A stretch of DNA of 64,000 nt from contig NZ_CP020738.1 of the NCBI RefSeq assembly GCF_002097715.1, positions 1,364,001 through 1,428,000 on the forward strand, in the 5' to 3' direction. A model generated the notes under the pieces. The model saw nothing but the letters and a program-made list of their open reading frames with translations, made no database searches and was not told where the DNA came from. The stretch is from Burkholderia ubonensis subsp. mesacidophila. GTDB lineage: Bacteria > Pseudomonadota > Gammaproteobacteria > Burkholderiales > Burkholderiaceae. A program made the position numbers and the translations under genes. This document shows positions 1 through 64,000 of the stretch, in pieces (within the stretch, counting starts at the first letter, position 1; each line of letters begins with the position of its first letter).

Positions 1-662
1 CCGACCGCGTGCGACACGTGCCGCACGCCCGCGCCCTGCAGCCAGTTGACCCACGCGCTGCGATCCTCGTCGTGCACGAGCGGCGCGTGCGCGAGATCGG
101 CCGGGGTGCGGAACGGCCCGTGACGCTTCAGGAACGACGGGCTGCACATCGGCGTCATCGCGCCCGGCAGCAGCCGCTCGCAGCGATATCCGGGCCAGTC
201 GCCGGTGCCGAAGCGGATCGACAGGTCCGACGCATCGCTTCGGTAGTTGCGGTGGTGCGCGTACAGTACCGTGACGTCGACGTCGGCGTTCTTCGCGAGG
301 AACGCATGCAGGCGCGGGATGAACCAGCCGATGCCGAACAGCGGGATCAGGCTGATCGTGATCTGCCGCAGCGACGAGCGGTCGCGCACGAAGCGCGTCG
401 CGCTGCGCAGCACCGAGAACGCGGCGCTGATCGACCGGTAGTAGTCGCGGCCTTCGTCGGTGAGCGCGAGCAGGCGCCCGTCGCGCACGGTCAGCGGCGT
501 CTGGATGAACGCGTCGAGCAACTGCAGCTGGTGGCTGACCGCGGACGGCGTGATGTCGAGCTCGGCGGCCGCCGCGGTGACCGAGCCGAGGCGCGCGAAT
601 GCCTCGAACGCGCGGACGGCGCGCAGCGGCGGATCATGCGGCAATTGTTCGATATTTTTCAT
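1..662 (-). CDS. LysR-family transcriptional regulator, GcvA-like (3' end outside window)
   Basis: DNA-binding transcription factor; 220 codons lie in the window and the C-terminal part of the effector domain runs off the left edge. The N-terminus shows the typical LysR winged helix-turn-helix: start ATG at 662, then LRAVRAFEAFARLGSVTAAA and the recognition helix around ITPSAVSHQLQLLD, ending in LTDEGRDYY. The wording of this helix is that of the GcvA/AmpR branch. It is divergent from the substrate-binding-protein gene that begins at 839, so the usual LysR arrangement suggests it controls the 839-3823 operon and itself. The 176-bp gap is strongly AT-rich compared with the coding flanks. Ligand unknown; a sulfur amino acid or carbamoyl compound would fit the neighbours (inference). 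Confidence 0.9.
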   Translation of the reverse strand, partial: MKNIEQLPHDPPLRAVRAFEAFARLGSVTAAAAELDITPSAVSHQLQLLDAFIQTPLTVRDGRLLALTDEGRDYYRSISAAFSVLRSATRFVRDRSSLRQITISLIPLFGIGWFIPRLHAFLAKNADVDVTVLYAHHRNYRSDASDLSIRFGTGDWPGYRCERLLPGAMTPMCSPSFLKRHGPFRTPADLAHAPLVHDEDRSAWVNWLQGAGVRHVSHAV

Positions 663-812
663 GTATCAAATTTTATAGAAAAGTCCGGGTAAGCGTCAAT
701 CTGAAAATATCTTGTATTTACATGGTGTTGGGCTATTGTGTCGGGAATGGCATAAGCATCCAACAATTGGGTATTTGGGGTGTGGAAGCCGACTATTTAA
801 TATTTTTCATGT
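652..812. repeat. 13-bp direct repeat ATATTTTTCATGT flanking a divergent promoter region
   Basis: The 13-mer ATATTTTTCATGT occurs exactly at 652-664, overlapping the LysR start codon, and again at 800-812, about 27 bp before the chosen start of the binding-protein gene. The copies are 148 bp apart and bracket the AT-rich divergent promoter region. They could be paired regulator sites or a chance product of AT-rich sequence. Confidence 0.4.
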
Positions 813-838
813 TTCGTCCGATTCTTCCGGTTCCCCAC

Positions 839-2005
839 ATGAAAATCTCCTTCGTTCCCGCCGGCCTCGCGTGGTCCGCGTTTGCCCTGATCGCTTCCAC
901 GCCCGCCGCCGCGCAATCCGCGCCGCAGACGATCCTGATCGGCCTCGCGGCGCCGCTGACCGGCCCGTCCGCCCGGATCGGCAAGGACCTGCAGAACGGC
1001 GCGCAGCTCGCGATCGACGACGCGAACGCCCAACATCCGAGCGTCGGCGGCAAGCCGGTGGTCTACAAGCTCGTCGCGGCGGACGACCAGTCCGACCCGC
1101 GCACCGCCGTCGCGGTGGCGCAGCAGCTCGTCGACAAGCACGTGATCGGCGTGGTCGGCCACTGGAACACCGGCTGCAGCGTGCCCGCGTCGCGCGTCTA
1201 TCGCGATGCCGGGATCGCGCAGATCGCACCCGCGTCGACCGGCCATCAATACACGCAGCAGGGCTACGCGACGGCGTTCCGCATCATGGGTCACGACGAT
1301 GCGGGCGGCAACTTCACGGGCGCCTACGCGGTGAAGACGCTGAAGGCGAAGCGCATCGCGGTGATCGACGATCGCACGTCGTTCGGCGCGGGCCTGGCCG
1401 ACCAGTTCATCAAGGGCGTCGAGGCGAGCGGCGGCGCGATCGTCGATCGCCAGTACGTGAACGACAAGACGACCGATTTCAGCGGCGTGCTGACCGCGAT
1501 CAAGGGCAAGCGCGCGGATCTCGTGTTCTTCGGCGGCCTCGACGCGCAGGCCGCGCCGCTCGCGCGGCGCATGCGCCAGCTCGGCGTGAATGCACCGCTG
1601 CTCGGCGCGGGCGGGTTCGTGAGCCAGACCTTCCTGTCGCTCGCGGGCAAGGACGGCGAAGGCGTCACCGCGCTCGAACCGGGCCTGCCGCTCGCGCGGA
1701 TGCCGGGCGGCAACGCGTTCGATGCGCAGTACCAGGCGCGCTACCATGCGCCGATCGAGCTGCACGCGCCGTTCGCGTACGACGCGGCCGCGACGCTGAT
1801 CGCGGCGACGCAGAAGGCCGGTACGACGCAGCCGGCGAAGCTGGTCGCCGCGGTGCGCGCGATCGACCGGCCGGGCGTGACGGGCCGGATCGCGTTCGAC
1901 GACGCGGGCAACCTGAAGCACCCCGCGTTCACGATCTACCAGGTGCGCGGCGGCAAGTGGACCGTCGTCGACGTGCTCGGCGGCGCGCGCGCCGCGTCCA
2001 AATGA
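839..2005 (+). CDS. Branched-chain-amino-acid-type ABC transporter periplasmic substrate-binding protein
   Basis: 388-residue periplasmic binding protein of the LivK/LivJ type (type I periplasmic fold). The start at 839 gives a signal peptide MKISFVPAGLAWSAFALIAS ending near ASTPAAAQS. The mature protein opens with ILIGLAAPLTGPSARIGKDL, then GVVGHWNTGCSVPAS and the interdomain region AVIDDRTSFGAGLADQF, all characteristic of the family. No permease or ATPase gene lies beside it, so it must use a transporter encoded elsewhere or act as a sensor. It is followed 26 bp downstream by the ATC hydrolase gene, which suggests its ligand is a substrate of that pathway (inference). No clear ribosome binding site precedes 839; an upstream in-frame ATG at 809 would add ten residues to the signal peptide. 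Confidence 0.88.
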   Translation: MKISFVPAGLAWSAFALIASTPAAAQSAPQTILIGLAAPLTGPSARIGKDLQNGAQLAIDDANAQHPSVGGKPVVYKLVAADDQSDPRTAVAVAQQLVDKHVIGVVGHWNTGCSVPASRVYRDAGIAQIAPASTGHQYTQQGYATAFRIMGHDDAGGNFTGAYAVKTLKAKRIAVIDDRTSFGAGLADQFIKGVEASGGAIVDRQYVNDKTTDFSGVLTAIKGKRADLVFFGGLDAQAAPLARRMRQLGVNAPLLGAGGFVSQTFLSLAGKDGEGVTALEPGLPLARMPGGNAFDAQYQARYHAPIELHAPFAYDAAATLIAATQKAGTTQPAKLVAAVRAIDRPGVTGRIAFDDAGNLKHPAFTIYQVRGGKWTVVDVLGGARAASK

Positions 2006-2031
2006 CTTCAAGCCGACAGGAGGCGACACCC

Positions 2032-2574
2032 ATGACCGAACCGACCCAGGCTCCGGCCGCCGCGCCGGAGGACACGCGCCTCGGCATTCTCGCGCGGCGC
2101 CGCATCGAGGCGGAGATCATCAAGCCGATCTACGAGATCATGAAGCGCGAGTTCGGCGTCGAGCGCGCGCAGGCCGTGATCGCGGAAGCAGTGCGCGGCG
2201 CGGCCGTCGACGCGGGGCGCACGTTCGCCGCGCAGGAACCCGGCGGCACGAGCGTGAAATCGTTCATCGCGCTGCAGGTGCTGTGGGAGAAGGACGACGC
2301 GCTCGACGTCGAGGTGCGCCGCGAGGATGACGCGCATTACGACTACGACGTGCGCCGCTGCCGCTACGCGGAGATGTATCACGCGATGGGGCTGGGCGAG
2401 ATCGGCCATCTGCTGAGCTGTGCGCGCGACAGCTACTTCATCCAGGGCTACGACCCGCGCATCGCGCTCACGCGCACCACCACGATCATGCAGGGCGGCG
2501 CGCGCTGCGACTTCCGCTATCGACTCACGGATGCGGCGCGCGGCGGCGAGCAGGGAGCGGGCGATGCGGCGTGA
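2032..2574 (+). CDS. L-2-amino-thiazoline-4-carboxylic acid (ATC) hydrolase family protein
   Basis: 180-residue cytoplasmic protein whose sequence fits the ATC hydrolase family (PF14196). Characterised members open the thiazoline ring of L-ATC to give an S- or N-carbamoyl cysteine intermediate on the way to L-cysteine. The conserved C-terminal half is visible as CRYAEMYHAMGLGEIGHLLS followed by CARDSYFIQGYDP, with the two Cys-containing blocks typical of the family. A strong ribosome binding site (AGGAGG) precedes the ATG at 2032. The next gene, an N-carbamoyl amino acid hydrolase, starts 11 bp before this one ends, so the two are translationally coupled; this matches the two-step Pseudomonas ATC pathway. 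Substrate assignment rests on family and context, not on assay; paralogues in this family have unknown substrates. Confidence 0.8.
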   Translation: MTEPTQAPAAAPEDTRLGILARRRIEAEIIKPIYEIMKREFGVERAQAVIAEAVRGAAVDAGRTFAAQEPGGTSVKSFIALQVLWEKDDALDVEVRREDDAHYDYDVRRCRYAEMYHAMGLGEIGHLLSCARDSYFIQGYDPRIALTRTTTIMQGGARCDFRYRLTDAARGGEQGAGDAA

Positions 2575-3823
2575 CGACATCCTGCGCGCGCCGCGCGTGA
2601 ACGGCGAGCGGCTGTGGGCGTCGCTCGAACGGATGGCGCAGATCGGCGCGACGCCGAAGGGCGGCGTGTGCCGGCTCGCGCTGACCGACCTCGACCGCGA
2701 ATCGCGCGACCTGTTCGTGCAATGGGCGCGCGACGCGGGCTGCACGGTGCGGGTCGACCGGATGGGCAACGTGTTCGCGCGCCGCGCGGGCCGCAACCCG
2801 GACGCCGCGCCGGTGATGACCGGCTCGCATGCCGATTCGCAGCCGACCGGCGGCCGCTACGACGGCATCTACGGCGTGCTCGGCGGGCTCGAAGTGGTGC
2901 GCGCGCTGAACGATGCGGGCGTCGAGACCGAGCGGCCGATCGACGTCGTGATCTGGACCAACGAGGAAGGCTCGCGCTTCGCGCCGGCGATGGTCGCGGC
3001 CGGCGTGTTCGCGGGCGTCTATACGCTCGACTACGGGCTGTCGCGCACCGACGGCGCAGGCAAGACGATCGGCGAGGAACTCGCGCGGATCGGCTATGCG
3101 GGCGGCGAGCCGGTCGGCGATTACCCGGTGCACGCGGCGTACGAGCTGCACATTGAGCAGGGCGCGATTCTCGAACGCGCGGGCAAGACGATCGGTGTGG
3201 TGACGGCCGGGCAGGGGCAGCGCTGGTACGAGGTGACGCTGACCGGCGTCGACGCGCACGCGGGCACGACGCCGATGGAATTCCGCCGCGACGCGCTGGT
3301 CGGCGCCGCGCGGATGATCGCATTCGTCGACGCGCTGGGCCGCCGCCATGCGCCGCATGCGCGCGCGACGGTCGGGATGATCGACGCGCGGCCGAACTCG
3401 CGCAACACGGTGCCGGGCGGATGCTTCTTCACGGTCGAATTCCGGCATCCGGACGACGCGGTGCTCGACGAACTGGACGCGGCGCTGCGCGCCGAACTCG
3501 CGCGCGTGGCGGGCGAGGCCGGCCTCGGCGCGCAGATCGAGCAGATCTTCAAGTATCCGCCGGTGCCGTTCGCGCCGGCCTGCATCGGCGCGGTGCGCGA
3601 CGCGGCCGACGCGCTCGGGCTGCCGCACATGGACATCGTGTCCGGCGCCGGCCATGACGCGTGCTACATCGCGCGCGTCGCGCCGACCGGGATGATCTTC
3701 GTGCCGTGCGTCGACGGGTTGAGCCACAACGAAGCGGAAGCGATCACGCCGGCGTGGGCGGCGGCCGGCGCCGACGTGCTGCTGCGCGCGGTGCTGCAAA
3801 GCGCGCAGGAAGCGGGCGATTGA
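2564..3823 (+). CDS. Zn-dependent N-carbamoyl amino acid amidohydrolase (M20 peptidase fold)
   Basis: 419-residue amidohydrolase of the HyuC/allantoate amidohydrolase type, expected to release CO2 and ammonia from an N-carbamoyl-L-amino acid. Metal ligands are visible: H89 in TGSHADSQPTGG, D100 in GGRYDGIYGV, E135 in WTNEEGSRFAP, H196 in LHIEQG, and the C-terminal SHNEAEAI motif. The dimerisation domain begins near GVVTAGQGQRWYEVTLTG. It overlaps the ATC hydrolase gene by 11 bp and has a GGGAG-type ribosome binding site, so the two are a pair. With an ATC hydrolase neighbour the likely substrate is N-carbamoyl-L-cysteine, giving cysteine (inference); beta-ureido acids or ureidoglycolate-type compounds are alternatives because the family is broad. 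Confidence 0.85.
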   Translation: MRRDDILRAPRVNGERLWASLERMAQIGATPKGGVCRLALTDLDRESRDLFVQWARDAGCTVRVDRMGNVFARRAGRNPDAAPVMTGSHADSQPTGGRYDGIYGVLGGLEVVRALNDAGVETERPIDVVIWTNEEGSRFAPAMVAAGVFAGVYTLDYGLSRTDGAGKTIGEELARIGYAGGEPVGDYPVHAAYELHIEQGAILERAGKTIGVVTAGQGQRWYEVTLTGVDAHAGTTPMEFRRDALVGAARMIAFVDALGRRHAPHARATVGMIDARPNSRNTVPGGCFFTVEFRHPDDAVLDELDAALRAELARVAGEAGLGAQIEQIFKYPPVPFAPACIGAVRDAADALGLPHMDIVSGAGHDACYIARVAPTGMIFVPCVDGLSHNEAEAITPAWAAAGADVLLRAVLQSAQEAGD

Positions 3824-4034
3824 CGGCGCAGCGGCGGCCGATGGAAAGAACCGGGCGACCGCCTATCCGGTACGCGCGGCGCTGGCGACTTCGGCGCGGG
3901 GCGTGAAATCGGCGCATGCGCGATGTAGTATCGTGCTCCGACACGGCCAGCAGCACCCGGCGCCGGACCGCGCACGCCACGATACCGTCGGCGACGCCCG
4001 GCCCGGCGACGTTCGACGCTACCGGACACCACCC

Positions 4035-4877
4035 ATGGACACTCCTGCAGAGCGGGCGCTCGCTCATATCCGACGATCCTGGCCGCCGGCGCGGCAAGGC
4101 CCGGAATTTCCCGTCACGCTCAATTTCCATCCGGACACGCCGGCCGGCGGCGTCGGCACCCTCGAGCGGATCGTCCGCGACGGCATCTACCGGTCCCAGT
4201 TCGAGACGGCGACGAGCAACGGCGGCCTGACCGCGTATCCCGGCGGCGATCGCTGGCTCTGGGAAAGCCGGATGTTCGGGCAGGCATACGATGACGCCGA
4301 TCCCGCGCTGCGGCCGAAGTACGGCGCGCTGAACCATCTTCTCGATCCTGTCGGCGGGTCGCGCCGCTTCGGATCATGTCATTTGCGCCTGCGACGCGAT
4401 GCGCATCGGCGAACGACCTTCTGCTATCCCGACAGCCATTACCGGCCCGCGCATTTCGCGATTCACGACTGCACGGCGCTGATCGCGCTCGCGGCCGAAA
4501 ACCGCGACGGCCTCGATCCGCTGCTCGACAACTACATCGAGGCGCAGGTGCACGGCGCGGTCAGTCTGGACGACGATGTCGACGCGATCGTGCTCGATCC
4601 GAGCTATCGCGATACGCCGGTCGAGGCGGCGGCTTCGCGATCGGGCTGCCGGGTCGAGTGGCATGGCGGTTTCCGGCTGTCGCTGGATCGGCTTCCCGAG
4701 TGCGAGCAATTCCGTGGACAGGCGGCTGCCGATGCGATCGCGCGCATCGCCGTCGATCGCATCGTGACGCCGGCCGTGCTTGGCCGCGCGCGGGACGGCG
4801 TGCTCGACTATCAGACGGCCAAATGGGTGTGGCATTGCGTGGCGCGGTTCGGACCGGGTAGCGGGATCGCGGACTGA
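4035..4877 (+). CDS. DUF3626 domain-containing protein
   Basis: 280-residue soluble protein matching the DUF3626 family, whose function is unknown. The family pattern is visible: LNFHPD near residue 30, GIYRSQFETATSNGGLTAYP, KYGALNHLLDPVGGSRRFGS, then the downstream YIEAQVHGAVSLDDDVDAIV block and a conserved C-terminal LDYQTAKWVWHC. There is no signal peptide or membrane segment. No good ribosome binding site precedes the ATG at 4035, and the 211 bp before it hold no gene that I can support. It stands alone between the carbamoylase operon and the convergent pga unit, so context gives no clue to its job. Confidence 0.75.
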   Translation: MDTPAERALAHIRRSWPPARQGPEFPVTLNFHPDTPAGGVGTLERIVRDGIYRSQFETATSNGGLTAYPGGDRWLWESRMFGQAYDDADPALRPKYGALNHLLDPVGGSRRFGSCHLRLRRDAHRRTTFCYPDSHYRPAHFAIHDCTALIALAAENRDGLDPLLDNYIEAQVHGAVSLDDDVDAIVLDPSYRDTPVEAAASRSGCRVEWHGGFRLSLDRLPECEQFRGQAAADAIARIAVDRIVTPAVLGRARDGVLDYQTAKWVWHCVARFGPGSGIAD

Positions 4878-4924
4878 ATGCGCTCATCGGGCGCGGGCCG
4901 CGCGACGCCGCGCTCGCCGTGGCG

Positions 4925-6211
4925 TCAACGACTCGAACACGGCGCTTCCGCCTTCGGCAGAGGCGTTTCGCGCTGCGGCTCGAAGTCGGCTTCGCGCGCC
5001 CCGGATGGCGTCAGCGACACGAAATGCATCGTCGCGCCGTGCGCCGGGAAACCGGCGATGCCCGTCGTGCCCCACGGAATCGGCGAACGCTGCGCGCCGC
5101 TCACCGAAATTTCCGCCGGCGCAAGCGCCAGCGTCAGCAGCCGCCCGTCGCGGGTCGGCACATACGCATGCGTGCCGGAGACCCCGATGCCGGATTCGCG
5201 CACCGACGCCGGCAGGCAGTCGAGCGTCGCCGTGCGGCGGCCGTCCGGGTCGATCAGCATCGCGACGCCGCGATGGTCCGCCGTCGTCGTGACGACGACG
5301 AAGCGGTCGATCGCGGGCACATAAGCAGCGGAGTACACGTAGTACTGGATCGCTTCGCTTAGTTCACCGAGCTTTTCCAGCTTCGCCGTCACCGGATCGA
5401 ACATCGCGTATTCGAGCGTCGCGTCCGTGCTGCCTTCGATGAATTTCTGCCAGACGAGCAGCGCGTTGCGCGGCGAGCCTGCGATCACGGGCCACCACTC
5501 GCGGCTGTGCGGCGCGACCGGCACGTGGTTCAGCAATCGTCCGGCGGCATCGTAGGTCTTCAGGTAGACGCCGCCGCCGGTGCCCAGGTTGTCGACGCCG
5601 CCGCCGTCGACCCAGTCGGCGGAATAGAACACGACGAAGCGCTCGCCGACCGTGGCGACGTGCCCCGAGTGGCCGCCCGACTCGACGTCGTTCGGGTACG
5701 GCTTGACCGGCTTCAGGTTGCGGCGATAGACGCCGTACCGCTGGCTGACTTCCTGCGGCGCGTTCCAGCCGTCCTCGAACGTGACGAAGAGGTCGCCGCG
5801 ATCGTTCTGCGCGACCGACACCGGCTCCTGCGCTTCGGGCCGGCTGATGAACGTGCGGACGTGCGTCATGTGCGCGCTGCCGGGCGACCACTCGCCGACA
5901 TACACGTCATGCGGCCAGTTGCCGTTCGCCATCGCGCCGCGCGGCGGGAGGCCAGAACTGCTGAAGAAGATCCAGCGCCTGCCGTCGCCGGCGTCGGCCA
6001 CGCCGATGCCGTGCATGAAGCGTCGCGGGTCGCCGGTGTCCTTGCGTTGGGCAGGCGCGCGCGGCGCGGCCTTGTGCTTGACGGGCGCGCCCGCGAGCGC
6101 GGCCGGCGGGGCCACGCTCGACGCAACGACGAGACAGCAGGCGGCGCAGACCGCGCTCGCGATGGCCCGCGCCGCTGGTCCGGCCATGATCCGCGCGCGC
6201 AGCGGCGTCAT
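4925..6211 (-). CDS. Secreted protein of unknown function, last gene of the pga unit
   Basis: 428 residues. I do not recognise a family. The start (ATG at 6211) overlaps the glmS stop as ATGA, so it is translationally coupled to glmS. The N-terminus has a hydrophobic export signal, [18 protein letters not shown], followed by a basic, alanine-rich stretch. The mature part has repeated short blocks with aromatic residues and Asp/Gly turns, for example [34 protein letters not shown] and [15 protein letters not shown], which suggests a beta-propeller-like fold (inference). Position at the end of the poly-N-acetylglucosamine operon suggests a periplasmic or extracellular role with the polymer, such as a lectin-like or modifying protein. 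A carbohydrate-active enzyme cannot be excluded. Confidence 0.75.
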
Positions 6212-8031
6212 TCCACGGTGACCGACTTGGCGAGGTTGCGCGGCTTGTCGACATCTGCGCCGCGCGCGCAGCCGACGTGATACGCGAGCAACTGCAACGG
6301 CACGACGTGCATGACCGGCGACAGCACGTCGCCCGGCTCGCGCAGGCGAATCAGGCGCGTATCGTCGGCGTCGTCGAGCTCGAGATGGCTGCCCGCGAGC
6401 ACGTAGAGCCGCCCGCCGCGCGCGCGCACTTCGGCCATGTTCGACTTCAGCTTCTGGAACAGGCCGTCGTCCGGCGCTATCGTGACGACCGGCATCGCGC
6501 TCGTCACGAGCGCGAGCGGGCCGTGCTTCAGCTCGCCCGCCGGGTAGCCCTCGGCATGGATGTACGACACCTCCTTGAGCTTCAGCGCGCCTTCCATCGC
6601 AATCGGGAAATGAATGCCGCGCCCGAGGAACAGCGCATTCTCCCGCTGCATGAAATCGGCGGCCCAGCCCATGATCTGCGTTTCCAGCGCCAGCGCATTG
6701 CCGACGCGCGCCGGCAGCCCGCGCAACTGCTGCAGGCACGCTGCCGCGCGCGCGTCGTCGAGCCGGCCGCGCAACTGCGCGAGCGTCACCGTCAGCAGGA
6801 ACAGCGCGACCAGTTGCGTCGTGAAGGCCTTGGTCGAGGCGACGCCCAGCTCGATGCCGGCCTGCGTCAGGAAGCGCAGCGACGCGTTGCGCGCGATCGT
6901 GCTCGTCGCGACGTTGCAGATCGCCAGCGACAGGTCCTGGCCGAGGCCGCGCGCGTGCTCGATCGCGCCGATCGTGTCGGCGGTTTCGCCCGATTGAGAA
7001 ATGCCGACGACGAGCGTGCGCGGGTCGGCCACCGATTCCCGGTAGCGGTACTCGCTGGCGATCTCGACCTGGGCCGGCAGGCCCGCGATGCTCTCGATCC
7101 AGTATTTCGCGGTGAGCCCCGCGTAATAGCTGGTGCCGCAGCCGAGCAGCAGCACGCTCCGCACGCGCGACAGCAACGCCCGAGCCTCCTCGCGCGAACC
7201 GAACAGGGCCGGCGAGATCGTGTCGATGCCGGCCAGCGTGTTGCCGATCGCCTGCGGTTGCTCGAAGATCTCCTTCTGCATGAAGTGCTGGAACGGGCCG
7301 AGGCCGGCGTCGTTGTCGCGCGCCTTGACCTGGCACAGCGGGCGTTTCGCGTCGCGTCCGAGCGCGTCGACGATCCGGATGCGCTCCGGCGTGAGCAACG
7401 CGACGTCGCCGTCCTCGAGATAGATGAAGCGGTCGGTCAGGTCGCCGAGCGCCGCGCAGTCGGACGCGAGGTAGTTCTGCTGCGCGCCGATGCCGATCAC
7501 GAGCGGCGAGCCCGCGCGCGCGGCCACGAGACGCTGCGGCTCGCGCGCGCTCAGCACCGCGACCGCATACGCGCCGCGCAGGCGCTTGACCGCGCGAACG
7601 ACGGCGTCGAACAGGTCGTCGCGATACTCGCCGTGAATCAGGTGGGCGATCACTTCCGTGTCGGTCTCGCCGCGAAAGACGTAGCCGCGCGTCCGCAGTT
7701 CGGCCCTGAGCGCCTCGTGGTTCTCGATGATGCCGTTGTGCACGACCGCGATCGAGTCGCCCGACATGATCGGGTGCGCGTTGGTCTCGGACGGCGCGCC
7801 GTGGGTGGCCCAGCGCGTATGGGCGATGCAGGTGCCCGCTTCGAGACCGAGCATCATCACGCGTTCCTGAAGATCCGTCACGCGCCGCAGCGTGCGCTCG
7901 CTGCGCAGGTGGCCGCCGTTCTGCAGCGCAATCCCGCACGAGTCGTAGCCGCGATACTCCAGCCGGCTCAGCGCCTTGACCAGTTGCGGCACCTGATTGT
8001 TCCGGCCGCTTGCTCCGACGATTCCGCACAT
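6208..8031 (-). CDS. glmS: Glutamine--fructose-6-phosphate aminotransferase (isomerizing), pga-linked copy
   Basis: 607-residue cytosolic enzyme converting fructose-6-phosphate and glutamine to glucosamine-6-phosphate, the committed step to UDP-GlcNAc. The N-terminal glutaminase starts with the catalytic Cys after Met ([12 protein letters not shown]); conserved parts include [11 protein letters not shown] and [15 protein letters not shown]. Two SIS domains follow, with [20 protein letters not shown] and [14 protein letters not shown], then HGPLALV and the family's C-terminal KSVTVE. A good ribosome binding site (GAGGTGAT) precedes ATG 8031. It sits 119 bp after pgaD, so it is probably an operon-dedicated paralogue that raises precursor supply when PNAG is made; the housekeeping copy would be elsewhere (inference). 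No glmS ribozyme is expected or seen in the short leader. Confidence 0.95.
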
Positions 8032-8150
8032 AGATCACCTCGTCCAGAAGAAGTTATCGGAACGCCCGTGCGGCGCGGCACGAGGGGAACAGGCAAGCGC
8101 TGTCGCGGGCGCGATGGCCGCACGCGAGCCGCGCGCGGCGGACGTCGACC

Positions 8151-8714
8151 TCAGGTGCCGTGACGCCTGGTCGGACCGGCGCCGTCCCAGGCTGCCTCGT
8201 CCGGTTCCTCGTCGTCCCATGCGCGCGCTTGCGGCGCGGCATGGCGCTCATGGCTCTTCCATTCGATCGCGGAAATCGATCCGTTGGCGTCGTGCGACGC
8301 GACGAGAATGCGCGATCCCAGTGCTTCGCCGTGCCGCCGGGCGCGCGTCAGGGCGGTCGTCGCGACCGGCCGGGCCTTGAGGCTTGCCGAACGCCGCAGC
8401 ATCTTCGACACGTGCCAGCGGTTGGTGAACGGATGCACGACGCGCGCCGCGATCAGCCAGGTGACGAGCCCGCCCGCCATCACCGCGATGCAGGTCACGT
8501 AGAAGATCAGTTGCTCGATCGGCATTTCGTGGTCGTCGAACGGCAGCAGGTAGCGGTACGTATAGATGCAGATCGACGCCCATACCGCACCGACCAGCGC
8601 CGGCCGCATGAAGCGGAACCACACGATGTGCCCGCAGCCGACGATGACGCCGCGGTCGGCGACCATCTGGCTCGGGGAGCGGAGGGAGAGGTCAATAATC
8701 GGCGCGTTCTTCAT
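8151..8714 (-). CDS. pgaD: PNAG biosynthesis protein PgaD
   Basis: 187-residue inner-membrane protein. Two membrane segments are visible, roughly residues 37-55 (ALVGAVWASICIYTYRYLL) and 68-90 (EQLIFYVTCIAVMAGGLVTW), followed by a basic cytoplasmic part. In E. coli PgaD pairs with the synthase PgaC and is needed for c-di-GMP-activated polymerisation. This copy has a longer tail than the roughly 137-residue E. coli protein, ending in an acidic, Trp-containing stretch (WDDEEPDEAAWDGAGP). The start at 8714 has an AGGA ribosome binding site and overlaps the end of pgaC by 23 bp, indicating coupling. Confidence 0.85.
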   Translation of the reverse strand: MKNAPIIDLSLRSPSQMVADRGVIVGCGHIVWFRFMRPALVGAVWASICIYTYRYLLPFDDHEMPIEQLIFYVTCIAVMAGGLVTWLIAARVVHPFTNRWHVSKMLRRSASLKARPVATTALTRARRHGEALGSRILVASHDANGSISAIEWKSHERHAAPQARAWDDEEPDEAAWDGAGPTRRHGT

Positions 8715-9963
8715 GCTGAATTCCTCGGTCGGGGCTGGTCCATACGGCGCGTTTGCCACGGGCTCGCAACACGGTGGCGGGGAGGGCGACAACGGTCGTG
8801 ATCATGCTGATCAGCCAGAAGGCGACGGGATACCAGACGGTATCCAGGAAGTACATCAGCAGCTTTTCGTCGTAGCGGCGATCGATCATGCAGCCGACGA
8901 TCAGCTGCAGCACGCAGGTCGCCACCAGCAGCATGCCGTGCCAGTGCGGCACGAGCGACACGTGCCAGTCCGGCGGCAGCGGATGGAAGAGGCCGACGAC
9001 CGACAGCAGCAGGATGAACGACATCGAATACGCCCACGCGATGCCGATCAGGTACTCCGCGAACAGCGGCCACATCATCATTCGCGCCGGCTGCGCGATC
9101 GTGCCCGCGTACTTGAGCAGCACCTGGATGCCGCCCTTGGCCCAGCGCAGCCGCTGGCGGTAGAGCCCCTTGAGCGTCTCCGGCATCAGGATCCAGCTGA
9201 GCGCGTGCGGCTCGTACACGACGCGCCAGTCGCGGCACTGCAGCTTCCAGCTGATGTCGATGTCCTCGGTCAGCATGTCCGAGCTCCAGTAGCCGACATC
9301 GGCGAGCGCGGTCTTGCGGAACATCGTGATGACGCCGGACACCGTGAAGATGCGGCCGTACACCTGTTGCGTGCGCTTGATCAGCCCGACGATCGACGAA
9401 AATTCGCCGACCTGCATGCGGCCGAGCAGCGACGTACGCGTGCGGATGCGCGGGTTGCCGGTCACCGCGCCGACGCCGGGGTCGGAAATGAAATGCTCGA
9501 GCATCCAGCCGATCGCATCGTGCGCGAGCAGCGAATCGCCGTCGATGCAGAGCAGGTACTCCGCGTTCGACACGGCCGCCGCGGTCGTCAGGCCCACCGC
9601 CTTGCCCTCGTTGCGCGCGTGATGGATCACGATGAGCCGCGGGATCGCGGCGGCCAGCTCGTTGAGCATGTCGCCGGTGTGATCCTTGCTTCCGTCGTTG
9701 ACCGCGATGATGTCGTAGTTCGGATAATCCATGCCGTTCAGGTGCGTGATCACGCTGCGCACGTTCGCCGCCTCGTTGAAGCAGGGCACGACGATCGACA
9801 CCTTCGGCATGCCGCTCGCCGCGAGCGCGCGCTTCGACAGCACGCGGCCTTCTTCGAGCAGGAAGAAATGCACGACGCCCCCGATCATCCACAGATACGA
9901 CATGAAGAACGGGTAGTAGAAGACGAAGTCCTGCAGGCGCCGGATGAGGTCGTGTGTCGTCAT
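8692..9963 (-). CDS. pgaC: Poly-beta-1,6-N-acetyl-D-glucosamine synthase PgaC (GT2)
   Basis: 423-residue processive family 2 glycosyltransferase in the inner membrane that polymerises UDP-GlcNAc. Catalytic motifs are all present: VPCFNEAAN near 60, NDGSKD near 89-94, DGDS at 141-144, LTEDID at 231-236 and QRLRW at 270-274. A membrane segment lies at about 15-35 and further ones follow the catalytic domain (FAEYLIGIAWAYSMSFILLL, MLLVATCVLQLIVGCM and VAFWLISMITTVVALPATV). Length is close to E. coli PgaC (441). The start ATG 9963 overlaps the pgaB stop (ATGA). Confidence 0.95.
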   Translation of the reverse strand: MTTHDLIRRLQDFVFYYPFFMSYLWMIGGVVHFFLLEEGRVLSKRALAASGMPKVSIVVPCFNEAANVRSVITHLNGMDYPNYDIIAVNDGSKDHTGDMLNELAAAIPRLIVIHHARNEGKAVGLTTAAAVSNAEYLLCIDGDSLLAHDAIGWMLEHFISDPGVGAVTGNPRIRTRTSLLGRMQVGEFSSIVGLIKRTQQVYGRIFTVSGVITMFRKTALADVGYWSSDMLTEDIDISWKLQCRDWRVVYEPHALSWILMPETLKGLYRQRLRWAKGGIQVLLKYAGTIAQPARMMMWPLFAEYLIGIAWAYSMSFILLLSVVGLFHPLPPDWHVSLVPHWHGMLLVATCVLQLIVGCMIDRRYDEKLLMYFLDTVWYPVAFWLISMITTVVALPATVLRARGKRAVWTSPDRGIQHEERADY

Positions 9964-12047
9964 TGCGCGGCCTTCCCTTTGTGTTGCCCCTGCATCAGCG
10001 CGTTGATCGAGGTCGGATCGAGACGGGACTTGAGCGACATCGCAGTGCGTATCGCCGCGAGCTGCGGCTGGTCGCGCAGGAAGTTGTCCGGGTAGTAGCC
10101 GAAGTTCAACACCCCGCGGCTTCGCAGTCGCCCCATCTGCGCAAGCAGCGTGCTGCTGGGAATATCCTTGCGCGCGCGCCAGTCGTAGGACTGCAGTTCG
10201 AACACGGTCTTCGTCAGGCCGTGCGGTTTCGTCGCGACCGCGCCGGCGAGCTGGTCCAGCCAGCGCTCCGGGTCCGGCGCCTGCTCCATGTAGGGCATCG
10301 CCATCAGCGCGACGAAGTCGTACGCGTTGAGGAAATCGTCGTAGTTCTGCGCATACCAGGCTTCGGACGCGGGGTTCAGCACCGGCTGCGCGAAGATGTT
10401 GCGCGCGGTGAGCACGTCGCCCGCGTTCTGGTTCGCGAGCACGATCTGCTCGAGCTGCCGCGTCAGGTCCAGCAGGTAGCGCGTCTTCTGCCGGGTCCAG
10501 CGGTCCATCAGGTCGGGCTTCGCGCGAATCTGCCCGATGTCGCGCGGCAGCCCCCATTGGCCATACGTTTGCAACGCGTGCCGGCCCGCATCCTCGTAGT
10601 CGTCGAGCACCGCGTCGTCGCTGAACAGGATGCCGCTGAACGACGCATATTTGCTCAGGTCCTCGTAGATCTGCTCGATCATCAGCCGTGCATTCGGATC
10701 GAACGGGCTCAGGCGAAAACCGCGCGTGGCGTTCTCGCGCGCCGGCGCGCCGCCGTAGGCGGTGACCGTTTCGAGGTCGTGGAGCTTGCCCGGCGGCGGG
10801 CGGAACGCGAGCACCGGCATCCATGCGTAGACCTGGACGTTGGAGCGGGTATTGAGCTGCCAGGCGGTGCGCGAGAACAGGTCGGCGCGCATCGGCAGGT
10901 GCCGGTTCGGAAAATAGACGGACTCCGCGACACCCGTGCCCTTCGGATCGGCGTACGCCTGCAGGTAGACCGACTTCGGCTGCATATCGTAGATGCGCTG
11001 GACGAGCACGCCGAGGTTCTTTTCCTGCTGCGCCGGGTTGGGGTCGTACACCTGGTCGAGGTCGACCTGCACGACACGCTCGACGACACCGGACTCGCCG
11101 CGATTGGTCGCCGGCTCGCGCATCGAACGCTCGAACCCGCCGATGTCGACGTCATACATCATCAGGATCCGCCGCAACCGGTCGAGCGGCACGTCCGGCG
11201 TGTTCGGCCCGGCATCGAGGCTGAACTGGATATCCATGCCGAGCGACGTCGAGATTCGGCGCACCGGCTGGTTTTCCGCGCCATACGGCCAGACCATCGA
11301 GCGCGCGATGACGCCGGTGCGCTCATGAATCTGCCGGACGCACGTCTGCAGGTCGTCGTGTATCCGCGCTTCGAATTCCGCATCGGTTTCATAGCGCTTT
11401 TCGTTTCCCAGGTAGAGGTGCGACGTCGTCGCGGGCAACTCGTTGCCCTGCGGGTTGGCCACCGCGCCGTGGTGCAGGTTGTGCGTGTGACAGGCGAGTT
11501 CGACCAGTTCCGACGAACCGACCTGCTTGACCTCGTCCCACGACATGAAGAATTCGCGCGGCACCTGGATCCGGTCGCTGATGCGGATCGGCGCGTCGGC
11601 CGGGGCGTCGATCCACGCCGTGACGATGCCCATCACCGCCGGATAGCGGAACCGCTTCAGCAGCGGCAGCACTTTCGTGTAGTGGCTGCGGAAGCCGTCG
11701 TCGAACGTGAGGAGCACGGAGCGGGGCGGCAACGGCTTGCCGCCGTGCCGGGACGCTTCGATCTGCCTGACGGTGACGGTGTGGTAGTTGTTGCTCTGCA
11801 GCCAGGAAAAAATCGCGGTCAGCGTGCCGGTATCGATCGCGTACGGATCGACCATCGTGGCGGTCGCGAACGTCGACAGCAGGTTGTCGCGCACGTCGTG
11901 CATGCAGATCACGCGGAAGGTCTTGCCGTCGGCGGGATCGGATGGCGGAAGCAGGTCGATCATCCGTGCCTGGGTCACGCCCGGAAACAGCGAACAAGCA
12001 GCAGCCGTGCCAAGGCAACCACACATGAAGGTCCGTCTGGATTGCAT
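9960..12047 (-). CDS. pgaB: PNAG N-deacetylase / hydrolase PgaB
   Basis: 695-residue exported enzyme that partially deacetylates PNAG, which is needed for export through PgaA. The N-terminal carbohydrate-esterase 4 domain shows CMHDVRDN at about 48-55, LLTFDDGFRSHY at 112-123 with the Asp pair, the metal site ACHTHNLHH at 185-193, and WPYGAENQP near 253. The C-terminal half is the glycoside-hydrolase-like domain with GILFSDDAVLDDYEDA and ANQNAGDVLTARNIF. The start at 12047 follows an AGGAG site. The N-terminus reads QSRRTFMCGCLGTAAACSL: a twin-arginine-like SRRTFM followed by cysteines that could act as a lipobox. E. coli PgaB is an outer-membrane lipoprotein; a Tat route here would be unusual. 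Confidence 0.93.
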   Translation of the reverse strand: MQSRRTFMCGCLGTAAACSLFPGVTQARMIDLLPPSDPADGKTFRVICMHDVRDNLLSTFATATMVDPYAIDTGTLTAIFSWLQSNNYHTVTVRQIEASRHGGKPLPPRSVLLTFDDGFRSHYTKVLPLLKRFRYPAVMGIVTAWIDAPADAPIRISDRIQVPREFFMSWDEVKQVGSSELVELACHTHNLHHGAVANPQGNELPATTSHLYLGNEKRYETDAEFEARIHDDLQTCVRQIHERTGVIARSMVWPYGAENQPVRRISTSLGMDIQFSLDAGPNTPDVPLDRLRRILMMYDVDIGGFERSMREPATNRGESGVVERVVQVDLDQVYDPNPAQQEKNLGVLVQRIYDMQPKSVYLQAYADPKGTGVAESVYFPNRHLPMRADLFSRTAWQLNTRSNVQVYAWMPVLAFRPPPGKLHDLETVTAYGGAPARENATRGFRLSPFDPNARLMIEQIYEDLSKYASFSGILFSDDAVLDDYEDAGRHALQTYGQWGLPRDIGQIRAKPDLMDRWTRQKTRYLLDLTRQLEQIVLANQNAGDVLTARNIFAQPVLNPASEAWYAQNYDDFLNAYDFVALMAMPYMEQAPDPERWLDQLAGAVATKPHGLTKTVFELQSYDWRARKDIPSSTLLAQMGRLRSRGVLNFGYYPDNFLRDQPQLAAIRTAMSLKSRLDPTSINALMQGQHKGKAAQ

Positions 12048-12064
12048 TCCGTGAGCTCCTGGTT

Positions 12065-14134
12065 CTAGAACGGCAGGTTGAGCGAGAGGAAGCCCGTTTC
12101 CGAGCGCTCCCGCTGGCCGTCGTAAGCGTGGCTGCTGACCTCGACGCCGTAGGTCAGCGTGATGTCGTGCTTGAAGGTCCACGCATGTTCGAGGCGGGCG
12201 GTCCACAGCGCGCTGGTGCCGAATCCTCGCTCGTTGTAGGCGCCGCCGGACGCGGAGATGCGCTGCCGCATCGACATGTCGCCCTTCTTCCAGACCAGCC
12301 ACTGATGCATGACGGTCGCCGCGGCCGCATAGTCGCGTGCCGGACTGAAGTAGGGGGTGGCCTGCCGGGTGTTGCTGTCGGTGCCGACGTTCAGCGAAAC
12401 GTTGACCAGCTGGTTCGCGGACGTGTACACGCGCTGCGTGCCGGTCGCCGCGATTTCCTGGTGGAAGTTCGAGTCGGAGTAGCGGCTTACGCCGTAGCTC
12501 AGCCTGACCTCGCGGCGATCGTTCTGGCGGTACGCCACCTCGACGTTCGCGGACTTGCCCCAGATGTGCGCGACATAGGCCTTCCACGGCAGCGCGTTGT
12601 CGTTGCTGTCGAGCCCGCCGGATACCGACCAGTAGTCGTCGAAGTTGTAGGTGACGGAACCGCGGCCGCCGGTGCGTCCGTCGGTGCCGAACGATCGCGT
12701 GGCTTCGGCCTGCAGGCTGAGCGGCCCGTGCCGGTAGTCGCCGCCGACCCCCGTGCGCGTGCGGCTGATCCTGCCGATGTCGGTTTGCGCATAGCCGAAG
12801 AACGTATGGGAAAACACGCGCCAGTTGTCGCCGAACGGTTGCGAATACAGATACGTATTCGACGTGAAGCTGTTGTCCGCCAGTGCGCTGTTGCCGTGCT
12901 CGTAGCTCACGTCCGTCGTCAGCACCGGGCTGCGGTACGCGTTGTAGTCGCGCTTGAACTGGCGGACCGCACCGCTGTCCGGAAACGTATTGCCGAAGGT
13001 CTGGTCGATCTTGCGCGCGGCTTCGTAGTCGTCCGCCGCGAGCGATGCGCGGCCGAGCCCGGCGAGATTCTCGATGCTGTCGGGGTGGTCGGTCAGCGTC
13101 GCGTGATACATCGCGGTCGCCTGGCGCGGGTGCGACTGGCTCGATATTGCGTCGGCATGGGCGGCGCTTATTTCGGAGTTGAACGGCACTTCCTTCTCGA
13201 TCTTCTCCAGCTCCGCAATCCCTTCTTCGGTCCTGCCGGTGTTGATCAGAAGCTGCGCGCGCAGCCGGTAGTAGCGCAGGTAATCGTCGTTTGCCGGGTC
13301 CCACGGATGAACCTGCGCGGCCGGCGGCAACGACTTGGCCATCTCGTCGAGCACCGTGCTCGCATCCTTCGCCCGTCCCTGGTCGATATACGACCAGAAC
13401 AGGCCCTCGCGCAGCTCGATCGGGCGCGTGCGGGCGCCATACTGGTAGCCGCGCGTCGCACGGTCGGTCGGCGACGCGCTCGCCTGCGTCAGCGCGCGTC
13501 GATAGGCGGCCTCGGCCTTGCCCGGCTCGCCGAGGTACAGATAGGCGTCGCCTGCGCCCGCCAGCGCATCGATCGAGACCTCCGCGTCGGGCGGGATCGT
13601 TTCGAACGACGCCACCGCCTTTTGCATGTCGCCGCGGGCCGCGTAGGCGACCGTGCGATCTCCGGCGAGCGCCGTTCGGACCGGCGAGTACTCGGGCGTG
13701 ATCGGCATTTTCGCGTTGAGCTCGTCCGCCGCGCGCAGCGCGGTGTCGAGCCCGTCGAAGCGATCGGTGCTCGTCATCGAGCGCGCCTTGTCGCGTCCGC
13801 CCCGCACTTGCTGGCGGATCGAGAGTTCTTCCAGCTGGGCGAGATCGAAGGCGGAGAAGATGTCCGGCCGGGATTTCGCCTCGTCGATCGCCTTGACGGC
13901 GCCGCCGCTCGTGGCGAGACCGAACACTTCGTCGCGCACGGCTGCCGCGTCGGCCGGCTGCGCGCCCGACGCGCCCTGCGCCTGGGCGACGTTCTGCGGT
14001 TTGCTTGAATCGGCTTCGCCTTCGGCGGCGATGCAGGTACCGGATGCAACGAGCAGCAACATGAGCGGCGCCTGAAGAAGAATTCGCCGGTTGCGCGGAA
14101 TGGCAGTGAGTCTGCGATTGTTGATGTTGGCCAC
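12065..14134 (-). CDS. pgaA: PNAG outer-membrane export porin PgaA (TPR plus beta-barrel)
   Basis: 689-residue outer-membrane exporter of PNAG. It begins with GTG at 14134, preceded by GAGGA; the signal peptide runs through RILLQAPLMLLLVASGTCIA. Residues of about 60-370 form tetratricopeptide-like helical repeats (ALAGAGDAYLYLGEPGKAEA, ENLAGLGRASLAADDYEAAR). From about residue 390 the sequence alternates polar and hydrophobic residues as expected of a 16-strand barrel and ends in the aromatic C-terminus LSLNLPF typical of outer-membrane porins. It is shorter than E. coli PgaA (807), mainly in the TPR part. It lies 17 bp before pgaB. Confidence 0.92.
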   Translation of the reverse strand: MANINNRRLTAIPRNRRILLQAPLMLLLVASGTCIAAEGEADSSKPQNVAQAQGASGAQPADAAAVRDEVFGLATSGGAVKAIDEAKSRPDIFSAFDLAQLEELSIRQQVRGGRDKARSMTSTDRFDGLDTALRAADELNAKMPITPEYSPVRTALAGDRTVAYAARGDMQKAVASFETIPPDAEVSIDALAGAGDAYLYLGEPGKAEAAYRRALTQASASPTDRATRGYQYGARTRPIELREGLFWSYIDQGRAKDASTVLDEMAKSLPPAAQVHPWDPANDDYLRYYRLRAQLLINTGRTEEGIAELEKIEKEVPFNSEISAAHADAISSQSHPRQATAMYHATLTDHPDSIENLAGLGRASLAADDYEAARKIDQTFGNTFPDSGAVRQFKRDYNAYRSPVLTTDVSYEHGNSALADNSFTSNTYLYSQPFGDNWRVFSHTFFGYAQTDIGRISRTRTGVGGDYRHGPLSLQAEATRSFGTDGRTGGRGSVTYNFDDYWSVSGGLDSNDNALPWKAYVAHIWGKSANVEVAYRQNDRREVRLSYGVSRYSDSNFHQEIAATGTQRVYTSANQLVNVSLNVGTDSNTRQATPYFSPARDYAAAATVMHQWLVWKKGDMSMRQRISASGGAYNERGFGTSALWTARLEHAWTFKHDITLTYGVEVSSHAYDGQRERSETGFLSLNLPF

Positions 14135-14235
14135 GGGGTGTCCTCACTTCGAAACGGTTAGATCGGTCGTGCGCCGATCAATGCGCTCGATCTGCCGTCG
14201 AGTTTCCTGGTGATTCCGGTTCCCCGAGTACAACG

Positions 14236-14988
14236 TCAAGGGTGGTTTCGGATGGCCTCCCCGAGCAATGCCCGCGATTCACCGTTCTGCGGGTCGATGG
14301 CGAGCGCCCGGCTCGCGTTCTGTTGGACACAGTCCCATTCTTCGAGCACTGCGCACGTGCGCGCCTTCGCGAGCGCACGGGCGCCTTCCAGCTCCTGGTG
14401 CGTGACGCCTGCGGTGTGCGTGTGTCCGCCGCCGCCGTTGAACGCATGCGCGCGTGCCGCGAGCGTCGGGCGCGTCTTTGCATTGGCCACGTCATGAGTG
14501 CGTGGATGCGGGTGCTGCTGGCGATGCATGCCGGCATGCCTTTCATTGACGGCGCCGCCGGACGGTGTCGCATGTGCCGCGTGCGCGTTGGCCGCAGCGG
14601 CAACCGGCGGGGCAGGCGCGGGTGCGGGGGGCGTTGCCGTCGCCTGCGCGTCGACGCGCGGCGTGGCCTCCGGCTCGATTTCGATCGTCACCGGCGCCGT
14701 CATGCCGGTCGATGGCGTCGTTTTCGCCGTGTCGGCAGCGGAACCGGCCATCTGACCGGGTGTCGATGCAACGGCTTGCTTGTCAGGGATCCTGACCGAT
14801 ACGCCGACCACGCCGGATGCTTCGTGTGCCGTACTGGAGGGCTCGTCTACGACATCTCGCTTGACATAGGCGAAGATGCCGAAAATCACGGCAAACGCCA
14901 CGAAGCTGAGCGCCGCATTCTTGCCTGGGCCCCAGCCCGGTTTCGGATGGCCGGTGGCGTGCATATGCTGTCGATTCGCACTGGTCAT
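14236..14988 (-). CDS. Unrecognised membrane-anchored protein upstream of pgaA
   Basis: 250 residues; I do not recognise a named family. One transmembrane helix lies at about residues 25-43 (AALSFVAFAVIFGIFAYV). A long low-complexity periplasmic linker rich in Ala, Pro, Thr and His follows (for example PPAPAPAPPVAAAANAHAA), then a short predicted helical pair near the C-terminus, ELEGARALAKARTCAVLEEW, that resembles one tetratricopeptide repeat. A GAGGAG ribosome binding site precedes ATG 14988. It lies 101 bp before pgaA and 39 bp after the gene at 15028, so it is probably the second gene of the PNAG operon. The linker length suggests a periplasm-spanning role, perhaps connecting PgaC/D to PgaA or PgaB (inference). 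Confidence 0.75.
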   Translation of the reverse strand: MTSANRQHMHATGHPKPGWGPGKNAALSFVAFAVIFGIFAYVKRDVVDEPSSTAHEASGVVGVSVRIPDKQAVASTPGQMAGSAADTAKTTPSTGMTAPVTIEIEPEATPRVDAQATATPPAPAPAPPVAAAANAHAAHATPSGGAVNERHAGMHRQQHPHPRTHDVANAKTRPTLAARAHAFNGGGGHTHTAGVTHQELEGARALAKARTCAVLEEWDCVQQNASRALAIDPQNGESRALLGEAIRNHP

Positions 14989-15027
14989 GCATCGCTCCTC
15001 GATTCCGTGCCGTTGCCGGTGGAAGGC

Positions 15028-15447
15028 TTACCACCGGAGTTGCGTATTCAGCACACCTGTTTCGACGATCGCGTATTTCGTTTCGCCCTGGTACGTGCCT
15101 TCGATCCGGTAGCTGGCATCGGGAACGCTGAACAGGCAGCGCGGCCCTGCCGCATTGAATTCGGCGAGGACGCGACCGTGGCGCCTCAGCCGCACTTGAA
15201 CGTTGGCGAGCGGATTGCCGGATTGAGCGGAAGCAAACGACACGCCCAGGTTGTAGGGGCGCCCGTCGGGTGGAAGTGGCGCGGTGCCGTCAATCCGTGC
15301 GTCACCGCAGATGTATGAGATCACATAACGCTGCGTGCCCGGATCGGACCCGGCGGCCGTTTGGGCCGTTGCCGCTGCGCCCATGAAAAGCATCGAGGCG
15401 GCAGTGGCTGCAGCAGGAAAAGCATGCTTTCGAAACGAAGATAACAT
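15028..15447 (-). CDS. Small secreted protein, first gene of the pga unit
   Basis: 139 residues, unrecognised. The signal peptide is clear (FPAAATAASMLFMGAAATAQ). The mature part reads like one beta-sandwich with a conserved Cys pair (YVISYICGDARIDGT and FNAAGPRCLFSVPDASYRIE) and the VQVRLRRHGRVLAEF strand pattern seen in carboxypeptidase-regulatory-like or Ig-like domains (inference). A GGAGG site precedes ATG 15447; an upstream in-frame start at 15516 lacks a comparable site and would bury the signal peptide. It is the first gene transcribed toward pgaABCD, directly behind the AT-rich 15.5-16.3 kb region, so it probably marks the operon start. Confidence 0.75.
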   Translation of the reverse strand: MLSSFRKHAFPAAATAASMLFMGAAATAQTAAGSDPGTQRYVISYICGDARIDGTAPLPPDGRPYNLGVSFASAQSGNPLANVQVRLRRHGRVLAEFNAAGPRCLFSVPDASYRIEGTYQGETKYAIVETGVLNTQLRW

Positions 15448-16284
15448 CGAAACCTCCGCTCGCAGTTGATAGCAAGCATACATTCCGGATCGAAAAACGC
15501 AATGGCTATTCGCCATTTCGCAACACGCTATTCAATTTCGTGGGTCGATTAATAAAATGCCGTGCATGATGCGGGAATGACGATGGTCGGGAACATAATA
15601 TTTAAATGAGGATGGTGGGTGAGTTTGTGTAGACGGTAATGACCGGAAAAGGAAATTTTTTCGGTTCGTGGGCTTGCATGGTCGATTCAACTTGCAGAAC
15701 ATAATATCTAAAGAGGTTTGCGACGCGCTTCGATCCGATGCAACCTGCTGATAAAAGAAAATTTTGCCGCCTATCCGTATGCGGTATTGCATGACGCGGG
15801 ATGTTCGAGGCGTGGTGCGTGATATTGGGGTTGTGGTTGAATTTGCGTCGGCGGTAACGACTGACAATTGAATATTTTCCGCCATGCGGCAGGGGATTAT
15901 TTTATGTCGATGGGTGGAGTTGTATTTTTGGTTCTGTTTGTTTGATTGAATAAATGGTGGTGTTTCGCGGTGGAAACATTTTTGGTGATTGGGTGTTTCG
16001 TTTTTGATATCGAAATCGTATTTTTGTGATTTCAATGAAGATCTTGTGAAAGAAGTCGGTGCGGCCACGAGGGTGGCGTGTTTCAGGGAAAGGCATTTCG
16101 CGCCTGAGTCATATTCAACACTCGAAAGCACTTATCGGTGTTAACGACGACGGGACATTTACTCATTGCCATCGGATTACGACTGAATATTGGCCTGGAC
16201 CCGCGACTTATCCTGCCCATTCGTGGGCGCGGCATCTCGGGACGATCCCGGGACGACGCCCGGAAACGCGCGGAGGACGTGCTA
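15448..16284 (-). promoter_or_regulatory. AT-rich upstream region of the pga unit with repeated motifs
   Basis: About 0.8 kb without a gene I can support, strongly AT-rich between about 15,530 and 16,140. The motif GAACATAATATYTAAA occurs at 15591-15606 and 15697-15712, each followed by a G/A-rich GAGG element. A second loose motif, CGGTAAYGACYG, occurs near 15635 and near 15852, and each is followed by an AT-rich block ending near TTTTCCG or TTTTTTCGG. The whole looks like decayed tandem copies of a control region. It probably holds the pga promoter and regulator or silencer (H-NS-type) sites. An open frame on the minus strand at 15532-16131 has no ribosome site and a composition unlike any gene here, so I do not call it. 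Confidence 0.45.
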
Positions 16285-16548
16285 TCACCAGACCAATTCG
16301 CTGGGCGGGATCGCATGCCTCATGCGCTGCAAGTCGAGCAGGGTGCAGTGCGTGATCGGGGCGGCGGGAAATTCGTCATCCTGATGGAAGGGCAACGAAG
16401 ACGCCGGTGCGAGATGATGCCGGCCGATATTCCCCGGCGCAACCTTGTCCAAGACGCCCGCGGCGTCATGAAGCGGTGAAATGGGATGGCGCGGGATGGC
16501 GCGTCGCGCCCCGGGGCAGACGCTCGTCGGGCTGACGTCCAGGGACAT
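16285..16548 (-). CDS. Possible small protein downstream of LysR gene
   Basis: An 87-codon frame starts at ATG 16548, only 17 bp after the LysR stop on the same strand. It ends in a sequence with protein-like character (HCTLLDLQRMRHAIPPSELV) and no low-complexity stretch. There is only a weak AGG-type ribosome site, the codon bias is weaker than in neighbours, and I recognise no family. It may be a small regulator co-transcribed with the LysR gene, a degraded gene, or non-coding. Confidence 0.3.
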   Translation of the reverse strand: MSLDVSPTSVCPGARRAIPRHPISPLHDAAGVLDKVAPGNIGRHHLAPASSLPFHQDDEFPAAPITHCTLLDLQRMRHAIPPSELVW

Positions 16549-16565
16549 CCTGTCTCGCCTGGCGA

Positions 16566-17576
16566 TCACTCGCCGGCGGCGAGCCGTCCGCCGCCACCCG
16601 CCGCCCGTCTCGCGAACCGCATCGCCGGCGCCGGCTGGCCGGCGGTCGCCGTAACCGGCGCCGCGTCGCGCGGCCGGTTCATGATGTACGTCCACAGCTG
16701 CTCGGCCGCCAGCCCGCGCTTGCGCGCCGACCGGTACAGCCGGATCTCCAGCTCGGTGATCCAGTCCGCCGATCCCGCGCACACGAGACTGCCGTCGGCC
16801 AGCTCTTTCGCGACGCAGCTTTCCGGCAGCCAGCCGATCCCGTGTCCCGCCACCACCATCCCTTTCAGCGCCTCGGACATGTGCGTCTCGAAGCAGCGGT
16901 GCAGCGCGTACGGCTCGGCCGCGTTCAGCAGCAGCATCTCGACCACGTTGCCGAGGAACGCGCCCGACGAATACGCGAGCAGCGGCAGCGGCTCGCCGGG
17001 CCTGCCGGGCAGCTGGAACAGCGGCTTGCCGTGCGCATCGGGCGTGGAGACGGGGAGGATCCGTTCGACCCCGAGGTTCACGAACGGGAAATGGTTCGGA
17101 TCGAGCACGATCGGCAACTGCGGATGGTGATAGCCGAGCAGCAGGTCGCATTCGCCCTCGACGAGCTGCTGCACGCCCTCCGGCACGTTCACCGCGTTGA
17201 CGCGCGCGGTCACGTGGCCGACTTCGCCGTTGAGCTGCTTCAGCCATTCGGGGAACAGCGTGAACACGAGCGTATGCGCGACCGCGAACCGTACGACCTG
17301 GTCGCTCGCCGCGAACTGGTCGTAGCCGTTGACCAGATTGCGGGCCGCATACATGCTGCGCAGGATGTCCGCGGCCAGCCCGCGGAACATCTGTCCGGCC
17401 GGGGTGAGGGCGACCGGCGTGATGCTCCGGTCGACCAGCTTCGCATCCATCCAGGTCTCGAGCGAGGCGATCCGCCTGCTGAAGGCCGATTGCGTGAGAT
17501 GCCGGTTACGCGCCGCCCGGGAAAAACTCTTGGTATCCGCAAGGCTCAGGAAATCTTCCAGCCACTTTGCTTCCAT
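16566..17576 (-). CDS. LysR-family transcriptional regulator (HypT-like)
   Basis: 336-residue transcription factor. The N-terminal helix-turn-helix is MEAKWLEDFLSLADTKSFSR, then NRHLTQSAFSRRIASLETWM; the opening MExxWLEDFLSLA is typical of the HypT/YjiE-like subgroup that includes hypochlorite sensors. The effector domain runs from about residue 95 (VRFAVAHTLVFTLFPEWL), with HGIGWLPESCVAKELADGSL near the C-terminal lobe. The last 40 residues are a Pro/Ala/Gly/Arg-rich extension not needed by the fold. It is divergent from the ATP-grasp/alpha-E cluster but 604 bp away, so it may control that cluster, itself, or neither. Effector unknown. Confidence 0.88.
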   Translation of the reverse strand: MEAKWLEDFLSLADTKSFSRAARNRHLTQSAFSRRIASLETWMDAKLVDRSITPVALTPAGQMFRGLAADILRSMYAARNLVNGYDQFAASDQVVRFAVAHTLVFTLFPEWLKQLNGEVGHVTARVNAVNVPEGVQQLVEGECDLLLGYHHPQLPIVLDPNHFPFVNLGVERILPVSTPDAHGKPLFQLPGRPGEPLPLLAYSSGAFLGNVVEMLLLNAAEPYALHRCFETHMSEALKGMVVAGHGIGWLPESCVAKELADGSLVCAGSADWITELEIRLYRSARKRGLAAEQLWTYIMNRPRDAAPVTATAGQPAPAMRFARRAAGGGGRLAAGE

Positions 17577-18180
17577 ATCGATCGTCGTCTTTTGTAGTCG
17601 GGCGCGTGCTTGTGCCGAGGGGCGGCATTTCGCTGCACGAACTTTCTAGCGTACCGCGCCTCGTGCCGAGCATACCGATGTTTTTTTTCGATCGGTATCA
17701 GTCGAAATATGCATGAGCGTTGTCGCCATCAATACGGCCGCATAACGTGGTCATGCCGGAAACGGCTAACCGGCTGGTTCATCTCGCGTCTGAACTCGCC
17801 GGCTGGCCGCGGACGGTACTTCCCCCAGGGCCGGCCGCGCAGTGCGCGCGCCGGCCCGCCTCTTTCGCTGACGCGGTGCAGCAACCCGGCGCGCGGGGCA
17901 CCGCGCTGGAGCGGTTGCGCGGGCTGGCCGGCCGCGAATGCTGCACTGCAGATTGCACATTCATGACACGCGGGAGAACCATGATCATGACGCGCGGCGC
18001 ACCGATGCCGCGCATCGCGTCGCGCGCTGCACCGCCGTGGTGCGGCATGCCGCCGGAGCGTGCCGGCGCCGCGGCGAAATGAGGGAAGCGCGGGGGAATC
18101 GCAAGGCACGCTCCTTGCTCCGCAGTCGATACGCCGGTCCGGCATGCGCAATGCCGGGAAAAACGATGGAGAACAAATCG
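17577..18180. other. Intergenic region between LysR gene and ATP-grasp/alpha-E cluster
   Basis: 604 bp with no gene I can support. The LysR-proximal part contains the inverted repeat at 17672-17698. The rest is GC-rich but lacks frames with ribosome sites and protein-like sequence. It presumably holds the promoters of both divergent units. Confidence 0.5.
17672..17698. promoter_or_regulatory. Inverted repeat ATACCGAT-N11-ATCGGTAT, candidate operator
   Basis: Perfect 8-bp arms at 17672-17679 and 17691-17698 around an 11-bp spacer that includes eight T residues. It lies about 100 bp upstream of the LysR start codon in the divergent intergenic region, where LysR-type dyads (T-N11-A core) usually sit. 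The T-run lies in the loop rather than after the stem, so it is not a normal terminator. Confidence 0.45.
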
Positions 18181-19596
18181 ATGAAGCCATTCGATGAAAT
18201 GCTGCAATCCGGCGACATGGTCAGGACGCCTTACGCGCGCCTGAAGCAGTGGCTCGACACGCAGAACCCCGCGAGCCTCGCCCAGAAAGCCCACGACGCG
18301 GAGGGCGTGTTCCGCAAGACGGGCATCACGTTCGCCGTGTACGGCGACGCGGAGGCCGCCGAGCGGCTGATCCCGTTCGACATCGTGCCGCGCATTATTT
18401 CCGGCAATGAGTGGAATCGGCTGTCGCTCGGCATCGAGCAGCGCGTGATGGCGCTCAATGCGTTCCTCGACGACATCTACCACCGCCAGGAAATCGTGCG
18501 CGCGGGGATCGTGCCGAAGCACCTGATCGCGCACAACGAAGCGTTCCTGCCGGAGATGATCGACTTCCGGCCGCCCGGCAACGTTTACACGCACATCATC
18601 GGCGTCGACATCGTGCGCACCGGCGAGAACCAGTTCTACGTGCTCGAGGACAACGCGCGCACGCCGTCCGGCGTGTCGTACATGCTGGAAAACCGCGAGA
18701 CGATGATGCAGCTCTTCCCCGAGCTGTTCCAGCAGGTCAAGGTGCGGCCGGTGGAGACCTATCCGCAGATGCTGCGCCAGTCGCTCGCCGCGGTCTGCCC
18801 GCCGGGCGGCAACGCCGACAACCCGACCATCGCCGTGCTGACGCCCGGCATCCACAATTCCGCGTACTACGAACATTCGTTCCTCGCCGACCAGATGGGG
18901 GTGCACCTCGTCGAGGGCAGCGACCTGCAGGTGATCGACGACCGCGTCGCGATGCGCACGACCGAGGGCTTCCGGCCGATCGACGTGCTGTACCGCCGCG
19001 TCGACGACGCGTTCCTCGACCCGCTGACGTTCCGCCCCGATTCGGCGCTCGGCGTCGCGGGGATCATGGACGTGTACCGCGCGGGCAACATCACGATCGC
19101 GAACGCGCCGGGCACCGGCATCGCCGACGACAAGGCGATCTATTCGTACATGCCGGAAATCGTCGAGTTCTACACGGGCCGCAAGGCGCTGCTCGAGAAC
19201 GTGCCGACCTGGCGCTGCGGCGAGGCGGACAGCCTGAAGTACGTGCTCGAGCATCTCGACGAACTGGTCGTGAAGGAAGTGCACGGCTCGGGCGGCTACG
19301 GGATGCTCGTCGGTCCGTGCGCGTCGAAGGCCGAGATCGAAGCGTTCGCCGCGAAGCTGCGCGCGCGCCCGGCGAACTACATCGCGCAACCCACGCTGGC
19401 GTTGTCCACGACGCCGATCCTGACCGAGGCGGGCCTCGCGCCGCGGCACGTCGACCTGCGGCCGTTCGTGCTGGTGTCGGATCGCATCCGCATCACGCCG
19501 GGCGGGCTCACGCGCGTCGCGCTGAAGGAGGGCTCGCTCGTCGTCAACTCGAGCCAGGGCGGCGGCACCAAGGACACCTGGGTGCTGGCCGACTGA
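18181..19596 (+). CDS. Circularly permuted ATP-grasp type 2 protein (DUF404/DUF407)
   Basis: 471-residue cytosolic protein of the circularly permuted ATP-grasp group predicted to form amide bonds. Key blocks: RIISGNEWNRLSLGIEQRVM near 71-90, the acid-rich VLEDNARTPSGVSYMLENR at about 154-172, TPGIHNSAYYEHSFLA near 221-236, the nucleotide-binding VVKEVHGSGGYGML at 363-376, and the C-terminal VNSSQGGGTKDTWV. I chose ATG 18181 because GGAG precedes it at good spacing; ATG 18166 would add five residues. It is followed 70 bp later by an alpha-E gene and then by transglutaminase-like genes, the conserved neighbourhood described for this family, where peptide-like amide ligation and removal have been proposed. 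Product unknown. Confidence 0.88.
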   Translation: MKPFDEMLQSGDMVRTPYARLKQWLDTQNPASLAQKAHDAEGVFRKTGITFAVYGDAEAAERLIPFDIVPRIISGNEWNRLSLGIEQRVMALNAFLDDIYHRQEIVRAGIVPKHLIAHNEAFLPEMIDFRPPGNVYTHIIGVDIVRTGENQFYVLEDNARTPSGVSYMLENRETMMQLFPELFQQVKVRPVETYPQMLRQSLAAVCPPGGNADNPTIAVLTPGIHNSAYYEHSFLADQMGVHLVEGSDLQVIDDRVAMRTTEGFRPIDVLYRRVDDAFLDPLTFRPDSALGVAGIMDVYRAGNITIANAPGTGIADDKAIYSYMPEIVEFYTGRKALLENVPTWRCGEADSLKYVLEHLDELVVKEVHGSGGYGMLVGPCASKAEIEAFAAKLRARPANYIAQPTLALSTTPILTEAGLAPRHVDLRPFVLVSDRIRITPGGLTRVALKEGSLVVNSSQGGGTKDTWVLAD

Positions 19597-19666
19597 GCGG
19601 AACACGGCGACAGCGCGCGCCGGCAACGGCCGCGCGCGAACGGAAACCAGACGGAGTGGACACAAG

Positions 19667-20608
19667 ATGCTTCTTGGACGCACAGCGAGCGGTCTCTACT
19701 GGATGTACCGCTATATCGAGCGCGCGGAGAACACCGCGCGGATCGTCGACGCCGGGCTGCGGATGGCGCTCACGCGCACGTCCGACGCGCCGGCCGAATG
19801 GTCGTCGGTGCTCGTCAGCTCGGGCGCGGACGACGGCTACCGCGAGAAATACGACGCCTACGCGGCCGACACCGTGACCGACTACCTGCTGCGCGACCGC
19901 GACAACCCGTCGAGCGTGCTGTCGTGCATCGAGGCCGCGCGCTCGAACGCGCGGATGGTGCGCACGGCGCTCACGCGGGAGGCGTGGGAGAGCGTGAATG
20001 GCGCATGGCTGTCGCTGCGGCGCGTGCTCGCGCAGCCGGTGCCGGAGGGCGAGCTGCCGGCGGTGCTCGATCAGGTGAAGCGCGAGACCGCGCTGATCCT
20101 CGGCAGCTTCTACAGCACGATGCTGCGCAACGAGATCTTCGATTTCGCACAGATCGGCGCGTTCGTCGAGCGGGCCGACAACACCGCGCGGATCCTCGAC
20201 GTGAAGTACCACCTGCTGCTGCCGTCGGTCTCGCACGTCGGCACGATCCTCGACAACTACCAGTGGGAAACGATCCTGCGCTGCGTGGCCGCGCACCGCT
20301 CGTACCGCTGGGTCTACGACGTGCAGTACAAGCCGATGAACATCGCCGACTACCTGATCCTCAACGGCCGGATGCCGCGCTCGCTGCGGTATTGCTACGG
20401 CCGCGTCGTGTCGAGCCTCAACCTGCTCGCGAAGGACTACGGCGTCACGCACCCGTGTCACGACACCGCCACGAAGATCCTGCAAATGTTGTCCGACACG
20501 AGCGTCGAACGGATCTTCAAGAGCGGCCTGCACGAATTCCTGACCGACTTCATCGGCCGCAACAACAGCCTGGGGCTCGAAATCGCCCAGGCGTACAACT
20601 TCGACTGA
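19667..20608 (+). CDS. Alpha-E domain protein (DUF403)
   Basis: 313-residue all-alpha protein of the alpha-E family. Diagnostic repeats of Glu-Arg-x-x-(E/D)-Asn-x-Ala-Arg are visible twice: YRYIERAENTARIVDAG near residue 14-30 and GAFVERADNTARILDVKY near 165-182. A later block reads SYRWVYDVQYKPMNIADYL. The family occurs almost always beside, or fused to, circularly permuted ATP-grasp proteins, and probably forms a structural or acceptor subunit with them (family knowledge plus inference). It begins 70 bp after the ATP-grasp gene and ends 8 bp before the next gene. The same domain appears fused in the protein at 25312-27972. Confidence 0.9.
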   Translation: MLLGRTASGLYWMYRYIERAENTARIVDAGLRMALTRTSDAPAEWSSVLVSSGADDGYREKYDAYAADTVTDYLLRDRDNPSSVLSCIEAARSNARMVRTALTREAWESVNGAWLSLRRVLAQPVPEGELPAVLDQVKRETALILGSFYSTMLRNEIFDFAQIGAFVERADNTARILDVKYHLLLPSVSHVGTILDNYQWETILRCVAAHRSYRWVYDVQYKPMNIADYLILNGRMPRSLRYCYGRVVSSLNLLAKDYGVTHPCHDTATKILQMLSDTSVERIFKSGLHEFLTDFIGRNNSLGLEIAQAYNFD

Positions 20609-20616
20609 GACTTGCC

Positions 20617-21588
20617 ATGCGACTCGCCATCCGACACATCTCGCGTTATCAGTTCGACGATCAGGTCACCCACGTGCTGCAACGGCTGCGGCTGCGTCCG
20701 CAATCGGGGCCGGGCCAGACGGTGCGTGCGTGGCAGGTCACGATCGACGGCGTCGAGCCGACGCTCACCTATGCCGACGGGCTCGGCAACCGCACCGACC
20801 TCGTGCGGCACGACCGCGGCGCGAAGGCGGAGATCGTGATCGTCGCGGCGGGCGTCGTCGAGACTCAGGATCGCGCGGGCATCCTCGGCCACATCGAAGG
20901 CTATGCGCCGCCGTGGATCTTCGAGCGCGAGACCGCGCTCACGAAAGCGGGCGACACGGTGCGCGCGCTTGCCGACGCGCTGCCGATCGAGCAGCGCAGC
21001 CTCGACGCGCTGCACTGGCTGATGACCGAAGTGCACGGCCGCATCGCGTACGCGCCGCATGCGCCGGACACGCCGGTCGACGCGGAAACCGCGCTGCAAA
21101 GCGGCGCGGGCACGAGCCGCGATCACGCGCACGCGTTCATCGCGGCCGCGCGGGTGCTGAAGATTCCGGCCCGCTACATCTCCGGCTACGTGCTGGCCGA
21201 CAGCGCGATGCAGCGCATCGCGGACGCGAAGCTGGGCGGCGGCGCGCAGGAAGAGGAGGCCGTCGCGCTGCAAAGCGGCGAACGGATGCAGCAGGCGCTC
21301 GGCACGTCGCACGCGTCGCAGTCGCAGGGCATGCCGCGGCCGGCGCTCGGCGCGCAGCAGCAGGCGGCCGCGCCGATGCAGCAGCCCGCCGGCCACGCGT
21401 GGGCCGAGGCGTATGTCGACGGGCTCGGCTGGGTCGGCTTCGATCCGTTCATGAACCGCTGCCCGGACGAGCGCTACGTGCGCATCGCGATCGGCCTCGA
21501 CTCCCACGACGCGCAGCCGGTGACCGGGGCCGGCGCGACGCCGCTCGGCATCGAGATCAGCGTCGTGCAGTCGCCGGAACTGGTCTGA
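20617..21588 (+). CDS. Transglutaminase-like protein with Ser in place of the catalytic Cys
   Basis: 323-residue protein with the bacterial transglutaminase N-terminal domain (residues 1-80, RHISRYQFDDQVTHVLQRL) and a papain-like core. The expected nucleophile motif G-V-C-Q/R-D is here AGTSRDHAHAF, so residue 167 is Ser; the codon is AGC at that position. The other two triad positions look intact: H260 in GHAWAEAYVDG and D276 in WVGFDPFM. Between them lies an insert of about 60 residues rich in Ala, Gln and Gly (QGMPRPALGAQQQAAAPM). It starts 8 bp after the alpha-E gene. The protein may be a non-catalytic binder, a serine hydrolase, or a partner for the two related proteins downstream that keep Cys. 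Confidence 0.85.
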   Translation: MRLAIRHISRYQFDDQVTHVLQRLRLRPQSGPGQTVRAWQVTIDGVEPTLTYADGLGNRTDLVRHDRGAKAEIVIVAAGVVETQDRAGILGHIEGYAPPWIFERETALTKAGDTVRALADALPIEQRSLDALHWLMTEVHGRIAYAPHAPDTPVDAETALQSGAGTSRDHAHAFIAAARVLKIPARYISGYVLADSAMQRIADAKLGGGAQEEEAVALQSGERMQQALGTSHASQSQGMPRPALGAQQQAAAPMQQPAGHAWAEAYVDGLGWVGFDPFMNRCPDERYVRIAIGLDSHDAQPVTGAGATPLGIEISVVQSPELV

Positions 21589-21684
21589 CGCGCGCGTCAG
21601 CCGACGAACCCGTCGCGCCGCTTCGCCGCGCCCGATCCGGCGCGGCGCGACGGCCCGATCCAACCTGAGCCGAGCCGCTTCGCC

Positions 21685-24600
21685 ATGCCCATTCACGTCG
21701 CGCTGCATCACACCACCCGTTACCGCTACGACCGGCTCGTCAATCTCGGCCCGCAGGTCGTGCGGCTGCGTCCCGCGCCGCATTGCCGCACGCCGATCGT
21801 CGCGTATTCGATGACGGTCCGGCCCGCGCAGCACTTCCTCAACTGGCAGCAGGATCCGTTTGCGAACTACCTGGCCCGGCTCGTGTTCCCGGAGCGCACG
21901 CGCGCGTTCGAGATCACGGTCGATCTCGTCGCCGAGATGTCGGTCTACAACCCGTTCGACTTCTTCCTCGAGAGCAGCGCCGAGCAGTACCCGTTCCAGT
22001 ACGACGACGCGCTGCGCACCGAGCTCGCGCCGTATCTCGCGTGCGATCCGCCGACGAGCGCGTCGTCCGCGTTCCGCGCGTATCTCGACGGAGTCGACCG
22101 CACGCCGGCCGGCACCGTGAACTTCCTGGTCGCGCTGAACCAGAAGCTGTCGCGCGACATCCGCTATCTGGTGCGGATGGAGCCGGGCGTGCAGACACCC
22201 GCGCAGACGCTCGAACGCGCGTCGGGCTCGTGCCGCGACAGCGGCTGGCTGCTCGTGCAGCTGTGCCGGCACCTGGGGATCGCGGCGCGCTTCGTGTCGG
22301 GCTACCTGATCCAGCTCACGCCGGACGTCAAGTCGCTCGACGGCCCGAGCGGCACGGCAGTCGACTTCACCGACCTGCACGCGTGGTGCGAAGTGTATTT
22401 GCCGGGCGCGGGCTGGATCGGCTTCGACCCGACGTCGGGCCTGCTCGCCGGCGAAGGGCACATTCCGCTCGCATGCACGCCGCAGCCGACCAGCGCCGCG
22501 CCGGTCGAGGGGCTGATCGACGAGTGCGAAGTCGCGTTCGAGCACGAGATGGCAGTCACGCGCGTGTACGAATCGCCGCGCGTGACGAAGCCGTATACCG
22601 ACGCCCAATGGGGCGCGGTGCGCGCGCTCGGCGCGCAGGTCGACGCGGCGCTGACGGCCGGCGACGTGCGGCTCACGCAGGGCGGCGAGCCGACCTTCGT
22701 GTCGATCGACGACCGCGACGGCGCGGAATGGAACACCGACGCGCTCGGGCCGACCAAGCGCGGCTATGCGACGGAGCTCGTGCAGCGGCTGCGCGCCGAG
22801 TACGGCCACGGCGGCTTCCTGCATTTCGGGCAGGGCAAGTGGTATCCGGGCGAGCAGCTGCCGCGCTGGGCGCTGTCGATCTTCTGGCGCGCGGACGGGC
22901 AGCCGGCCTGGCGCGATCCGTCGCTGTTCGCGGACGAGCGCGTGCCGTCGGCTTATACGACCGACGACGCGAAGCGCTTCATCGACGCGCTGGCCGCGCG
23001 CCTGAACCTGACCGGCGAATTCATCCGTCCGGGTTACGAAGATGTCTGGTATTACCTGTGGCGCGAGCGCCGGCTGCCGGTCAACGTCGACCCGTTCGAC
23101 GCGCGGCTCGACGACGAACTGGAGCGCGCGCGGCTGCGCAAGGTGTTCGAGCAGAAGCTCGACAGCGTGATCGGCTACGTGCTGCCGCTCAGGCGCGCGG
23201 ATGAATCCCCGGGGCTCGAGGGCCCGTGCTGGCAGACCGGCCCGTGGTTCTTCCGCGACGAGCGGATGTACCTCGTGCCCGGCGATTCGCCGATGGGCTA
23301 CCGGCTGCCGCTCGACTCGCTGCCGTGGGTCGGTCGCGCCGACTATCCGTACCTGGCCGAGCGCGACCCGTTCGCGCCGTGCGAGCCGCTGCCGGATGCC
23401 GACGCGTTCCGCGCGCGCCATGTCGGGCCGGGCGATGCGCCGCGCTATCTGGCCGGCGTGCATCGCGAGGCGTCCGCGCAGACCGTGATGCAGTGGCGCG
23501 AGAGTGGCACGACGGGCGGCGCCGCGGCCGGCGGGCGCCGTGCCGCCCCGGACGCGACGCGCCAGCCCGAGCGTTTCGAATCGGCCGCGTGGATCACGCG
23601 CACCGCGCTATGCGTCGAGGCGCGCAACGGCATCCTGTACGTGTTCATGCCGCCGCTCGCCGCACTCGACGATTATCTCGACCTGCTGGACGCGCTCGAG
23701 CTGACCGCCGGCGCGCTCGGCGTGAAGCTCGTGCTCGAAGGCTATCCGCCGCCGCGCGACGCGCGCCTGAAGCTGCTGCAGGTGACGCCGGACCCGGGCG
23801 TGATCGAGGTCAACATCCATCCGGCGCACAGTTTCGACGAGCTGGTCGGCCATACCGAGTTCCTGTACGACGCGGCGTGGCAGTCGAGGCTCAGCAGCGA
23901 GAAGTTCATGGTCGACGGCCGCCACGTCGGCACGGGCGGCGGCAACCACTTCGTGCTCGGCGGCGCGACGCCGGCCGACAGCCCGTTCCTGCGGCGTCCG
24001 GACCTGCTCGCGAGCCTGATCGCATACTGGCACAACCATCCGTCGCTGTCTTACCTGTTCTCGGGGCTCTTCATCGGCCCGACGAGCCAGGCGCCGCGCG
24101 TCGACGAAGCGCGCAACGACCAGGTCTACGAGCTCGACATCGCGTTCGCGGAAATCCAGCGCAACCAGCTGCTGCATGGGCACGACATGCCGCCGTGGCT
24201 CGTCGACCGCGTGCTGCGCAACCTGCTGATCGACGTGACCGGCAACACGCACCGCAGCGAGTTCTGCATCGACAAGCTGTATTCGCCCGATTCGCCGACG
24301 GGCCGCCTCGGCCTGCTCGAACTGCGCGCGTTCGAGATGCCGCCGCATGCGCGGATGAGCGTCGTGCAGCAGCTGCTGCTGCGCGCACTGGTTGCCCGCT
24401 TCTGGGCGGCGCCGTACACGACGCCGCTCACGCGCTGGGGCACCGCGCTGCACGACCGCTTCATGCTGCCGACGTTCCTGAGGATGGATTTCGACGACGT
24501 GCTGGCCGAGCTGCGCGACGCCGGCTTCGATTTCGATCCGGCGTGGTTCGCGCCGCACTTCGAGTTCCGCTTCCCGCTGTTCGGGCAGATCGCGGTGAAC

Positions 24601-25110
24601 GGGATGCAGCTCACGCTGCGCGGTGCGCTGGAGCCGTGGCACGTGATGGGCGAGGAGGGCGCGAGCGGCGGCACGGTGCGCTACGTCGATTCGTCGCTCG
24701 AACGGCTCGAGGTGCGCGTCACCGGCCTGAACGACAACCGCCATGTCGTGACCGTCAACGGCCGCGCGCTGCCGCTGCAGCCGACCGGCACCGCCGGCGA
24801 ATACGTCGCGGGCGTGCGCTACAAGGCGTGGGCGCCGCCGTCCGCGCTGCATCCGACGATCGGCGTGCATGCGCCGCTGACGTTCGACATCGTCGATACG
24901 TGGATGCAGCGCTCGCTCGGCGGCTGCCGGTATCACGTCGCGCATCCGGGCGGGCGCAACTACGCGACGTTCCCGGTCAACGCGTACGAAGCCGAGAGCC
25001 GGCGGCTCGCGCGTTTCGTCGCGATGGGGCATACGCCGGGCCGGATGGCGGTGGCGGCGGCCGTGCCGAGCCGCGAGTTCCCGTTCACGCTGGATTTGCG
25101 GCGGCCTTGA
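21685..25110 (+). CDS. Large transglutaminase-like protein with DUF2126 domain
   Basis: 1141 residues in two parts. Residues 1-280 form an N-terminal transglutaminase domain plus papain-like core with an intact triad: C183 in RASGSCRDSGWL, H232 in DLHAWCEVYLPG and D248 in GFDPTSG. Residues of about 310-1125 match DUF2126, starting near LTQGGEPTFVSIDDRDGAEW and including FHFG-type block FLHFGQGKWYPGEQLPRWAL, GTGGGNHFVLGGATPADSPF and HPSLSYLFSGLFIGPTSQAP. The GGG(N)H and FGQGKWYPGE blocks suggest a glutamine-synthetase-like/ATP-dependent ligase character for DUF2126, as proposed for this amidoligase neighbourhood. One protein would thus pair a peptidase with a ligase. It sits between the two ATP-grasp/alpha-E modules. 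Confidence 0.88.
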   Translation: MPIHVALHHTTRYRYDRLVNLGPQVVRLRPAPHCRTPIVAYSMTVRPAQHFLNWQQDPFANYLARLVFPERTRAFEITVDLVAEMSVYNPFDFFLESSAEQYPFQYDDALRTELAPYLACDPPTSASSAFRAYLDGVDRTPAGTVNFLVALNQKLSRDIRYLVRMEPGVQTPAQTLERASGSCRDSGWLLVQLCRHLGIAARFVSGYLIQLTPDVKSLDGPSGTAVDFTDLHAWCEVYLPGAGWIGFDPTSGLLAGEGHIPLACTPQPTSAAPVEGLIDECEVAFEHEMAVTRVYESPRVTKPYTDAQWGAVRALGAQVDAALTAGDVRLTQGGEPTFVSIDDRDGAEWNTDALGPTKRGYATELVQRLRAEYGHGGFLHFGQGKWYPGEQLPRWALSIFWRADGQPAWRDPSLFADERVPSAYTTDDAKRFIDALAARLNLTGEFIRPGYEDVWYYLWRERRLPVNVDPFDARLDDELERARLRKVFEQKLDSVIGYVLPLRRADESPGLEGPCWQTGPWFFRDERMYLVPGDSPMGYRLPLDSLPWVGRADYPYLAERDPFAPCEPLPDADAFRARHVGPGDAPRYLAGVHREASAQTVMQWRESGTTGGAAAGGRRAAPDATRQPERFESAAWITRTALCVEARNGILYVFMPPLAALDDYLDLLDALELTAGALGVKLVLEGYPPPRDARLKLLQVTPDPGVIEVNIHPAHSFDELVGHTEFLYDAAWQSRLSSEKFMVDGRHVGTGGGNHFVLGGATPADSPFLRRPDLLASLIAYWHNHPSLSYLFSGLFIGPTSQAPRVDEARNDQVYELDIAFAEIQRNQLLHGHDMPPWLVDRVLRNLLIDVTGNTHRSEFCIDKLYSPDSPTGRLGLLELRAFEMPPHARMSVVQQLLLRALVARFWAAPYTTPLTRWGTALHDRFMLPTFLRMDFDDVLAELRDAGFDFDPAWFAPHFEFRFPLFGQIAVNGMQLTLRGALEPWHVMGEEGASGGTVRYVDSSLERLEVRVTGLNDNRHVVTVNGRALPLQPTGTAGEYVAGVRYKAWAPPSALHPTIGVHAPLTFDIVDTWMQRSLGGCRYHVAHPGGRNYATFPVNAYEAESRRLARFVAMGHTPGRMAVAAAVPSREFPFTLDLRRP

Positions 25111-25311
25111 GCGCCGCATGGAGGAGACCTGATGACGATGCGCGGGCGGCCGGAGCCGCCGGGACGACAGCGCGCGCCGGCCGATGGCGGCCCCGCCGGA
25201 ATGCTAGGATGCCGGCAGAGCGCGGTCGCGCACGCGCGCCGCGCACCGTGGCGGCGCGCGTGCGGGATCGACTGCTGACTCGCGCCTCCTGACCGAAGAC
25301 GGACCGACACC

Positions 25312-27972
25312 GTGCCGCCCATTCACCCCGACGATCTCGCCGCCGCCGACCCGATGCACACGCTCTTCGATACCGGGTCGCAGCCCGACGCCGCCGAGCT
25401 GGCCGCCGCGCTTGCCGCGCCGGCGGCTGCCGGCCGCTACGACGAGCTGCGCGGCAGCGCGGCCGGCCTGCAGGCGCCCGCGCTCGCGCCGGCGTGGCGC
25501 GCGTTCTTCACGCACCTCGGCAGCGACGGCGTGGCCGATCTCGACCGCCGCGCGGACGCGCTGCAGCGGCGCATGCGCGAGAACGGGCTGTTCTACCAGC
25601 TGCACGAGCAGCGCGCCGGCGACGGCGCGACCGGCCCGTGGTCGCTCGACCTGCTGCCGCTGATCGTCACGTCGCAGGATTGGGCGGCGATCGAGCGCGG
25701 CGTGCTGCAGCGCGTGCGGCTGCTCAACACGATGATGGCCGACCTGTACGGGCCGCAGACGATCCTGCAGCGCGGGCTGCTGCCGCCCGCGCTCGTCACC
25801 GGGCATCCCGGCTACCTGCGCGCGATGCGCGGCGCGCGGGTGCCGGGCGACACGTGGCTGCACGTCGTCGCGTTCGATCTCGCGCGCGGGCCGGACGGCC
25901 AGTGGCGGATGATCGCGCATCACACGCAGGGCGCGGCCGGGCTCGGCTATCTGCTGGAAAACCGCCTGATCGTGTCGCGCCTGCTGCCGCGCACCTTCCG
26001 CGGGCTGCGCGTGCAGCGGCTCGCGGCGAGCTACCGCGCGCTGCTGCAGAGCATGCAGGCGCTGAGCCCGGCACGGAAGAACTCGCGGATCGTGCTGCTG
26101 ACGCCGGGGCCGCACAGCGCGACGTATTTCGAGCATGCGTATCTCGCGCGCTACCTCGGCCTCACGCTGGTCGAGGGCGGCGACCTGACCGCGCGCGACA
26201 ACCGCGTGTTCCTGAAGACGCTGCGCGGGCTCGAACCCGTGCACGGGATCCTGCGGCGCGTCGACGACGCGTGGCTCGATCCGCTGGAGCTGCGGCCCGA
26301 TTCGCTGCTCGGCGTGCCGGGGCTGCTGCAGGCGGTGCGCGCGGGCAACGTGCTGCTCGCGAACGCGCCGGGCTCGGGCTTCCTCGAATCGCCGGGCATG
26401 CTCGGCTTCATGCCGCGTCTCGCGGAAAGCCTGCTGGGCGAAACGCTGACGCTGCCGGCCGTGCATTCGTGGTGGTGCGGCGAGCCGGCCGCGTGCGACG
26501 ACGCGCTGCCGCAGCTCGCGCGCTGCATCGTCAAGCCGTCGTTCCCGCCGGACGTGCAGGCGGGCGGCGGCTTCGAGCCGGTGATCGGCGCGCGGCTCAC
26601 GCACGCGCAGCTCGCCGAATGGCGCGCGCGGATCCTCGCGAATCCCGCGCACTACACGGTGCAGGCCGACCTGCCGCTGTCGCAGGCGCCGACGTGGCCG
26701 GGCCACCGCGAGCCGAGCGACGGCTACGGCAACGGCGGCGCGCGGATCGTGCCGAAGCCGCTGTTGCTGCGGGTGTTCGCGCTCGCGGACGGCGCGGCGC
26801 GCTGGCGCGTGCTGCCCGGCGGGCTGTCGCGGGTCGGCGCGCGCGACGCGCTGTTCAACGCGCCGATGCCGCACGGCGGCAGCACGGTCGATACGTGGGT
26901 GATGACGGAAGGCGTCGTCGATGCGACGACGCTGCTGCAGACCCATCTCAGCGCGGAGGACCTGAGCGCCGCGCAGCCGCGCGCGATCGCGAGCCGCGCG
27001 GCGGAGAACCTGTTCTGGCTCGGGCGCTACACCGAGCGCGCGACCAACCTGATGCGGCTCGCGCGCGCGGCGCTCGAACGGCTGCGCGGCGAGGACGACG
27101 CGGACAGTCCCGCGCATCTGGAGCTGATCGACACGCTGTGCCGCGACGCGGGCCTGATCGCGGCCGATGCGCCGAGCGCCGTCGACGCGCCGCGCGCGTT
27201 CCAGCATGCGCTCGCCGTATCGCTGACGCGCGGCGCGGACCGCGCGGCGGGCATCGCGTCGTGCCTGTTCGGGATGCGCGGCGCGGCGGCCGCGATCCGC
27301 GAGCGGCTGTCGAGCGAGCAATGGCGGCTGATCGACGACGCGACCCAGTTGTTCGCCGACAGCACCGGCAACGCGGAAGCGGAAGAGCAGCTCGGCAACG
27401 AAGCGCTGCAGCTGCTCGACCGGCTCGGCCTGCTGCTCGGCGCGATCACCGGCGCGCAGACCGACAACATGACGCGCGACGACGGCTGGCGGCTGCTGTC
27501 GATCGGCCGGCAGATCGACCGGCTGGACTTTCTGTGCAGCGTGTTGCGGTTCGCGTTCGACGAAGGCGCGGTGCACAAGCAGGACGGCTTCGAGCTGGTG
27601 CTGGAGCTGTTCGACAGCGCGATCACGTTCCGCTCACGCTTCCAGCGCGGCTTCGACGTCGCGCCGCTGCTGTCGCTCGTCGTGCTCGACACCGACAATC
27701 CGCGCTCGCTCGCGTGGGTCGTGCAGGCGATGCGGGGACGCCTGACGAAGGTCGAGCGCAGCGAGGGCTATGCGCTGTCCGAGCTGGCCGACGCGATCCC
27801 GGACGTGCCCGGCTGGTCGCTGCACGAGTTGTGCGAAACCGGCGACGATGGCCGCCACGACCGGCTGCTCGAGCGCCTCGACACAACCGCGAAGGCCGTG
27901 TGGGCGCTGTCGAACCGGATCGGCGAACGCTATTTCAGCCACGTGCGCGAGGCGGGCAGGACGCTATGGTGA
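25312..27972 (+). CDS. Fused circularly permuted ATP-grasp and alpha-E protein
   Basis: 886 residues. The N-terminal about 500 residues are a circularly permuted ATP-grasp type 2 domain (LLTPGPHSATYFEHAYLARY, RILRRVDDAWLDPLELRPDS, CIVKPSFPPDVQAGGGFEP); residues of about 565-886 are an alpha-E domain starting ASRAAENLFWLGRYTERATN. The block that in the stand-alone protein reads EDNARTPSG is replaced here by AHHTQGAAG before the common LGYLLENR, so metal/ATP chemistry may differ. The start taken is GTG 25312; ATG 25354 is an alternative and neither has a strong ribosome site. The last 7 bp overlap the next gene. About 200 bp separate it from the DUF2126 gene, so it may have its own promoter. 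Confidence 0.88.
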   Translation: MPPIHPDDLAAADPMHTLFDTGSQPDAAELAAALAAPAAAGRYDELRGSAAGLQAPALAPAWRAFFTHLGSDGVADLDRRADALQRRMRENGLFYQLHEQRAGDGATGPWSLDLLPLIVTSQDWAAIERGVLQRVRLLNTMMADLYGPQTILQRGLLPPALVTGHPGYLRAMRGARVPGDTWLHVVAFDLARGPDGQWRMIAHHTQGAAGLGYLLENRLIVSRLLPRTFRGLRVQRLAASYRALLQSMQALSPARKNSRIVLLTPGPHSATYFEHAYLARYLGLTLVEGGDLTARDNRVFLKTLRGLEPVHGILRRVDDAWLDPLELRPDSLLGVPGLLQAVRAGNVLLANAPGSGFLESPGMLGFMPRLAESLLGETLTLPAVHSWWCGEPAACDDALPQLARCIVKPSFPPDVQAGGGFEPVIGARLTHAQLAEWRARILANPAHYTVQADLPLSQAPTWPGHREPSDGYGNGGARIVPKPLLLRVFALADGAARWRVLPGGLSRVGARDALFNAPMPHGGSTVDTWVMTEGVVDATTLLQTHLSAEDLSAAQPRAIASRAAENLFWLGRYTERATNLMRLARAALERLRGEDDADSPAHLELIDTLCRDAGLIAADAPSAVDAPRAFQHALAVSLTRGADRAAGIASCLFGMRGAAAAIRERLSSEQWRLIDDATQLFADSTGNAEAEEQLGNEALQLLDRLGLLLGAITGAQTDNMTRDDGWRLLSIGRQIDRLDFLCSVLRFAFDEGAVHKQDGFELVLELFDSAITFRSRFQRGFDVAPLLSLVVLDTDNPRSLAWVVQAMRGRLTKVERSEGYALSELADAIPDVPGWSLHELCETGDDGRHDRLLERLDTTAKAVWALSNRIGERYFSHVREAGRTLW

Positions 27973-28979
27973 CGACGACCAAGTCCGCGGCGAAGGCGCC
28001 GCCCGCACCGGACGCGGCTACGCCTGCCGATCCCGTCGCCGGCCGGCTGCTGCGTGTCACGCACGACACCGAGTACCGCTATGCGGCGCGGGTCGAATCC
28101 GCGCAGCACCAGGCGCGCCTGACGCCGCTCGCGACGCCGCGCCAGCAGGTGCTGTCGTTCGCGCTCGACATCGAACCCGCGCCGGAAAGCGTCGGCGCCG
28201 AGACCGATGCGTTCGGCAACGCGCGCACGTCGTTCGCACTGAACCAGCCGCACGACGCGCTGTTCGTGCGCAGCCGCAGCGTCGTGCGGGTGACGCCGCC
28301 CGTCTGGTCGGCCGGCGCGCGCGGCGAGCCGCCGCCCGCGATCGCGCAGCCGGACCCGGCGCACGCGAGCGCGTGGGAGGCGGTGCGCGAGCGGTTCCGT
28401 TTTCGTGCGGGGCAGCCATACGACACGGCGAGCGAATTCGTGTTCGCATCGCCGCACGTCGCGTGCGACCCGGCGCTGGCCGCGTATGCGGCGGTCAGCT
28501 TCACGCCGGGCCGGCCGCTCGTGCAGGCGGCGTGGGACCTGATGCGGCGCATCCACGCGGAATTCACGTACGCGCCGAACAGCACCGACGTGACGACGAC
28601 CGCACTCGATGCGCTCGCGCTGCGCCAGGGGGTGTGCCAGGATTTCGCGCACGTGATGATCGGCGCGCTGCGCTCGCTGGGGCTCGCGGCGCGCTACGTG
28701 AGCGGCTATCTGCTGACGCAACCGCCGCCCGGGCAGCCGCGGCTGATCGGCGCGGACGCGTCGCATGCGTGGGTCGAGGTGTACGACCCGGCGTGGCCGG
28801 AGGACGGCGGCTGGCTGCAGCTCGATCCGACCAACGATCGCGCACCGGGCGACGACTACGTGATGCTGTCGATCGGGCGCGACTACGCGGACGTGACGCC
28901 GCTGCGCGGCGTGATTCGCGGCGGCGGCGCGGATCAGGAGCTGAAGGTCGGGGTGACGGTCGAGCCGCTGGAGGCGTGA
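27966..28979 (+). CDS. Transglutaminase-like cysteine protease family protein
   Basis: 337 residues. A proline/alanine-rich leader is followed by the bacterial transglutaminase N-terminal domain (LRVTHDTEYRYAARVESAQ) and the core with an intact triad: C224 in RQGVCQDFAHVMIGAL, H267 in ASHAWVEVYDP and D288 in LQLDPTND. It has no signal peptide, so it should act in the cytosol. Overlap of 7 bp with the ATP-grasp/alpha-E fusion gene and an AGGA-type ribosome site indicate coupling. In this gene set it is the canonical active peptidase-like member and probably processes or transfers the product made by the ATP-grasp partner (inference). Confidence 0.9.
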   Translation: MVTTTKSAAKAPPAPDAATPADPVAGRLLRVTHDTEYRYAARVESAQHQARLTPLATPRQQVLSFALDIEPAPESVGAETDAFGNARTSFALNQPHDALFVRSRSVVRVTPPVWSAGARGEPPPAIAQPDPAHASAWEAVRERFRFRAGQPYDTASEFVFASPHVACDPALAAYAAVSFTPGRPLVQAAWDLMRRIHAEFTYAPNSTDVTTTALDALALRQGVCQDFAHVMIGALRSLGLAARYVSGYLLTQPPPGQPRLIGADASHAWVEVYDPAWPEDGGWLQLDPTNDRAPGDDYVMLSIGRDYADVTPLRGVIRGGGADQELKVGVTVEPLEA

Positions 28980-29588
28980 CCGGGCCCACGCATCGATGAT
29001 TCGTGCTGGGACCATCGTGTATGCCGCACGCCGCCAAGGACGTCGTTGGCGACAGACGATAAACGTCGCCAGTCTGCATAGCCATCCCGCTTTCAGATCT
29101 GATCCTTCAGACGACGCGCGCAATTGCATCGTGCGGCGGCGACATGGCCGGATACCGCTACGGCGTCCGGGGCGCGCTGCCCGATCGGGCGCGCCACGCG
29201 CATCGGCGCATCTCCATTTTCCTGAAACGCGTGAAACGATCGGCGCGGCTGTGGGCCGTACGGCAAGCCGGTTTTGCGTTTCGACGCCTGCCGATTGTTG
29301 CGGGCGAGCCGCCGCCGCTCGATTCGGCGATATGCGATGCCATTCCTGAAATGAGGAATTCATTGATATCTCTTTATTGGTGCGAATTTGAGGCGTTTGT
29401 CTATATTAAAAATTGACACGAATTGCATTGTCGATATATGGCGTGCGTGATGCGGTGGGATTTAATTGAGATGGTTCTTATATTTTTCACATATATTTCG
29501 TACTTGTATTATTTGTTTTATATGGGCGGAGTGACAAAATTGAGGCGGATATTGTGAATAGTTAATGAATTTTTAAAGTCGACGCGTT
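28980..29588. other. Intergenic region, AT-rich before the fimbrial cluster
   Basis: 609 bp. The first 350 bp are GC-rich with short frames that lack ribosome sites and I call none of them. The last 240 bp, from about 29,345, are strongly AT-rich, in sharp contrast to the coding flanks. They contain the promoter candidate at 29413-29440 and look like a horizontally acquired or nucleoid-protein-silenced fimbrial control region. Confidence 0.5.
29413..29440 (+). promoter_or_regulatory. Candidate sigma-70 promoter upstream of the usher gene
   Basis: A perfect -35 hexamer TTGACA at 29413-29418 is followed after 16 bp by TATATG at 29435-29440. It lies about 150 bp before the usher start in an AT-rich stretch and points into the fimbrial genes. 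Confidence 0.5.
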
Positions 29589-32321
29589 GTGAATCGAAGA
29601 TACCGCCTGCGAGGCGCCCCACGATACGATGTTTGCCCCAGCCGGACTGGGGCAACGCGCGTCTTCGAGTCGCTGCTGTTTCGTGTCGGCTGGGCGGCAC
29701 TTGCAGCAAGCATTCACTGCAAGGCAGCGCCGGCGCCCGTCGGTGCGATGCTTCAGCCGAAAGGGGCGGCATCCGACATAAGCGTCGAATTCGATATCGA
29801 GACACTGAAGGAGCGTGGTCTCGACCCGGCACTCGCGCATTACTTCGCTGAAAAACCGCGTTTCCTCGGCGGCGTGCATCGCGTCTCGCTCTCCGTCAAC
29901 GGTCAGCCGCGCGGGACAGTCGATGTCCGCTTCGACGATCAGGGCAACGTGTGTTTTGATCACGCGTTGATCGCACGGGCGCACCTGCGCTTGCCGGATG
30001 AACTGACACCGCCCCGTCGCTGGAGCTTCCTCGCATTCTTGAGTGGACAGCCTGCTCCGCTTTCCGGGCCGGCGAAGATGGGTTCGTCCGATTCTCGCCC
30101 CGAAAACGCGGAATCGCACAGCGGCGAGCCGGAGAGAGCCACGCCTGACGACGCGAGACGAGTCGTTGCGTCGGAGCGATCGGCGCGTCCGTTCGCGGAG
30201 AGCTGTTACGACTATCGATCGTTTCAACCGCAGACGGAAATCAAGGCCGATTCGTCGAGAGACCAGGTCGAAATCGTCGTGCCTGCCGATGCGCTGACCC
30301 AGCCGCGTCCCGGCGATAGCGCGTCATCCGGCGGTACGGGCGCGATGCTGAACTACAACCTGGTGGCAGGCGGCAGCCGATCGGGCGGCAGCGGTACCAC
30401 GACGTACCTGTCTGCGGATACCGAAGCCGGATTCAATCTGGGCGACTGGGTGGTGCGCAGCGCGCAGACATACTGGCGGCAGCAGGGCGAATCCGAATTT
30501 CAGATGCCCTATGTCTTCGCGCAGAAGACGGATGTCGACACGGGCTATCTGGTACAGGTCGGGCAGATTGCGATCCAAAACCCGGTCGTCAGCGGGATGC
30601 CGATCGAGGGCGTGCAGATCCTGCCCGACGATGCGCTCGCGTCTGTCGAGAGCGGCAGCGCGATTCAGGGCGTCGCCACGCAGCAGTCGCGCGTCGAGGT
30701 TCGGCAAGCAGGAATCCTCGTCTACACGACATTGGTGCCTGCGGGGCCGTTCATGCTCCGCAACGTTACGCTGGTCGATCGCTCGTCGCTGATCGAAGTC
30801 ACGTTGATCGACCAGGCGAACAACAAGCGCAGTTTCACCGTATTGCCTTCGTCGCTCGTCGCGCCCCGCGGCGCGCCGCTCGGTCTGTCGCTGGCGGTCG
30901 GGCGCGTATATCAGTACCGCGGGCCGAATGAAATGGCGCGTCCTGTGGTCGTTTCCATCGCGAAGGGCTGGAATGTCGGCGAGCGCTCGAGCGTGGTCGC
31001 GGGAGCAGTCGTGTCTTCTCGCAACCAGACCGTTGGCGTCAACCATACGATGCCGCTGTTCGGAAACAGCGTGTCGGCGGGGAGCAACGCGCAGATCAGC
31101 AATTCGCCGCCGTTGGGAGAGCGCGGCGCCAGCGTTGGCTTGTCGTTGTCCGCTCAGCTTCCGCGCGACGTATCGCTGAATATCCAGGCCAATCGGCAGA
31201 CCATCGGCTTTCGCACATTGTCCGATACGCTCTATGACGTGCCGGACAACGTCCGCCAGTCGGCGTATTGGGAGATCATGCGCAACTACCGGGTTCGCGA
31301 CGTGACGTCCGGCTCGGCGACCTGGAACAGCGATAGCCTTGGGGCGCTTTCCGCATCGTTCAATCGCTTCTCGACGTATGCCGGTTTCTCCGGCCAGCAC
31401 GTCGCTGCATCGTGGAACCGCCAATTCGGTCGAGCCAGCCTGTCGATCAATATCGATCGCTCGCTCGGCCGCGGCACCACCGGCGCGGACACGGCGATCT
31501 ACGCATCGCTCAGCTTTCCGCTCGGCCCGGTACACATGAGCACCTATGTGACCCGGAACAGCGGCATGCTGCGCGGTGGCGTCAACGCGAGCCAGACAGT
31601 CAACGATGTCGTCAGCTACAACGTCGGCGCGGAGCGCGGACAAGACAGCGGCAGCGAGCGGGCATTCGCCACGCTGAGCTTGCGGCCGCGCTTCACGCAG
31701 GCTTCGGTGAGCGGCTCGGCGCAACGCAACAGCGGATCGTTGTCCGCGCAGCTTCAGGGCGGGATGGTCGCGACGCAGGAAGGCGTCACGCTGTCGCCAT
31801 ACAGTATCGGCGATACGTTCGGCGTGATCTCGACAGGCGATCTGTCGGGGGTGGGCATCAGCACGCCGGCGGGTGTCGTGTGGACGGATGCGCGCGGCAA
31901 GGCCGTGATCGGCAGCATTCCCCCCTATGCCGACGTAAGCACGGTTGTCCGTACCCAAACCTTGCCGCGCGACGTGGACATCAAGAACGGATACGCGGAG
32001 CTCAACGCGGGACGCGGATCCGTCAATTTCATCGACATCGCGGTGCGCAGGACGAAGCGCATGCTGCTCAACGTGCACATGAGCGACGGAAATCCGCTGC
32101 CTGTCGGCTCGTCGATTCGCGATTCCAAGGACAACTACGTCACGACCGCCGTGGGCGACGGCGTGGTCTATCTCGACCAGGAACCCGCCGGGCCGCTCGT
32201 CGCGCGCTTGCCGGGAAGCGGTCAGTGCAGCCTGCGGTTCCAGGCCCCGGAAGGGCAGGTTCTCGCTTCGCCTTTCGTCCAGGTCGACGCGACCTGCGAC
32301 GCCGATCCGAATTCCATCTGA
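29589..32321 (+). CDS. Fimbrial outer-membrane usher protein
   Basis: 910-residue outer-membrane usher of the FimD/PapC superfamily, which recruits chaperone-subunit complexes and secretes the pilus. Visible family features: an N-terminal domain with VSLSVNGQPRGTVDVRFDDQ and the plug-flanking barrel with LNYNLVAGGSRSGG, TDVDTGYLVQVGQIAIQNP, AGPFMLRNVTLVDRSSLIEV and a C-terminal domain VGDGVVYLDQEPAGPLVARL with a Cys. Only a GTG at 29589 gives a full N-terminus; the leader is long and its hydrophobic part (LLFRVGWAALAASIHC) is weak, and no ribosome site is visible, so the true start is uncertain. It is the first gene of the cluster, followed by a minor subunit, chaperone and pilin. A variable Ser/Glu-rich insert lies at residues 175-205. 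Confidence 0.9.
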   Translation: MNRRYRLRGAPRYDVCPSRTGATRVFESLLFRVGWAALAASIHCKAAPAPVGAMLQPKGAASDISVEFDIETLKERGLDPALAHYFAEKPRFLGGVHRVSLSVNGQPRGTVDVRFDDQGNVCFDHALIARAHLRLPDELTPPRRWSFLAFLSGQPAPLSGPAKMGSSDSRPENAESHSGEPERATPDDARRVVASERSARPFAESCYDYRSFQPQTEIKADSSRDQVEIVVPADALTQPRPGDSASSGGTGAMLNYNLVAGGSRSGGSGTTTYLSADTEAGFNLGDWVVRSAQTYWRQQGESEFQMPYVFAQKTDVDTGYLVQVGQIAIQNPVVSGMPIEGVQILPDDALASVESGSAIQGVATQQSRVEVRQAGILVYTTLVPAGPFMLRNVTLVDRSSLIEVTLIDQANNKRSFTVLPSSLVAPRGAPLGLSLAVGRVYQYRGPNEMARPVVVSIAKGWNVGERSSVVAGAVVSSRNQTVGVNHTMPLFGNSVSAGSNAQISNSPPLGERGASVGLSLSAQLPRDVSLNIQANRQTIGFRTLSDTLYDVPDNVRQSAYWEIMRNYRVRDVTSGSATWNSDSLGALSASFNRFSTYAGFSGQHVAASWNRQFGRASLSINIDRSLGRGTTGADTAIYASLSFPLGPVHMSTYVTRNSGMLRGGVNASQTVNDVVSYNVGAERGQDSGSERAFATLSLRPRFTQASVSGSAQRNSGSLSAQLQGGMVATQEGVTLSPYSIGDTFGVISTGDLSGVGISTPAGVVWTDARGKAVIGSIPPYADVSTVVRTQTLPRDVDIKNGYAELNAGRGSVNFIDIAVRRTKRMLLNVHMSDGNPLPVGSSIRDSKDNYVTTAVGDGVVYLDQEPAGPLVARLPGSGQCSLRFQAPEGQVLASPFVQVDATCDADPNSI

Positions 32322-32331
32322 GGAGCGCGTG

Positions 32332-32883
32332 ATGAACCGAATTCATGCATTGACCCTCGCCGCCACGCTCATCCTGGGGGGCGTGACGGTCGCCCGCGCG
32401 GAGCCTTGCGCGATGACCGTCAACGATCCGAACGTCGATTTCGGCCGGGTGTTCGGCGATCGGATCGGTGCGAAGCCCGGTACCGATCGCCGTCCCGTTG
32501 CGTCGATGAATCGTGTGATCGCCGTGCAGTGTCCGCGGGCTGGCGTCGTGGCAATCCGTTTCGACGGCATTCCGTCGCCGGATGGCCGCATCCGCCTTGG
32601 CAGCGTGGCCGATTACACGATCACGGTGACGCGCGTCGCACTCGACGGACGGGACGTGCGGGCCGGCATTGCGCCGAGCGGCAGTGCGGCGGCGGTCGCT
32701 TCGGTCCCGCTGGTTTTCCGGCAGGGCGAGACGCTCGTTCCGTACGACACGAATCTACCCGTATCAGGCAGGCGTCTCGACGTCTTTGTCCGCATCGATG
32801 CATTCCGGGCGACCGAAACGGCGCTGAGCGGGGAGGTGACCGTCACGTCCGAGCCGCGCTTCAGCCTGGTGTCCGCGCCGTGA
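32332..32883 (+). CDS. Fimbrial minor subunit-like secreted protein
   Basis: 183 residues with a signal peptide (IHALTLAATLILGGVTVARA) and a mature part that looks like a small Ig-fold pilus subunit: early Cys in EPCAMTVNDPNVDFGRVFGD, second Cys in VIAVQCPRAGVVAIRF, and the family-like C-terminal beta strands SGEVTVTSEPRFSLV. The ATG at 32332 is preceded by AGGAG at good spacing; a GTG three bases upstream would add one residue. It lies 10 bp after the usher gene and 47 bp before the chaperone, so it is probably an adaptor or tip subunit of the same pilus. No separate adhesin gene is present. Confidence 0.7.
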   Translation: MNRIHALTLAATLILGGVTVARAEPCAMTVNDPNVDFGRVFGDRIGAKPGTDRRPVASMNRVIAVQCPRAGVVAIRFDGIPSPDGRIRLGSVADYTITVTRVALDGRDVRAGIAPSGSAAAVASVPLVFRQGETLVPYDTNLPVSGRRLDVFVRIDAFRATETALSGEVTVTSEPRFSLVSAP

Positions 32884-32930
32884 CGGCGTTCCATTCAATT
32901 CCGTATTTTTCCAACAATTTGGAGGACCTC

Positions 32931-33785
32931 ATGTCCCATCTCGCACGCTTGTTGTCAGCACTGCTGCCCCTCTTTCTGACCGCCGGTACGGCCGCATCCG
33001 CGCACGCGGCAGGCATGGTTCCGGAAACGTCCGTCGTGCTGATCGACGAGGCGGTCGGGGAGGCCGCGATGAAAATCAGGAACACGGACGACAAGTCGGC
33101 GCTGCTCTACACGATCATCGAACACGTACCCGACGATCAGGAAAAGTTGTTCACCGTGACGCCCCCGGTCGCGCGGGTCGACCCCGGCCAGACGCAACTG
33201 GTTCGTTTCATCCTGACGAACAAGACACCGCTCAAGACGGAACGGCTCGCACGAGTCGTCTTCGACAGCATCGGCGAGCGAAAGGATCCGGATGCGAGCG
33301 TCGTGGCGATTCGTATTCGCCAGAACCTGCCCGTGGTCATTCACCCGAAGGGGCTGCCGGTCAATCGCGAGCCATGGAAATTGCTGAAATGGGAAGCCGT
33401 GGACGGCAAGTTGCGAGTCGTGAACGCGAGCCCGTACGTCGTGCGGCTTGGCGCGACCGTCCAGCTCCTTCCGGCCGGGAAGCAGGCGTATTTGCCGAAT
33501 ACCTACATGCTGCCGGGGCAGTCCACGTACGTGATGATGCCGAAGGATGACAAGCGCAACGCTGCGCAACGCAAGCAGGCCGGGAAGGGCGGCGATGCAA
33601 CGGCCGAGACGAAGGCCGAGGTCGAGGAGATGCTCAAGCTCTCTCCGGGCGCCACATCGATTCGCATTCAGCCTGCGACCAGTTACGGCTATATGGCGGA
33701 TATCTACGAGGCGAGGATCGAAAACGGAGTGGATGGTCAGGTCGTGGGCGCCGGCGCAGGACGGAGCGATTCGCCGTCCCGCTGA
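32931..33785 (+). CDS. Periplasmic pilus assembly chaperone, PapD-like
   Basis: 284-residue periplasmic chaperone of the chaperone-usher pathway that donates a beta-strand to pilus subunits. Signal peptide to about residue 27 (LLPLFLTAGTAASAHA). Two Ig-like domains follow: the G1-type strand region with VASVVAIRIRQNLPVVI-like sequence (DASVVAIRIRQNLPVVIHPK) and FILTNKTPLKTERLARVVFD, then the C-terminal domain from about 140 (WKLLKWEAVDGKLRVVNASP). An unusual Lys/Ala/Glu-rich insertion (NAAQRKQAGKGGDATAETKA) lies at about 203-225 within the second domain. GGAGG precedes the ATG at 32931. Confidence 0.85.
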   Translation: MSHLARLLSALLPLFLTAGTAASAHAAGMVPETSVVLIDEAVGEAAMKIRNTDDKSALLYTIIEHVPDDQEKLFTVTPPVARVDPGQTQLVRFILTNKTPLKTERLARVVFDSIGERKDPDASVVAIRIRQNLPVVIHPKGLPVNREPWKLLKWEAVDGKLRVVNASPYVVRLGATVQLLPAGKQAYLPNTYMLPGQSTYVMMPKDDKRNAAQRKQAGKGGDATAETKAEVEEMLKLSPGATSIRIQPATSYGYMADIYEARIENGVDGQVVGAGAGRSDSPSR

Positions 33786-33807
33786 CCGGCGGCGAACTGT
33801 AGAAAAT

Positions 33808-33837
33808 TTGTAGGAAATTTGGAACTTATCCTATATA
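33808..33837 (+). promoter_or_regulatory. Candidate promoter of the DUF1120 pilin gene
   Basis: TTGTAG at 33808-33813 and TATATA at 33832-33837, spaced 18 bp, sit in an AT-rich 147-bp gap between chaperone and pilin genes. A separate promoter would allow the major subunit to be made in excess over usher and chaperone. Confidence 0.4.
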
Positions 33838-33932
33838 GATTTGGATGCCTAACTAATAGAATTTATCGCGTCTGATTTTGGAAATTTCATATCGGACTTT
33901 TTTAAGCAGTCTGTATACACAGGAGAGAAGTA

Positions 33933-34850
33933 ATGAATCGAATCAAATTGAACCCCGCTATTGGTGCGATGGCGATCGGCATCGCAATGATGAGCGCTGC
34001 GCCGCATGCTTTCGCGCAGTCGTCCGCGGTGCTGAAGGTGACCGGAACGATCGTTCCTCCGGCTTGTACGCCGACGTTCGAGGGCGGCGATACGATCGAT
34101 TTCGGCCAGGTATCGCCTCGCGCGGATTTCAGCAAGGTCGGCGAGAAGAGGACGTCGCTGCGAATCTCTTGCACGTCGCCGTCGTTCATCGCGTTCAAGG
34201 TCACCGATAACCGGAACGGCACGCAGGTCAACCGGAACGCGCTGGCGAACGGGACGAGCACGGTGATGAGCTGGCTGGTGCCCAATCTCGCGAACGAGGG
34301 CGGCGGCATCATGGGCTGGAACGATCAGCTGTTCGGCCTCGGCAAGACGACCAAGGGCACGAAAATCGGTGCATATTCGATGCAGCTCGGCGCGGCGAAG
34401 GTCACGGGTTCGACGAGCGGCGGTATTGGCTCGATGACGAACATGGCCGTCACGACGGGTGTGTCGCTGAGCGACTGGATGCCGGCCGTGGGCGGCATGG
34501 CCGATTCGACATATAAGGCCATCGTCGGCAAGCTCCCCCTCCTCAACGCGTCTCACGGTCTGTGGATCACGCGCAGCGGAACGACCGGGACGGTCGGCGG
34601 CCTGCTCGGTGGCGATACCGGTCTGTACATCGCGAAGAACTTCAAGTATTCGGCTGTGAACGCCTTCAACGTCGGTAATGCGCTGTCCGTCGTGCCGCTG
34701 GTCGGCGGCGGCGTTGCGCATGCGATCAACGGGACGAACTTCACGTTCCCGATCAAGGTGCGTGCGATGCTGAACTCGGCGAGCGCGCTGGGTACCGGCA
34801 CGGCCGAGACTCTGGATGGCCAGGCGACGTTTGACCTCGTCTACATCTGA
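33933..34850 (+). CDS. DUF1120 fimbrial major subunit
   Basis: 305-residue exported pilus subunit of the DUF1120 family. Signal peptide AIGAMAIGIAMMSAAPHAFA, then the diagnostic SSAVLKVTGTIVPPACTPTF and GGDTIDFGQVSP, a second Cys in SLRISCTSPSFIAFKVTDNR, and the C-terminal beta-strand DGQATFDLVYI. An AGGAGAG ribosome site precedes ATG 33933. Compared with simple 150-200 residue pilins this family is long and repeats Gly/Ser/Thr-rich strands. It is the last gene of the fimbrial cluster and probably the main structural subunit. Base use is less GC-rich than the core genes, consistent with the AT-rich leader. Confidence 0.85.
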   Translation: MNRIKLNPAIGAMAIGIAMMSAAPHAFAQSSAVLKVTGTIVPPACTPTFEGGDTIDFGQVSPRADFSKVGEKRTSLRISCTSPSFIAFKVTDNRNGTQVNRNALANGTSTVMSWLVPNLANEGGGIMGWNDQLFGLGKTTKGTKIGAYSMQLGAAKVTGSTSGGIGSMTNMAVTTGVSLSDWMPAVGGMADSTYKAIVGKLPLLNASHGLWITRSGTTGTVGGLLGGDTGLYIAKNFKYSAVNAFNVGNALSVVPLVGGGVAHAINGTNFTFPIKVRAMLNSASALGTGTAETLDGQATFDLVYI

Positions 34851-35239
34851 GCCTGAAGTCGCTCGCTGGCGAACGGGGAACCGGCTCGATGCCCGACACG
34901 CCTGTGTCGCGATCCCCGCTTTGCCGATCGAGCGATCGGCAGCAGTGATGTAATGTGCGCCGCCGTCGCTGTGAGGCTGTATCCATGGCGGCGGCGGTTG
35001 CCCTCGGCGATCGCGCCGCCATCCCAATGGGGGCGGTGCAAAGGAGTGCCGTCCGACCCGGTCGATGGGCGAATCCCGTGTCGCGATGCAAGGGCCGAGC
35101 AGACAAATCGGCTTGCCGGTCGGACGAAGAAGAACTTTTTGGACTCGATGGCGTCGCCGGCCGTGTCGCACGGCGCCCGACCAGCGCTCCGGCGCAAGCG
35201 CTGGCGTGCGCGGCCATGCGGCGTCGCGTGCGTGCCGCG
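34851..35239. other. Intergenic region between convergent pilin and pip genes
   Basis: 389 bp between convergent genes. I see no gene, no clear terminator with a T-run, and no repeats longer than expected. Confidence 0.5.
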
Positions 35240-36250
<1,011 letters not shown>

Positions 36251-36435
36251 TCAAGCCCGCGCCCGGCTGTTGCGCCGCATGAATTACGCCGTTGTGCGGC
36301 GTTGTTTCCGGCGGTATTTTTTTAGACAATTTTATTTCGATATTTTTCAGCGAAACTGCCGACGACGTATCGGCACGCCATTCAGAAACACCAATCAATA
36401 AACCGGCCATTCGCCATTCCGATGGAAACGAGTCC

Positions 36436-37587
36436 ATGACACATCGTGTCAAGCAGCTTACCGGGTTGCGCGCCGTCGCGGTAACGATGGTCGTTGTCGG
36501 ACATGCGGAACACGTCGCGCCCGGCGGCTATACGGGCTGGCTCGCGCCGCTGCGGCTGCTGGCCGACGGCCGGCTCGGCGTACTGATCTTCTTCGTTCTC
36601 AGCGGATTCCTGATCACCAACGTGCTGCTGGGCGAACTGAAGCGCACGGGAAGCATCGCGCTGGCGCCGTTCTATGTCCGGCGCGCGCTGCGGATCTGGC
36701 CGGCCTGCTACGCGTATCTCGCGGTCGTCGCGATTCTGGCGGTGGCGGGGTGGATCGACGTCAGCCCGCACCAGTGGGCGCTTGCCGCGCTGCATCTGTG
36801 GAACTATTCGGTCGGGCTCGGCCTGACCGCCGACACCGCGCTGCATCCCGACGGCGCGTGGTATCTCGGCCATTTCTGGTCGCTGGCGCTCGAGGAGCAG
36901 TTCTACTGGTTCTGGCCGCTGCTGCTGCTGTTCGCCGTGCGGCGCGATAACACGCGCTGGCTGGCGGCGCTGATCCTGATCGTGCCGCTCGTTCGCGCGG
37001 GCACCTATTTCGCCGCGCCGGCGCTGCGCGGCCAGCTGCGGATGATGTTCCATACGGGCATCGATCCGATCCTGATCGGCTGCTACGTGGCGCTCAACCG
37101 GCAGCGGCTGGAGGCGTGGATCGGATCATGGCGCGGCGAGTCGCGCATCGTCACCGCGATCGTCTGCATCGTGCTGTTCGCGATGCCGGTGATCGAATCG
37201 GAACTGCGGGGAGTCTGGAATATCACTTACGGCGTGACGATCGAAGCGGCGTTGATCGGCATTCTGATCGTCGTGCTTAATTTTCGACATGATTTATGGT
37301 GTTCGCGATTGTTGCAAACCAGGCCGCTCGTGTTTATCGGCACGATTTCATTCAGCCTGTATCTGTGGCAGCAACCGTTCGCCAATCCGAACCTGCCGAT
37401 CCCGCATGGCTTTCCGCTCGGCATCCTGGAGGCGTTCGCGGCGGCCATAGCCAGCTACTTCCTCATCGAAAAGCCGTTCCTGCGGCTGAAAGACCGCTAT
37501 TCGGCGCGCGGCGCGCAACGCGCGCGCGACGGCGGGCTGAGGATGCCGGCGGGGACCGATGCGATCGGGCCCAAAGTCGCGGAGTAG
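36436..37587 (+). CDS. Acyltransferase 3 family membrane protein (OafA/YrhL type)
   Basis: 383-residue polytopic inner-membrane O-acyltransferase. The opening LTGLRAVAVTMVVVGHAEH carries the conserved Arg and His, followed by GVLIFFVLSGFLITNVLL, YVRRALRIWPACYAYL and GHFWSLALEEQFYWFWPLLL, all typical of the family; about ten hydrophobic segments follow. Such enzymes acetylate or otherwise acylate cell-surface polysaccharides or lipids. No glycan genes adjoin it, so the acceptor is unknown; PNAG is an option on the same chromosome segment but only by proximity. ATG 36436 was chosen because the family motif begins eight residues later; an in-frame upstream ATG at 36292 is followed by sequence with no family character. 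Confidence 0.88.
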   Translation: MTHRVKQLTGLRAVAVTMVVVGHAEHVAPGGYTGWLAPLRLLADGRLGVLIFFVLSGFLITNVLLGELKRTGSIALAPFYVRRALRIWPACYAYLAVVAILAVAGWIDVSPHQWALAALHLWNYSVGLGLTADTALHPDGAWYLGHFWSLALEEQFYWFWPLLLLFAVRRDNTRWLAALILIVPLVRAGTYFAAPALRGQLRMMFHTGIDPILIGCYVALNRQRLEAWIGSWRGESRIVTAIVCIVLFAMPVIESELRGVWNITYGVTIEAALIGILIVVLNFRHDLWCSRLLQTRPLVFIGTISFSLYLWQQPFANPNLPIPHGFPLGILEAFAAAIASYFLIEKPFLRLKDRYSARGAQRARDGGLRMPAGTDAIGPKVAE

Positions 37588-37624
37588 GCGGGCGGAGTCA
37601 CGGCGGCGCGATCCCGTCGCCGCA

Positions 37625-38437
37625 TCATTGCATCGCGGAGCGCGGATACCAGAAGTTCCGGAACATATCGATCCCGTACGACGTGCCGTCGTAGCGGACG
37701 ATCGTGCGCGCGGTCCGCTTGCCCGTGTCCGAGTATGCGTTGTCCTTGCGCTGCGTTTTCGTGATGCGGGCGGTGAGAGACAGGTCCGCGAAGCCGTGGC
37801 TCGAGGTCTTCTCGACGGCGATCGTCAGGTGCGCGGATTCACTGCGCGCGTCGCCGATGCCGGGTCCGCACGCCGTGCCTTCGACACTGACCCAGCCGTA
37901 GAGGTTGGTGCCGAACACCGGGCGGATGCGGTTGCCTTCGCGTATCCACAGGGTCAGTTCGTGTTCGGCGTCGGCGTCGGGGCAGCTTGCACCGCGGGCA
38001 CTGCTCGTGAAGACGATGCCGAACGCGCGAACGTCGGGCGACAGCCGGTACGGCGCGGTATCGATGCGATAGCTGTCCGGGCCGACTTCCGTGGCTGCAT
38101 CTTCCTCGATGATCGAGCGCTCGGCCGCAACCACCTTGCCGCTCTCGACAAGCGCGACGACCTGCAGCTTGTTGCTGTCGTCCGGGTTCTTGCCCTTCGG
38201 CAGCGAATCGAACGCGGCGGCCGCGATCGTCGTGCCCGGCGCGTTCGGCATGACCTTGCAGGCCGAAGCGACGACGAGCCCGTTCGTTGCGCGTGCGGCG
38301 ATGCGCGAGTCGGCGATGCCGGCCCAGCGGGCGATGGCGGCGATCGTGCCGTCGCTGCAAGGCTGATCGTCGGCGGCATGGGCGAGGGGAGCGGCGGCAA
38401 GCGCCAGCAACGGGGCAAAGCGAACGAGCGTCGTCAT
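37625..38437 (-). CDS. Secreted protein of unknown function
   Basis: 270 residues with a clear signal peptide (VRFAPLLALAAAPLAHA). The mature part contains four Cys that could form two disulfides (QPCSDGTIAAIARWAG, VVASACKVMPNAPGTTIAAA, GASCPDADAEHEL, EGTACGPGIG), an LWIREGNRIRPVFGT block and RTIVRYDGTSYGIDMFRNFW near the end. I recognise it only as a conserved proteobacterial hypothetical. It sits alone, convergent with the acyltransferase gene. Confidence 0.7.
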   Translation of the reverse strand: MTTLVRFAPLLALAAAPLAHAADDQPCSDGTIAAIARWAGIADSRIAARATNGLVVASACKVMPNAPGTTIAAAAFDSLPKGKNPDDSNKLQVVALVESGKVVAAERSIIEEDAATEVGPDSYRIDTAPYRLSPDVRAFGIVFTSSARGASCPDADAEHELTLWIREGNRIRPVFGTNLYGWVSVEGTACGPGIGDARSESAHLTIAVEKTSSHGFADLSLTARITKTQRKDNAYSDTGKRTARTIVRYDGTSYGIDMFRNFWYPRSAMQ

Positions 38438-38448
38438 GGTCCTGGCTG

Positions 38449-38470
38449 AAAAAAGGCCCTTGCGGGCCTT
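38449..38470 (-). terminator. Rho-independent terminator of the phosphonate operon
   Basis: On the minus strand AAGGCCC and GGGCCTT (plus positions 53-59 and 64-70 of this 38.4 kb block) form a 7-bp stem with a 4-base loop, followed by a run of six T (plus 38449-38454 are A). It lies 25 bp after the phnW stop codon. Confidence 0.85.
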
Positions 38471-38494
38471 AGTGCGACGAAGGGTGCGCGGACG

Positions 38495-39559
38495 TCAGCG
38501 CGTGAGCGCCGTGAACCCGTCCAGCAGCCGCTCGACGTCGGCCGCTTCGATCGCGCCCATCGTCGAGATGCGGAACAGTTCCTTCGACAGCCCGCCTTGC
38601 CCCGCGTAGATCACGAAGCCGCGCGTCTTCAGCCCGTCGTGCAGCTGTTCGTACGTCACGCCCTTTGGCAGACGGTACGCGCGCAGCACGACCGACGACG
38701 CGCCCTCGGGCAGCACGAGCGGCATCCCGCGCGCGGCGAGGCCCGCTTGCGCCTGGTCGGCGAGCGCCTTGTAGCGTGCATGGCGCGCGCGCCAGCCGCC
38801 GGCTTCGTCGAATTCGCGCAGCGCCTCGACGAGCGCGTAGTACGCGTGCACCGACGGCGTGAACGGCGTGTTGCGCTGGTCCTGCAGCTTCGCGAGGCGG
38901 CCGAGGTCGAGGTAGTACGTGCGGCTCGCGGCTTGCGCGAGCGCGCTGCGGCGCACGATCACGAACGCCGCGCCCGGCACGCCGTGCAGGCACTTGTTCG
39001 CGGTCGCGGCGACCGCATCGATGTCGCCGCCCGCAAAATCGATCGCCTCCGCGCCGAAGCTGCTGACGCCGTCGACGAGCAGCTTCACGCCGCGTGCGCG
39101 GCACACGTCGGCGATCGCGCCGAGGTCGTTCAGGCGGCCGGTCGTCGTTTCGTGATGGATCACGGCGACGTGCGAGAAGCCGCCCGCGTCGAGCCGCGCG
39201 GCGATCTGCGCGAGGTCGGGCGCCTGCATCCATTCGTGCTTCAGCACATCGTGCGCGATCCCGTACTGCGTCGCGATCTGCGCGATCCGCTCGCCGTACA
39301 CGCCGTTCTCGATCACGAGCAGCTTGCCGCCCTGCGGGACGAGCGCCGCGATCATGCTTTCGACGGCGGCGGTGCCCGAGCCCGTCATCAGCACGGCGGC
39401 CCATTCGGCCGGATCGAGCTCGTACGCCGCGACGAGACGCGCGCGCGCCTCGTCCTGCAGGTCGAAGAACTCGCTTTCGCGATGGCACAGGTCGGGTTGC
39501 AGCAGGCTGCGGCGCACGCGTTCGGTCAGCGTTACCGGGCCGGGGTTCAGCAGCAGCAT
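38495..39559 (-). CDS. phnW: 2-aminoethylphosphonate--pyruvate transaminase
   Basis: 354-residue class V PLP aminotransferase interconverting phosphonoacetaldehyde and 2-aminoethylphosphonate. Family landmarks: LNPGPVTLTERVRRSL at the N-terminus, VLMTGSGTAAVESMIA for the phosphate cup, HHETTTGRLNDL, and the PLP lysine K189 in ATANKCLHGVPGAAF. The ATG at 39559 overlaps the aepY stop by one base (TGATG); the in-frame TTG one codon earlier is not needed. PhnW is often catabolic, but here it follows PEP mutase and phosphonopyruvate decarboxylase, so it runs in the biosynthetic direction and is the last gene before the terminator at 38449-38470. Confidence 0.93.
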   Translation of the reverse strand: MLLLNPGPVTLTERVRRSLLQPDLCHRESEFFDLQDEARARLVAAYELDPAEWAAVLMTGSGTAAVESMIAALVPQGGKLLVIENGVYGERIAQIATQYGIAHDVLKHEWMQAPDLAQIAARLDAGGFSHVAVIHHETTTGRLNDLGAIADVCRARGVKLLVDGVSSFGAEAIDFAGGDIDAVAATANKCLHGVPGAAFVIVRRSALAQAASRTYYLDLGRLAKLQDQRNTPFTPSVHAYYALVEALREFDEAGGWRARHARYKALADQAQAGLAARGMPLVLPEGASSVVLRAYRLPKGVTYEQLHDGLKTRGFVIYAGQGGLSKELFRISTMGAIEAADVERLLDGFTALTR

Positions 39560-40740
39560 CAATGGGCTCCTTCAGCGTGGGCTTCGGTCTGTGCGGCGCC
39601 GATGTGCCGCATCAGGCGGGTCTTGACCTCGACCGGCGTGACGGTCGGGCGGGGCAGCCCGTCGGGCACGCCGGTGCGGATCGCGATGCGCACGAACTGC
39701 GCGCCGTCCGCGCGCGCGTCCAGCGCCGCGTCCAGCACGTCGAGCGTGTCGCCTTCGGACGCCGACGCGTAGCCGCACGCGGCGGCGACGCCGGCGAACG
39801 ACACGTGCTGCGATACGGTGGCCTGGCCGCCCGTCGATTCGTGCGCGCCGTTGTCGAGCAGCACGTGCGTGAGGTTCGCGGGGCCGTAGGCGCCGAGCGT
39901 CGCGAACGCGCCCATGCGCATCAGCGCGGCGCCGTCGCCGTCGACCGCGACGACCTTCAGGTCGGGCCGCGCGAGCGCGAGGCCGAGCGCGAGCGGCGTC
40001 ACGCAGCCCATCGAGCCGACCATGTACAGCTGGTTCGGGCGATCGTCGATTGCATACAGCTCGCGGCCGCAGAAGCCGGTCGACGCGAGCACGACGGTCG
40101 AATCGACCGGCGTGTGCGCGATCACGCGCTGCAGCGCGTCGTGGCGGGTCGGCAGCGTATCGGCCGATGCCGCCTGCGACGACGACTGGGCGGCGACGTG
40201 CGCGCGCGGCGTCGCCGCCGGGTTCGCCTTCAGCTCATACGGCGCGACGCTGCCTTTCTGCATCACGAGCGCGTACGGGCGGCCGGTCGCGTCCATGTGC
40301 GCGATCGCGCGGTCGAGCGCCGGGCCGACCGCGTCGGGATCGGTCGGGAAGGTCTCCCACGGGATCTCCATCGTGTCGAGCATCGCGGGCGTGATCGGCC
40401 CCATCAGCGCGTGCTGCGGCTCGTCGGGCACGCCCGGCTGGCCGCGCCACGTGACGATCAGCAGCTGCGGCAGGCGGAACGTCCACGTGAGCGACGTGAG
40501 CGGGCTCACCGCGTTGCCGAGCCCCGAGTTCTGCATCATCGCGATCCCGCGCTTGCCGCCGAGCGTGGCTCCTGCGATCAGCGCGACCGCGTCGCCTTCG
40601 TTCGCGGCCGACAGGTAGTGCAGCGTCGGGTCCTGCAGCACGTAGTTGATGAACGGCGTCAGGTACGAGCAGGGCACACCCGCGTACCAGTCGAAGCCGC
40701 GTTCGCGCGCGGCCTCGACGAACTGGGCCGCATCGATCAT
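39559..40740 (-). CDS. aepY: Phosphonopyruvate decarboxylase
   Basis: 393-residue thiamine-diphosphate enzyme converting 3-phosphonopyruvate to phosphonoacetaldehyde, the irreversible step that pulls the PEP mutase equilibrium. N-terminal blocks [15 protein letters not shown] and [20 protein letters not shown] (with the cofactor-activating Glu) and [13 protein letters not shown] are typical. The ThDP-binding motif is [20 protein letters not shown] followed by [15 protein letters not shown] 35-residue Ala/Ser-rich linker ([19 protein letters not shown]) separates the two halves. Start ATG 40740 overlaps the aepX stop as ATGA. Confidence 0.95.
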
Positions 40741-42425
40741 TGCGCGCCTCCGTTGCCCGCGCCCGGCTCGGACAGCGGCGTCTGGCCGTGCGCGAAATCG
40801 CCCGCGCGGCGGAAGTCTTCCAGGTCGTTGACGCCGCGCCAGTGGCCGTGCACGTACTGCACCTCGATCTTCTCGCCGGCGGCGATCAGCTCGTTGAGGA
40901 GCGAGGGGATGTCGAGCGTGTCGAAATCGTCGCGCGCCTGCAGGGTCGCGAGCATCGCCTTCAGGCGCTCGACGCCCGCGCCGCGCACGTTCAGCAGGCC
41001 GATCCAGCGGCCGTGCGGCGTGCCTTCGGCGACATCGCTCGACACGCGCTGCAGATAGGTCTTCTGGCCGAACAGGCCGCGGTCGTCGGCGGCCGAGCAG
41101 AGCGCGAAGTCGCGCACGCTCTGGTTCGACGGCTGCGTCAGCGACGAATCGACGACGACGCTGAACTCGGCCTCGCTCTCCGCGAGGTCGCGCAGGATGT
41201 AGCTGCGGAACAGCAGGTCGCCGTACGAGATCACGGTGTCGCCGGTCAGGCGCCCGGCCGCGCACGCGAGCGACGCGAGCTCGCCCGTCTGCGCATGACG
41301 CTCGTTGACGACGACCTTGATGCCCGACGTGTCGATCGCGTCGGCGCGGTAGCCGCCGACCACGGTGATGTCGTTCACGCCGTGCTTCTTGAAGCCGTCG
41401 ACGAGCCAGCGCAGGAGCGGCTTGCCGGCGACCGGCAGCATGACCTTCGGCTTGTCTTCGGTGACGGCTTCCAGCCCCTTGCCGCGGCTCGCGGCGAGCA
41501 CGATCGCGGCGTTCGACGCGCGCGACGACGACGACAGGTAAATGCGCTCGGCCGCCGAGTATTCGTCGGCGTCCTGCAGGCGGAAGATCTCGTTGACCGA
41601 CGCGACGCGGTCCTCGACGTTGATCAGCGTTTCGTTCTCGTGGATCTCGCGCGCGACGGCCTGCATCGCGGACGCCGATGCGCGGATCAGATGGTTCGCC
41701 CAGATCACGGTGCTGATGCCGGCCTGGCGGAACACGTCGGTCGGCGTGCTGTAGTACTTGGTCGGCACGATCACGAGCGGCGCCTTGCCGCTCCATTCGC
41801 GCGCGAACTGCAGGATCTCGTCCGGGCGCGACAGCTTGCTGTGGATCAGGATCGCGTCCGCGCCGGCTTCCGCATACGCGTTCGCGCGGCGCAGCGCCTC
41901 GTCCATCCCCCAGCCGGCGATCAGCGCCTCGACGCGCGCGACGATCGAGAAGTCGGGGTCGCTCTGCGAATCCTTGCCGGCCTTGATCTTGCCGCAGAAC
42001 TCGTCGATCTCGGCGAGCGGCTGGCGCTCGCCGTCGATGAAGCTGTTGGTCTTCGGGAACTGCTTGTCCTCGATGCACACGCCCGCGATGCCGCGCTGCT
42101 CGAGCTTCCTCACGAGGCGGCGCACGTTGTTGAAGTTGCCGTAGCCGGTGTCGCCGTCGAGCAGGATCGGCAGGTCGCTCGCGTCGGCCATGAACTCGAG
42201 CACGTCGACGACCTGGGTCCAGCTCGCCTCGTTGTTGTCGCGCACGCCGAACTGCGCGGAGATCGCGAGGCCGGACGCCCAGATCCCCTTGAAGCCGGCC
42301 TCGCGGACGATCCGCGCGGACAGGCCGTTGTGCGCTTCCATCAGGAATTCGAGGTCGCTGCTGACGAGCATGCGGCGCAGGCGGGCGCTGCGCGATTCGG
42401 TGAAATTGGGTTCGCGTGCGTTCAT
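40737..42425 (-). CDS. aepX: Phosphoenolpyruvate mutase fused to a nucleotidyltransferase
   Basis: 562 residues in two domains. Residues 1-295 are PEP mutase, forming the C-P bond of phosphonopyruvate, with [19 protein letters not shown] and the diagnostic [10 protein letters not shown] at 119-128. Residues from about 305 are a nucleotidyltransferase with [20 protein letters not shown] and [20 protein letters not shown]; the usual AAGxGxR signature is altered to ASRGKGL, a form also seen in mutase-linked CTP transferases that activate phosphonates. So one polypeptide probably starts the path and activates the finished phosphonate (for example to CMP-2-aminoethylphosphonate). ATG 42425 overlaps the previous gene's stop (ATGA). 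Confidence 0.93.
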
Positions 42426-43189
42426 CGTGTAGCTCCGGCGGTAGTGCGTTGAATCAGGGGGAGGATGTCCTGCGTGGCGCGCGCGACATCGTTCGGGAAG
42501 TCGATCTCGATCCACGGCGCGCCCGTCACGTCGGCGACGTCGAACGAATGGCCGCCTTCGAGCAGCAGGTCGCGCACGGCTTCCTCGTGCGGCATGTTCG
42601 CGCGGCCGCTGTCGACGTAGCCCGCGACGATCGCCGCGAGGCGGCGCGCGGTGTGTTCGGTGAAGCGGAAGAAGCCGACCGATTCGCCGATCGTGTCGTA
42701 GTCGAGGTCGACGGCGAGCTGCTTGCGCAGCTCGACCGGCACGCCGTTCTTCAGGCACAGCTTGACGGGCTCGTCGCCCGCTTCGAAATCGCGGTCGATC
42801 AGCAGGCGGTCGACCGGCTGGTCGGGGTTGGCCACGAGCGCGTGCAGGATGTTTTCGTCGTACAGCACGTCGGCGTCCATCAGCAGCACGTCGCCGCCGC
42901 GCGTCATCGCGTCGGCGGCCGTATGCACGGTCAGCACGCTGCCGAGATCGTAGCGCTCGTTCAGCACGATTTCCGCGCGGCGGCCGAGGCGCTTCAGTTC
43001 TTCCTCGACCTTGCCGGACTGGAAGCCCAGCGCCAGCACGATCTCGTCGACGCCGGCGGCGTCGAGCACGCGCAAGTGGCGCTCGAGCAGCGAGGCGTCG
43101 TCGAAGCGCAGCAGACACTTCGGGAATTGCGCTTCGGGAGGTTGCTGCAGGCGCAAGCCGAGGCCTGCCGCAAGAATGATGGCTCGCAT
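42422..43189 (-). CDS. Phosphocholine/sugar-phosphate-type nucleotidyltransferase
   Basis: 255-residue NTP transferase resembling LicC-like phosphocholine cytidylyltransferases. It opens [16 protein letters not shown] with the nucleotide loop, then [20 protein letters not shown], the metal-binding [15 protein letters not shown], and [16 protein letters not shown] near the end. ATG 43189 has a GGAG site; an in-frame TTG at 43204 adds five residues without support. It is the second nucleotidyltransferase of the operon, beside the one fused to PEP mutase, so it either activates the phosphonate head group (and the fused domain does something else) or makes a different CDP-alcohol. It follows the flippase-like gene after 42 bp. 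Confidence 0.85.
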
Positions 43190-43231
43190 GTGTTCTCCAA
43201 CCAAAAAATCGACTGAACGATCCTGGATCGA

Positions 43232-44233
43232 TCAGTCGGCGAGGGGCTGCGGCGCACGGCGCCGCTGCCAGTTTCTTTCACTGAAATGCAGATAGAGCAG
43301 GCCGGGCAGGCCGAGCGCGAGTTCGCGCGCGCGCTTCGCGAGCGACAGCGCGAGCGCCGCGTCGGGCGGCAGGCCGACGAGCGGCGCGAGCAGCAGGTAG
43401 CCGCCTTCCTGCGCGCCGAGCGAGCCCGGGATCGCGAAGGCGGCGCCGCGGATCGCCTGGCCGACGCTTTCGAGCAGCAGCGCGTCGAGCCAGCTCACCG
43501 GATGCCCGAGGAAATGCAGCGCGAGCCACACTTCCGCGGTGCCGACGATCCAGCCGACGAAACTCAGCGCGAAGGTCGACGCCACCTTGCGGCGCTCGCC
43601 GTACAGCGTGCCGACCGCCGCGTCGATCGCGTCCGCGCGGGTCGCGAGCGACGACCAGTCGCGCGGGCCGAGCAGCTTCGATGCGACGCGCAGGCCGCGG
43701 CCGAACAGCCCGCGCCGCTGCGCGGCATAGAACAGCAGCGCGCAGCCGCCGAGCACGCCGGTCGCGATCAGCGCCGGCGTGCGCAGGTGCGCGACCGATT
43801 CGTGGGTCGCGACCATGCTGAACGCGGCGATGCCGACGAGCGCGAACGCCATCTGCGCGAGCGCCTGCATCGTCGTGCTGACGGTGATCGCCGCGGCGGC
43901 ATCCGCCATCCGCGTGCCGCGCTGCGCGAGGTAGCGCACCATCAGCACGGGGCCGCCGATCTGCCCGGCGGGCAGCAGGCTGTTGACCGATTCGCCGACC
44001 CAGCGCGCGCGCAGCGCGTTGCCGAGCTCGGCGCCGGGCTCGCCCTTGCGGAACATCACCGCGATCGCCGCCGCATCGATCACGAGCGGCACGACGTGGA
44101 ACGCCGCGACGAGCGCGAGCCCCCAGCCGGCCGCAAGGAACGTCGACGCGACCGCGCCGACGCCCTGCCACGCGAGCAGGGCGACGAACAGGGCCGTCCC
44201 GAGGGACAGCAGGATCATGCCGGCGCGTGTCAT
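43232..44233 (-). CDS. Flippase-like integral membrane protein (LPG synthase TM / UPF0104 family)
   Basis: 333-residue polytopic membrane protein of the lysylphosphatidylglycerol-synthase transmembrane family, without a catalytic GNAT-type domain. Segments are visible from residue 6 ([17 protein letters not shown]) through [20 protein letters not shown], the most conserved stretch of the family, and [20 protein letters not shown] followed by [20 protein letters not shown]. Relatives are linked to lipid translocation or to hopanoid handling (HpnL). In this operon it would move a phosphonolipid, or its precursor, across the inner membrane (inference). Start ATG 44233 overlaps the oxygenase stop (ATGA). 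Confidence 0.85.
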
Positions 44234-45039
44234 GACCCGGTCGTGCGTCGCGTCGCCAGCTGCTTGAACACTTGGCGGAACCCGAAGTACGCGATCGCGT
44301 CCTTCATGTTCGAGATGAAGCGCTTCCACGGCCGCATGCCGGGGTCGGTGACGTATTCGAACGTGAGCGACACGCGCATCTCGTTCTGGCCGAGCGGCGT
44401 GACGCGATGGCGCAGCTTGTCGCCGTCGAACAGCACGATGCCGCCGTCGGCGATCTGCACCGTGCCCGGCTCGTCGGGCACGTCCGGGTTGCGCGTATGC
44501 AGCTCGTAGTCGAGGCGGCACGAAGAGTCGTCGATCACGCCGATCAGCAGCGTGTAGCGGCGGCCGTCGTAGTACGACGTGTCGTAGTGCCAGCCGATGT
44601 GGTCGCCCGGCTTCGTGTAGTAATACAGCGCGTATGCGTGCGGATCGTCGTCCGGCGACAGCAGCAGCGTGTCGCCTGTGAGCTTCTCGAGGAAGCCGAT
44701 CAGCGCCTTCGAGCGGTACAGCTCGGCAATGTACGGCGCCTTCGCGTCGATCGTGTGGCGGCTCACGCTGCCGCCTTGCTTGTGGCCGGGCAGGTAATTG
44801 CGGTTGAGGTCGGCCGTGAGCGTGCGCGCGGCGTCCGCGAGCTTCGCGTGCGCGTCGGGCGGCAGGAACGTGTCGAGATACAGGAACGACCCCTGGCGCG
44901 TGTAGTCGTCGCGCAGGCGGCCGACGTCGAGCCGGCCGACGCAGTCGGCCACGGTGCGGTCTGGCGTGGCCGCCGCTGCGCGCACGGGCGCGGGGCGTGC
45001 CGGGTTCAGCACGGAGTCGTCGCGTGTGCTGGGAGTCAT
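44230..45039 (-). CDS. Fe(II)/2-oxoglutarate-dependent oxygenase
   Basis: 269-residue cytosolic non-haem iron oxygenase of the prolyl-hydroxylase-like type. The metal triad is H151 and D153 in IGWHYDTSYYDG and H211 in DGDKLRHRVTPLG; R222 in NEMRVSLTFEY would bind 2-oxoglutarate. A further conserved block is HAYALYYYTKPGDH. The C-terminus (WKRFISNMKDAIAYFGFRQ) is amphipathic and could bring it to the membrane. ATGA overlaps link it to the CDP-alcohol phosphatidyltransferase before it and the flippase-like gene after it. Its likely substrate is the phosphonate, its nucleotide or the finished lipid: hydroxylation next to the C-P bond is known chemistry for this superfamily (inference for this gene). 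Confidence 0.85.
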   Translation of the reverse strand: MTPSTRDDSVLNPARPAPVRAAAATPDRTVADCVGRLDVGRLRDDYTRQGSFLYLDTFLPPDAHAKLADAARTLTADLNRNYLPGHKQGGSVSRHTIDAKAPYIAELYRSKALIGFLEKLTGDTLLLSPDDDPHAYALYYYTKPGDHIGWHYDTSYYDGRRYTLLIGVIDDSSCRLDYELHTRNPDVPDEPGTVQIADGGIVLFDGDKLRHRVTPLGQNEMRVSLTFEYVTDPGMRPWKRFISNMKDAIAYFGFRQVFKQLATRRTTGS

Positions 45040-45716
45040 TTGCTTGCCTGGATTTCGGTTGGGTTCTGCGGCAGGGCGCCGCGACGGACGATGCGCCACC
45101 AGTCGATCACGACCCAGGCGGCGAACAGCGGCGCGCCGATCGACGCCGCCAGCAGGAACGGTTCGACGCCATTGACGAGCGTCACGAGCGGCAGCAGGTA
45201 GAGAACGTCCTCGGTCTCGAAGCCGCCTGCGAACGCCTGCTTGGTGCCGGCCTTGCCGGCGAACGATTCGATCCGCATCCGCAGATAGAAGATCAGCGCG
45301 ACCGCCGCGCCGGCCGCCGCGCCGAGCAGCACCGGCGACGCGGCCATCTGGCCGCCTTGGGCGACGATGCCGACGCCCATGCTGACGAACAGTGCGATCG
45401 TGACGAGCGCGTCCGCCGCGAGGTCGTAGAAATGCCCGATCTTGCTCGACTTGCCGCTGATGCGCGCGAGTTCGCCGTCGGTGTGGTCGACGAAGTTCGA
45501 CAGCACGATCAGGAACGCGCCGATATTGCTCCAGCCGTAGCCGCCTTGGGCAAGGGCCCAGGCGCCGGCAAGGCCGATCAGCAGGCGGACAGTGGTGAGG
45601 TGATTCGGGGTAACGGGGGTGTCGACGAGCGGCCGGACGAGGGCGCGCGCGAGCCGCGCATCCCACGTGCGGGGTAGCGGTGGCTCGGAACGTTTGGCGG
45701 TTTTTCTTTGGTCCAT
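45036..45716 (-). CDS. CDP-alcohol phosphatidyltransferase
   Basis: 226-residue membrane enzyme that swaps CMP from a CDP-alcohol for another alcohol. The family signature D-x2-D-G-x2-A-R-x8-G-x3-D-x3-D is complete: D77, D80-G81, A84-R85, G94, D98 and D102. Membrane segments surround it (LLIGLAGAWALAQGGY, WSNIGAFLIVLSNFV, ALVTIALFVSMGVGIVA, LLGAAAGAAVALIFYL). As first gene of the phosphonate operon it probably transfers a cytidylyl-activated phosphonate to diacylglycerol or a related lipid, making a phosphonolipid (inference). ATG 45716 lies just after an AT-rich -10-like TATATATT on the minus strand. It overlaps the oxygenase gene by ATGA. Confidence 0.88.
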   Translation of the reverse strand: MDQRKTAKRSEPPLPRTWDARLARALVRPLVDTPVTPNHLTTVRLLIGLAGAWALAQGGYGWSNIGAFLIVLSNFVDHTDGELARISGKSSKIGHFYDLAADALVTIALFVSMGVGIVAQGGQMAASPVLLGAAAGAAVALIFYLRMRIESFAGKAGTKQAFAGGFETEDVLYLLPLVTLVNGVEPFLLAASIGAPLFAAWVVIDWWRIVRRGALPQNPTEIQASK

Positions 45717-46249
45717 CGGCGAAATATATACGGATTTGTAAGTTGTTGCTTTTTTCCGCTCAATCTCCTGACATTTTCCGGTGTTACCGGCCATATCGGA
45801 AGGGACCGTGCGCACGAAGCGTGCGCGACTGGCACACATATGGTGCATGCGGGGCCGTTCCGGTCCGTTCGCGCCGACGCGGCGCGTTACGTTCAAGTGT
45901 CGTCGTCGCCGCCCGCATGTGCAAGGCGCGCCGTCGACGAACCGGGAGCGGGGCGGCGGTGCATGCCGCCGCCGGTTTGACGCGGATCAAGCCGGCCGCG
46001 CGCGCATCGGGCGACAATCCGGCGCGGCCGTGGCGCGCGCGCCGCCTGTCACAGAACGGCCGTTCGATATCCGGCAATTTCCGAAAGGGTCTTTTGCATC
46101 CGGCGAACATTTCGCGCATGCGGCCTCTGCGATACTCCGGTCGTACCTGTGGTGCCGGCCGCCGACTGCGGCCCCAAGGGTTCCACGCCGCTCAGGAGAC
46201 ACCCCCCGCGGCGTCAACGACAGACCAAAACGCGTTCGTTCAAACTGCC
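45717..46249. other. Divergent intergenic region, phosphonate operon / CoA-transferase
   Basis: 533 bp without a supported gene. The left 70 bp are AT-rich and carry TTGAGC and TACAAA-like hexamers spaced 17 bp on the minus strand, a weak promoter candidate for the phosphonate operon, plus a TATATATT just before the start. A short GCGCAC/GTGCGC hairpin lies near 45810. The right part is GC-rich with no distinct signals. Confidence 0.4.
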
Positions 46250-47764
46250 ATGTCTTCATCACGCATCCTCGCTCCCGCCCTGCGTTCGCTCGTCCGCACC
46301 GCCGACGAAGCCGCCGCCCTGATCCGTCCCGGCATGACCGTCGCCATGAGCGGCTTCACCGGCTCGGGCTACCCGAAGGCCGTGCCGGCCGCGCTCGCCG
46401 CGCACATCGAGGCGGCGCACGCGCGCGGCGAGGAATTCCGCATCAACGTGCTGACGGGCGCATCGACCGCGCCCGAGCTCGACGGCGCGCTCGCCCGCAC
46501 CAACGGCATCTCGATGCGCCTGCCGTACCAGTCCGACCCGACGCTGCGCGACAAGATCAACGCCGGCGAAGTCGAATACCAGGACGTCCACCTGAGCCAC
46601 GTCGCGCAATACGCGTGGTTCGGGCTGTACGGCGATCTCGACGTCGCGATCGTCGAGGTCGCGGGCATCCGCGAGGACGGGCTGCTGATTCCGTCCGCGT
46701 CGGTCGGCAACAACAAGACCTGGCTCGACCGCGCGAAGCACGTGATCCTCGAGGTCAACACGCGCCAGCCGCTCGGCCTCGACGGGATGCACGACATCTA
46801 TTACGGCACCGCGTTGCCGCCGCACCGCAAGCCGATCCCGCTGACGAAGAGCGACGACCGCATCGGCGAGCCGTACCTGCGCTGCCCGGCCGAGAAGATC
46901 GTCGCGATCGTCGAGACCGACGCGGCGGACCGCAGCAACGCATTCTCCGCGCCGGACGAGACGTCGAAGCAGATCGCGGGGCAACTGATCGATTTCCTGC
47001 GCCACGAAGTGAAGCGCGGCCGGCTGCCGGAGAACCTGCTGCCGCTGCAGTCGGGCGTCGGCAACATCACGAACGCGGTGCTGGCGGAACTGAGCACGGC
47101 CGGGTTCTCGAACCTGACCGCGTACACCGAGGTGATCCAGGACGGCATGCTCGACCTGCTCGCGGACGGCACGCTGAGCTTCGCGTCGGCCACCGCGCTG
47201 TCGCTGAGCCCGGACGCGGTCAAGCGCTTCGCCGACGAGATCGCGACGTTCCGCGAGAAGATCCTGCTGCGCCCGCAGGAGATCAGCAACCATCCGGAGC
47301 TCGTGCGCCGCCTCGGCTGCATCGCGATGAACGGGATGATCGAGGCCGACATCTACGGCAACGTGAATTCGACGCACGTGATGGGCACGAAGATCCAGAA
47401 CGGCATCGGCGGCTCGGGCGACTTCGCGCGCAACGGCTACCTGTCGTGCTTCATGTCGGCGAGCACCGCGAAGGGCGGCGCGATCTCGCGGATCGTGCCG
47501 ATGGCGAGCCACGTCGACCACACCGAGCACGACGTCGCGGTGGTCGTCACCGAGCAGGGCCTCGCGGACCTGCGCGGGCTGTCGCCGAAGCAGCGCGCGC
47601 GCAAGATCATCTCGACCTGCGCGCACCCGGACTTCCGGCCGATGCTCGAGGACTACTTCGAGCGCGCGTGCCGCGAGAGCTTCGGCAAGCAGACGCCGCA
47701 CCTGCTCGGCGAGGCGCTGTCATGGCACGAGCGGTTCGTGCGGACCGGGTCGATGAAGGGCTGA
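46250..47764 (+). CDS. Succinate/acetyl-CoA:CoA transferase (acetyl-CoA hydrolase family)
   Basis: 504-residue cytosolic class I CoA transferase of the Cat1/AarC type, moving CoA between succinyl-CoA and acetate or propionate. Length fits the 505-residue AarC, and the catalytic Glu falls at the same position, E294 in LTAYTEVIQDGML. Other family blocks: AMSGFTGSGYPKAVPAALAA, QSGVGNITNAVLAEL and GNVNSTHVMGTKIQNGIGGS, and THLLGEALSWH-like C-terminus (PHLLGEALSWHERFV). It is a single gene between the divergent phosphonate operon and a strong terminator. It may serve acetate or propionate overflow. Confidence 0.9.
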   Translation: MSSSRILAPALRSLVRTADEAAALIRPGMTVAMSGFTGSGYPKAVPAALAAHIEAAHARGEEFRINVLTGASTAPELDGALARTNGISMRLPYQSDPTLRDKINAGEVEYQDVHLSHVAQYAWFGLYGDLDVAIVEVAGIREDGLLIPSASVGNNKTWLDRAKHVILEVNTRQPLGLDGMHDIYYGTALPPHRKPIPLTKSDDRIGEPYLRCPAEKIVAIVETDAADRSNAFSAPDETSKQIAGQLIDFLRHEVKRGRLPENLLPLQSGVGNITNAVLAELSTAGFSNLTAYTEVIQDGMLDLLADGTLSFASATALSLSPDAVKRFADEIATFREKILLRPQEISNHPELVRRLGCIAMNGMIEADIYGNVNSTHVMGTKIQNGIGGSGDFARNGYLSCFMSASTAKGGAISRIVPMASHVDHTEHDVAVVVTEQGLADLRGLSPKQRARKIISTCAHPDFRPMLEDYFERACRESFGKQTPHLLGEALSWHERFVRTGSMKG

Positions 47765-47775
47765 CCTCGGCGGAC

Positions 47776-47807
47776 CGGCGCGGGCGAGCTTCGCCGCGCC
47801 GTTTTTT
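47776..47807 (+). terminator. Rho-independent terminator after the CoA-transferase gene
   Basis: CGGCGCGG at 47776-47783 pairs with CCGCGCCG at 47794-47801; the stem extends inward with one bulge, and six T follow at 47802-47807. It lies 11 bp after the stop codon. Confidence 0.85.
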
Positions 47808-47830
47808 GCGGGCCGCGGCCGCGTGCCGCG

Positions 47831-48331
47831 TCACGGCATGAGCGCAAGCACCCCGTGTGCGGCGAGGTACAGGCCCAGCCCGTAGGACAGATGCGTGACG
47901 AGGCTGCGGCGGCGCGCGACGCTCGGCTGCGGCGTGCGCGCCGCGGCGATGCCGAAGCCGAATGCCGGCTGCATCATGAAGAAGGGCGCGGCCACGCTCC
48001 CGATGCCCGCGGCGAGCGCGGGCAGCAGCGTCGGCGCGCTGATCCATTGCGTTCCCGCGATCGCGACCGGCAGCCCGGCGAACGCGATGCCGATCGCGTA
48101 GTGCGCGAGCCAGCCGAGCGGCCGTTCGTGCCGCACCGGCGACGCGGCGACGATCGACGCATGCCGGAACCGGCCGGCCGCCATGTGGCCGAGCCAGCGG
48201 CCGACCAGCGCGTAGTCGAGCGACGGAATGCCGAACGCGCGCCGCCGGAACAGCGCCCAGAGATCCATCATGAGTGTGCCGCCCGCGCCGATCAGCAGCA
48301 GGCGGAGCAGGATGTCGGCTGTCTGGTTCAT
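47831..48331 (-). CDS. DUF2938 integral membrane protein
   Basis: 166-residue membrane protein of the DUF2938 family, function unknown. Four hydrophobic segments are visible: LLRLLLIGAGGTLMMDLWAL, LGWLAHYAIGIAFAGLPVAI, LLPALAAGIGSVAAPFFMMQ and THLSYGLGLYLAAHGVLAL. The PAFGFGIAAARTP motif after the third is characteristic. GGAGG precedes ATG 48331. It is divergent from a MerR gene with a dyad between them, so it is probably the MerR target (a common arrangement for this pair). Confidence 0.8.
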   Translation of the reverse strand: MNQTADILLRLLLIGAGGTLMMDLWALFRRRAFGIPSLDYALVGRWLGHMAAGRFRHASIVAASPVRHERPLGWLAHYAIGIAFAGLPVAIAGTQWISAPTLLPALAAGIGSVAAPFFMMQPAFGFGIAAARTPQPSVARRRSLVTHLSYGLGLYLAAHGVLALMP

Positions 48332-48451
48332 CGTCCGCCTCCGATGTTCGCGGGCAGGCGGGGGGCGGACGCGTCGGCGTGACGCGGGGTTCGGATCGGT
48401 TTCATTGCAATTCCGGCTTGTTTCAATGGGTGCGAGCAGCTATCTTGCAGC

Positions 48452-48466
48452 TTCAAGTTCACTTGA
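48452..48466. promoter_or_regulatory. MerR-type dyad TCAAGT-TC-ACTTGA in the DUF2938/merR gap
   Basis: TCAAGT and ACTTGA flank a 2-bp centre, with near-symmetric flanks (CTT before, GG after). The dyad lies within 20 bp of the merR start and 120 bp from the divergent DUF2938 start, the expected place for a MerR operator. Confidence 0.6.
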
Positions 48467-48474
48467 GGTCAAGC

Positions 48475-48909
48475 ATGGGCCGTCTGGATATTGCCGACGT
48501 TGCGCGTCATGCGGGCTTGCCCGCGTCGACGCTGCGCTATTACGAGGAAAAGGGGTTGATCGCGTCGAACGGGCGGCGCGGGTTGCGGCGGCAGTACGAT
48601 CAGGCCGTGCTGCAGCGGCTTGCGCTGATCGCGCTCGGCCGCGAGGCCGGGTTCTCGCTCGACGAGATCGGCGCGATGTTCGGCGCGGGCGGCGAGCCCG
48701 ACATCGACCGCGCGAAGCTCGACGCGAAAGCCGACGAGCTGGATCGCACGATCCGCCGGCTCAGCGCGGTGCGCGATGTGCTGCGGCACGCGGCGGCCTG
48801 TCCGGCGCCGAGCCATCTGGAATGCCAGAGTTTCCAGAAGCTGCTGCGCATCGTGGAGCACCGGGGCGGTACGCGGCGCGTGAAGCAGGCTGGTACGGCC
48901 GGCGCGTGA
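48475..48909 (+). CDS. MerR-family transcriptional regulator (SoxR/CueR-like fold)
   Basis: 144-residue regulator. The MerR helix-turn-helix and wing are MGRLDIADVARHAGLPASTL, RYYEEKGLIASNGRRGLRRQ and YDQAVLQRLALIALGREAGF, then SLDEIGAMFGAGGEPDIDR and a dimerisation helix. Three late Cys/His positions (AAACPAPSHLECQSF) resemble an effector site that could sense thiol, metal or a small molecule. A GAGGT site precedes ATG 48475. It shares its control region with the divergent DUF2938 gene and ends 20 bp before a HAD phosphatase gene. Confidence 0.85.
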   Translation: MGRLDIADVARHAGLPASTLRYYEEKGLIASNGRRGLRRQYDQAVLQRLALIALGREAGFSLDEIGAMFGAGGEPDIDRAKLDAKADELDRTIRRLSAVRDVLRHAAACPAPSHLECQSFQKLLRIVEHRGGTRRVKQAGTAGA

Positions 48910-48929
48910 ATCCAGCCTGAGGAGGCGCG

Positions 48930-49544
48930 ATGAGCGTGCCGATCGCGTGGGTGTTGTTCGATATGGAGGGCGTGCTGACGCACTACGATCGCGCGGCGCG
49001 GGTTGCGCGCCTGTCGGCGCTCACGGGCCGGCCCCCGGAGGCCGTGCGCTACGCGATCTGGGAGTCCGGCCTCGAAGCGCGCGCGGACGCCGGCGAGATC
49101 ACGCCGGATGCTTATCTGGATGAGCTCGGCGACCTGCTGAATTGCCGCGTCAGCCGCGATGCGTGGCTCGATGCACGTCGTGCGTCGATTACGCCGAACC
49201 CAGATACGCTCGCGCTGGCGGAGCAGGTTGGCGAGCGGTGCCTGATCGCGGTGCTCACGAACAACTGCCGGCTTGTTACCGATCATCTCGATTACCTGAA
49301 TCCGCCAGTCGCGCGGCTGTTTGGTGCGCATGTGTACCCGTCAGCGTCGTTCGGCGCGGCCAAGCCGGCTAAGCGCGCGTATCTCGGCTGCGTTGGGTTG
49401 CTTGGCGCGCGGCCGGATGCGACGCTGTTCATCGACGATACCGATGCGAATGTCGCGGGGGCGGTCGATGCCGGCCTGCTCGGCTATCGCTTTGTCGATG
49501 CGGTGTCGCTCGGGGACGAACTGCGGCGGCATGGATTGATTTAG
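48930..49544 (+). CDS. HAD-superfamily hydrolase (subfamily IA) with DxE motif I
   Basis: 204-residue HAD phosphatase-like protein. Motif I is VLFDMEGVLTHYDRAARVAR: the nucleophile D11 is present but the usual second Asp is Glu (E13). Motif II Thr lies in AVLTNNCRLVTDHL, motif III Lys in FGAAKPAKRAYLGCV, and motif IV acids in LFIDDTDANVAGAVDAGLLG. The subfamily IA cap lies between. GGAGG precedes ATG 48930. It follows the merR gene by 20 bp, so may share its transcript. Base use drifts toward AT at its end, next to the AT-rich insert. Substrate unknown; the DxE form could alter or abolish phosphatase activity. Confidence 0.85.
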   Translation: MSVPIAWVLFDMEGVLTHYDRAARVARLSALTGRPPEAVRYAIWESGLEARADAGEITPDAYLDELGDLLNCRVSRDAWLDARRASITPNPDTLALAEQVGERCLIAVLTNNCRLVTDHLDYLNPPVARLFGAHVYPSASFGAAKPAKRAYLGCVGLLGARPDATLFIDDTDANVAGAVDAGLLGYRFVDAVSLGDELRRHGLI

Positions 49545-49780
49545 CTTCTTTGTTGATTTTCGTGGATGTCGCTTACCCTCTGCGGATATTCGAGTCCGCC
49601 CGAACTGAACGGTAGCTCCCAAGGTATAACAGCCGTTCGCGTCGCACGTTGGTTGACAGATGGTTCGCAATTGCGGAGGTTCTCGGGCCCATGATTTCGC
49701 ATGGTTGAGAGTGGCCTTATCTCACATCATCAGCGTCGGAGTGGCTGCGCGCATTCTGTGCGCGAGAGGTGGGCATGTTT

Positions 49781-51751
49781 CTACTTAGGTTTTGTTGTCC
49801 CAGTTGGGGCAATTCGAAGCTCTCTGGCTATGGATGAGATCATTTCGACAATTTTCTGAAGGATCGGAAACTCGATACCTACTGCGCGTGCTTCTTGGAG
49901 AAACATTGCCATTACCTCTGAGTTTTTGAGGGCCTTATTTGGGTAATCATATCCATATTGAGCGGAACATTTGTCACGCAGCGATTCATAGTGCTCCCCC
50001 GCAACCCCTTGCAGGTACGTCTCAAGATTGTCCTCAAAAACGGCGCAACCTCGATTTATCCCCGTGGCAGGGAAATCGGTTGCAGCAGCCGCCCCCAGTT
50101 GCAGAAGAGTTCTGTTCGTAGTCGCCCCTTTATTCTTTGGCTTGTCGCCATCGAATATGAAGTAGGTTGGGATGCCGAACCCTTGAAAGGCGACGACTGC
50201 TCGGTCGATGTTGTTCTTGCCGCTGACCGGAACGACCACAATACCCAGTTCATCCCATTTCTGGTCCATGGCCGTTTGCATCGCCCATAGTGCGGCCACA
50301 TCCGAATCTCCTTCAACGACCACGGCAACGTCAGCAAACAGCCCCTCGTTCACGATTGAGTTCAGCACAGGCGCGGCGCGTGCGGCGAACGTATCGGCAG
50401 TAAAATCCTCCGGCGGCCGACCGGTTACTTCTGCGAGACGCTGAGCAGCTTGATGCCGCGTGAAACTCGTGAAAGTTGTCACATGCGGTTCATTGGCGTC
50501 GGTCGACGCTGCTTTGCGGCACATGCGCACCTCATCGAAGTGTTCGACAGCGACAAAGTAGGGCGAATGCGTGACACACACTACCTGAATACCGGGAAGC
50601 GCTGCATCAGTGTCGCGTCGAGCTAGGTCGCGAAGAACCTTCGCCAAGTATCGGCTGCGGGCGGGATGCAGATATAACTCGGGTTCTTCAATCGCTAGTA
50701 TTAGATCGGGAAGCCGCAGCGGTTCCTGTGGCGCGGCTGCGCCTGTGTCGTTGGCCGCGACGGGATCTGGCTGAGTCATGGAGAGCTGTTCTAGCAGGGC
50801 GAGGATCAGTGCGCGCTGCAGTCCGTGCCCGTTGTACCGAACCGGCACTTTAAAGTTGTCCTCGGAAACTGTCACGACTGCATCCGGTAACGGGATCGTT
50901 GGCGGCTTTAGTTCTGCAAAGTCAATCAGCAGTTCCGCGCCTGGTGCATAGCGCTTGAGCCGGTCGGTAACCAAAGTACCCAGCTCGGCCAGTTCGGGAA
51001 GGTTCTCCTTGCCATAGAGCTGACGTGCCTTCGCATCGAATTCTTGCTTGAATTCCTGGAAATCTTGGCGGCTACTAATACGGCGCGTAACGATGAGGTC
51101 GAGCAGTTGCATGATCGCGCCGCGTTTTTCCATTTCGGTAGCTGCGTCTCTGACGGCAGGCACGAGTACGAACTTCGTGAACTTGTCGAGCTTGCCGCCC
51201 CCGACATTGCGCGGTCCAAAAAACTGGGTCTCACACTCGATTGGCTCGGTGAGCTCGGGATGTGCGGCCTCATATTCTTCCATCACACGATCTACGTCAT
51301 CCCCTTTAGTCGGAAGATCGGGAAAGCCCGGAACAGCACCGCTTTCGATCAGCGTTTTCATTCCCGCACGCTTTTCTTTGGCTCCTAGCCTTCTCAACTC
51401 GGCAAAGCTGGGGATTTGGGCTAGTGTTCCAAAGTAGCGCGCGCCACCTTGATTGATAACTTTGGTCACTATCAGCTTGCCGCCATGAACATAACTACCG
51501 AATTCGGCAGCCTCGTCTGGCCGAAGACCACCGTAGGTGATTCGTATCCGGATGCTCGTGTCGGTCTGCTCGTGGTTGTAGTAATCGAGGCAGGAGTATT
51601 GAGCGCCAACGTTATAGAATGACTCCAGTGCGTACAGTACTGTCGATTTCCCGACACCATTTCGGCCTAGGAAGGTGCTAATTTCCCCGAAAGATACGTC
51701 CCCGTTCCTGATGGATCGAAAGTTGTTAATTTGCACCTTCTCGATAAACAT
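49781..51751 (-). CDS. OLD-family ATP-dependent nuclease (ABC-type ATPase plus TOPRIM)
   Basis: 656 residues. The ATPase part has Walker A GRNGVGKST at 29-37, signature-like NGHGLQRALI at 307-316, Walker B LILAIEEPELYLHP at 350-363 and the H-switch VCVTHSPYFV (H395). The TOPRIM nuclease domain has VVVEGDSD with E480 and FDGDKPKNKG with D534/D536. This is the architecture of OLD (overcoming lysogenization defect) nucleases, used in phage defence, alone or with a helicase (Gabija) or a retron. No UvrD-like helicase, reverse transcriptase or DUF4435 partner is adjacent. A GGGGCTAGGG-type site precedes ATG 51751. Codon use is clearly less GC-rich than in flanking core genes, pointing to acquisition. 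The 107-residue gene 60 bp upstream is the only candidate partner. Confidence 0.9.
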   Translation of the reverse strand: MFIEKVQINNFRSIRNGDVSFGEISTFLGRNGVGKSTVLYALESFYNVGAQYSCLDYYNHEQTDTSIRIRITYGGLRPDEAAEFGSYVHGGKLIVTKVINQGGARYFGTLAQIPSFAELRRLGAKEKRAGMKTLIESGAVPGFPDLPTKGDDVDRVMEEYEAAHPELTEPIECETQFFGPRNVGGGKLDKFTKFVLVPAVRDAATEMEKRGAIMQLLDLIVTRRISSRQDFQEFKQEFDAKARQLYGKENLPELAELGTLVTDRLKRYAPGAELLIDFAELKPPTIPLPDAVVTVSEDNFKVPVRYNGHGLQRALILALLEQLSMTQPDPVAANDTGAAAPQEPLRLPDLILAIEEPELYLHPARSRYLAKVLRDLARRDTDAALPGIQVVCVTHSPYFVAVEHFDEVRMCRKAASTDANEPHVTTFTSFTRHQAAQRLAEVTGRPPEDFTADTFAARAAPVLNSIVNEGLFADVAVVVEGDSDVAALWAMQTAMDQKWDELGIVVVPVSGKNNIDRAVVAFQGFGIPTYFIFDGDKPKNKGATTNRTLLQLGAAAATDFPATGINRGCAVFEDNLETYLQGVAGEHYESLRDKCSAQYGYDYPNKALKNSEVMAMFLQEARAVGIEFPILQKIVEMISSIARELRIAPTGTTKPK

Positions 51752-51811
51752 GGTTCCCTAGCCCCTTTGTCAAAGATTGGGCAATTGATTGTATTGGTTC
51801 GTCGTTGTGAC

Positions 51812-52135
51812 TTATGATAATCGGCCCCAGTCTCTGTGAATATTCCAATTGGTCCGCCACGTTACAAAGTCGGCGGGATCAAAAACATCATTTAGGCAGA
51901 ATATGGACTGAATTTGATCTGCCCGAAGAGATTCCGTGTGAGGTCCGCTTGGGCTTGTAAAGTCCCAAAAATGATATCTGTCTATCCTAATGGCATCATT
52001 TGTTCTGGGGCCGAAATCCATTGGTGCTGAATCGCGAGTTACTGTCGTGCCGCTCTTCTGTGAATGGAAAGTCACGCGAAGCTTGTTCTTGCTGTGGATG
52101 GCTGAAATGAAAATATCATGCTGTGCGTGCTTCAT
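51812..52135 (-). CDS. Small protein of unknown function upstream of the OLD nuclease gene
   Basis: 107 residues, unrecognised as a named family. No signal peptide or membrane segment. The sequence alternates beta-type segments (NKLRVTFHSQKSGTTVTRDS, AIRIDRYHFWDF, ESLRADQIQSIFCL) and ends FDPADFVTWRTNWNIHRDWG with several aromatic residues, reminiscent of a small WYL-like or Sm-like beta-barrel (weak inference). It lies 60 bp before the OLD nuclease start on the same strand and shares its AT-richer composition, so the two were probably acquired together. It could be a regulator, sensor or toxin/antitoxin-like partner of the nuclease. Confidence 0.65.
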   Translation of the reverse strand: MKHAQHDIFISAIHSKNKLRVTFHSQKSGTTVTRDSAPMDFGPRTNDAIRIDRYHFWDFTSPSGPHTESLRADQIQSIFCLNDVFDPADFVTWRTNWNIHRDWGRLS

Positions 52136-52651
52136 TGTCGTGGCTCATTTTGCAATCGATGGGTAATTATTTGATGTGAATTGGTGAATTTCAATATCGA
52201 ACTGGGGTGATTTATGTGGTGTATGCGAATAATTAAATGCGATTCGATGGTGTCGTTGTTGGTTTTGTGGATTTGGATCCTTGGCCGCAATACCGTTTGC
52301 CGGTGTTCACCGATCCTCGCTGAGTTCTTGCTGCCTACAAACTTACTGTAGGAGGAAAGCCCCGTTTTACGAGTCGCATTTACCCTTACATAGAGGATTG
52401 GAGGCAGGCTGATGCCCGCCGTATCGGCCATTTATAACCACGCAGAATCACGGTTTCGCGGACGTTCGTTCAGGCTAATGACTAGCCGGATCGAGGCTTG
52501 GCCTGATTGTCTGGTACACAGGAGAAGTTGATGTTCGAATGTCCATCCGCGAGCGATGGTCGATCGTCTATAGGTGGCCGAACGCCGACGCTCTACCCCG
52601 CATTCCCCGGTAAGCCTCGACGAACCTTAATTTAGGAACCATCACGCCACC
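52136..52651. other. Gene-free, AT-richer flank of the OLD nuclease insert
   Basis: 516 bp. The half nearest the insert is AT-rich. A 99-codon frame on the minus strand (52132-52431) overlaps the 107-residue gene start, has no family resemblance and is not called. The rest up to the helix-hairpin-helix gene is intermediate in GC. I see no tRNA, integrase or obvious direct repeat marking an attachment site. Confidence 0.45.
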
Positions 52652-53533
52652 TCACCCAGCGTAATACACCTCACACTCCCTTTCCCGCCCGCGCACGACC
52701 CGCTTGCCGGCCAGCACACCATGCGCTTCGGTGAACACCGTGCGCTCATGCTCCCTTAGCACGTCGTCATAGAAGTACATTGCGACCCAGTCGGCCGTGG
52801 TGCGGCCAGGCTCATGCGCGCGCCCGGTATGCATGAACAGCGCTGTGAAATGCCAGCCGCCTTTCGTGAGATGCAGCACGGGAAGCGGCGGCCGGGCGTC
52901 CGGTACCACGCGCTTCGGCGCGATGGCCGGCAGCGCACCGGCGGCAGCCCTTGCGCGATAGATACGATCGACATACAGAAGCAGTTCGACCGGCGGCTCC
53001 GCGCCGAGGCTGGTGTCGCGCGTCGAGCCGTGCCACCGCCGCCGGCGGCTCAGCACCTCGTCGAGCGCCGCGCGAATGCCCGCCGCGCGGCGCGGGCCGA
53101 CGCCCGCCACGGTTTCGAGCCGGCCGGTGCGGGCGGCCGCCTCGAGATCCTCGAGCGTGCCGATGTGCAGCGCGTCGTGAATGCGCATCGCGAGTTCGCG
53201 GCCGATGCCGGGCACGGCCTCGAACGGCGACGCCGACACCGTGTCGCCGCGCAGCCGCTCCAGCTGCCGCCAGCGGCCGGCGAGCAGCAGCTCGGCGATC
53301 GCCTGCGCAATGCCCGTGCCGATCCGCGGCAGCGCGTCGAGCGCATCGACCCCGCCGGCGTTGAAGAGAGTCCGGACATCCTGCCCGAGACCGTCGATCG
53401 TGTCCGCCGCCGCGCGGTATGCGCCGGCCCGGTACGCGTTCGCCCCCTGGTCGGCCAGGCGCTCGGCCGCCTCGCGCAGGCAACTGGCGATCTTCCGGTT
53501 TTCCTCGTCATTGCGGCTGTCGGTCGTCTGCAT
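52652..53533 (-). CDS. Helix-hairpin-helix protein related to DNA polymerase X N-terminal domain
   Basis: 293 residues. Residues 1-165 carry the 8-kDa-type domain and helix-hairpin-helix repeats of DNA polymerase beta/X: NRKIASCLREAAERLADQGA, YRAGAYRAAADTIDGLGQDV, LPRIGTGIAQAIAELLLAGR, FEAVPGIGRELAMRIHDALH and LETVAGVGPRRAAGIRAALD. The catalytic palm with its Asp triad and the PHP domain are absent; instead about 120 residues follow with LLYVDRIYRARAAAGALPAI and HLTKGGWHFTALFMHTGRAH. Such palm-less proteins may bind damaged DNA ends. ATG 53533. It flanks the OLD nuclease insert on its right side and is divergent from the DUF2905 gene. Confidence 0.78.
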   Translation of the reverse strand: MQTTDSRNDEENRKIASCLREAAERLADQGANAYRAGAYRAAADTIDGLGQDVRTLFNAGGVDALDALPRIGTGIAQAIAELLLAGRWRQLERLRGDTVSASPFEAVPGIGRELAMRIHDALHIGTLEDLEAAARTGRLETVAGVGPRRAAGIRAALDEVLSRRRRWHGSTRDTSLGAEPPVELLLYVDRIYRARAAAGALPAIAPKRVVPDARPPLPVLHLTKGGWHFTALFMHTGRAHEPGRTTADWVAMYFYDDVLREHERTVFTEAHGVLAGKRVVRGRERECEVYYAG

Positions 53534-53742
53534 GGGCGATCAAGCGCGTTGGGTGCAAACGGAGGGGGCGCGTCGCGCCGTGTCCGGGACCATTCACGAT
53601 TGTCCGGAACACAAAATGCGAAAAGTTGATGCGCGTCAATGGCAAACGTTGCACAGGCGCGCAGCCGGCGCGCGGACGTGATCCCCCGGTCCGGCCGCGC
53701 GGCGTTACGCTATGCGAAAGGATTCAACGCAGGAGGGCTGCG

Positions 53743-53943
53743 ATGCAACGAACGCTTCTGATCTGCGGATTGCTGCTGGTCGCCGCGAGCCTTGGCTGGC
53801 GCTGGCTCGCGCGGCTTCCGCTCGGCCGCCTGCCGGGCGACTTCCACATCGTGCGCGACGGGTTCAGCCTCTACGTTCCGCTGGCGACGTGCGCGGTGCT
53901 GTCGGTCGCGCTGACGGTGCTGGTCTGGCTGCTGCGGCGATGA
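53743..53943 (+). CDS. DUF2905 small membrane protein
   Basis: 66 residues with two transmembrane helices (TLLICGLLLVAASLGWRWLA and YVPLATCAVLSVALTVLVWL) separated by the characteristic LGRLPGDFHIVRDGF motif of DUF2905. Function unknown. AGGAGGG precedes ATG 53743. The stop overlaps the next gene's start (ATGA), so it is coupled to the CapA-family gene. Confidence 0.85.
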   Translation: MQRTLLICGLLLVAASLGWRWLARLPLGRLPGDFHIVRDGFSLYVPLATCAVLSVALTVLVWLLRR

Positions 53944-55076
53944 GCGCGGCGCGCGACGCGCGGCCCGCAGGCTGCGCGCGCCTGTTCCTGTGCGGCGACG
54001 TGATGACGGGGCGCGGGATCGACCAGATCCTGCCGCATCCGGGCGATCCGCGCCTGTTCGAGCCGGTATGCGGCTCCGCGCGCGACTACGTGCGGCTCGC
54101 CGAGCAGGCGAACGGCCGGCTGCCGTCCGCACGCGACGACGCGTATCCGTGGGGCGACGCGCTCGGCGTGCTGGATCGCGTGCAGCCGGACGCGCGGATC
54201 GTCAATCTCGAGACGGCCGTCACGGCCAGCGACGACCGCTGGCCCGGCAAGACGGTGCTGTACCGGATGCATCCGGACAATGTCGGCTGCCTGCTGCGCG
54301 CGCGTCTCGACTGCTGCGTGCTCGCGAACAACCACACGCTGGACTGGGGGCGCGCGGGCCTCGACGACACGCTCGCAACGCTCGTGCGCGCGGGGATCCG
54401 TCCGGTCGGCGCGGGGCGCGACGCGGCGGAGGCGGCCGCGCCGGCTGTCGTCGAATGCGCAGGCGGCGTGCGGGTGCGCATCGGCGCGTTCGCGTCGCCG
54501 AGCGCTGGCGTGCCCGACGCGTGGGCCGCGCGCAGCGGGCACGCGGGCGTCAACCTGCTGCCGGACCTGTCGCCCGAGCGCGCGGAGGCGATCGGGCGCG
54601 GCCTCGCTCAAGCCCGCCGCGCGGCCGGCGACGTGAACGTCGTGTCGCTGCATTGGGGTGGCAACTGGGGATACGCGGCGAGCGCCGACGAGCGCGGGTT
54701 CGCGCACCGGCTGATCGATACGGGTGGCGTCGACATCGTGTACGGCCATTCGTCGCATCACGTGCGCGGGATCGAACGCTATCGCGGCCGCTTGATCCTC
54801 TACGGCTGCGGCGATTTCCTGAACGACTACGAAGGCATCGCCGGCTACCGCGCGTTCCGGCCGGACCTCGCGCTGATGTACTTCCCGCTGGTCGACACGG
54901 CAAGCGGCGCGCTGTGCGACCTGTTCATGGCGCCGATGCAGATCCGGCAACTGAGCGTGCGTCGCGCGCCGGACGAGGGTGTCGCGTGGCTCGCCGACAC
55001 GCTCGAACGGGAAAGCGCCGTGTTCGGCACGCACGTGTGCGCGGATGCGACCGGCATGCTGACGCTGCGGGACTGA
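53940..55076 (+). CDS. CapA-family metallophosphatase-fold protein
   Basis: 378-residue protein of the CapA/PgsA family, a calcineurin-like fold associated with poly-gamma-glutamate or capsule functions in Gram-positive bacteria but common in proteobacteria without such polymers. Metal and active-site blocks: LFLCGDVMTGRGID near 16-29, IVNLETAVT, VLANNHTLDWGRAGLDDTL, VVSLHWGGNWGYAA, VYGHSSHHVRGIERY and LYGCGDFLNDYEG. It has no signal peptide, so it appears cytosolic unless exported with help. It is coupled to the DUF2905 membrane protein by ATGA; no ligase genes (CapB/C) are near, so a capsule role is unlikely. Substrate unknown. Confidence 0.87.
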   Translation: MSAARDARPAGCARLFLCGDVMTGRGIDQILPHPGDPRLFEPVCGSARDYVRLAEQANGRLPSARDDAYPWGDALGVLDRVQPDARIVNLETAVTASDDRWPGKTVLYRMHPDNVGCLLRARLDCCVLANNHTLDWGRAGLDDTLATLVRAGIRPVGAGRDAAEAAAPAVVECAGGVRVRIGAFASPSAGVPDAWAARSGHAGVNLLPDLSPERAEAIGRGLAQARRAAGDVNVVSLHWGGNWGYAASADERGFAHRLIDTGGVDIVYGHSSHHVRGIERYRGRLILYGCGDFLNDYEGIAGYRAFRPDLALMYFPLVDTASGALCDLFMAPMQIRQLSVRRAPDEGVAWLADTLERESAVFGTHVCADATGMLTLRD

Positions 55077-55229
55077 CGCCGGCCGGAGCGCGCTTCGGCG
55101 GCGCGGGCCGGCTCGCCGGCGCATGAAACAAACAGTAACTGATCATACGTACCGAAATGTGCGGGAGACGTAAGCTAGAAGCGTGGGCGCGCGCGGGATT
55201 GCGTCGCGCCGATTCTGCCGGAGCGTGAC

Positions 55230-55661
55230 ATGAAACCGATTTCTGCGATCAGGCCCGCTGCCGTTGCGCTGGCTGCGCTGACGCTCGGCGGCTGCTACTA
55301 CTCGAGTCCGTACGGCTATGCGCCGTACTACACGCCGTACTATGCACCGGCGACGGTGTCGCAGGCGCCCGCCACGCCGGACAGTGCAACCACGCCGCCG
55401 GACGTGTTGGCCACGACCGTGCCCGACGCCACCGTGCCGGTCTACCCGGCGCCGGTCTATGCACCGTATCCGTACCCGTATTACTACCCCGGCTGGTACG
55501 ACTGCTGCTGGCCGCCGCTCGCGATCGGCTTCGGATTCAGCGGCCGATTTGGCGGCGGCCACTTCCATCATCACCACATGGGCGGCGGGCACTGGGGCGG
55601 CGGGCACTGGGGTGGCGGCCACTGGAACACCGGTCATTTCGGCGGCGGGCATGGGCGCTGA
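55230..55661 (+). CDS. Tyr/Pro- and Gly/His-rich putative lipoprotein
   Basis: 143 residues. The signal peptide ends in a lipobox LTLGGC (Cys22), then Tyr/Pro-rich sequence (YYSSPYGYAPYYTPYYAPAT and YPYPYYYPGWYDCCWPP). The C-terminus is built from repeats of G-G-G-H-W/F (residues of about 110-143), with many His that could bind metal. No enzyme motif. It lies 67 bp before the SH3-like protein gene and may be co-transcribed with it. Composition makes any family assignment unreliable. Confidence 0.7.
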   Translation: MKPISAIRPAAVALAALTLGGCYYSSPYGYAPYYTPYYAPATVSQAPATPDSATTPPDVLATTVPDATVPVYPAPVYAPYPYPYYYPGWYDCCWPPLAIGFGFSGRFGGGHFHHHHMGGGHWGGGHWGGGHWNTGHFGGGHGR

Positions 55662-55727
55662 GCCGCGGGCGATGGCGGCGCGACATCCGGTGACGCGATG
55701 CGCGCCCGTGCGGTGCGGGAGAACGCT

Positions 55728-56543
55728 ATGAGAAACACGATCGTCCGATGCCTGTGCATCGTCCTTTTCGGTCTGCTGGGCGTGCCGGGCGCGGCCGACG
55801 CGCAGACCGCGGCGTACACGAACGCACCGGCCAACCTGCGGGCAGGGCCGGCGCAGGACTATCCGCTCGTCGCCCAGCTTCCGGAGGGCACGCTGGTGTC
55901 CGTGATCGGCTGCATCAGCGATTACACGTGGTGCGACGTCGCCGTGCCGGGCTTGCGCGGGTGGATCTACGCGGGGCTGCTCGACTATTCGTACCAGGGC
56001 GGCGAGGTGCCGCTGCTCGATTACGGGGCCGAACTCGGCTTCCCGATCGTGGCGTTCGCGATCGTGCCGTACTGGGACAATTTCTATCGCGACCGGCCGT
56101 TCTTCCACGACCGCGACCGCTTCATGCACCATCGCGCCGAGCCGCGCATCGGCCCGGGCGGCGTCGGGCCGGGACGCGGTCATCCGCAGCTGAACGAGCC
56201 GCCGGCTGTCGTGATGCCGGGCGTGGGCGGGCGGCCGGCCGAGCACGGCGGGCGTGACACGCGGCCGTCGGCCACGCGCGGCGGCTGGACCGGCGGCATC
56301 CGCACGCCGGCTCCGGCGCCCATGCCGGCGCCTGCGCCGATGCCCGTGCCGCAAGGCGGCGGGAACATGCGCGCGCCGGGCCCGGCGGCCACCATGCATG
56401 CACCGGCGCCAGCCGTCGTGATGCCGCAGCAAGGTCATCAGGGTGGTGGCGGCGGCGGTGAACACGGCAGCTTCGGCGGCCGGCAAGGCGGCGGAGGTGG
56501 CGGTGGGGGCGGCGCACACGGCGGAGATTTCCGGCACGAGTGA
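55728..56543 (+). CDS. Secreted SH3-like domain protein with glycine/proline-rich tail
   Basis: 271 residues. Signal peptide RCLCIVLFGLLGVPGAADA, then a bacterial SH3 domain (residues of about 28-95) with TNAPANLRAGPAQDYPLVAQ, LPEGTLVSVIGCISDYTWCD and VPGLRGWIYAGLL. The remainder is low-complexity: Pro/Met repeats (APAPMPAPAPMPVP) and a long Gly-rich tail. SH3-type domains in exported proteins usually bind peptidoglycan or proteins, so it probably acts in the cell envelope. ATG 55728 has a GGGAGA site; the earlier in-frame ATG at 55698 is less well placed. It follows the lipoprotein gene on the same strand. Confidence 0.8.
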   Translation: MRNTIVRCLCIVLFGLLGVPGAADAQTAAYTNAPANLRAGPAQDYPLVAQLPEGTLVSVIGCISDYTWCDVAVPGLRGWIYAGLLDYSYQGGEVPLLDYGAELGFPIVAFAIVPYWDNFYRDRPFFHDRDRFMHHRAEPRIGPGGVGPGRGHPQLNEPPAVVMPGVGGRPAEHGGRDTRPSATRGGWTGGIRTPAPAPMPAPAPMPVPQGGGNMRAPGPAATMHAPAPAVVMPQQGHQGGGGGGEHGSFGGRQGGGGGGGGGAHGGDFRHE

Positions 56544-56579
56544 CCGGATCGGCGCCGTCGCCTGACCGGAGTGCGACGC

Positions 56580-56605
56580 AAAAAGAGCCCGGAAGCCCCG
56601 GGCTG
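56580..56605 (-). terminator. Rho-independent terminator after the cytochrome b561 gene
   Basis: On the minus strand AGCCCGG and CCGGGCT form a 7-bp stem with a 5-base loop followed by TCTTTTTT. It lies about 70 bp beyond the cytochrome b561 stop and may also limit read-through from the convergent SH3-protein gene. Confidence 0.8.
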
Positions 56606-56675
56606 AAAGCGGGCGATGCGTGCCGTCGACGGCGGACGCCGGCGGGCGCGACATCGCTTCGCGTGGATCCGCGTA

Positions 56676-57209
56676 TCAGAGCATCCGTGCGAGCACGCCG
56701 TCCTTCATGACGAAGCGGTGTGCAAGCGCCGCGCACGCATGCAGGCCGACCAGGATGGCGAGCGCGGTTGCCCATGCGCTGTGCAGCTCGCCGATCGACG
56801 CGCCGAGCGAATGCGGCGCGGCGATCGCCGGCAACGGAATCGCGTTGCCGAGCCCGACATGCCAGGTGCGGCCGTTCGCGTTCAGCCAGCCGAGCACCGG
56901 CACCACGATCAGCGACGCGTAAAGCAGCTTGTGCGTGACGTTCGCCACGAACGCCAAGGCCGCAGGCTGCTCGACCGGCGCAATGGCCCTGCGCGCGCCG
57001 GACCACAGCAGGCGCGGCACCGCGACCAGCAGGAGCAACACGCCCAGATTCACGTGCAGCAGCACGAGCCCGAGCGGCGGCGTGATGCCGTGGACATCCG
57101 GCATGGTCCAGCCGATGGCGAACTGAGCGGCGACCAGCAGCACCATGCTCCAGTGGAACAGGCGCGTGAGCCGGTCGTGACGGACGGTCTGGCACGGGGT
57201 ATCGGACAT
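56676..57209 (-). CDS. Cytochrome b561 family protein
   Basis: 177-residue inner-membrane dihaem cytochrome of the bacterial b561 (CybB/YodB) type, accepting electrons from the quinone pool or superoxide. Haem-ligand histidines appear in DRLTRLFHWSMVLLVAAQFA, LVLLHVNLGVLLLLVAVPRL, VANVTHKLLYASLIVVPVLG and ILVGLHACAALAHRF, spread over four helices. Length is the usual 175-190. It is a single gene; its 3' side carries the terminator at 56580-56605. Confidence 0.9.
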   Translation of the reverse strand: MSDTPCQTVRHDRLTRLFHWSMVLLVAAQFAIGWTMPDVHGITPPLGLVLLHVNLGVLLLLVAVPRLLWSGARRAIAPVEQPAALAFVANVTHKLLYASLIVVPVLGWLNANGRTWHVGLGNAIPLPAIAAPHSLGASIGELHSAWATALAILVGLHACAALAHRFVMKDGVLARML

Positions 57210-57510
57210 GGCGACTCCTTCGGGCGATTCGGTGGGGCGGCCGGCGCGGCACGCCGAAAGGGGCGCGGGGCCGCCGCTGAAGGGATCATCGTCGCGCGAG
57301 CCTTATGACAGCCTTAAGGTGCGCGAATGCGAAGCGGGGAAATACGCGGGCAGGAAGAGGGAGAGCACAGACGCCGGGGGAAGCGATGTACGCAACGGCA
57401 GGCGGGACCGGTGTTTGCCGAACGTCCGTCGTCACGTCCCGCGATCGCATGCATGGGCAAGTACCGCATCGTCCGCACGCATTGCGCCCGCGGACGATGC
57501 GTGTCGCGCA
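57210..57510. other. Intergenic region between cytochrome b561 and hydroxyproline genes
   Basis: 301 bp with no gene I can support and no clear hairpin with T-run. The right boundary is the stop codon of the Ldh-type reductase, the left boundary is the cytochrome b561 start, so it must contain the latter's promoter. Confidence 0.5.
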
Positions 57511-58530
57511 TCAATCGAGCAGCGCGAGGATTTCCTCGTAAAGCGGCCGCGGAATTCGCACGCCGTTCGCCGCGCTGCGCGCGCGGGCGTCGAAGCGCCG
57601 CTGCGACGGCAGCCGCGCGCCCTGCGCGACGATCGATTCGAGCATCCGTTCGCCGCGCGCGAGCCCCGCGTCGAGATCGTCGCCGAGGAACACCTTCGGA
57701 TCGAACGCGATCACGAGCTCGCCATGACACGGCGTCGCGCCGACGCCCTCGTCGAACGCCATCGACTCCTGGCTCGTCAGGTCGCCGATCAGCGCGCCGC
57801 CGAGCAGCTCGACCATCGCTGCGAGCGCCGAGCCCTTGTGACCGCCGAACGTGCGCATCGCGCCCTGCAGCGCGGCTTTCGGGTCGGTGGTCGGCTGCCC
57901 GTCGGCGTCGATCGCCCAGTGCGGCGGAATCGGCTTGCCTTGCTTCGCGTGCAGCTCGATGTCGCCGCGCGCGATCGCGCTCGTCGCGAAATCGAACACG
58001 AACGGCAGGCCGCCCGGCCGCGGCCACGCGAACGCGATCGGATTGGTGCCGAACACGGGCTGGTTGCCGCCTTCCGGCGCGACCCAGCTATGGCTCGGAT
58101 TCATCGCGATGCCGACGAGGCCTTCGGCCGCGATTGCCTCGACCTCGGGCCACAGCGCGGAGAAGTGATAGCAGTGGTTGATCGCCATCGCCGCGATGCC
58201 GTGCTGCTTCGCCATTTCAACCAGCACCGGCAGGCCCGTCTCGAAGCTCAGCAGCGAGAAGCCGCGATGCGCGTCGACGGCGACGATCGACGACGACAGC
58301 CGGCGCAGCGTCGGCACGGCCTGCGGATCGACCTTGCCCTTCTTCAGCGAGCGCACGCAGACGAGCAGCCGGTACACGCCGTGCGAATGGCACTCGTCGC
58401 GCTGGCCTTGCGTGATCACGTTCGCGATCGCGCGCGCATGCGCGTCGGACATCCCGTGGCGGGTCAGCACGCGCAGCGCGAGCGCGTGCACGTCGTCGAG
58501 CGACAGGACGACTTCGTTCGCGTCAGACAT
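57511..58530 (-). CDS. Ldh2-family NAD(P)H oxidoreductase, likely Delta1-pyrroline-2-carboxylate reductase
   Basis: 339-residue NAD(P)H-dependent reductase of the malate/L-lactate dehydrogenase 2 family. Family blocks: [57 protein letters not shown] and [20 protein letters not shown]. Members beside hydroxyproline or proline genes reduce Delta1-pyrroline-2-carboxylate or Delta1-piperideine-2-carboxylate. The location next to a hydroxyproline epimerase and deaminase supports the pyrroline substrate, which arises in trans-3-hydroxy-L-proline dehydration. ATG 58530 overlaps the aldehyde dehydrogenase gene's last 8 bases, so the two are coupled. Exact substrate is inferred from context. Confidence 0.85.
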
Positions 58531-60118
58531 CGCGCGCCTCCTTCGGCAGCACCACGACGCCGTCGATGCGCTGCGCGACGTGCAGCGGATTGCCGTCGCG
58601 CAGCGCCGCCGGCAGCAGCGCGGCCGGCACGTCCTGATACGACACCGGCCGCAGGAAGCGTTCGATCGCGCGCGCGCCGACCGACGTCGTGCGCGTGTCG
58701 GACGTCGCCGGGAACGGGCCGCCGTGCACCATCGCATGCCCGACTTCGACGCCGGTGCCGAAGCCGTTGACGAGGATGCGGCCGGCCTTGCGCTCGAGCG
58801 TCGGCAGCAGCTTCGCGAACAGCGGTGCGTCGCCGTCGGCGAGATGCGCGGCGATCGTGAGCTGGCCATCGAGCGACTTCAGCACGCGGTGCAGCGTGTC
58901 GGCGTCCAGGCAGCGGACGATCAGCGACGCGGGGCCGAACACTTCGTCGCGCAGCTCGGGCCGCGCGATGAACGCATCCGCCGACGTCGCGAACAGCGCG
59001 GCGCGCGCCTGGTAGCGGTCGCCTTCGACGCCTTCGGCGAGCGTGTCGACCGCGTCGTGCGCGCGCAGCGCCGCAATGCCGTCGCAGTAGCTCGCGTGGA
59101 TGTGCGGCGTCAGCATCGTCTGTGCCGCGGCCGCGCGCGCCGCGGCCGCCGCGGCTGCCTCGAACGCGCGCAGCGCGGGCCCGTCGACGCCGAGCACGAG
59201 ACCCGGGTTCGTGCAGAACTGGCCGGCGCCGAGCGTCAGCGACGCGACGAACTGCTGCGCGATCGCGTCGTGCCGCGCGGCGAGCGCGTCGGGCAGCAGC
59301 AGCACCGGATTGATCGAGCTCATTTCCGCATAGACGGGGATCGGCTCGTCGCGCTTGGCCGCGATGTGCATCAGCGCGACGCCACCGCGACGCGAGCCGG
59401 TGAAGCCGACCGCCTTGATGCGCGGATCGGCGACGAGCGCCTGGCCGATCTCGCGCGACGCGTCGAACAGCAGCGAGAACACGCCGGCCGGCAAGCCGCA
59501 TTCGCGCACCGCCTGCTGGATCGCGCGGCCGACGAGCTCCGACGTGCCCGGATGCGCGGAATGCGCCTTGACGATCACCGGGCAGCCGGCCGCGAGCGCC
59601 GACGCCGTGTCGCCGCCCGCCACCGAAAACGCGAGCGGGAAGTTCGACGCGCCGAACACGGCAACCGGCCCGATCGCGACGTTGCGCAGCCGCAGGTCGA
59701 CGCGCGGCAGCGGCTTGCGATCGGGGCGGGCGGGATCGATGCGCGCGTCGAGGAAGGCGCCGTCGCGCACGACCGACGCGAACAGCGCGAGCTGGCCGAC
59801 CGTGCGGCCGCGCTCGCCTTCGACGCGTGCGCGCGGCAGCCCGGATTCGGCGGCGCAGCGCTCGATCAGCGCGTCGCCGAGCGCCATGATGTTGCGGCCG
59901 ATCGCGTCGAGAAACGCGGCGCGCGCTTCGAGGCTCGTCTCGCGATAGGTGTCGAACGCGTCGTCGGCGAGCGCGCAGGCCGTCTCCAGGTCGTGCAGGC
60001 TCGCGCCGCCGAACGCGGGTTCGAGCCGTTCGCCGGTTGCGGCGGCGATCGCGTGGAGGGTGCCGTTCTGCCCGTTGACGGCAGCGGAGCCGATCAAAAG
60101 CTGACCTGTGAGTTGCAT
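58523..60118 (-). CDS. 2,5-dioxovalerate (alpha-ketoglutarate semialdehyde) dehydrogenase
   Basis: 531-residue NAD(P)-dependent aldehyde dehydrogenase oxidising alpha-ketoglutarate semialdehyde to 2-oxoglutarate, the final step of hydroxyproline breakdown. Motifs: [20 protein letters not shown] and [17 protein letters not shown] for cofactor binding, [18 protein letters not shown] with the general-base Glu, and catalytic C302 in [20 protein letters not shown]. Length and the [11 protein letters not shown] variant are typical of KGSA dehydrogenases of type II/III. A GAGGAG site precedes ATG 60118. It belongs with the deaminase at 61997-62917, which makes the semialdehyde. Confidence 0.92.
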
Positions 60119-60140
60119 GGTTCTCCTCGGAAAAAGTGCG

Positions 60141-60161
60141 GGCCGGGCGCACGGCCCGGCC
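60141..60161 (-). terminator. GC-rich hairpin between permease and aldehyde dehydrogenase genes
   Basis: GGCCGGGC (60141-60148) and GCCCGGCC (60154-60161) form a perfect 8-bp stem with a 5-base loop. On the minus strand five bases separate it from a T5 run (plus 60131-60135). It may act as a partial terminator or attenuator, lowering expression of the two distal genes, or it may protect the upstream mRNA end. Confidence 0.5.
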
Positions 60162-60183
60162 GATGAAAAAAGGGAAGGGGGTA

Positions 60184-61809
60184 TCAGCCTTCGTCGTCCT
60201 CGAGCTGCAGCTTCGCGGACGGCACGCCGGTATGCGCGCCCCAGTAATAGATGACGAGCGCGATCGCCGCGACGACGAGCGTGTCGTACGGATGCGCGAG
60301 CCGGCCCGTGCCGCCGAAGCCGCCGAAATACGACGCGACGATCATCGCCGCATAGAACGCGATCAGCCACGCGGACGAACGCACCTGCTCGGCGAGGCTC
60401 AGGTGCGCGGTCGGCACCCAGCGGCGGCACGCGAGGTAGATGACGAACATCACGATCTGCAGGCCGAGCAGCCAGGACACGGTGCTCCAGCCCGACCAGT
60501 AGACGATCAGCGCGGCGATCACGAACGACGCGGGGCCGGTGATGCCGAACGCGCTCGCGCGGAACGGCCGCGGCAGGTCGGGCGCGGTGCGGCGCAGTGC
60601 CGCGACCGACACGGGCGCGACCGCGTAGCTGAGCACCAGCGCGGCCGACACGATGTTGATCAGCGCTTCCCACGACGGGAACGGCAGCGTCCAGAAGATC
60701 GCGAGGCCGAAGGTCAGCCATAGGCCCGCGCGCGGAATGCCGGACGCCTCGTCGATGCGCGTGAACACCTTGAAGAAGGTGCCGGTCTTCGCCCAGCCGT
60801 AGACGACGCGCGGCGTCGCGTTCATGTAGATGTTGCCGCAGCCGCTCGGCGAGATCATCGCGTCGGCGACGACCATCACCGCGAGCCAGCCGACGCCGAG
60901 CGCGAGCGCGATGTCGCGGTACGGCAGCGAGAATGCCTTGCTGACGTCGTGCCAACCGGCGGCGAGCATGCCGGTCGGAATGCTGCCGATGAATGCGAGC
61001 TGCAGCAGCACGTAGATCAGCGTCGACAGCAGGATCGACAGGATCAGCGCGATCGGGATCGTGCGCTGCGGATTGCGCACCTCGCTCGCGACCGACACGA
61101 TCGGCGTGAGCCCGAGGTACGCGAAGATGATGCCGCCCGCCGACACCGCCATCTCGATGCCCGGCATGCCGAACGGCGCGAAGCCGTGGAGCGTCAGGTT
61201 CGCGGGCTTGAAGAACGTGAACAGCACCGCGATCACCGCGAGCGGCACGATGAACTTGAAGAGGCTGATGATGTTGTTCGCCTTCGCGAACGTCTTCACG
61301 CTCGAATAGTTCAGGTAGAAGAAGAAACCGAGGAGCGCTGCCTGCACGAGCCAGCCGAGCGTCGTCGGGTCGCTCGACCCTTCGACCGTCAGGCCCGGAA
61401 ACCACGCGGCCGCGTACTGGCGCGCGGCGACGACTTCGATCGCGATCAGGCTCGAAAAGGCGATCAGCGTGATGAAGCCCATCAGGTAGCCGAGCAGCGG
61501 GCCGTGCGAGAACACCGGGTAGCGGACCACGCCGCCCGCGCGCGGCAGCGCGGCGCCGAGCTCGCAGTAGACGATGCCGAGCAGCAGCACCGCGAAGCCG
61601 CCGAGCAGCCACGAGAAGATGCCGGCCGGGCCCGCGATCGTCGACACGTGACTCGCGGCGAACAGCCACCCCGACCCAAAAATGGCGCCGAGACCGATGA
61701 ACGTGAGGTCGGTCAGCGACAGCTGTTTCTTGAACTTGCCGTGACCCGCGTCGGGGTGCGCGGAACGGGAAAGCGGCACGGACGGTTGTGCATTGCCTTG
61801 GCCTGGCAT
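60184..61809 (-). CDS. APC-superfamily amino acid permease
   Basis: 541-residue inner-membrane transporter of the amino acid/polyamine/organocation superfamily with about 12-14 hydrophobic segments. The N-terminal helix 1 motif is [20 protein letters not shown], with the unwound GSGW region; [20 protein letters not shown] is the conserved loop after helix 6. The soluble N-terminus is short (25 residues) and the C-terminal tail ends in an acidic LQLEDDEG. Lying between the hydroxyproline deaminase and dehydrogenase genes, it probably imports hydroxyproline or proline (inference). Confidence 0.9.
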
Positions 61810-61996
61810 GGGCTTTGTCTCCTATGGGAATGTCGGCACAGGCGGAAATCGCGCCGCGCTCCGACGGAGCGGCGGCGCGCGCCTGCCGGCCGGCGGCGCC
61901 CGGTTCGATCGACCGGGGCGGGCCCGTGCGGGCCATGCCTGACCGGAGGCGGCGGCGCGGCGGGGAAAGCCGTTGCGCCGCCGCCGGGCAAGCCGG

Positions 61997-62917
61997 TCAG
62001 AGACCGACGTCGGGCAACGTCGGGCGCGTTTCGAGCGCCTTCGCGACGATCGCCTTCACTTCCGCGAGCGTGTCGCCCTGCAGCGCGAGACGCGGCGGGC
62101 GCGTGACCGCGCTGCCGCGGCCGACCAGCTCTTCGCACAGCTTGATGCACTGCACGAGGTCCGGGCGCGCGTCGAGGTGCAGCAGCGGCATGAACCAGCG
62201 ATACAGCGCGAGCGCTTCGTCGAAACGCTTCTGCTTCGCGAGGCGGAACAGCGTCTCGCCTTCCTTCGGGAACGCGTTCGACATGCCCGACACCCAGCCT
62301 TCGGCGCCGACCGCGATGCTCTCGACCACCACGTCGTCGAGGCCCGCGAACAGCACGAAGCGGTCGCCGACCGCGTTGCGCAGGTCGATGAAGCGGCGCG
62401 TGTCGCCCGACGAATCCTTGAAGCAGACGATGTTCTCGCAGTCCTGCAGCGCGATCAGCACGTCCGGCGTCACGTCGTTCTTGTAGATCGGCGGGTTGTT
62501 GTAGACCATCACCGGCAGGTCGGTGCTCGTCGCGACCGCGCGGAAGTGCGCGGCGGTCTCGTGCGGCTTCGCCGAGTAGACGAGCGCGGGCATCACCATC
62601 ACGCCGTCGACGCCGACGCGCTGCGCTTCGCGCACGGTGTTGCGCGCGAACTCGGTCGTGAACTCGGCGATGCCGGCGATCACCGGAATCTTGCCGCCGG
62701 CCGCGTCGCGCGCGGCCTCGATCACCTGGAGCTTTTCCGACGTCGACAGCGACGTGTTCTCGCCGACCGTGCCGCAGACCACGAGGCCCGACACGCCGTC
62801 GTTCACCAGGTTCTTCACCACGCGGTGCGTGGCGTCGATGTCGAGGGAAAAGTCCGGCTTGAACTGGGTGCTGACGGCCGGGAAAACCCCGGTCCACTGA
62901 ATGGCGTTTCGGCTCAC
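61997..62917 (-). CDS. Delta1-pyrroline-4-hydroxy-2-carboxylate deaminase (DHDPS family)
   Basis: 306-residue aldolase-fold enzyme of the dihydrodipicolinate synthase family. Schiff-base Lys K167 is in IVCFKDSSGDTRRF, with Y139 in MVYNNPPIY and GTVGENTSLS for carboxylate binding. Beside a hydroxyproline 2-epimerase and a KGSA dehydrogenase it fits the deaminase that turns Delta1-pyrroline-4-hydroxy-2-carboxylate into alpha-ketoglutarate semialdehyde. Relatives act on lysine or keto-deoxy sugars, so context decides. It starts with GTG at 62917 behind a TAGGAG site and is divergent from the epimerase gene. Confidence 0.87.
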   Translation of the reverse strand: MSRNAIQWTGVFPAVSTQFKPDFSLDIDATHRVVKNLVNDGVSGLVVCGTVGENTSLSTSEKLQVIEAARDAAGGKIPVIAGIAEFTTEFARNTVREAQRVGVDGVMVMPALVYSAKPHETAAHFRAVATSTDLPVMVYNNPPIYKNDVTPDVLIALQDCENIVCFKDSSGDTRRFIDLRNAVGDRFVLFAGLDDVVVESIAVGAEGWVSGMSNAFPKEGETLFRLAKQKRFDEALALYRWFMPLLHLDARPDLVQCIKLCEELVGRGSAVTRPPRLALQGDTLAEVKAIVAKALETRPTLPDVGL

Positions 62918-63021
62918 TGAAATCTCCTACGTTCGTATCGGTCGGCCGACAGGTGTCGGTGTGGTGACCAGTATCGCCGTGCAAACGCCCATCACGCTTG
63001 AGTCGTTTCCCGGAGCAACAT

Positions 63022-63084
63022 GACGAAATCGGCACAGTCGCCGAACGGTGCCGGGAAGGCGCCGCGCACTGTGCCGATTTCGTC
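63022..63084. promoter_or_regulatory. Perfect 17-bp inverted repeat in the hydroxyproline divergent promoter region
   Basis: GACGAAATCGGCACAGT at 63022-63038 recurs as its exact reverse complement ACTGTGCCGATTTCGTC at 63068-63084 across a 29-bp GC-rich spacer. It lies 105 bp upstream of the deaminase start and 84 bp before the epimerase start. The length and perfection argue for paired sites of a dedicated regulator that loops or dimerises over both promoters; a transcribed stem-loop is an alternative. Confidence 0.7.
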
Positions 63085-63167
63085 GTCGTCCTCATCGAAA
63101 ATCCACAAGCGGGCGGACGCGCGACGGAGGAAGCTGTGCTCCTTTCCCCACTTTCGGACGACGCATG

Positions 63168-64000
63168 ATGAAGCGCATCCAGATCATCGATTCGCACACC
63201 GGCGGCGAACCCACGCGGCTCGTCGTGTCCGGTTTTCCTGCGCTCGGCAACGGCTCGATGGCCGAGCGGCGCGACCTGCTCGCGCGCGAGCACGACCGTT
63301 TTCGCACCGCCTGCATCCTCGAGCCGCGCGGCAGCGACGTGCTGGTCGGCGCGCTGCTGTGCGAGCCGGTGTCGCCCGACGCCGCCGCCGGCGTGATCTT
63401 CTTCAACAACAGCGGCTATCTCGGCATGTGCGGGCACGGCACGATCGGCGTCGTGCGCACGCTGCATCACATGGGGCGCATCAACCCGGGCGTGCACCGG
63501 ATCGAAACGCCGGTCGGCACCGTCGAGGCAACGCTGCACGACGACCTGTCGGTCAGCGTGCGCAACGTGCCCGCGTATCGGCATGCGAAGGACGTCGTCG
63601 TCGACGTGCCGGGCCATGGCCCCGTGAAGGGCGACATCGCGTGGGGCGGCAACTGGTTCTTCCTGATCAGCGACCACGGGCAGCGCGTGACCGGCGACAA
63701 CGTCGCGGCGCTGACCACGTATGCGTCGGCCGTGCGTGAAGGGCTCGAACGCGCGGGCGTCGCCGGCGCGAACGGCGGCGAGATCGACCACATCGAGCTG
63801 TTCGCCGACGATCCCGAGCACGACAGCCGCAGCTTCGTGCTATGCCCGGGCCTCGCGTACGACCGTTCGCCGTGCGGCACCGGCACGAGCGCGAAGCTCG
63901 CGTGCCTCGCGGCGGACGGCAAGCTCGCGCCGGGCGTCGTGTGGCGGCAGGCGAGCGTGATCGGCAGCGTGTTCCACGCGAGCTACGTCGAAAGCGACGG
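63168..64000 (+). CDS. 4-hydroxyproline 2-epimerase (proline racemase family), 3' end outside window
   Basis: 277 codons in the window; the gene runs off the right edge. It interconverts trans-4-hydroxy-L-proline and cis-4-hydroxy-D-proline, the first step of bacterial hydroxyproline use. Opening [18 protein letters not shown] is the family signature. Both catalytic Cys are present: C88 in [20 protein letters not shown] and C236 in [14 protein letters not shown], at the positions known for hydroxyproline epimerases. A dehydratase would lack one Cys. The two consecutive ATGs at 63165 and 63168 make the exact start uncertain by one residue. D-hydroxyproline dehydrogenase, needed next in the path, is not in the window, probably beyond 64,000. 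Confidence 0.93.

Follow-up and report, generated by a model that had tools for sequence, protein, structure and literature searches.

Which product is made by a cluster that joins genes of 2-aminoethylphosphonate (AEP) synthesis to genes for a CDP-alcohol phosphotransferase, an oxygenase and a putative flippase is the question raised by this locus. In the window (the whole 64,000-nucleotide stretch of Burkholderia ubonensis subsp. mesacidophila DNA that was analysed), all 7 open reading frames lie on the minus strand (45716–38495), at the site given by the first-pass annotation, and are arranged as follows:

45716–45036, minus strand: CDP-alcohol phosphotransferase (CDP), 226 aa, PF01066
45039–44230, minus strand: Fe(II)/2OG oxygenase (OXY), 269 aa, HalD/BesD-related, PF23169
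44233–43232, minus strand: HpnL-type LPG_synthase_TM membrane protein (HPNL), 333 aa, proposed flippase, TIGR03476 and PF03706
43189–42422, minus strand: stand-alone nucleotidyltransferase NT1, 255 aa, likely AEP cytidylyltransferase (PntC-like)
42425–40737, minus strand: PEPM-NT2 (fused AepX), 562 aa
42425–41526, minus strand: PEP mutase domain (PEPM) of the fused AepX, TIGR02320
41525–40737, minus strand: C-terminal nucleotidyltransferase-like domain NT2 of AepX, PF12804 (Pfam, 50.2 bits)
40740–39559, minus strand: phosphonopyruvate decarboxylase (PPD), 393 aa, TIGR03297
39559–38495, minus strand: 2-aminoethylphosphonate transaminase (PHNW/AepZ), 354 aa, TIGR03301
38449–38470, minus strand: intrinsic terminator with a 7-bp stem, a GCAA loop and four U (fold −13 kcal/mol, z −3.34)

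The 7 genes form a tightly packed operon. ATGA overlaps connect CDP to OXY, OXY to HPNL, NT1 to PEPM and PEPM to PPD, the overlap between PPD and PHNW is TGATG, and the sole gapped junction (42 nt) lies between HPNL and NT1. The coupled seven-gene operon proposed earlier, with 5 of 6 junctions overlapping and a terminator after phnW, is thus borne out by the ORF coordinates and the terminator fold. A simple scan of the window missed this terminator, which was revealed by the fold analysis; the same scan found no promoter-like site, and searching the window for tRNAs and Rfam families gave no matches.

The genes for a PEP mutase with its motif, a phosphonopyruvate decarboxylase and an AEP transaminase, as first annotated, are indeed present. 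PEPM scored 410 bits against the TIGR02320 cut-off of 319.55 and carries the PEP mutase motif EDKxxxxxNS; PPD (TIGR03297, 478 versus 312.5 bits) and the transaminase PHNW (TIGR03301, 401.5 versus 360.8 bits), encoded beside the mutase, each exceed their NCBIfam cut-offs, and the Pfam matches agree with these family calls. Judging from these equivalog-level families, PEPM would convert PEP to phosphonopyruvate, PPD would decarboxylate phosphonopyruvate to phosphonoacetaldehyde, and PHNW would transaminate phosphonoacetaldehyde to AEP. The PntC-like NT1 would then make CMP-AEP, whereas the PEPM-fused NT2, to judge from its lost residues, would not; CDP may use CMP-AEP to place AEP on a lipid alcohol, for which diacylglycerol is the simplest candidate; OXY may hydroxylate, with C1 of the head group as the most likely site and 1-hydroxy-AEP as the result, either before the head group is attached or afterwards; and HPNL may carry the finished lipid across the membrane. 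That the 7 genes serve one AEP pathway is highly probable, and we consider it probable on balance that the product of the operon is a phosphonolipid of the membrane whose head group derives from AEP and is probably hydroxylated.

The earlier view that no defined product is known for this gene set has to be amended, in that a proposed pathway accompanies these gene families and a homologous Burkholderia cluster in the legend of Fig. 7 of PMC5987646 (2018), and phospholipids bearing hydroxy-AEP had been postulated from genomic evidence (PMC8154272). Both are proposals; the phosphonolipid idea for this gene set is already in print as a proposal, not as chemistry, and no chemical proof of the operon's product was found in the literature. 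The legend text, from which alone the comparison is drawn, names for the lichen Nostoc cluster and its Burkholderia homologue a CDP-alcohol transferase, a 2OG-Fe(II) oxidase, hpnL, an NTP transferase, pepM, ppd and an AEP transaminase, as here, but also includes unknown genes and a higBA module; its abbreviation list contains HAEP (1-hydroxy-2-aminoethylphosphonate), diacylglycerol and alkyl-acylglycerol (PMC5987646). Hydroxy-AEP was reported in membrane lipids of Bdellovibrio stolpii, and the oxygenase PhnY* converts AEP to R-hydroxy-AEP (PMC8154272). Among the literature matches listed (20 each of 66 and 3,297), no titles or abstract openings reported such a lipid in the genera studied here. 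A lipid head with a C–P bond should resist the enzymes that cleave ordinary phospholipid heads, as stated for phospholipases in PMC5987646, and such a lipid would alter the cell surface in a family that includes opportunistic bacteria as well as those of soil, plants and fungi.

The gene set is conserved as a unit. Among the best 80 of 328 relatives, 2 of whose loci (L006 and L070) are truncated where their contigs end, the identical seven-gene order was found in 43, which indicates that the arrangement is more than chance; the 4-base overlaps NT1/PEPM and PEPM/PPD each recur in 42 of these 43 full-order loci. Co-occurrence of OXY and PEP mutase upheld the functional unity of the set: of 200 Burkholderiaceae genomes (the same genomes for both counts, to judge from shared genome labels, with 20 of the unmatched genomes listed for each), 110 have both, 4 have one without the other (OXY only in 3, PEP mutase only in 1), and 86 have neither, with the reservation that the sampled genomes are mutually related and the p-value overstates their independence. 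We also considered whether CDP–OXY–HPNL–NT1, which occurs without a nearby PEPM in, for example, Paraburkholderia, is a four-gene module independent of phosphonates. This was rejected, because 33 of 35 such genomes have an over-cut-off PEP mutase elsewhere; the link is thus not just proximity. Paraburkholderia monticola (G402, counted as one genome with G490, which shares its coordinates) and P. phosphatilytica (G427) have the four-gene module and a full-length OXY with no PEPM or PPD over cut-off. OXY matches are partial or stop-broken in 2 genomes that have no PEP mutase (G568 and G598), and contain an internal stop or are split in 3 that keep it (G524, G610 and G621), so breakage of OXY does not simply follow partner loss. 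Mycetohabitans rhizoxinica HKI 454 also has the full cluster, on its megaplasmid.

CDP matched PF01066 with 55.4 bits (cut-off 22). The CDP-alcohol signature DHTDGELARISGKSSKIGHFYDLAADA is present in the window protein, and DxxDGxxAR...GxxxDxxxD is found in 81 of 81 CDP sequences, the window included, which confirms the transferase with a full signature that had been annotated. (Motif counts here and below cover sequences matching >60% of the domain; the window sequence is among them, and a few genomes are represented more than once, so that distinct sequences number 81 of 81 for CDP and OXY, 90 of 94 for NT1 and 83 of 85 for NT2.) The best PDB match is AF2299 (4o6m, E 7.8e-7). No NCBIfam equivalog cut-off was passed by CDP; its nearest families, archaetidylinositol phosphate synthase (the top model, 63.7 versus 180 bits) and PIP synthase, both lie under cut-off. 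These synthases use a CDP-lipid donor, the reverse of the direction proposed for CDP. HPNL exceeds the TIGR03476 cut-off (371.5 versus 195.65 bits) and matched PF03706 with 92.4 bits. Both HpnL proteins of the source genome are over the TIGR03476 cut-off, but they are only about 32% identical and the other copy lies on contig 1 near hpnI and hpnJ; HPNL was thus rejected as a hopanoid-locus gene.

OXY belongs to PF23169 (47.8 bits, cut-off 26) and its gene overlaps those of CDP and HPNL. The Fe(II)/2OG oxygenase coupled in the operon, as annotated before, therefore stands and can be refined to a HalD-related enzyme. 2OG hydroxylases carry an HxD...H triad together with a downstream Arg, and OXY has both: H151, D153, H211 and R222 are invariant in 17 sequences, and the iron site reads H-Y-D in 81 of 81. 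OXY shares PF23169 with the HalD/BesD amino-acid halogenases and their hydroxylase relatives, but differs in that (i) its His-x-Asp is found in 81 of 81 sequences, whereas in the halogenases Gly or Ala replaces the iron-binding Asp/Glu (PMC13244439); (ii) it has a conserved C-terminal helical stretch; and (iii) it is encoded within a phosphonate operon. NCBI names for OXY relatives are often halogenase; this function was rejected for OXY, because all 81 sequences carry an iron-site Asp and not Gly. The AlphaFold2 model of OXY has a mean pLDDT of 71. No solved relative of OXY is matched more strongly than E 0.005, and these relatives are amino-acid halogenases and hydroxylases, which leaves a lipid-linked substrate as a proposal.

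Both nucleotidyltransferases of the first-pass annotation exist, but not as separate genes, since NT2 is a domain fused to AepX; activation of AEP is likely for the cytidylyltransferase-like NT1 but is not supported for NT2, from which the catalytic signature has been lost in this family. The best match of NT1 among solved structures is Treponema denticola PntC (6pd1, residues 2–246, E 7.5e-10). GxGLR...PK, DAD and W[IV]EID are found in 94 of 94 NT1 sequences; compared with the PntC consensus GXG(T/S)RX4-8PK (PMC6697681), NT1 reads GLGLR, a spacing of 9 and PK, with Leu replacing T/S, and the signature Arg and Lys are retained in all 94. By contrast, NT2 lacks the signature Arg of PntC-type enzymes and their acidic metal-site residues: across all 85 Burkholderiaceae sequences the Arg is substituted (Gly 77, Asn 8), Gly and Asn stand in for the metal-site acids, and PK and YGD are retained. 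Because NT1 keeps both features that NT2 has lost, NT1 is likely the CMP-AEP synthetase, and NT2 probably has no cytidylyltransferase activity. This residue loss in NT2 against retention in NT1 was not found in print.

The phosphonyl tailoring (Pnt) clusters with PntC likewise encode a PEP mutase, a decarboxylase and a transaminase alongside two nucleotidyltransferases, of which one is fused to the mutase and one stands alone. Assays were done on a PntC-transaminase fusion and on PntC as a separate protein, and no assay of a mutase-fused PF12804 domain was found in the available text (PMC6697681). We lean slightly towards Burkholderiaceae NT2 being a conserved pseudo-cytidylyltransferase under constraint, with NT1 as the activating enzyme for a hydroxy-AEP phosphonolipid; NT2 perhaps binds CTP, AEP or CMP-AEP and so controls or stabilises the energetically uphill mutase. 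If this is true, some mutase-fused nucleotidyltransferases counted in the literature are not enzymes of that kind. The residue loss of NT2 and the hydroxylase-type iron site of OXY narrow the broad proposal to definite predictions for in vitro work.

It is unlikely that NT2 instead retains cytidylyltransferase activity through a variant active site, with another alcohol phosphate as the substrate of NT1. This alternative is consistent with the retained PK and YGD (85 of 85), with the divergence of NT2 (in 8 Cupriavidus loci it is on average 72% identical to its window counterpart, within the 66–85% of the partner proteins) and with the activity of Fom1, a fused cytidylyltransferase of a different family (PMC6697681). 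In addition, a variant loop is common to the 120 listed NT2 relatives (best 120 of 2,090), and Asn occupies the metal site in 3 of 5 fusions from outside Burkholderiaceae (L090, L091 and L094; the other two, L095 and L096, have Asp), so the NT2 changes need not mean loss of function. However, the metal-site residue is Gly in 85 of 85 Burkholderiaceae NT2 sequences versus Asp in 120 of 120 listed relatives (best 120 of 2,090; 8 of these do not have the mutase motif columns), R15A leaves <10% activity in T. denticola PntC (PMC6697681), NT1 is PntC-like across nearly its full length, and NT1 remains with the transferase in split operons. A separate alignment of relatives comprised PEPM matches with >50% identity and no unread letters; L028 (68 N) is absent from it and from the NT2 motif set. 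Outside Burkholderiaceae, a separate cytidylyltransferase accompanies the fusion in 4 of 6 fetched neighbourhoods (L144, L145, L146, judged by eye from likeness to the L144 protein, and L148) and was not seen in L147 and L149; the metal site of L145 is Asp. As the metal-site residues sort uncleanly with a separate cytidylyltransferase, the degeneration of NT2 is claimed for Burkholderiaceae only.

Two further alternatives concern the acceptor of CMP-AEP and the substrate of OXY. CMP-AEP might be used to modify lipopolysaccharide or a surface glycan and not a glycerolipid, with HPNL flipping a glycan-linked intermediate, which we regard as quite improbable. Acyl_transf_3 proteins often act on glycans, and one is encoded downstream of the operon on the opposite strand (36292–37587); it was matched, however, in no more than 19 of the 43 full-order loci. 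An example of a surface phosphonate is the capsular polysaccharide of Bacteroides fragilis, which is modified with AEP, and three Pnt clusters encode glycan-type machinery (LicD-like genes or glycosyltransferases) (PMC6697681), where the window operon instead has CDP, OXY and HPNL. No glycosyltransferase or LicD-like protein was found among the five flanking window proteins scanned or listed in the 18.7-kb M. rhizoxinica stretch, whose gene table is incomplete, and CDP, although it passes no equivalog cut-off, belongs by Pfam to a membrane phospholipid synthase family. Hydroxylation by OXY of the lipid acyl chain or glycerol part instead of the phosphonate head is likewise doubtful. Membrane contact would fit the stretch after the OXY core, which is highly conserved (17 sequences) and whose windows starting at 227–236 reach helical hydrophobic moments (0.59–0.68, suggestive only) above those of the rest of OXY. 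Against this, the nearest solved relatives, although weak matches, are named lysine halogenases or hydroxylases, and the BesD substrate is a cationic free amino acid (PMC10187165), nearer to AEP than to an acyl chain. Hydroxylation of the phosphonate head, the preferred reading, has a precedent in lipid heads with 1-hydroxy-AEP (PMC8154272).

The operon is real, conserved and functionally one unit, and is best interpreted as an operon for a hydroxy-AEP phosphonolipid (AEP, 2-aminoethylphosphonate). Its layout, gene families, co-inheritance and retained or lost residues are seen directly in the sequences, whereas each reaction, the lipid acceptor, the site of hydroxylation and the flipping are inferred. 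At the window locus (G000:C2:1364001-1428000, in a genome of 7.84 Mb on four contigs), ORF coordinates and an RNA fold confirmed all of the seven genes, the overlaps and the terminator described in the first-pass annotation. On the minus strand, the genes encode a CDP-alcohol phosphotransferase (CDP), an Fe(II)/2OG oxygenase (OXY), an HpnL-type membrane protein (HPNL), a stand-alone nucleotidyltransferase (NT1), AepX, a phosphonopyruvate decarboxylase (PPD) and an AEP transaminase (PHNW). AepX is a single protein that joins the PEP mutase domain (PEPM) to a nucleotidyltransferase-like domain (NT2).

Named genomes were scanned with an OXY alignment, and gene order at the best 80 of 328 loci was read by BLAST of the window proteins. 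The full order CDP-OXY-HPNL-NT1-PEPM-NT2-PPD-PHNW is present in 43 of these best 80 loci, which belong to Burkholderia, eight Cupriavidus, one Ralstonia and one further Burkholderiaceae. A short form, CDP-OXY-HPNL-NT1 alone, occupies 35 (32 Paraburkholderia and 3 Burkholderia sp.), and the remaining 2 are cut by contig ends. The overlaps are −4 at OXY/HPNL (74 of 80 loci), NT1/PEPM (42 of 43), PEPM/PPD (42 of 43) and CDP/OXY (48 of 73), and −1 at PPD/PHNW (31 of 42); the HPNL/NT1 junction overlaps in 0 of 78 loci. The flanks are less conserved than the operon: for four window neighbours, a match is present in between 14 and 32 of the 43 full-order loci. One gene lies near the operon 3′ end:

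36292-37587 of the window, plus strand (opposite to the operon): Acyl_transf_3 protein, with a match in 19 of 43 full-order loci

A PEP mutase search covered 38 genomes (the 35 with the short form and three full-operon controls) and was positive in 36; in 33 of the 35 short-form genomes, a PEP mutase that passes the family cut-off lies at another place in the genome. NT2 and PPD were matched at the separate locus in all 28 genomes examined of these 33, and PHNW follows in all four larger stretches taken from this group (L152-L155). In two of the stretches (L152 6114-10850 and L153 350-5110), an extra NT1 directly precedes PEPM-NT2; NT1 is present twice in the corresponding genomes (G431 and G423), both with the Paraburkholderia-type split module. 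Paraburkholderia monticola (L046) and P. phosphatilytica (L076) keep CDP-OXY-HPNL-NT1 with neither PEP mutase nor PPD over the cut-off, for which imported AEP would be one explanation.

Among 200 Burkholderiaceae genomes of 25 genera, OXY was found in 113 (11 genera), and 111 have a PEP mutase that passes the cut-off. Both are present in 110 genomes and neither in 86, while 3 have OXY alone and 1 has PEP mutase alone (Fisher p 7.5e-52, a value that is too small since the genomes are related). The two genes lie within 6 kb in 92 of the 110 genomes that have both. Of the 18 unlinked genomes, 17 belong to one genus (g6), in which linked cases number zero; the other, G604, has the two genes on two contigs. 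Genus g6 is judged to include Paraburkholderia because coordinates coincide between G490 and G402 (P. monticola) and between G322 and G404 (P. metrosideri). Two of the three OXY-only genomes (G568, contig C12, and G598, C97) have a partial or stop-broken OXY and no PEP mutase over the cut-off, yet three genomes in which the OXY match is split or contains stops (G524, C1; G610, C354; G621, C29) have kept theirs. Across the phylum, a PEP mutase over the cut-off occurs in 19 of 398 sampled genomes. Second PEP mutase genes over the cut-off in the window's genus (G508:C2:1737490-1738338 and G587:C3:502531-503379) likely belong to other phosphonate pathways.

The best solved-structure match of NT1 is PntC, the AEP cytidylyltransferase of Treponema denticola (residues 2-246), and that of NT2 is LicC, covering the N-terminal half only. 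The PntC-type signature is given as GXG(T/S)RX4-8PK, and alanine at R15, K25 or K153 of the T. denticola enzyme leaves <10% activity (PMC6697681). NT1 retains Gly-x-Gly-Leu-Arg...Pro-Lys, Asp-Ala-Asp and Trp-Ile/Val-Glu-Ile-Asp in 94 of 94 sequences, but departs from the published signature at Thr/Ser, where it has Leu, and in the spacing to PK, which is nine residues. In NT2, the loop is replaced by Arg-Gly-x-Gly/Asn-Leu and the metal site reads His-Trp-Arg-Gly-Val-Asn-Asp, each in 85 of 85 sequences; Trp-Met-Asp of sugar nucleotidyltransferases of known structure aligns at this site, in a very weak second stretch. In the best 120 of 2,090 relatives of a non-Burkholderiaceae fusion, the loop is variant too (Ser/Ala-Arg/Gln-Gly-x-(Glu, Ala, Asp or Gln)) and the metal site is Trp-Leu-Asp-Ile/Val, Asp in 120 of 120. 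What speaks against a simple rule is that, of five other fusions from outside the Burkholderiaceae, three have Asn at the metal site. By these residues, the Burkholderiaceae NT2 is probably not a cytidylyltransferase, and we conclude that NT1 is the probable CMP-AEP synthetase, which fits its staying with the transferase in split operons and in L046 and L076, where PEPM-NT2 is absent.

OXY is assigned to the HalD family. Its closest named relative among the matches listed is from B. ubonensis (96%), and many of the listed relatives are named HalD/BesD family halogenase by NCBI, others 2OG-Fe(II) oxygenase. Halogenases have Gly or Ala at the position of the hydroxylase Asp or Glu (PMC13244439). 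By contrast, OXY keeps H-Y-D in 81 of 81 sequences, and H151, D153, H211 and R222 are invariant (n = 17), so hydroxylase activity is the expected prediction. The AlphaFold2 model (mean pLDDT 71) has a beta-rich core followed by two helices. The AEP head-group as the presumed site of hydroxylation has precedent in 1-hydroxy-AEP of Bdellovibrio stolpii lipids and in PhnY*, an oxygenase converting AEP to R-hydroxy-AEP (PMC8154272).

Every one of the 81 CDP-alcohol transferase sequences has the family signature complete. The window's genome holds five PF01066 matches in all, this transferase among them. Of the curated models, it comes closest to archaetidylinositol phosphate and PIP synthases, without reaching the cut-off. 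Its sequence does not reveal donor or acceptor, and the lipid acceptor is putative. HPNL passes the HpnL cut-off; the genome's other HpnL is encoded on contig 1, where hpnI (490.8 bits) and hpnJ (831.5 bits) lie close by:

L143 5761-10401 (G000:C1 about 1245761-1250401): hpnI and hpnJ with the second HpnL nearby, on a contig other than the phosphonate operon's

HpnL function is described as not established (PMC12583986), so the putative flipping of the lipid by HPNL is drawn solely from its LPG_synthase_TM family.

As a prediction, the cluster is already known. A 2018 description of the phosphonate cluster of lichen Nostoc names CDP-alcohol phosphatidyltransferase, 2OG-Fe(II) oxidase, NTP transferase, pepM, ppd, AEP transaminase and hpnL, mentions a homologous Burkholderia cluster drawn for comparison, and proposes a pathway modified from a survey of 2013 (PMC5987646). 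Pseudomonas mesoacidophila ATCC 31433 is placed in the Burkholderia cepacia complex near B. ubonensis, and antiSMASH gave one phosphonate cluster in each of five B. ubonensis group strains (PMC5472815). Among the literature matches listed, none proves the lipid chemically in these genera or reports that NT2 has lost these residues. Both the lipid and the prediction for NT2 lend themselves to direct testing. Mycetohabitans rhizoxinica HKI 454 carries on its megaplasmid (L191 8222-15525) seven consecutive annotated genes that match the full cluster. Rhizopus microsporus is the recorded source of some other Mycetohabitans strains, and the Mycetohabitans and Nostoc clusters hint at a possible association with fungi.

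PEPM-NT2 also occurs in clusters outside this operon type. A distant one (L144 3150-11572) has PEPM-NT2, PPD, a CTP_transf_like protein and an iron alcohol dehydrogenase, with a CDP-alcohol transferase on the opposite strand, and may be a hydroxyethylphosphonate variant built on the same plan. Another (L145 6835-11457) has PEPM-NT2, PPD and PHNW, then a separate PntC-like gene, with no OXY match in this stretch. In L147, a myo-inositol-1-phosphate synthase family gene (3167-4285) and the transaminase gene of a PEPM-NT2 cluster are ~2.4 kb apart.
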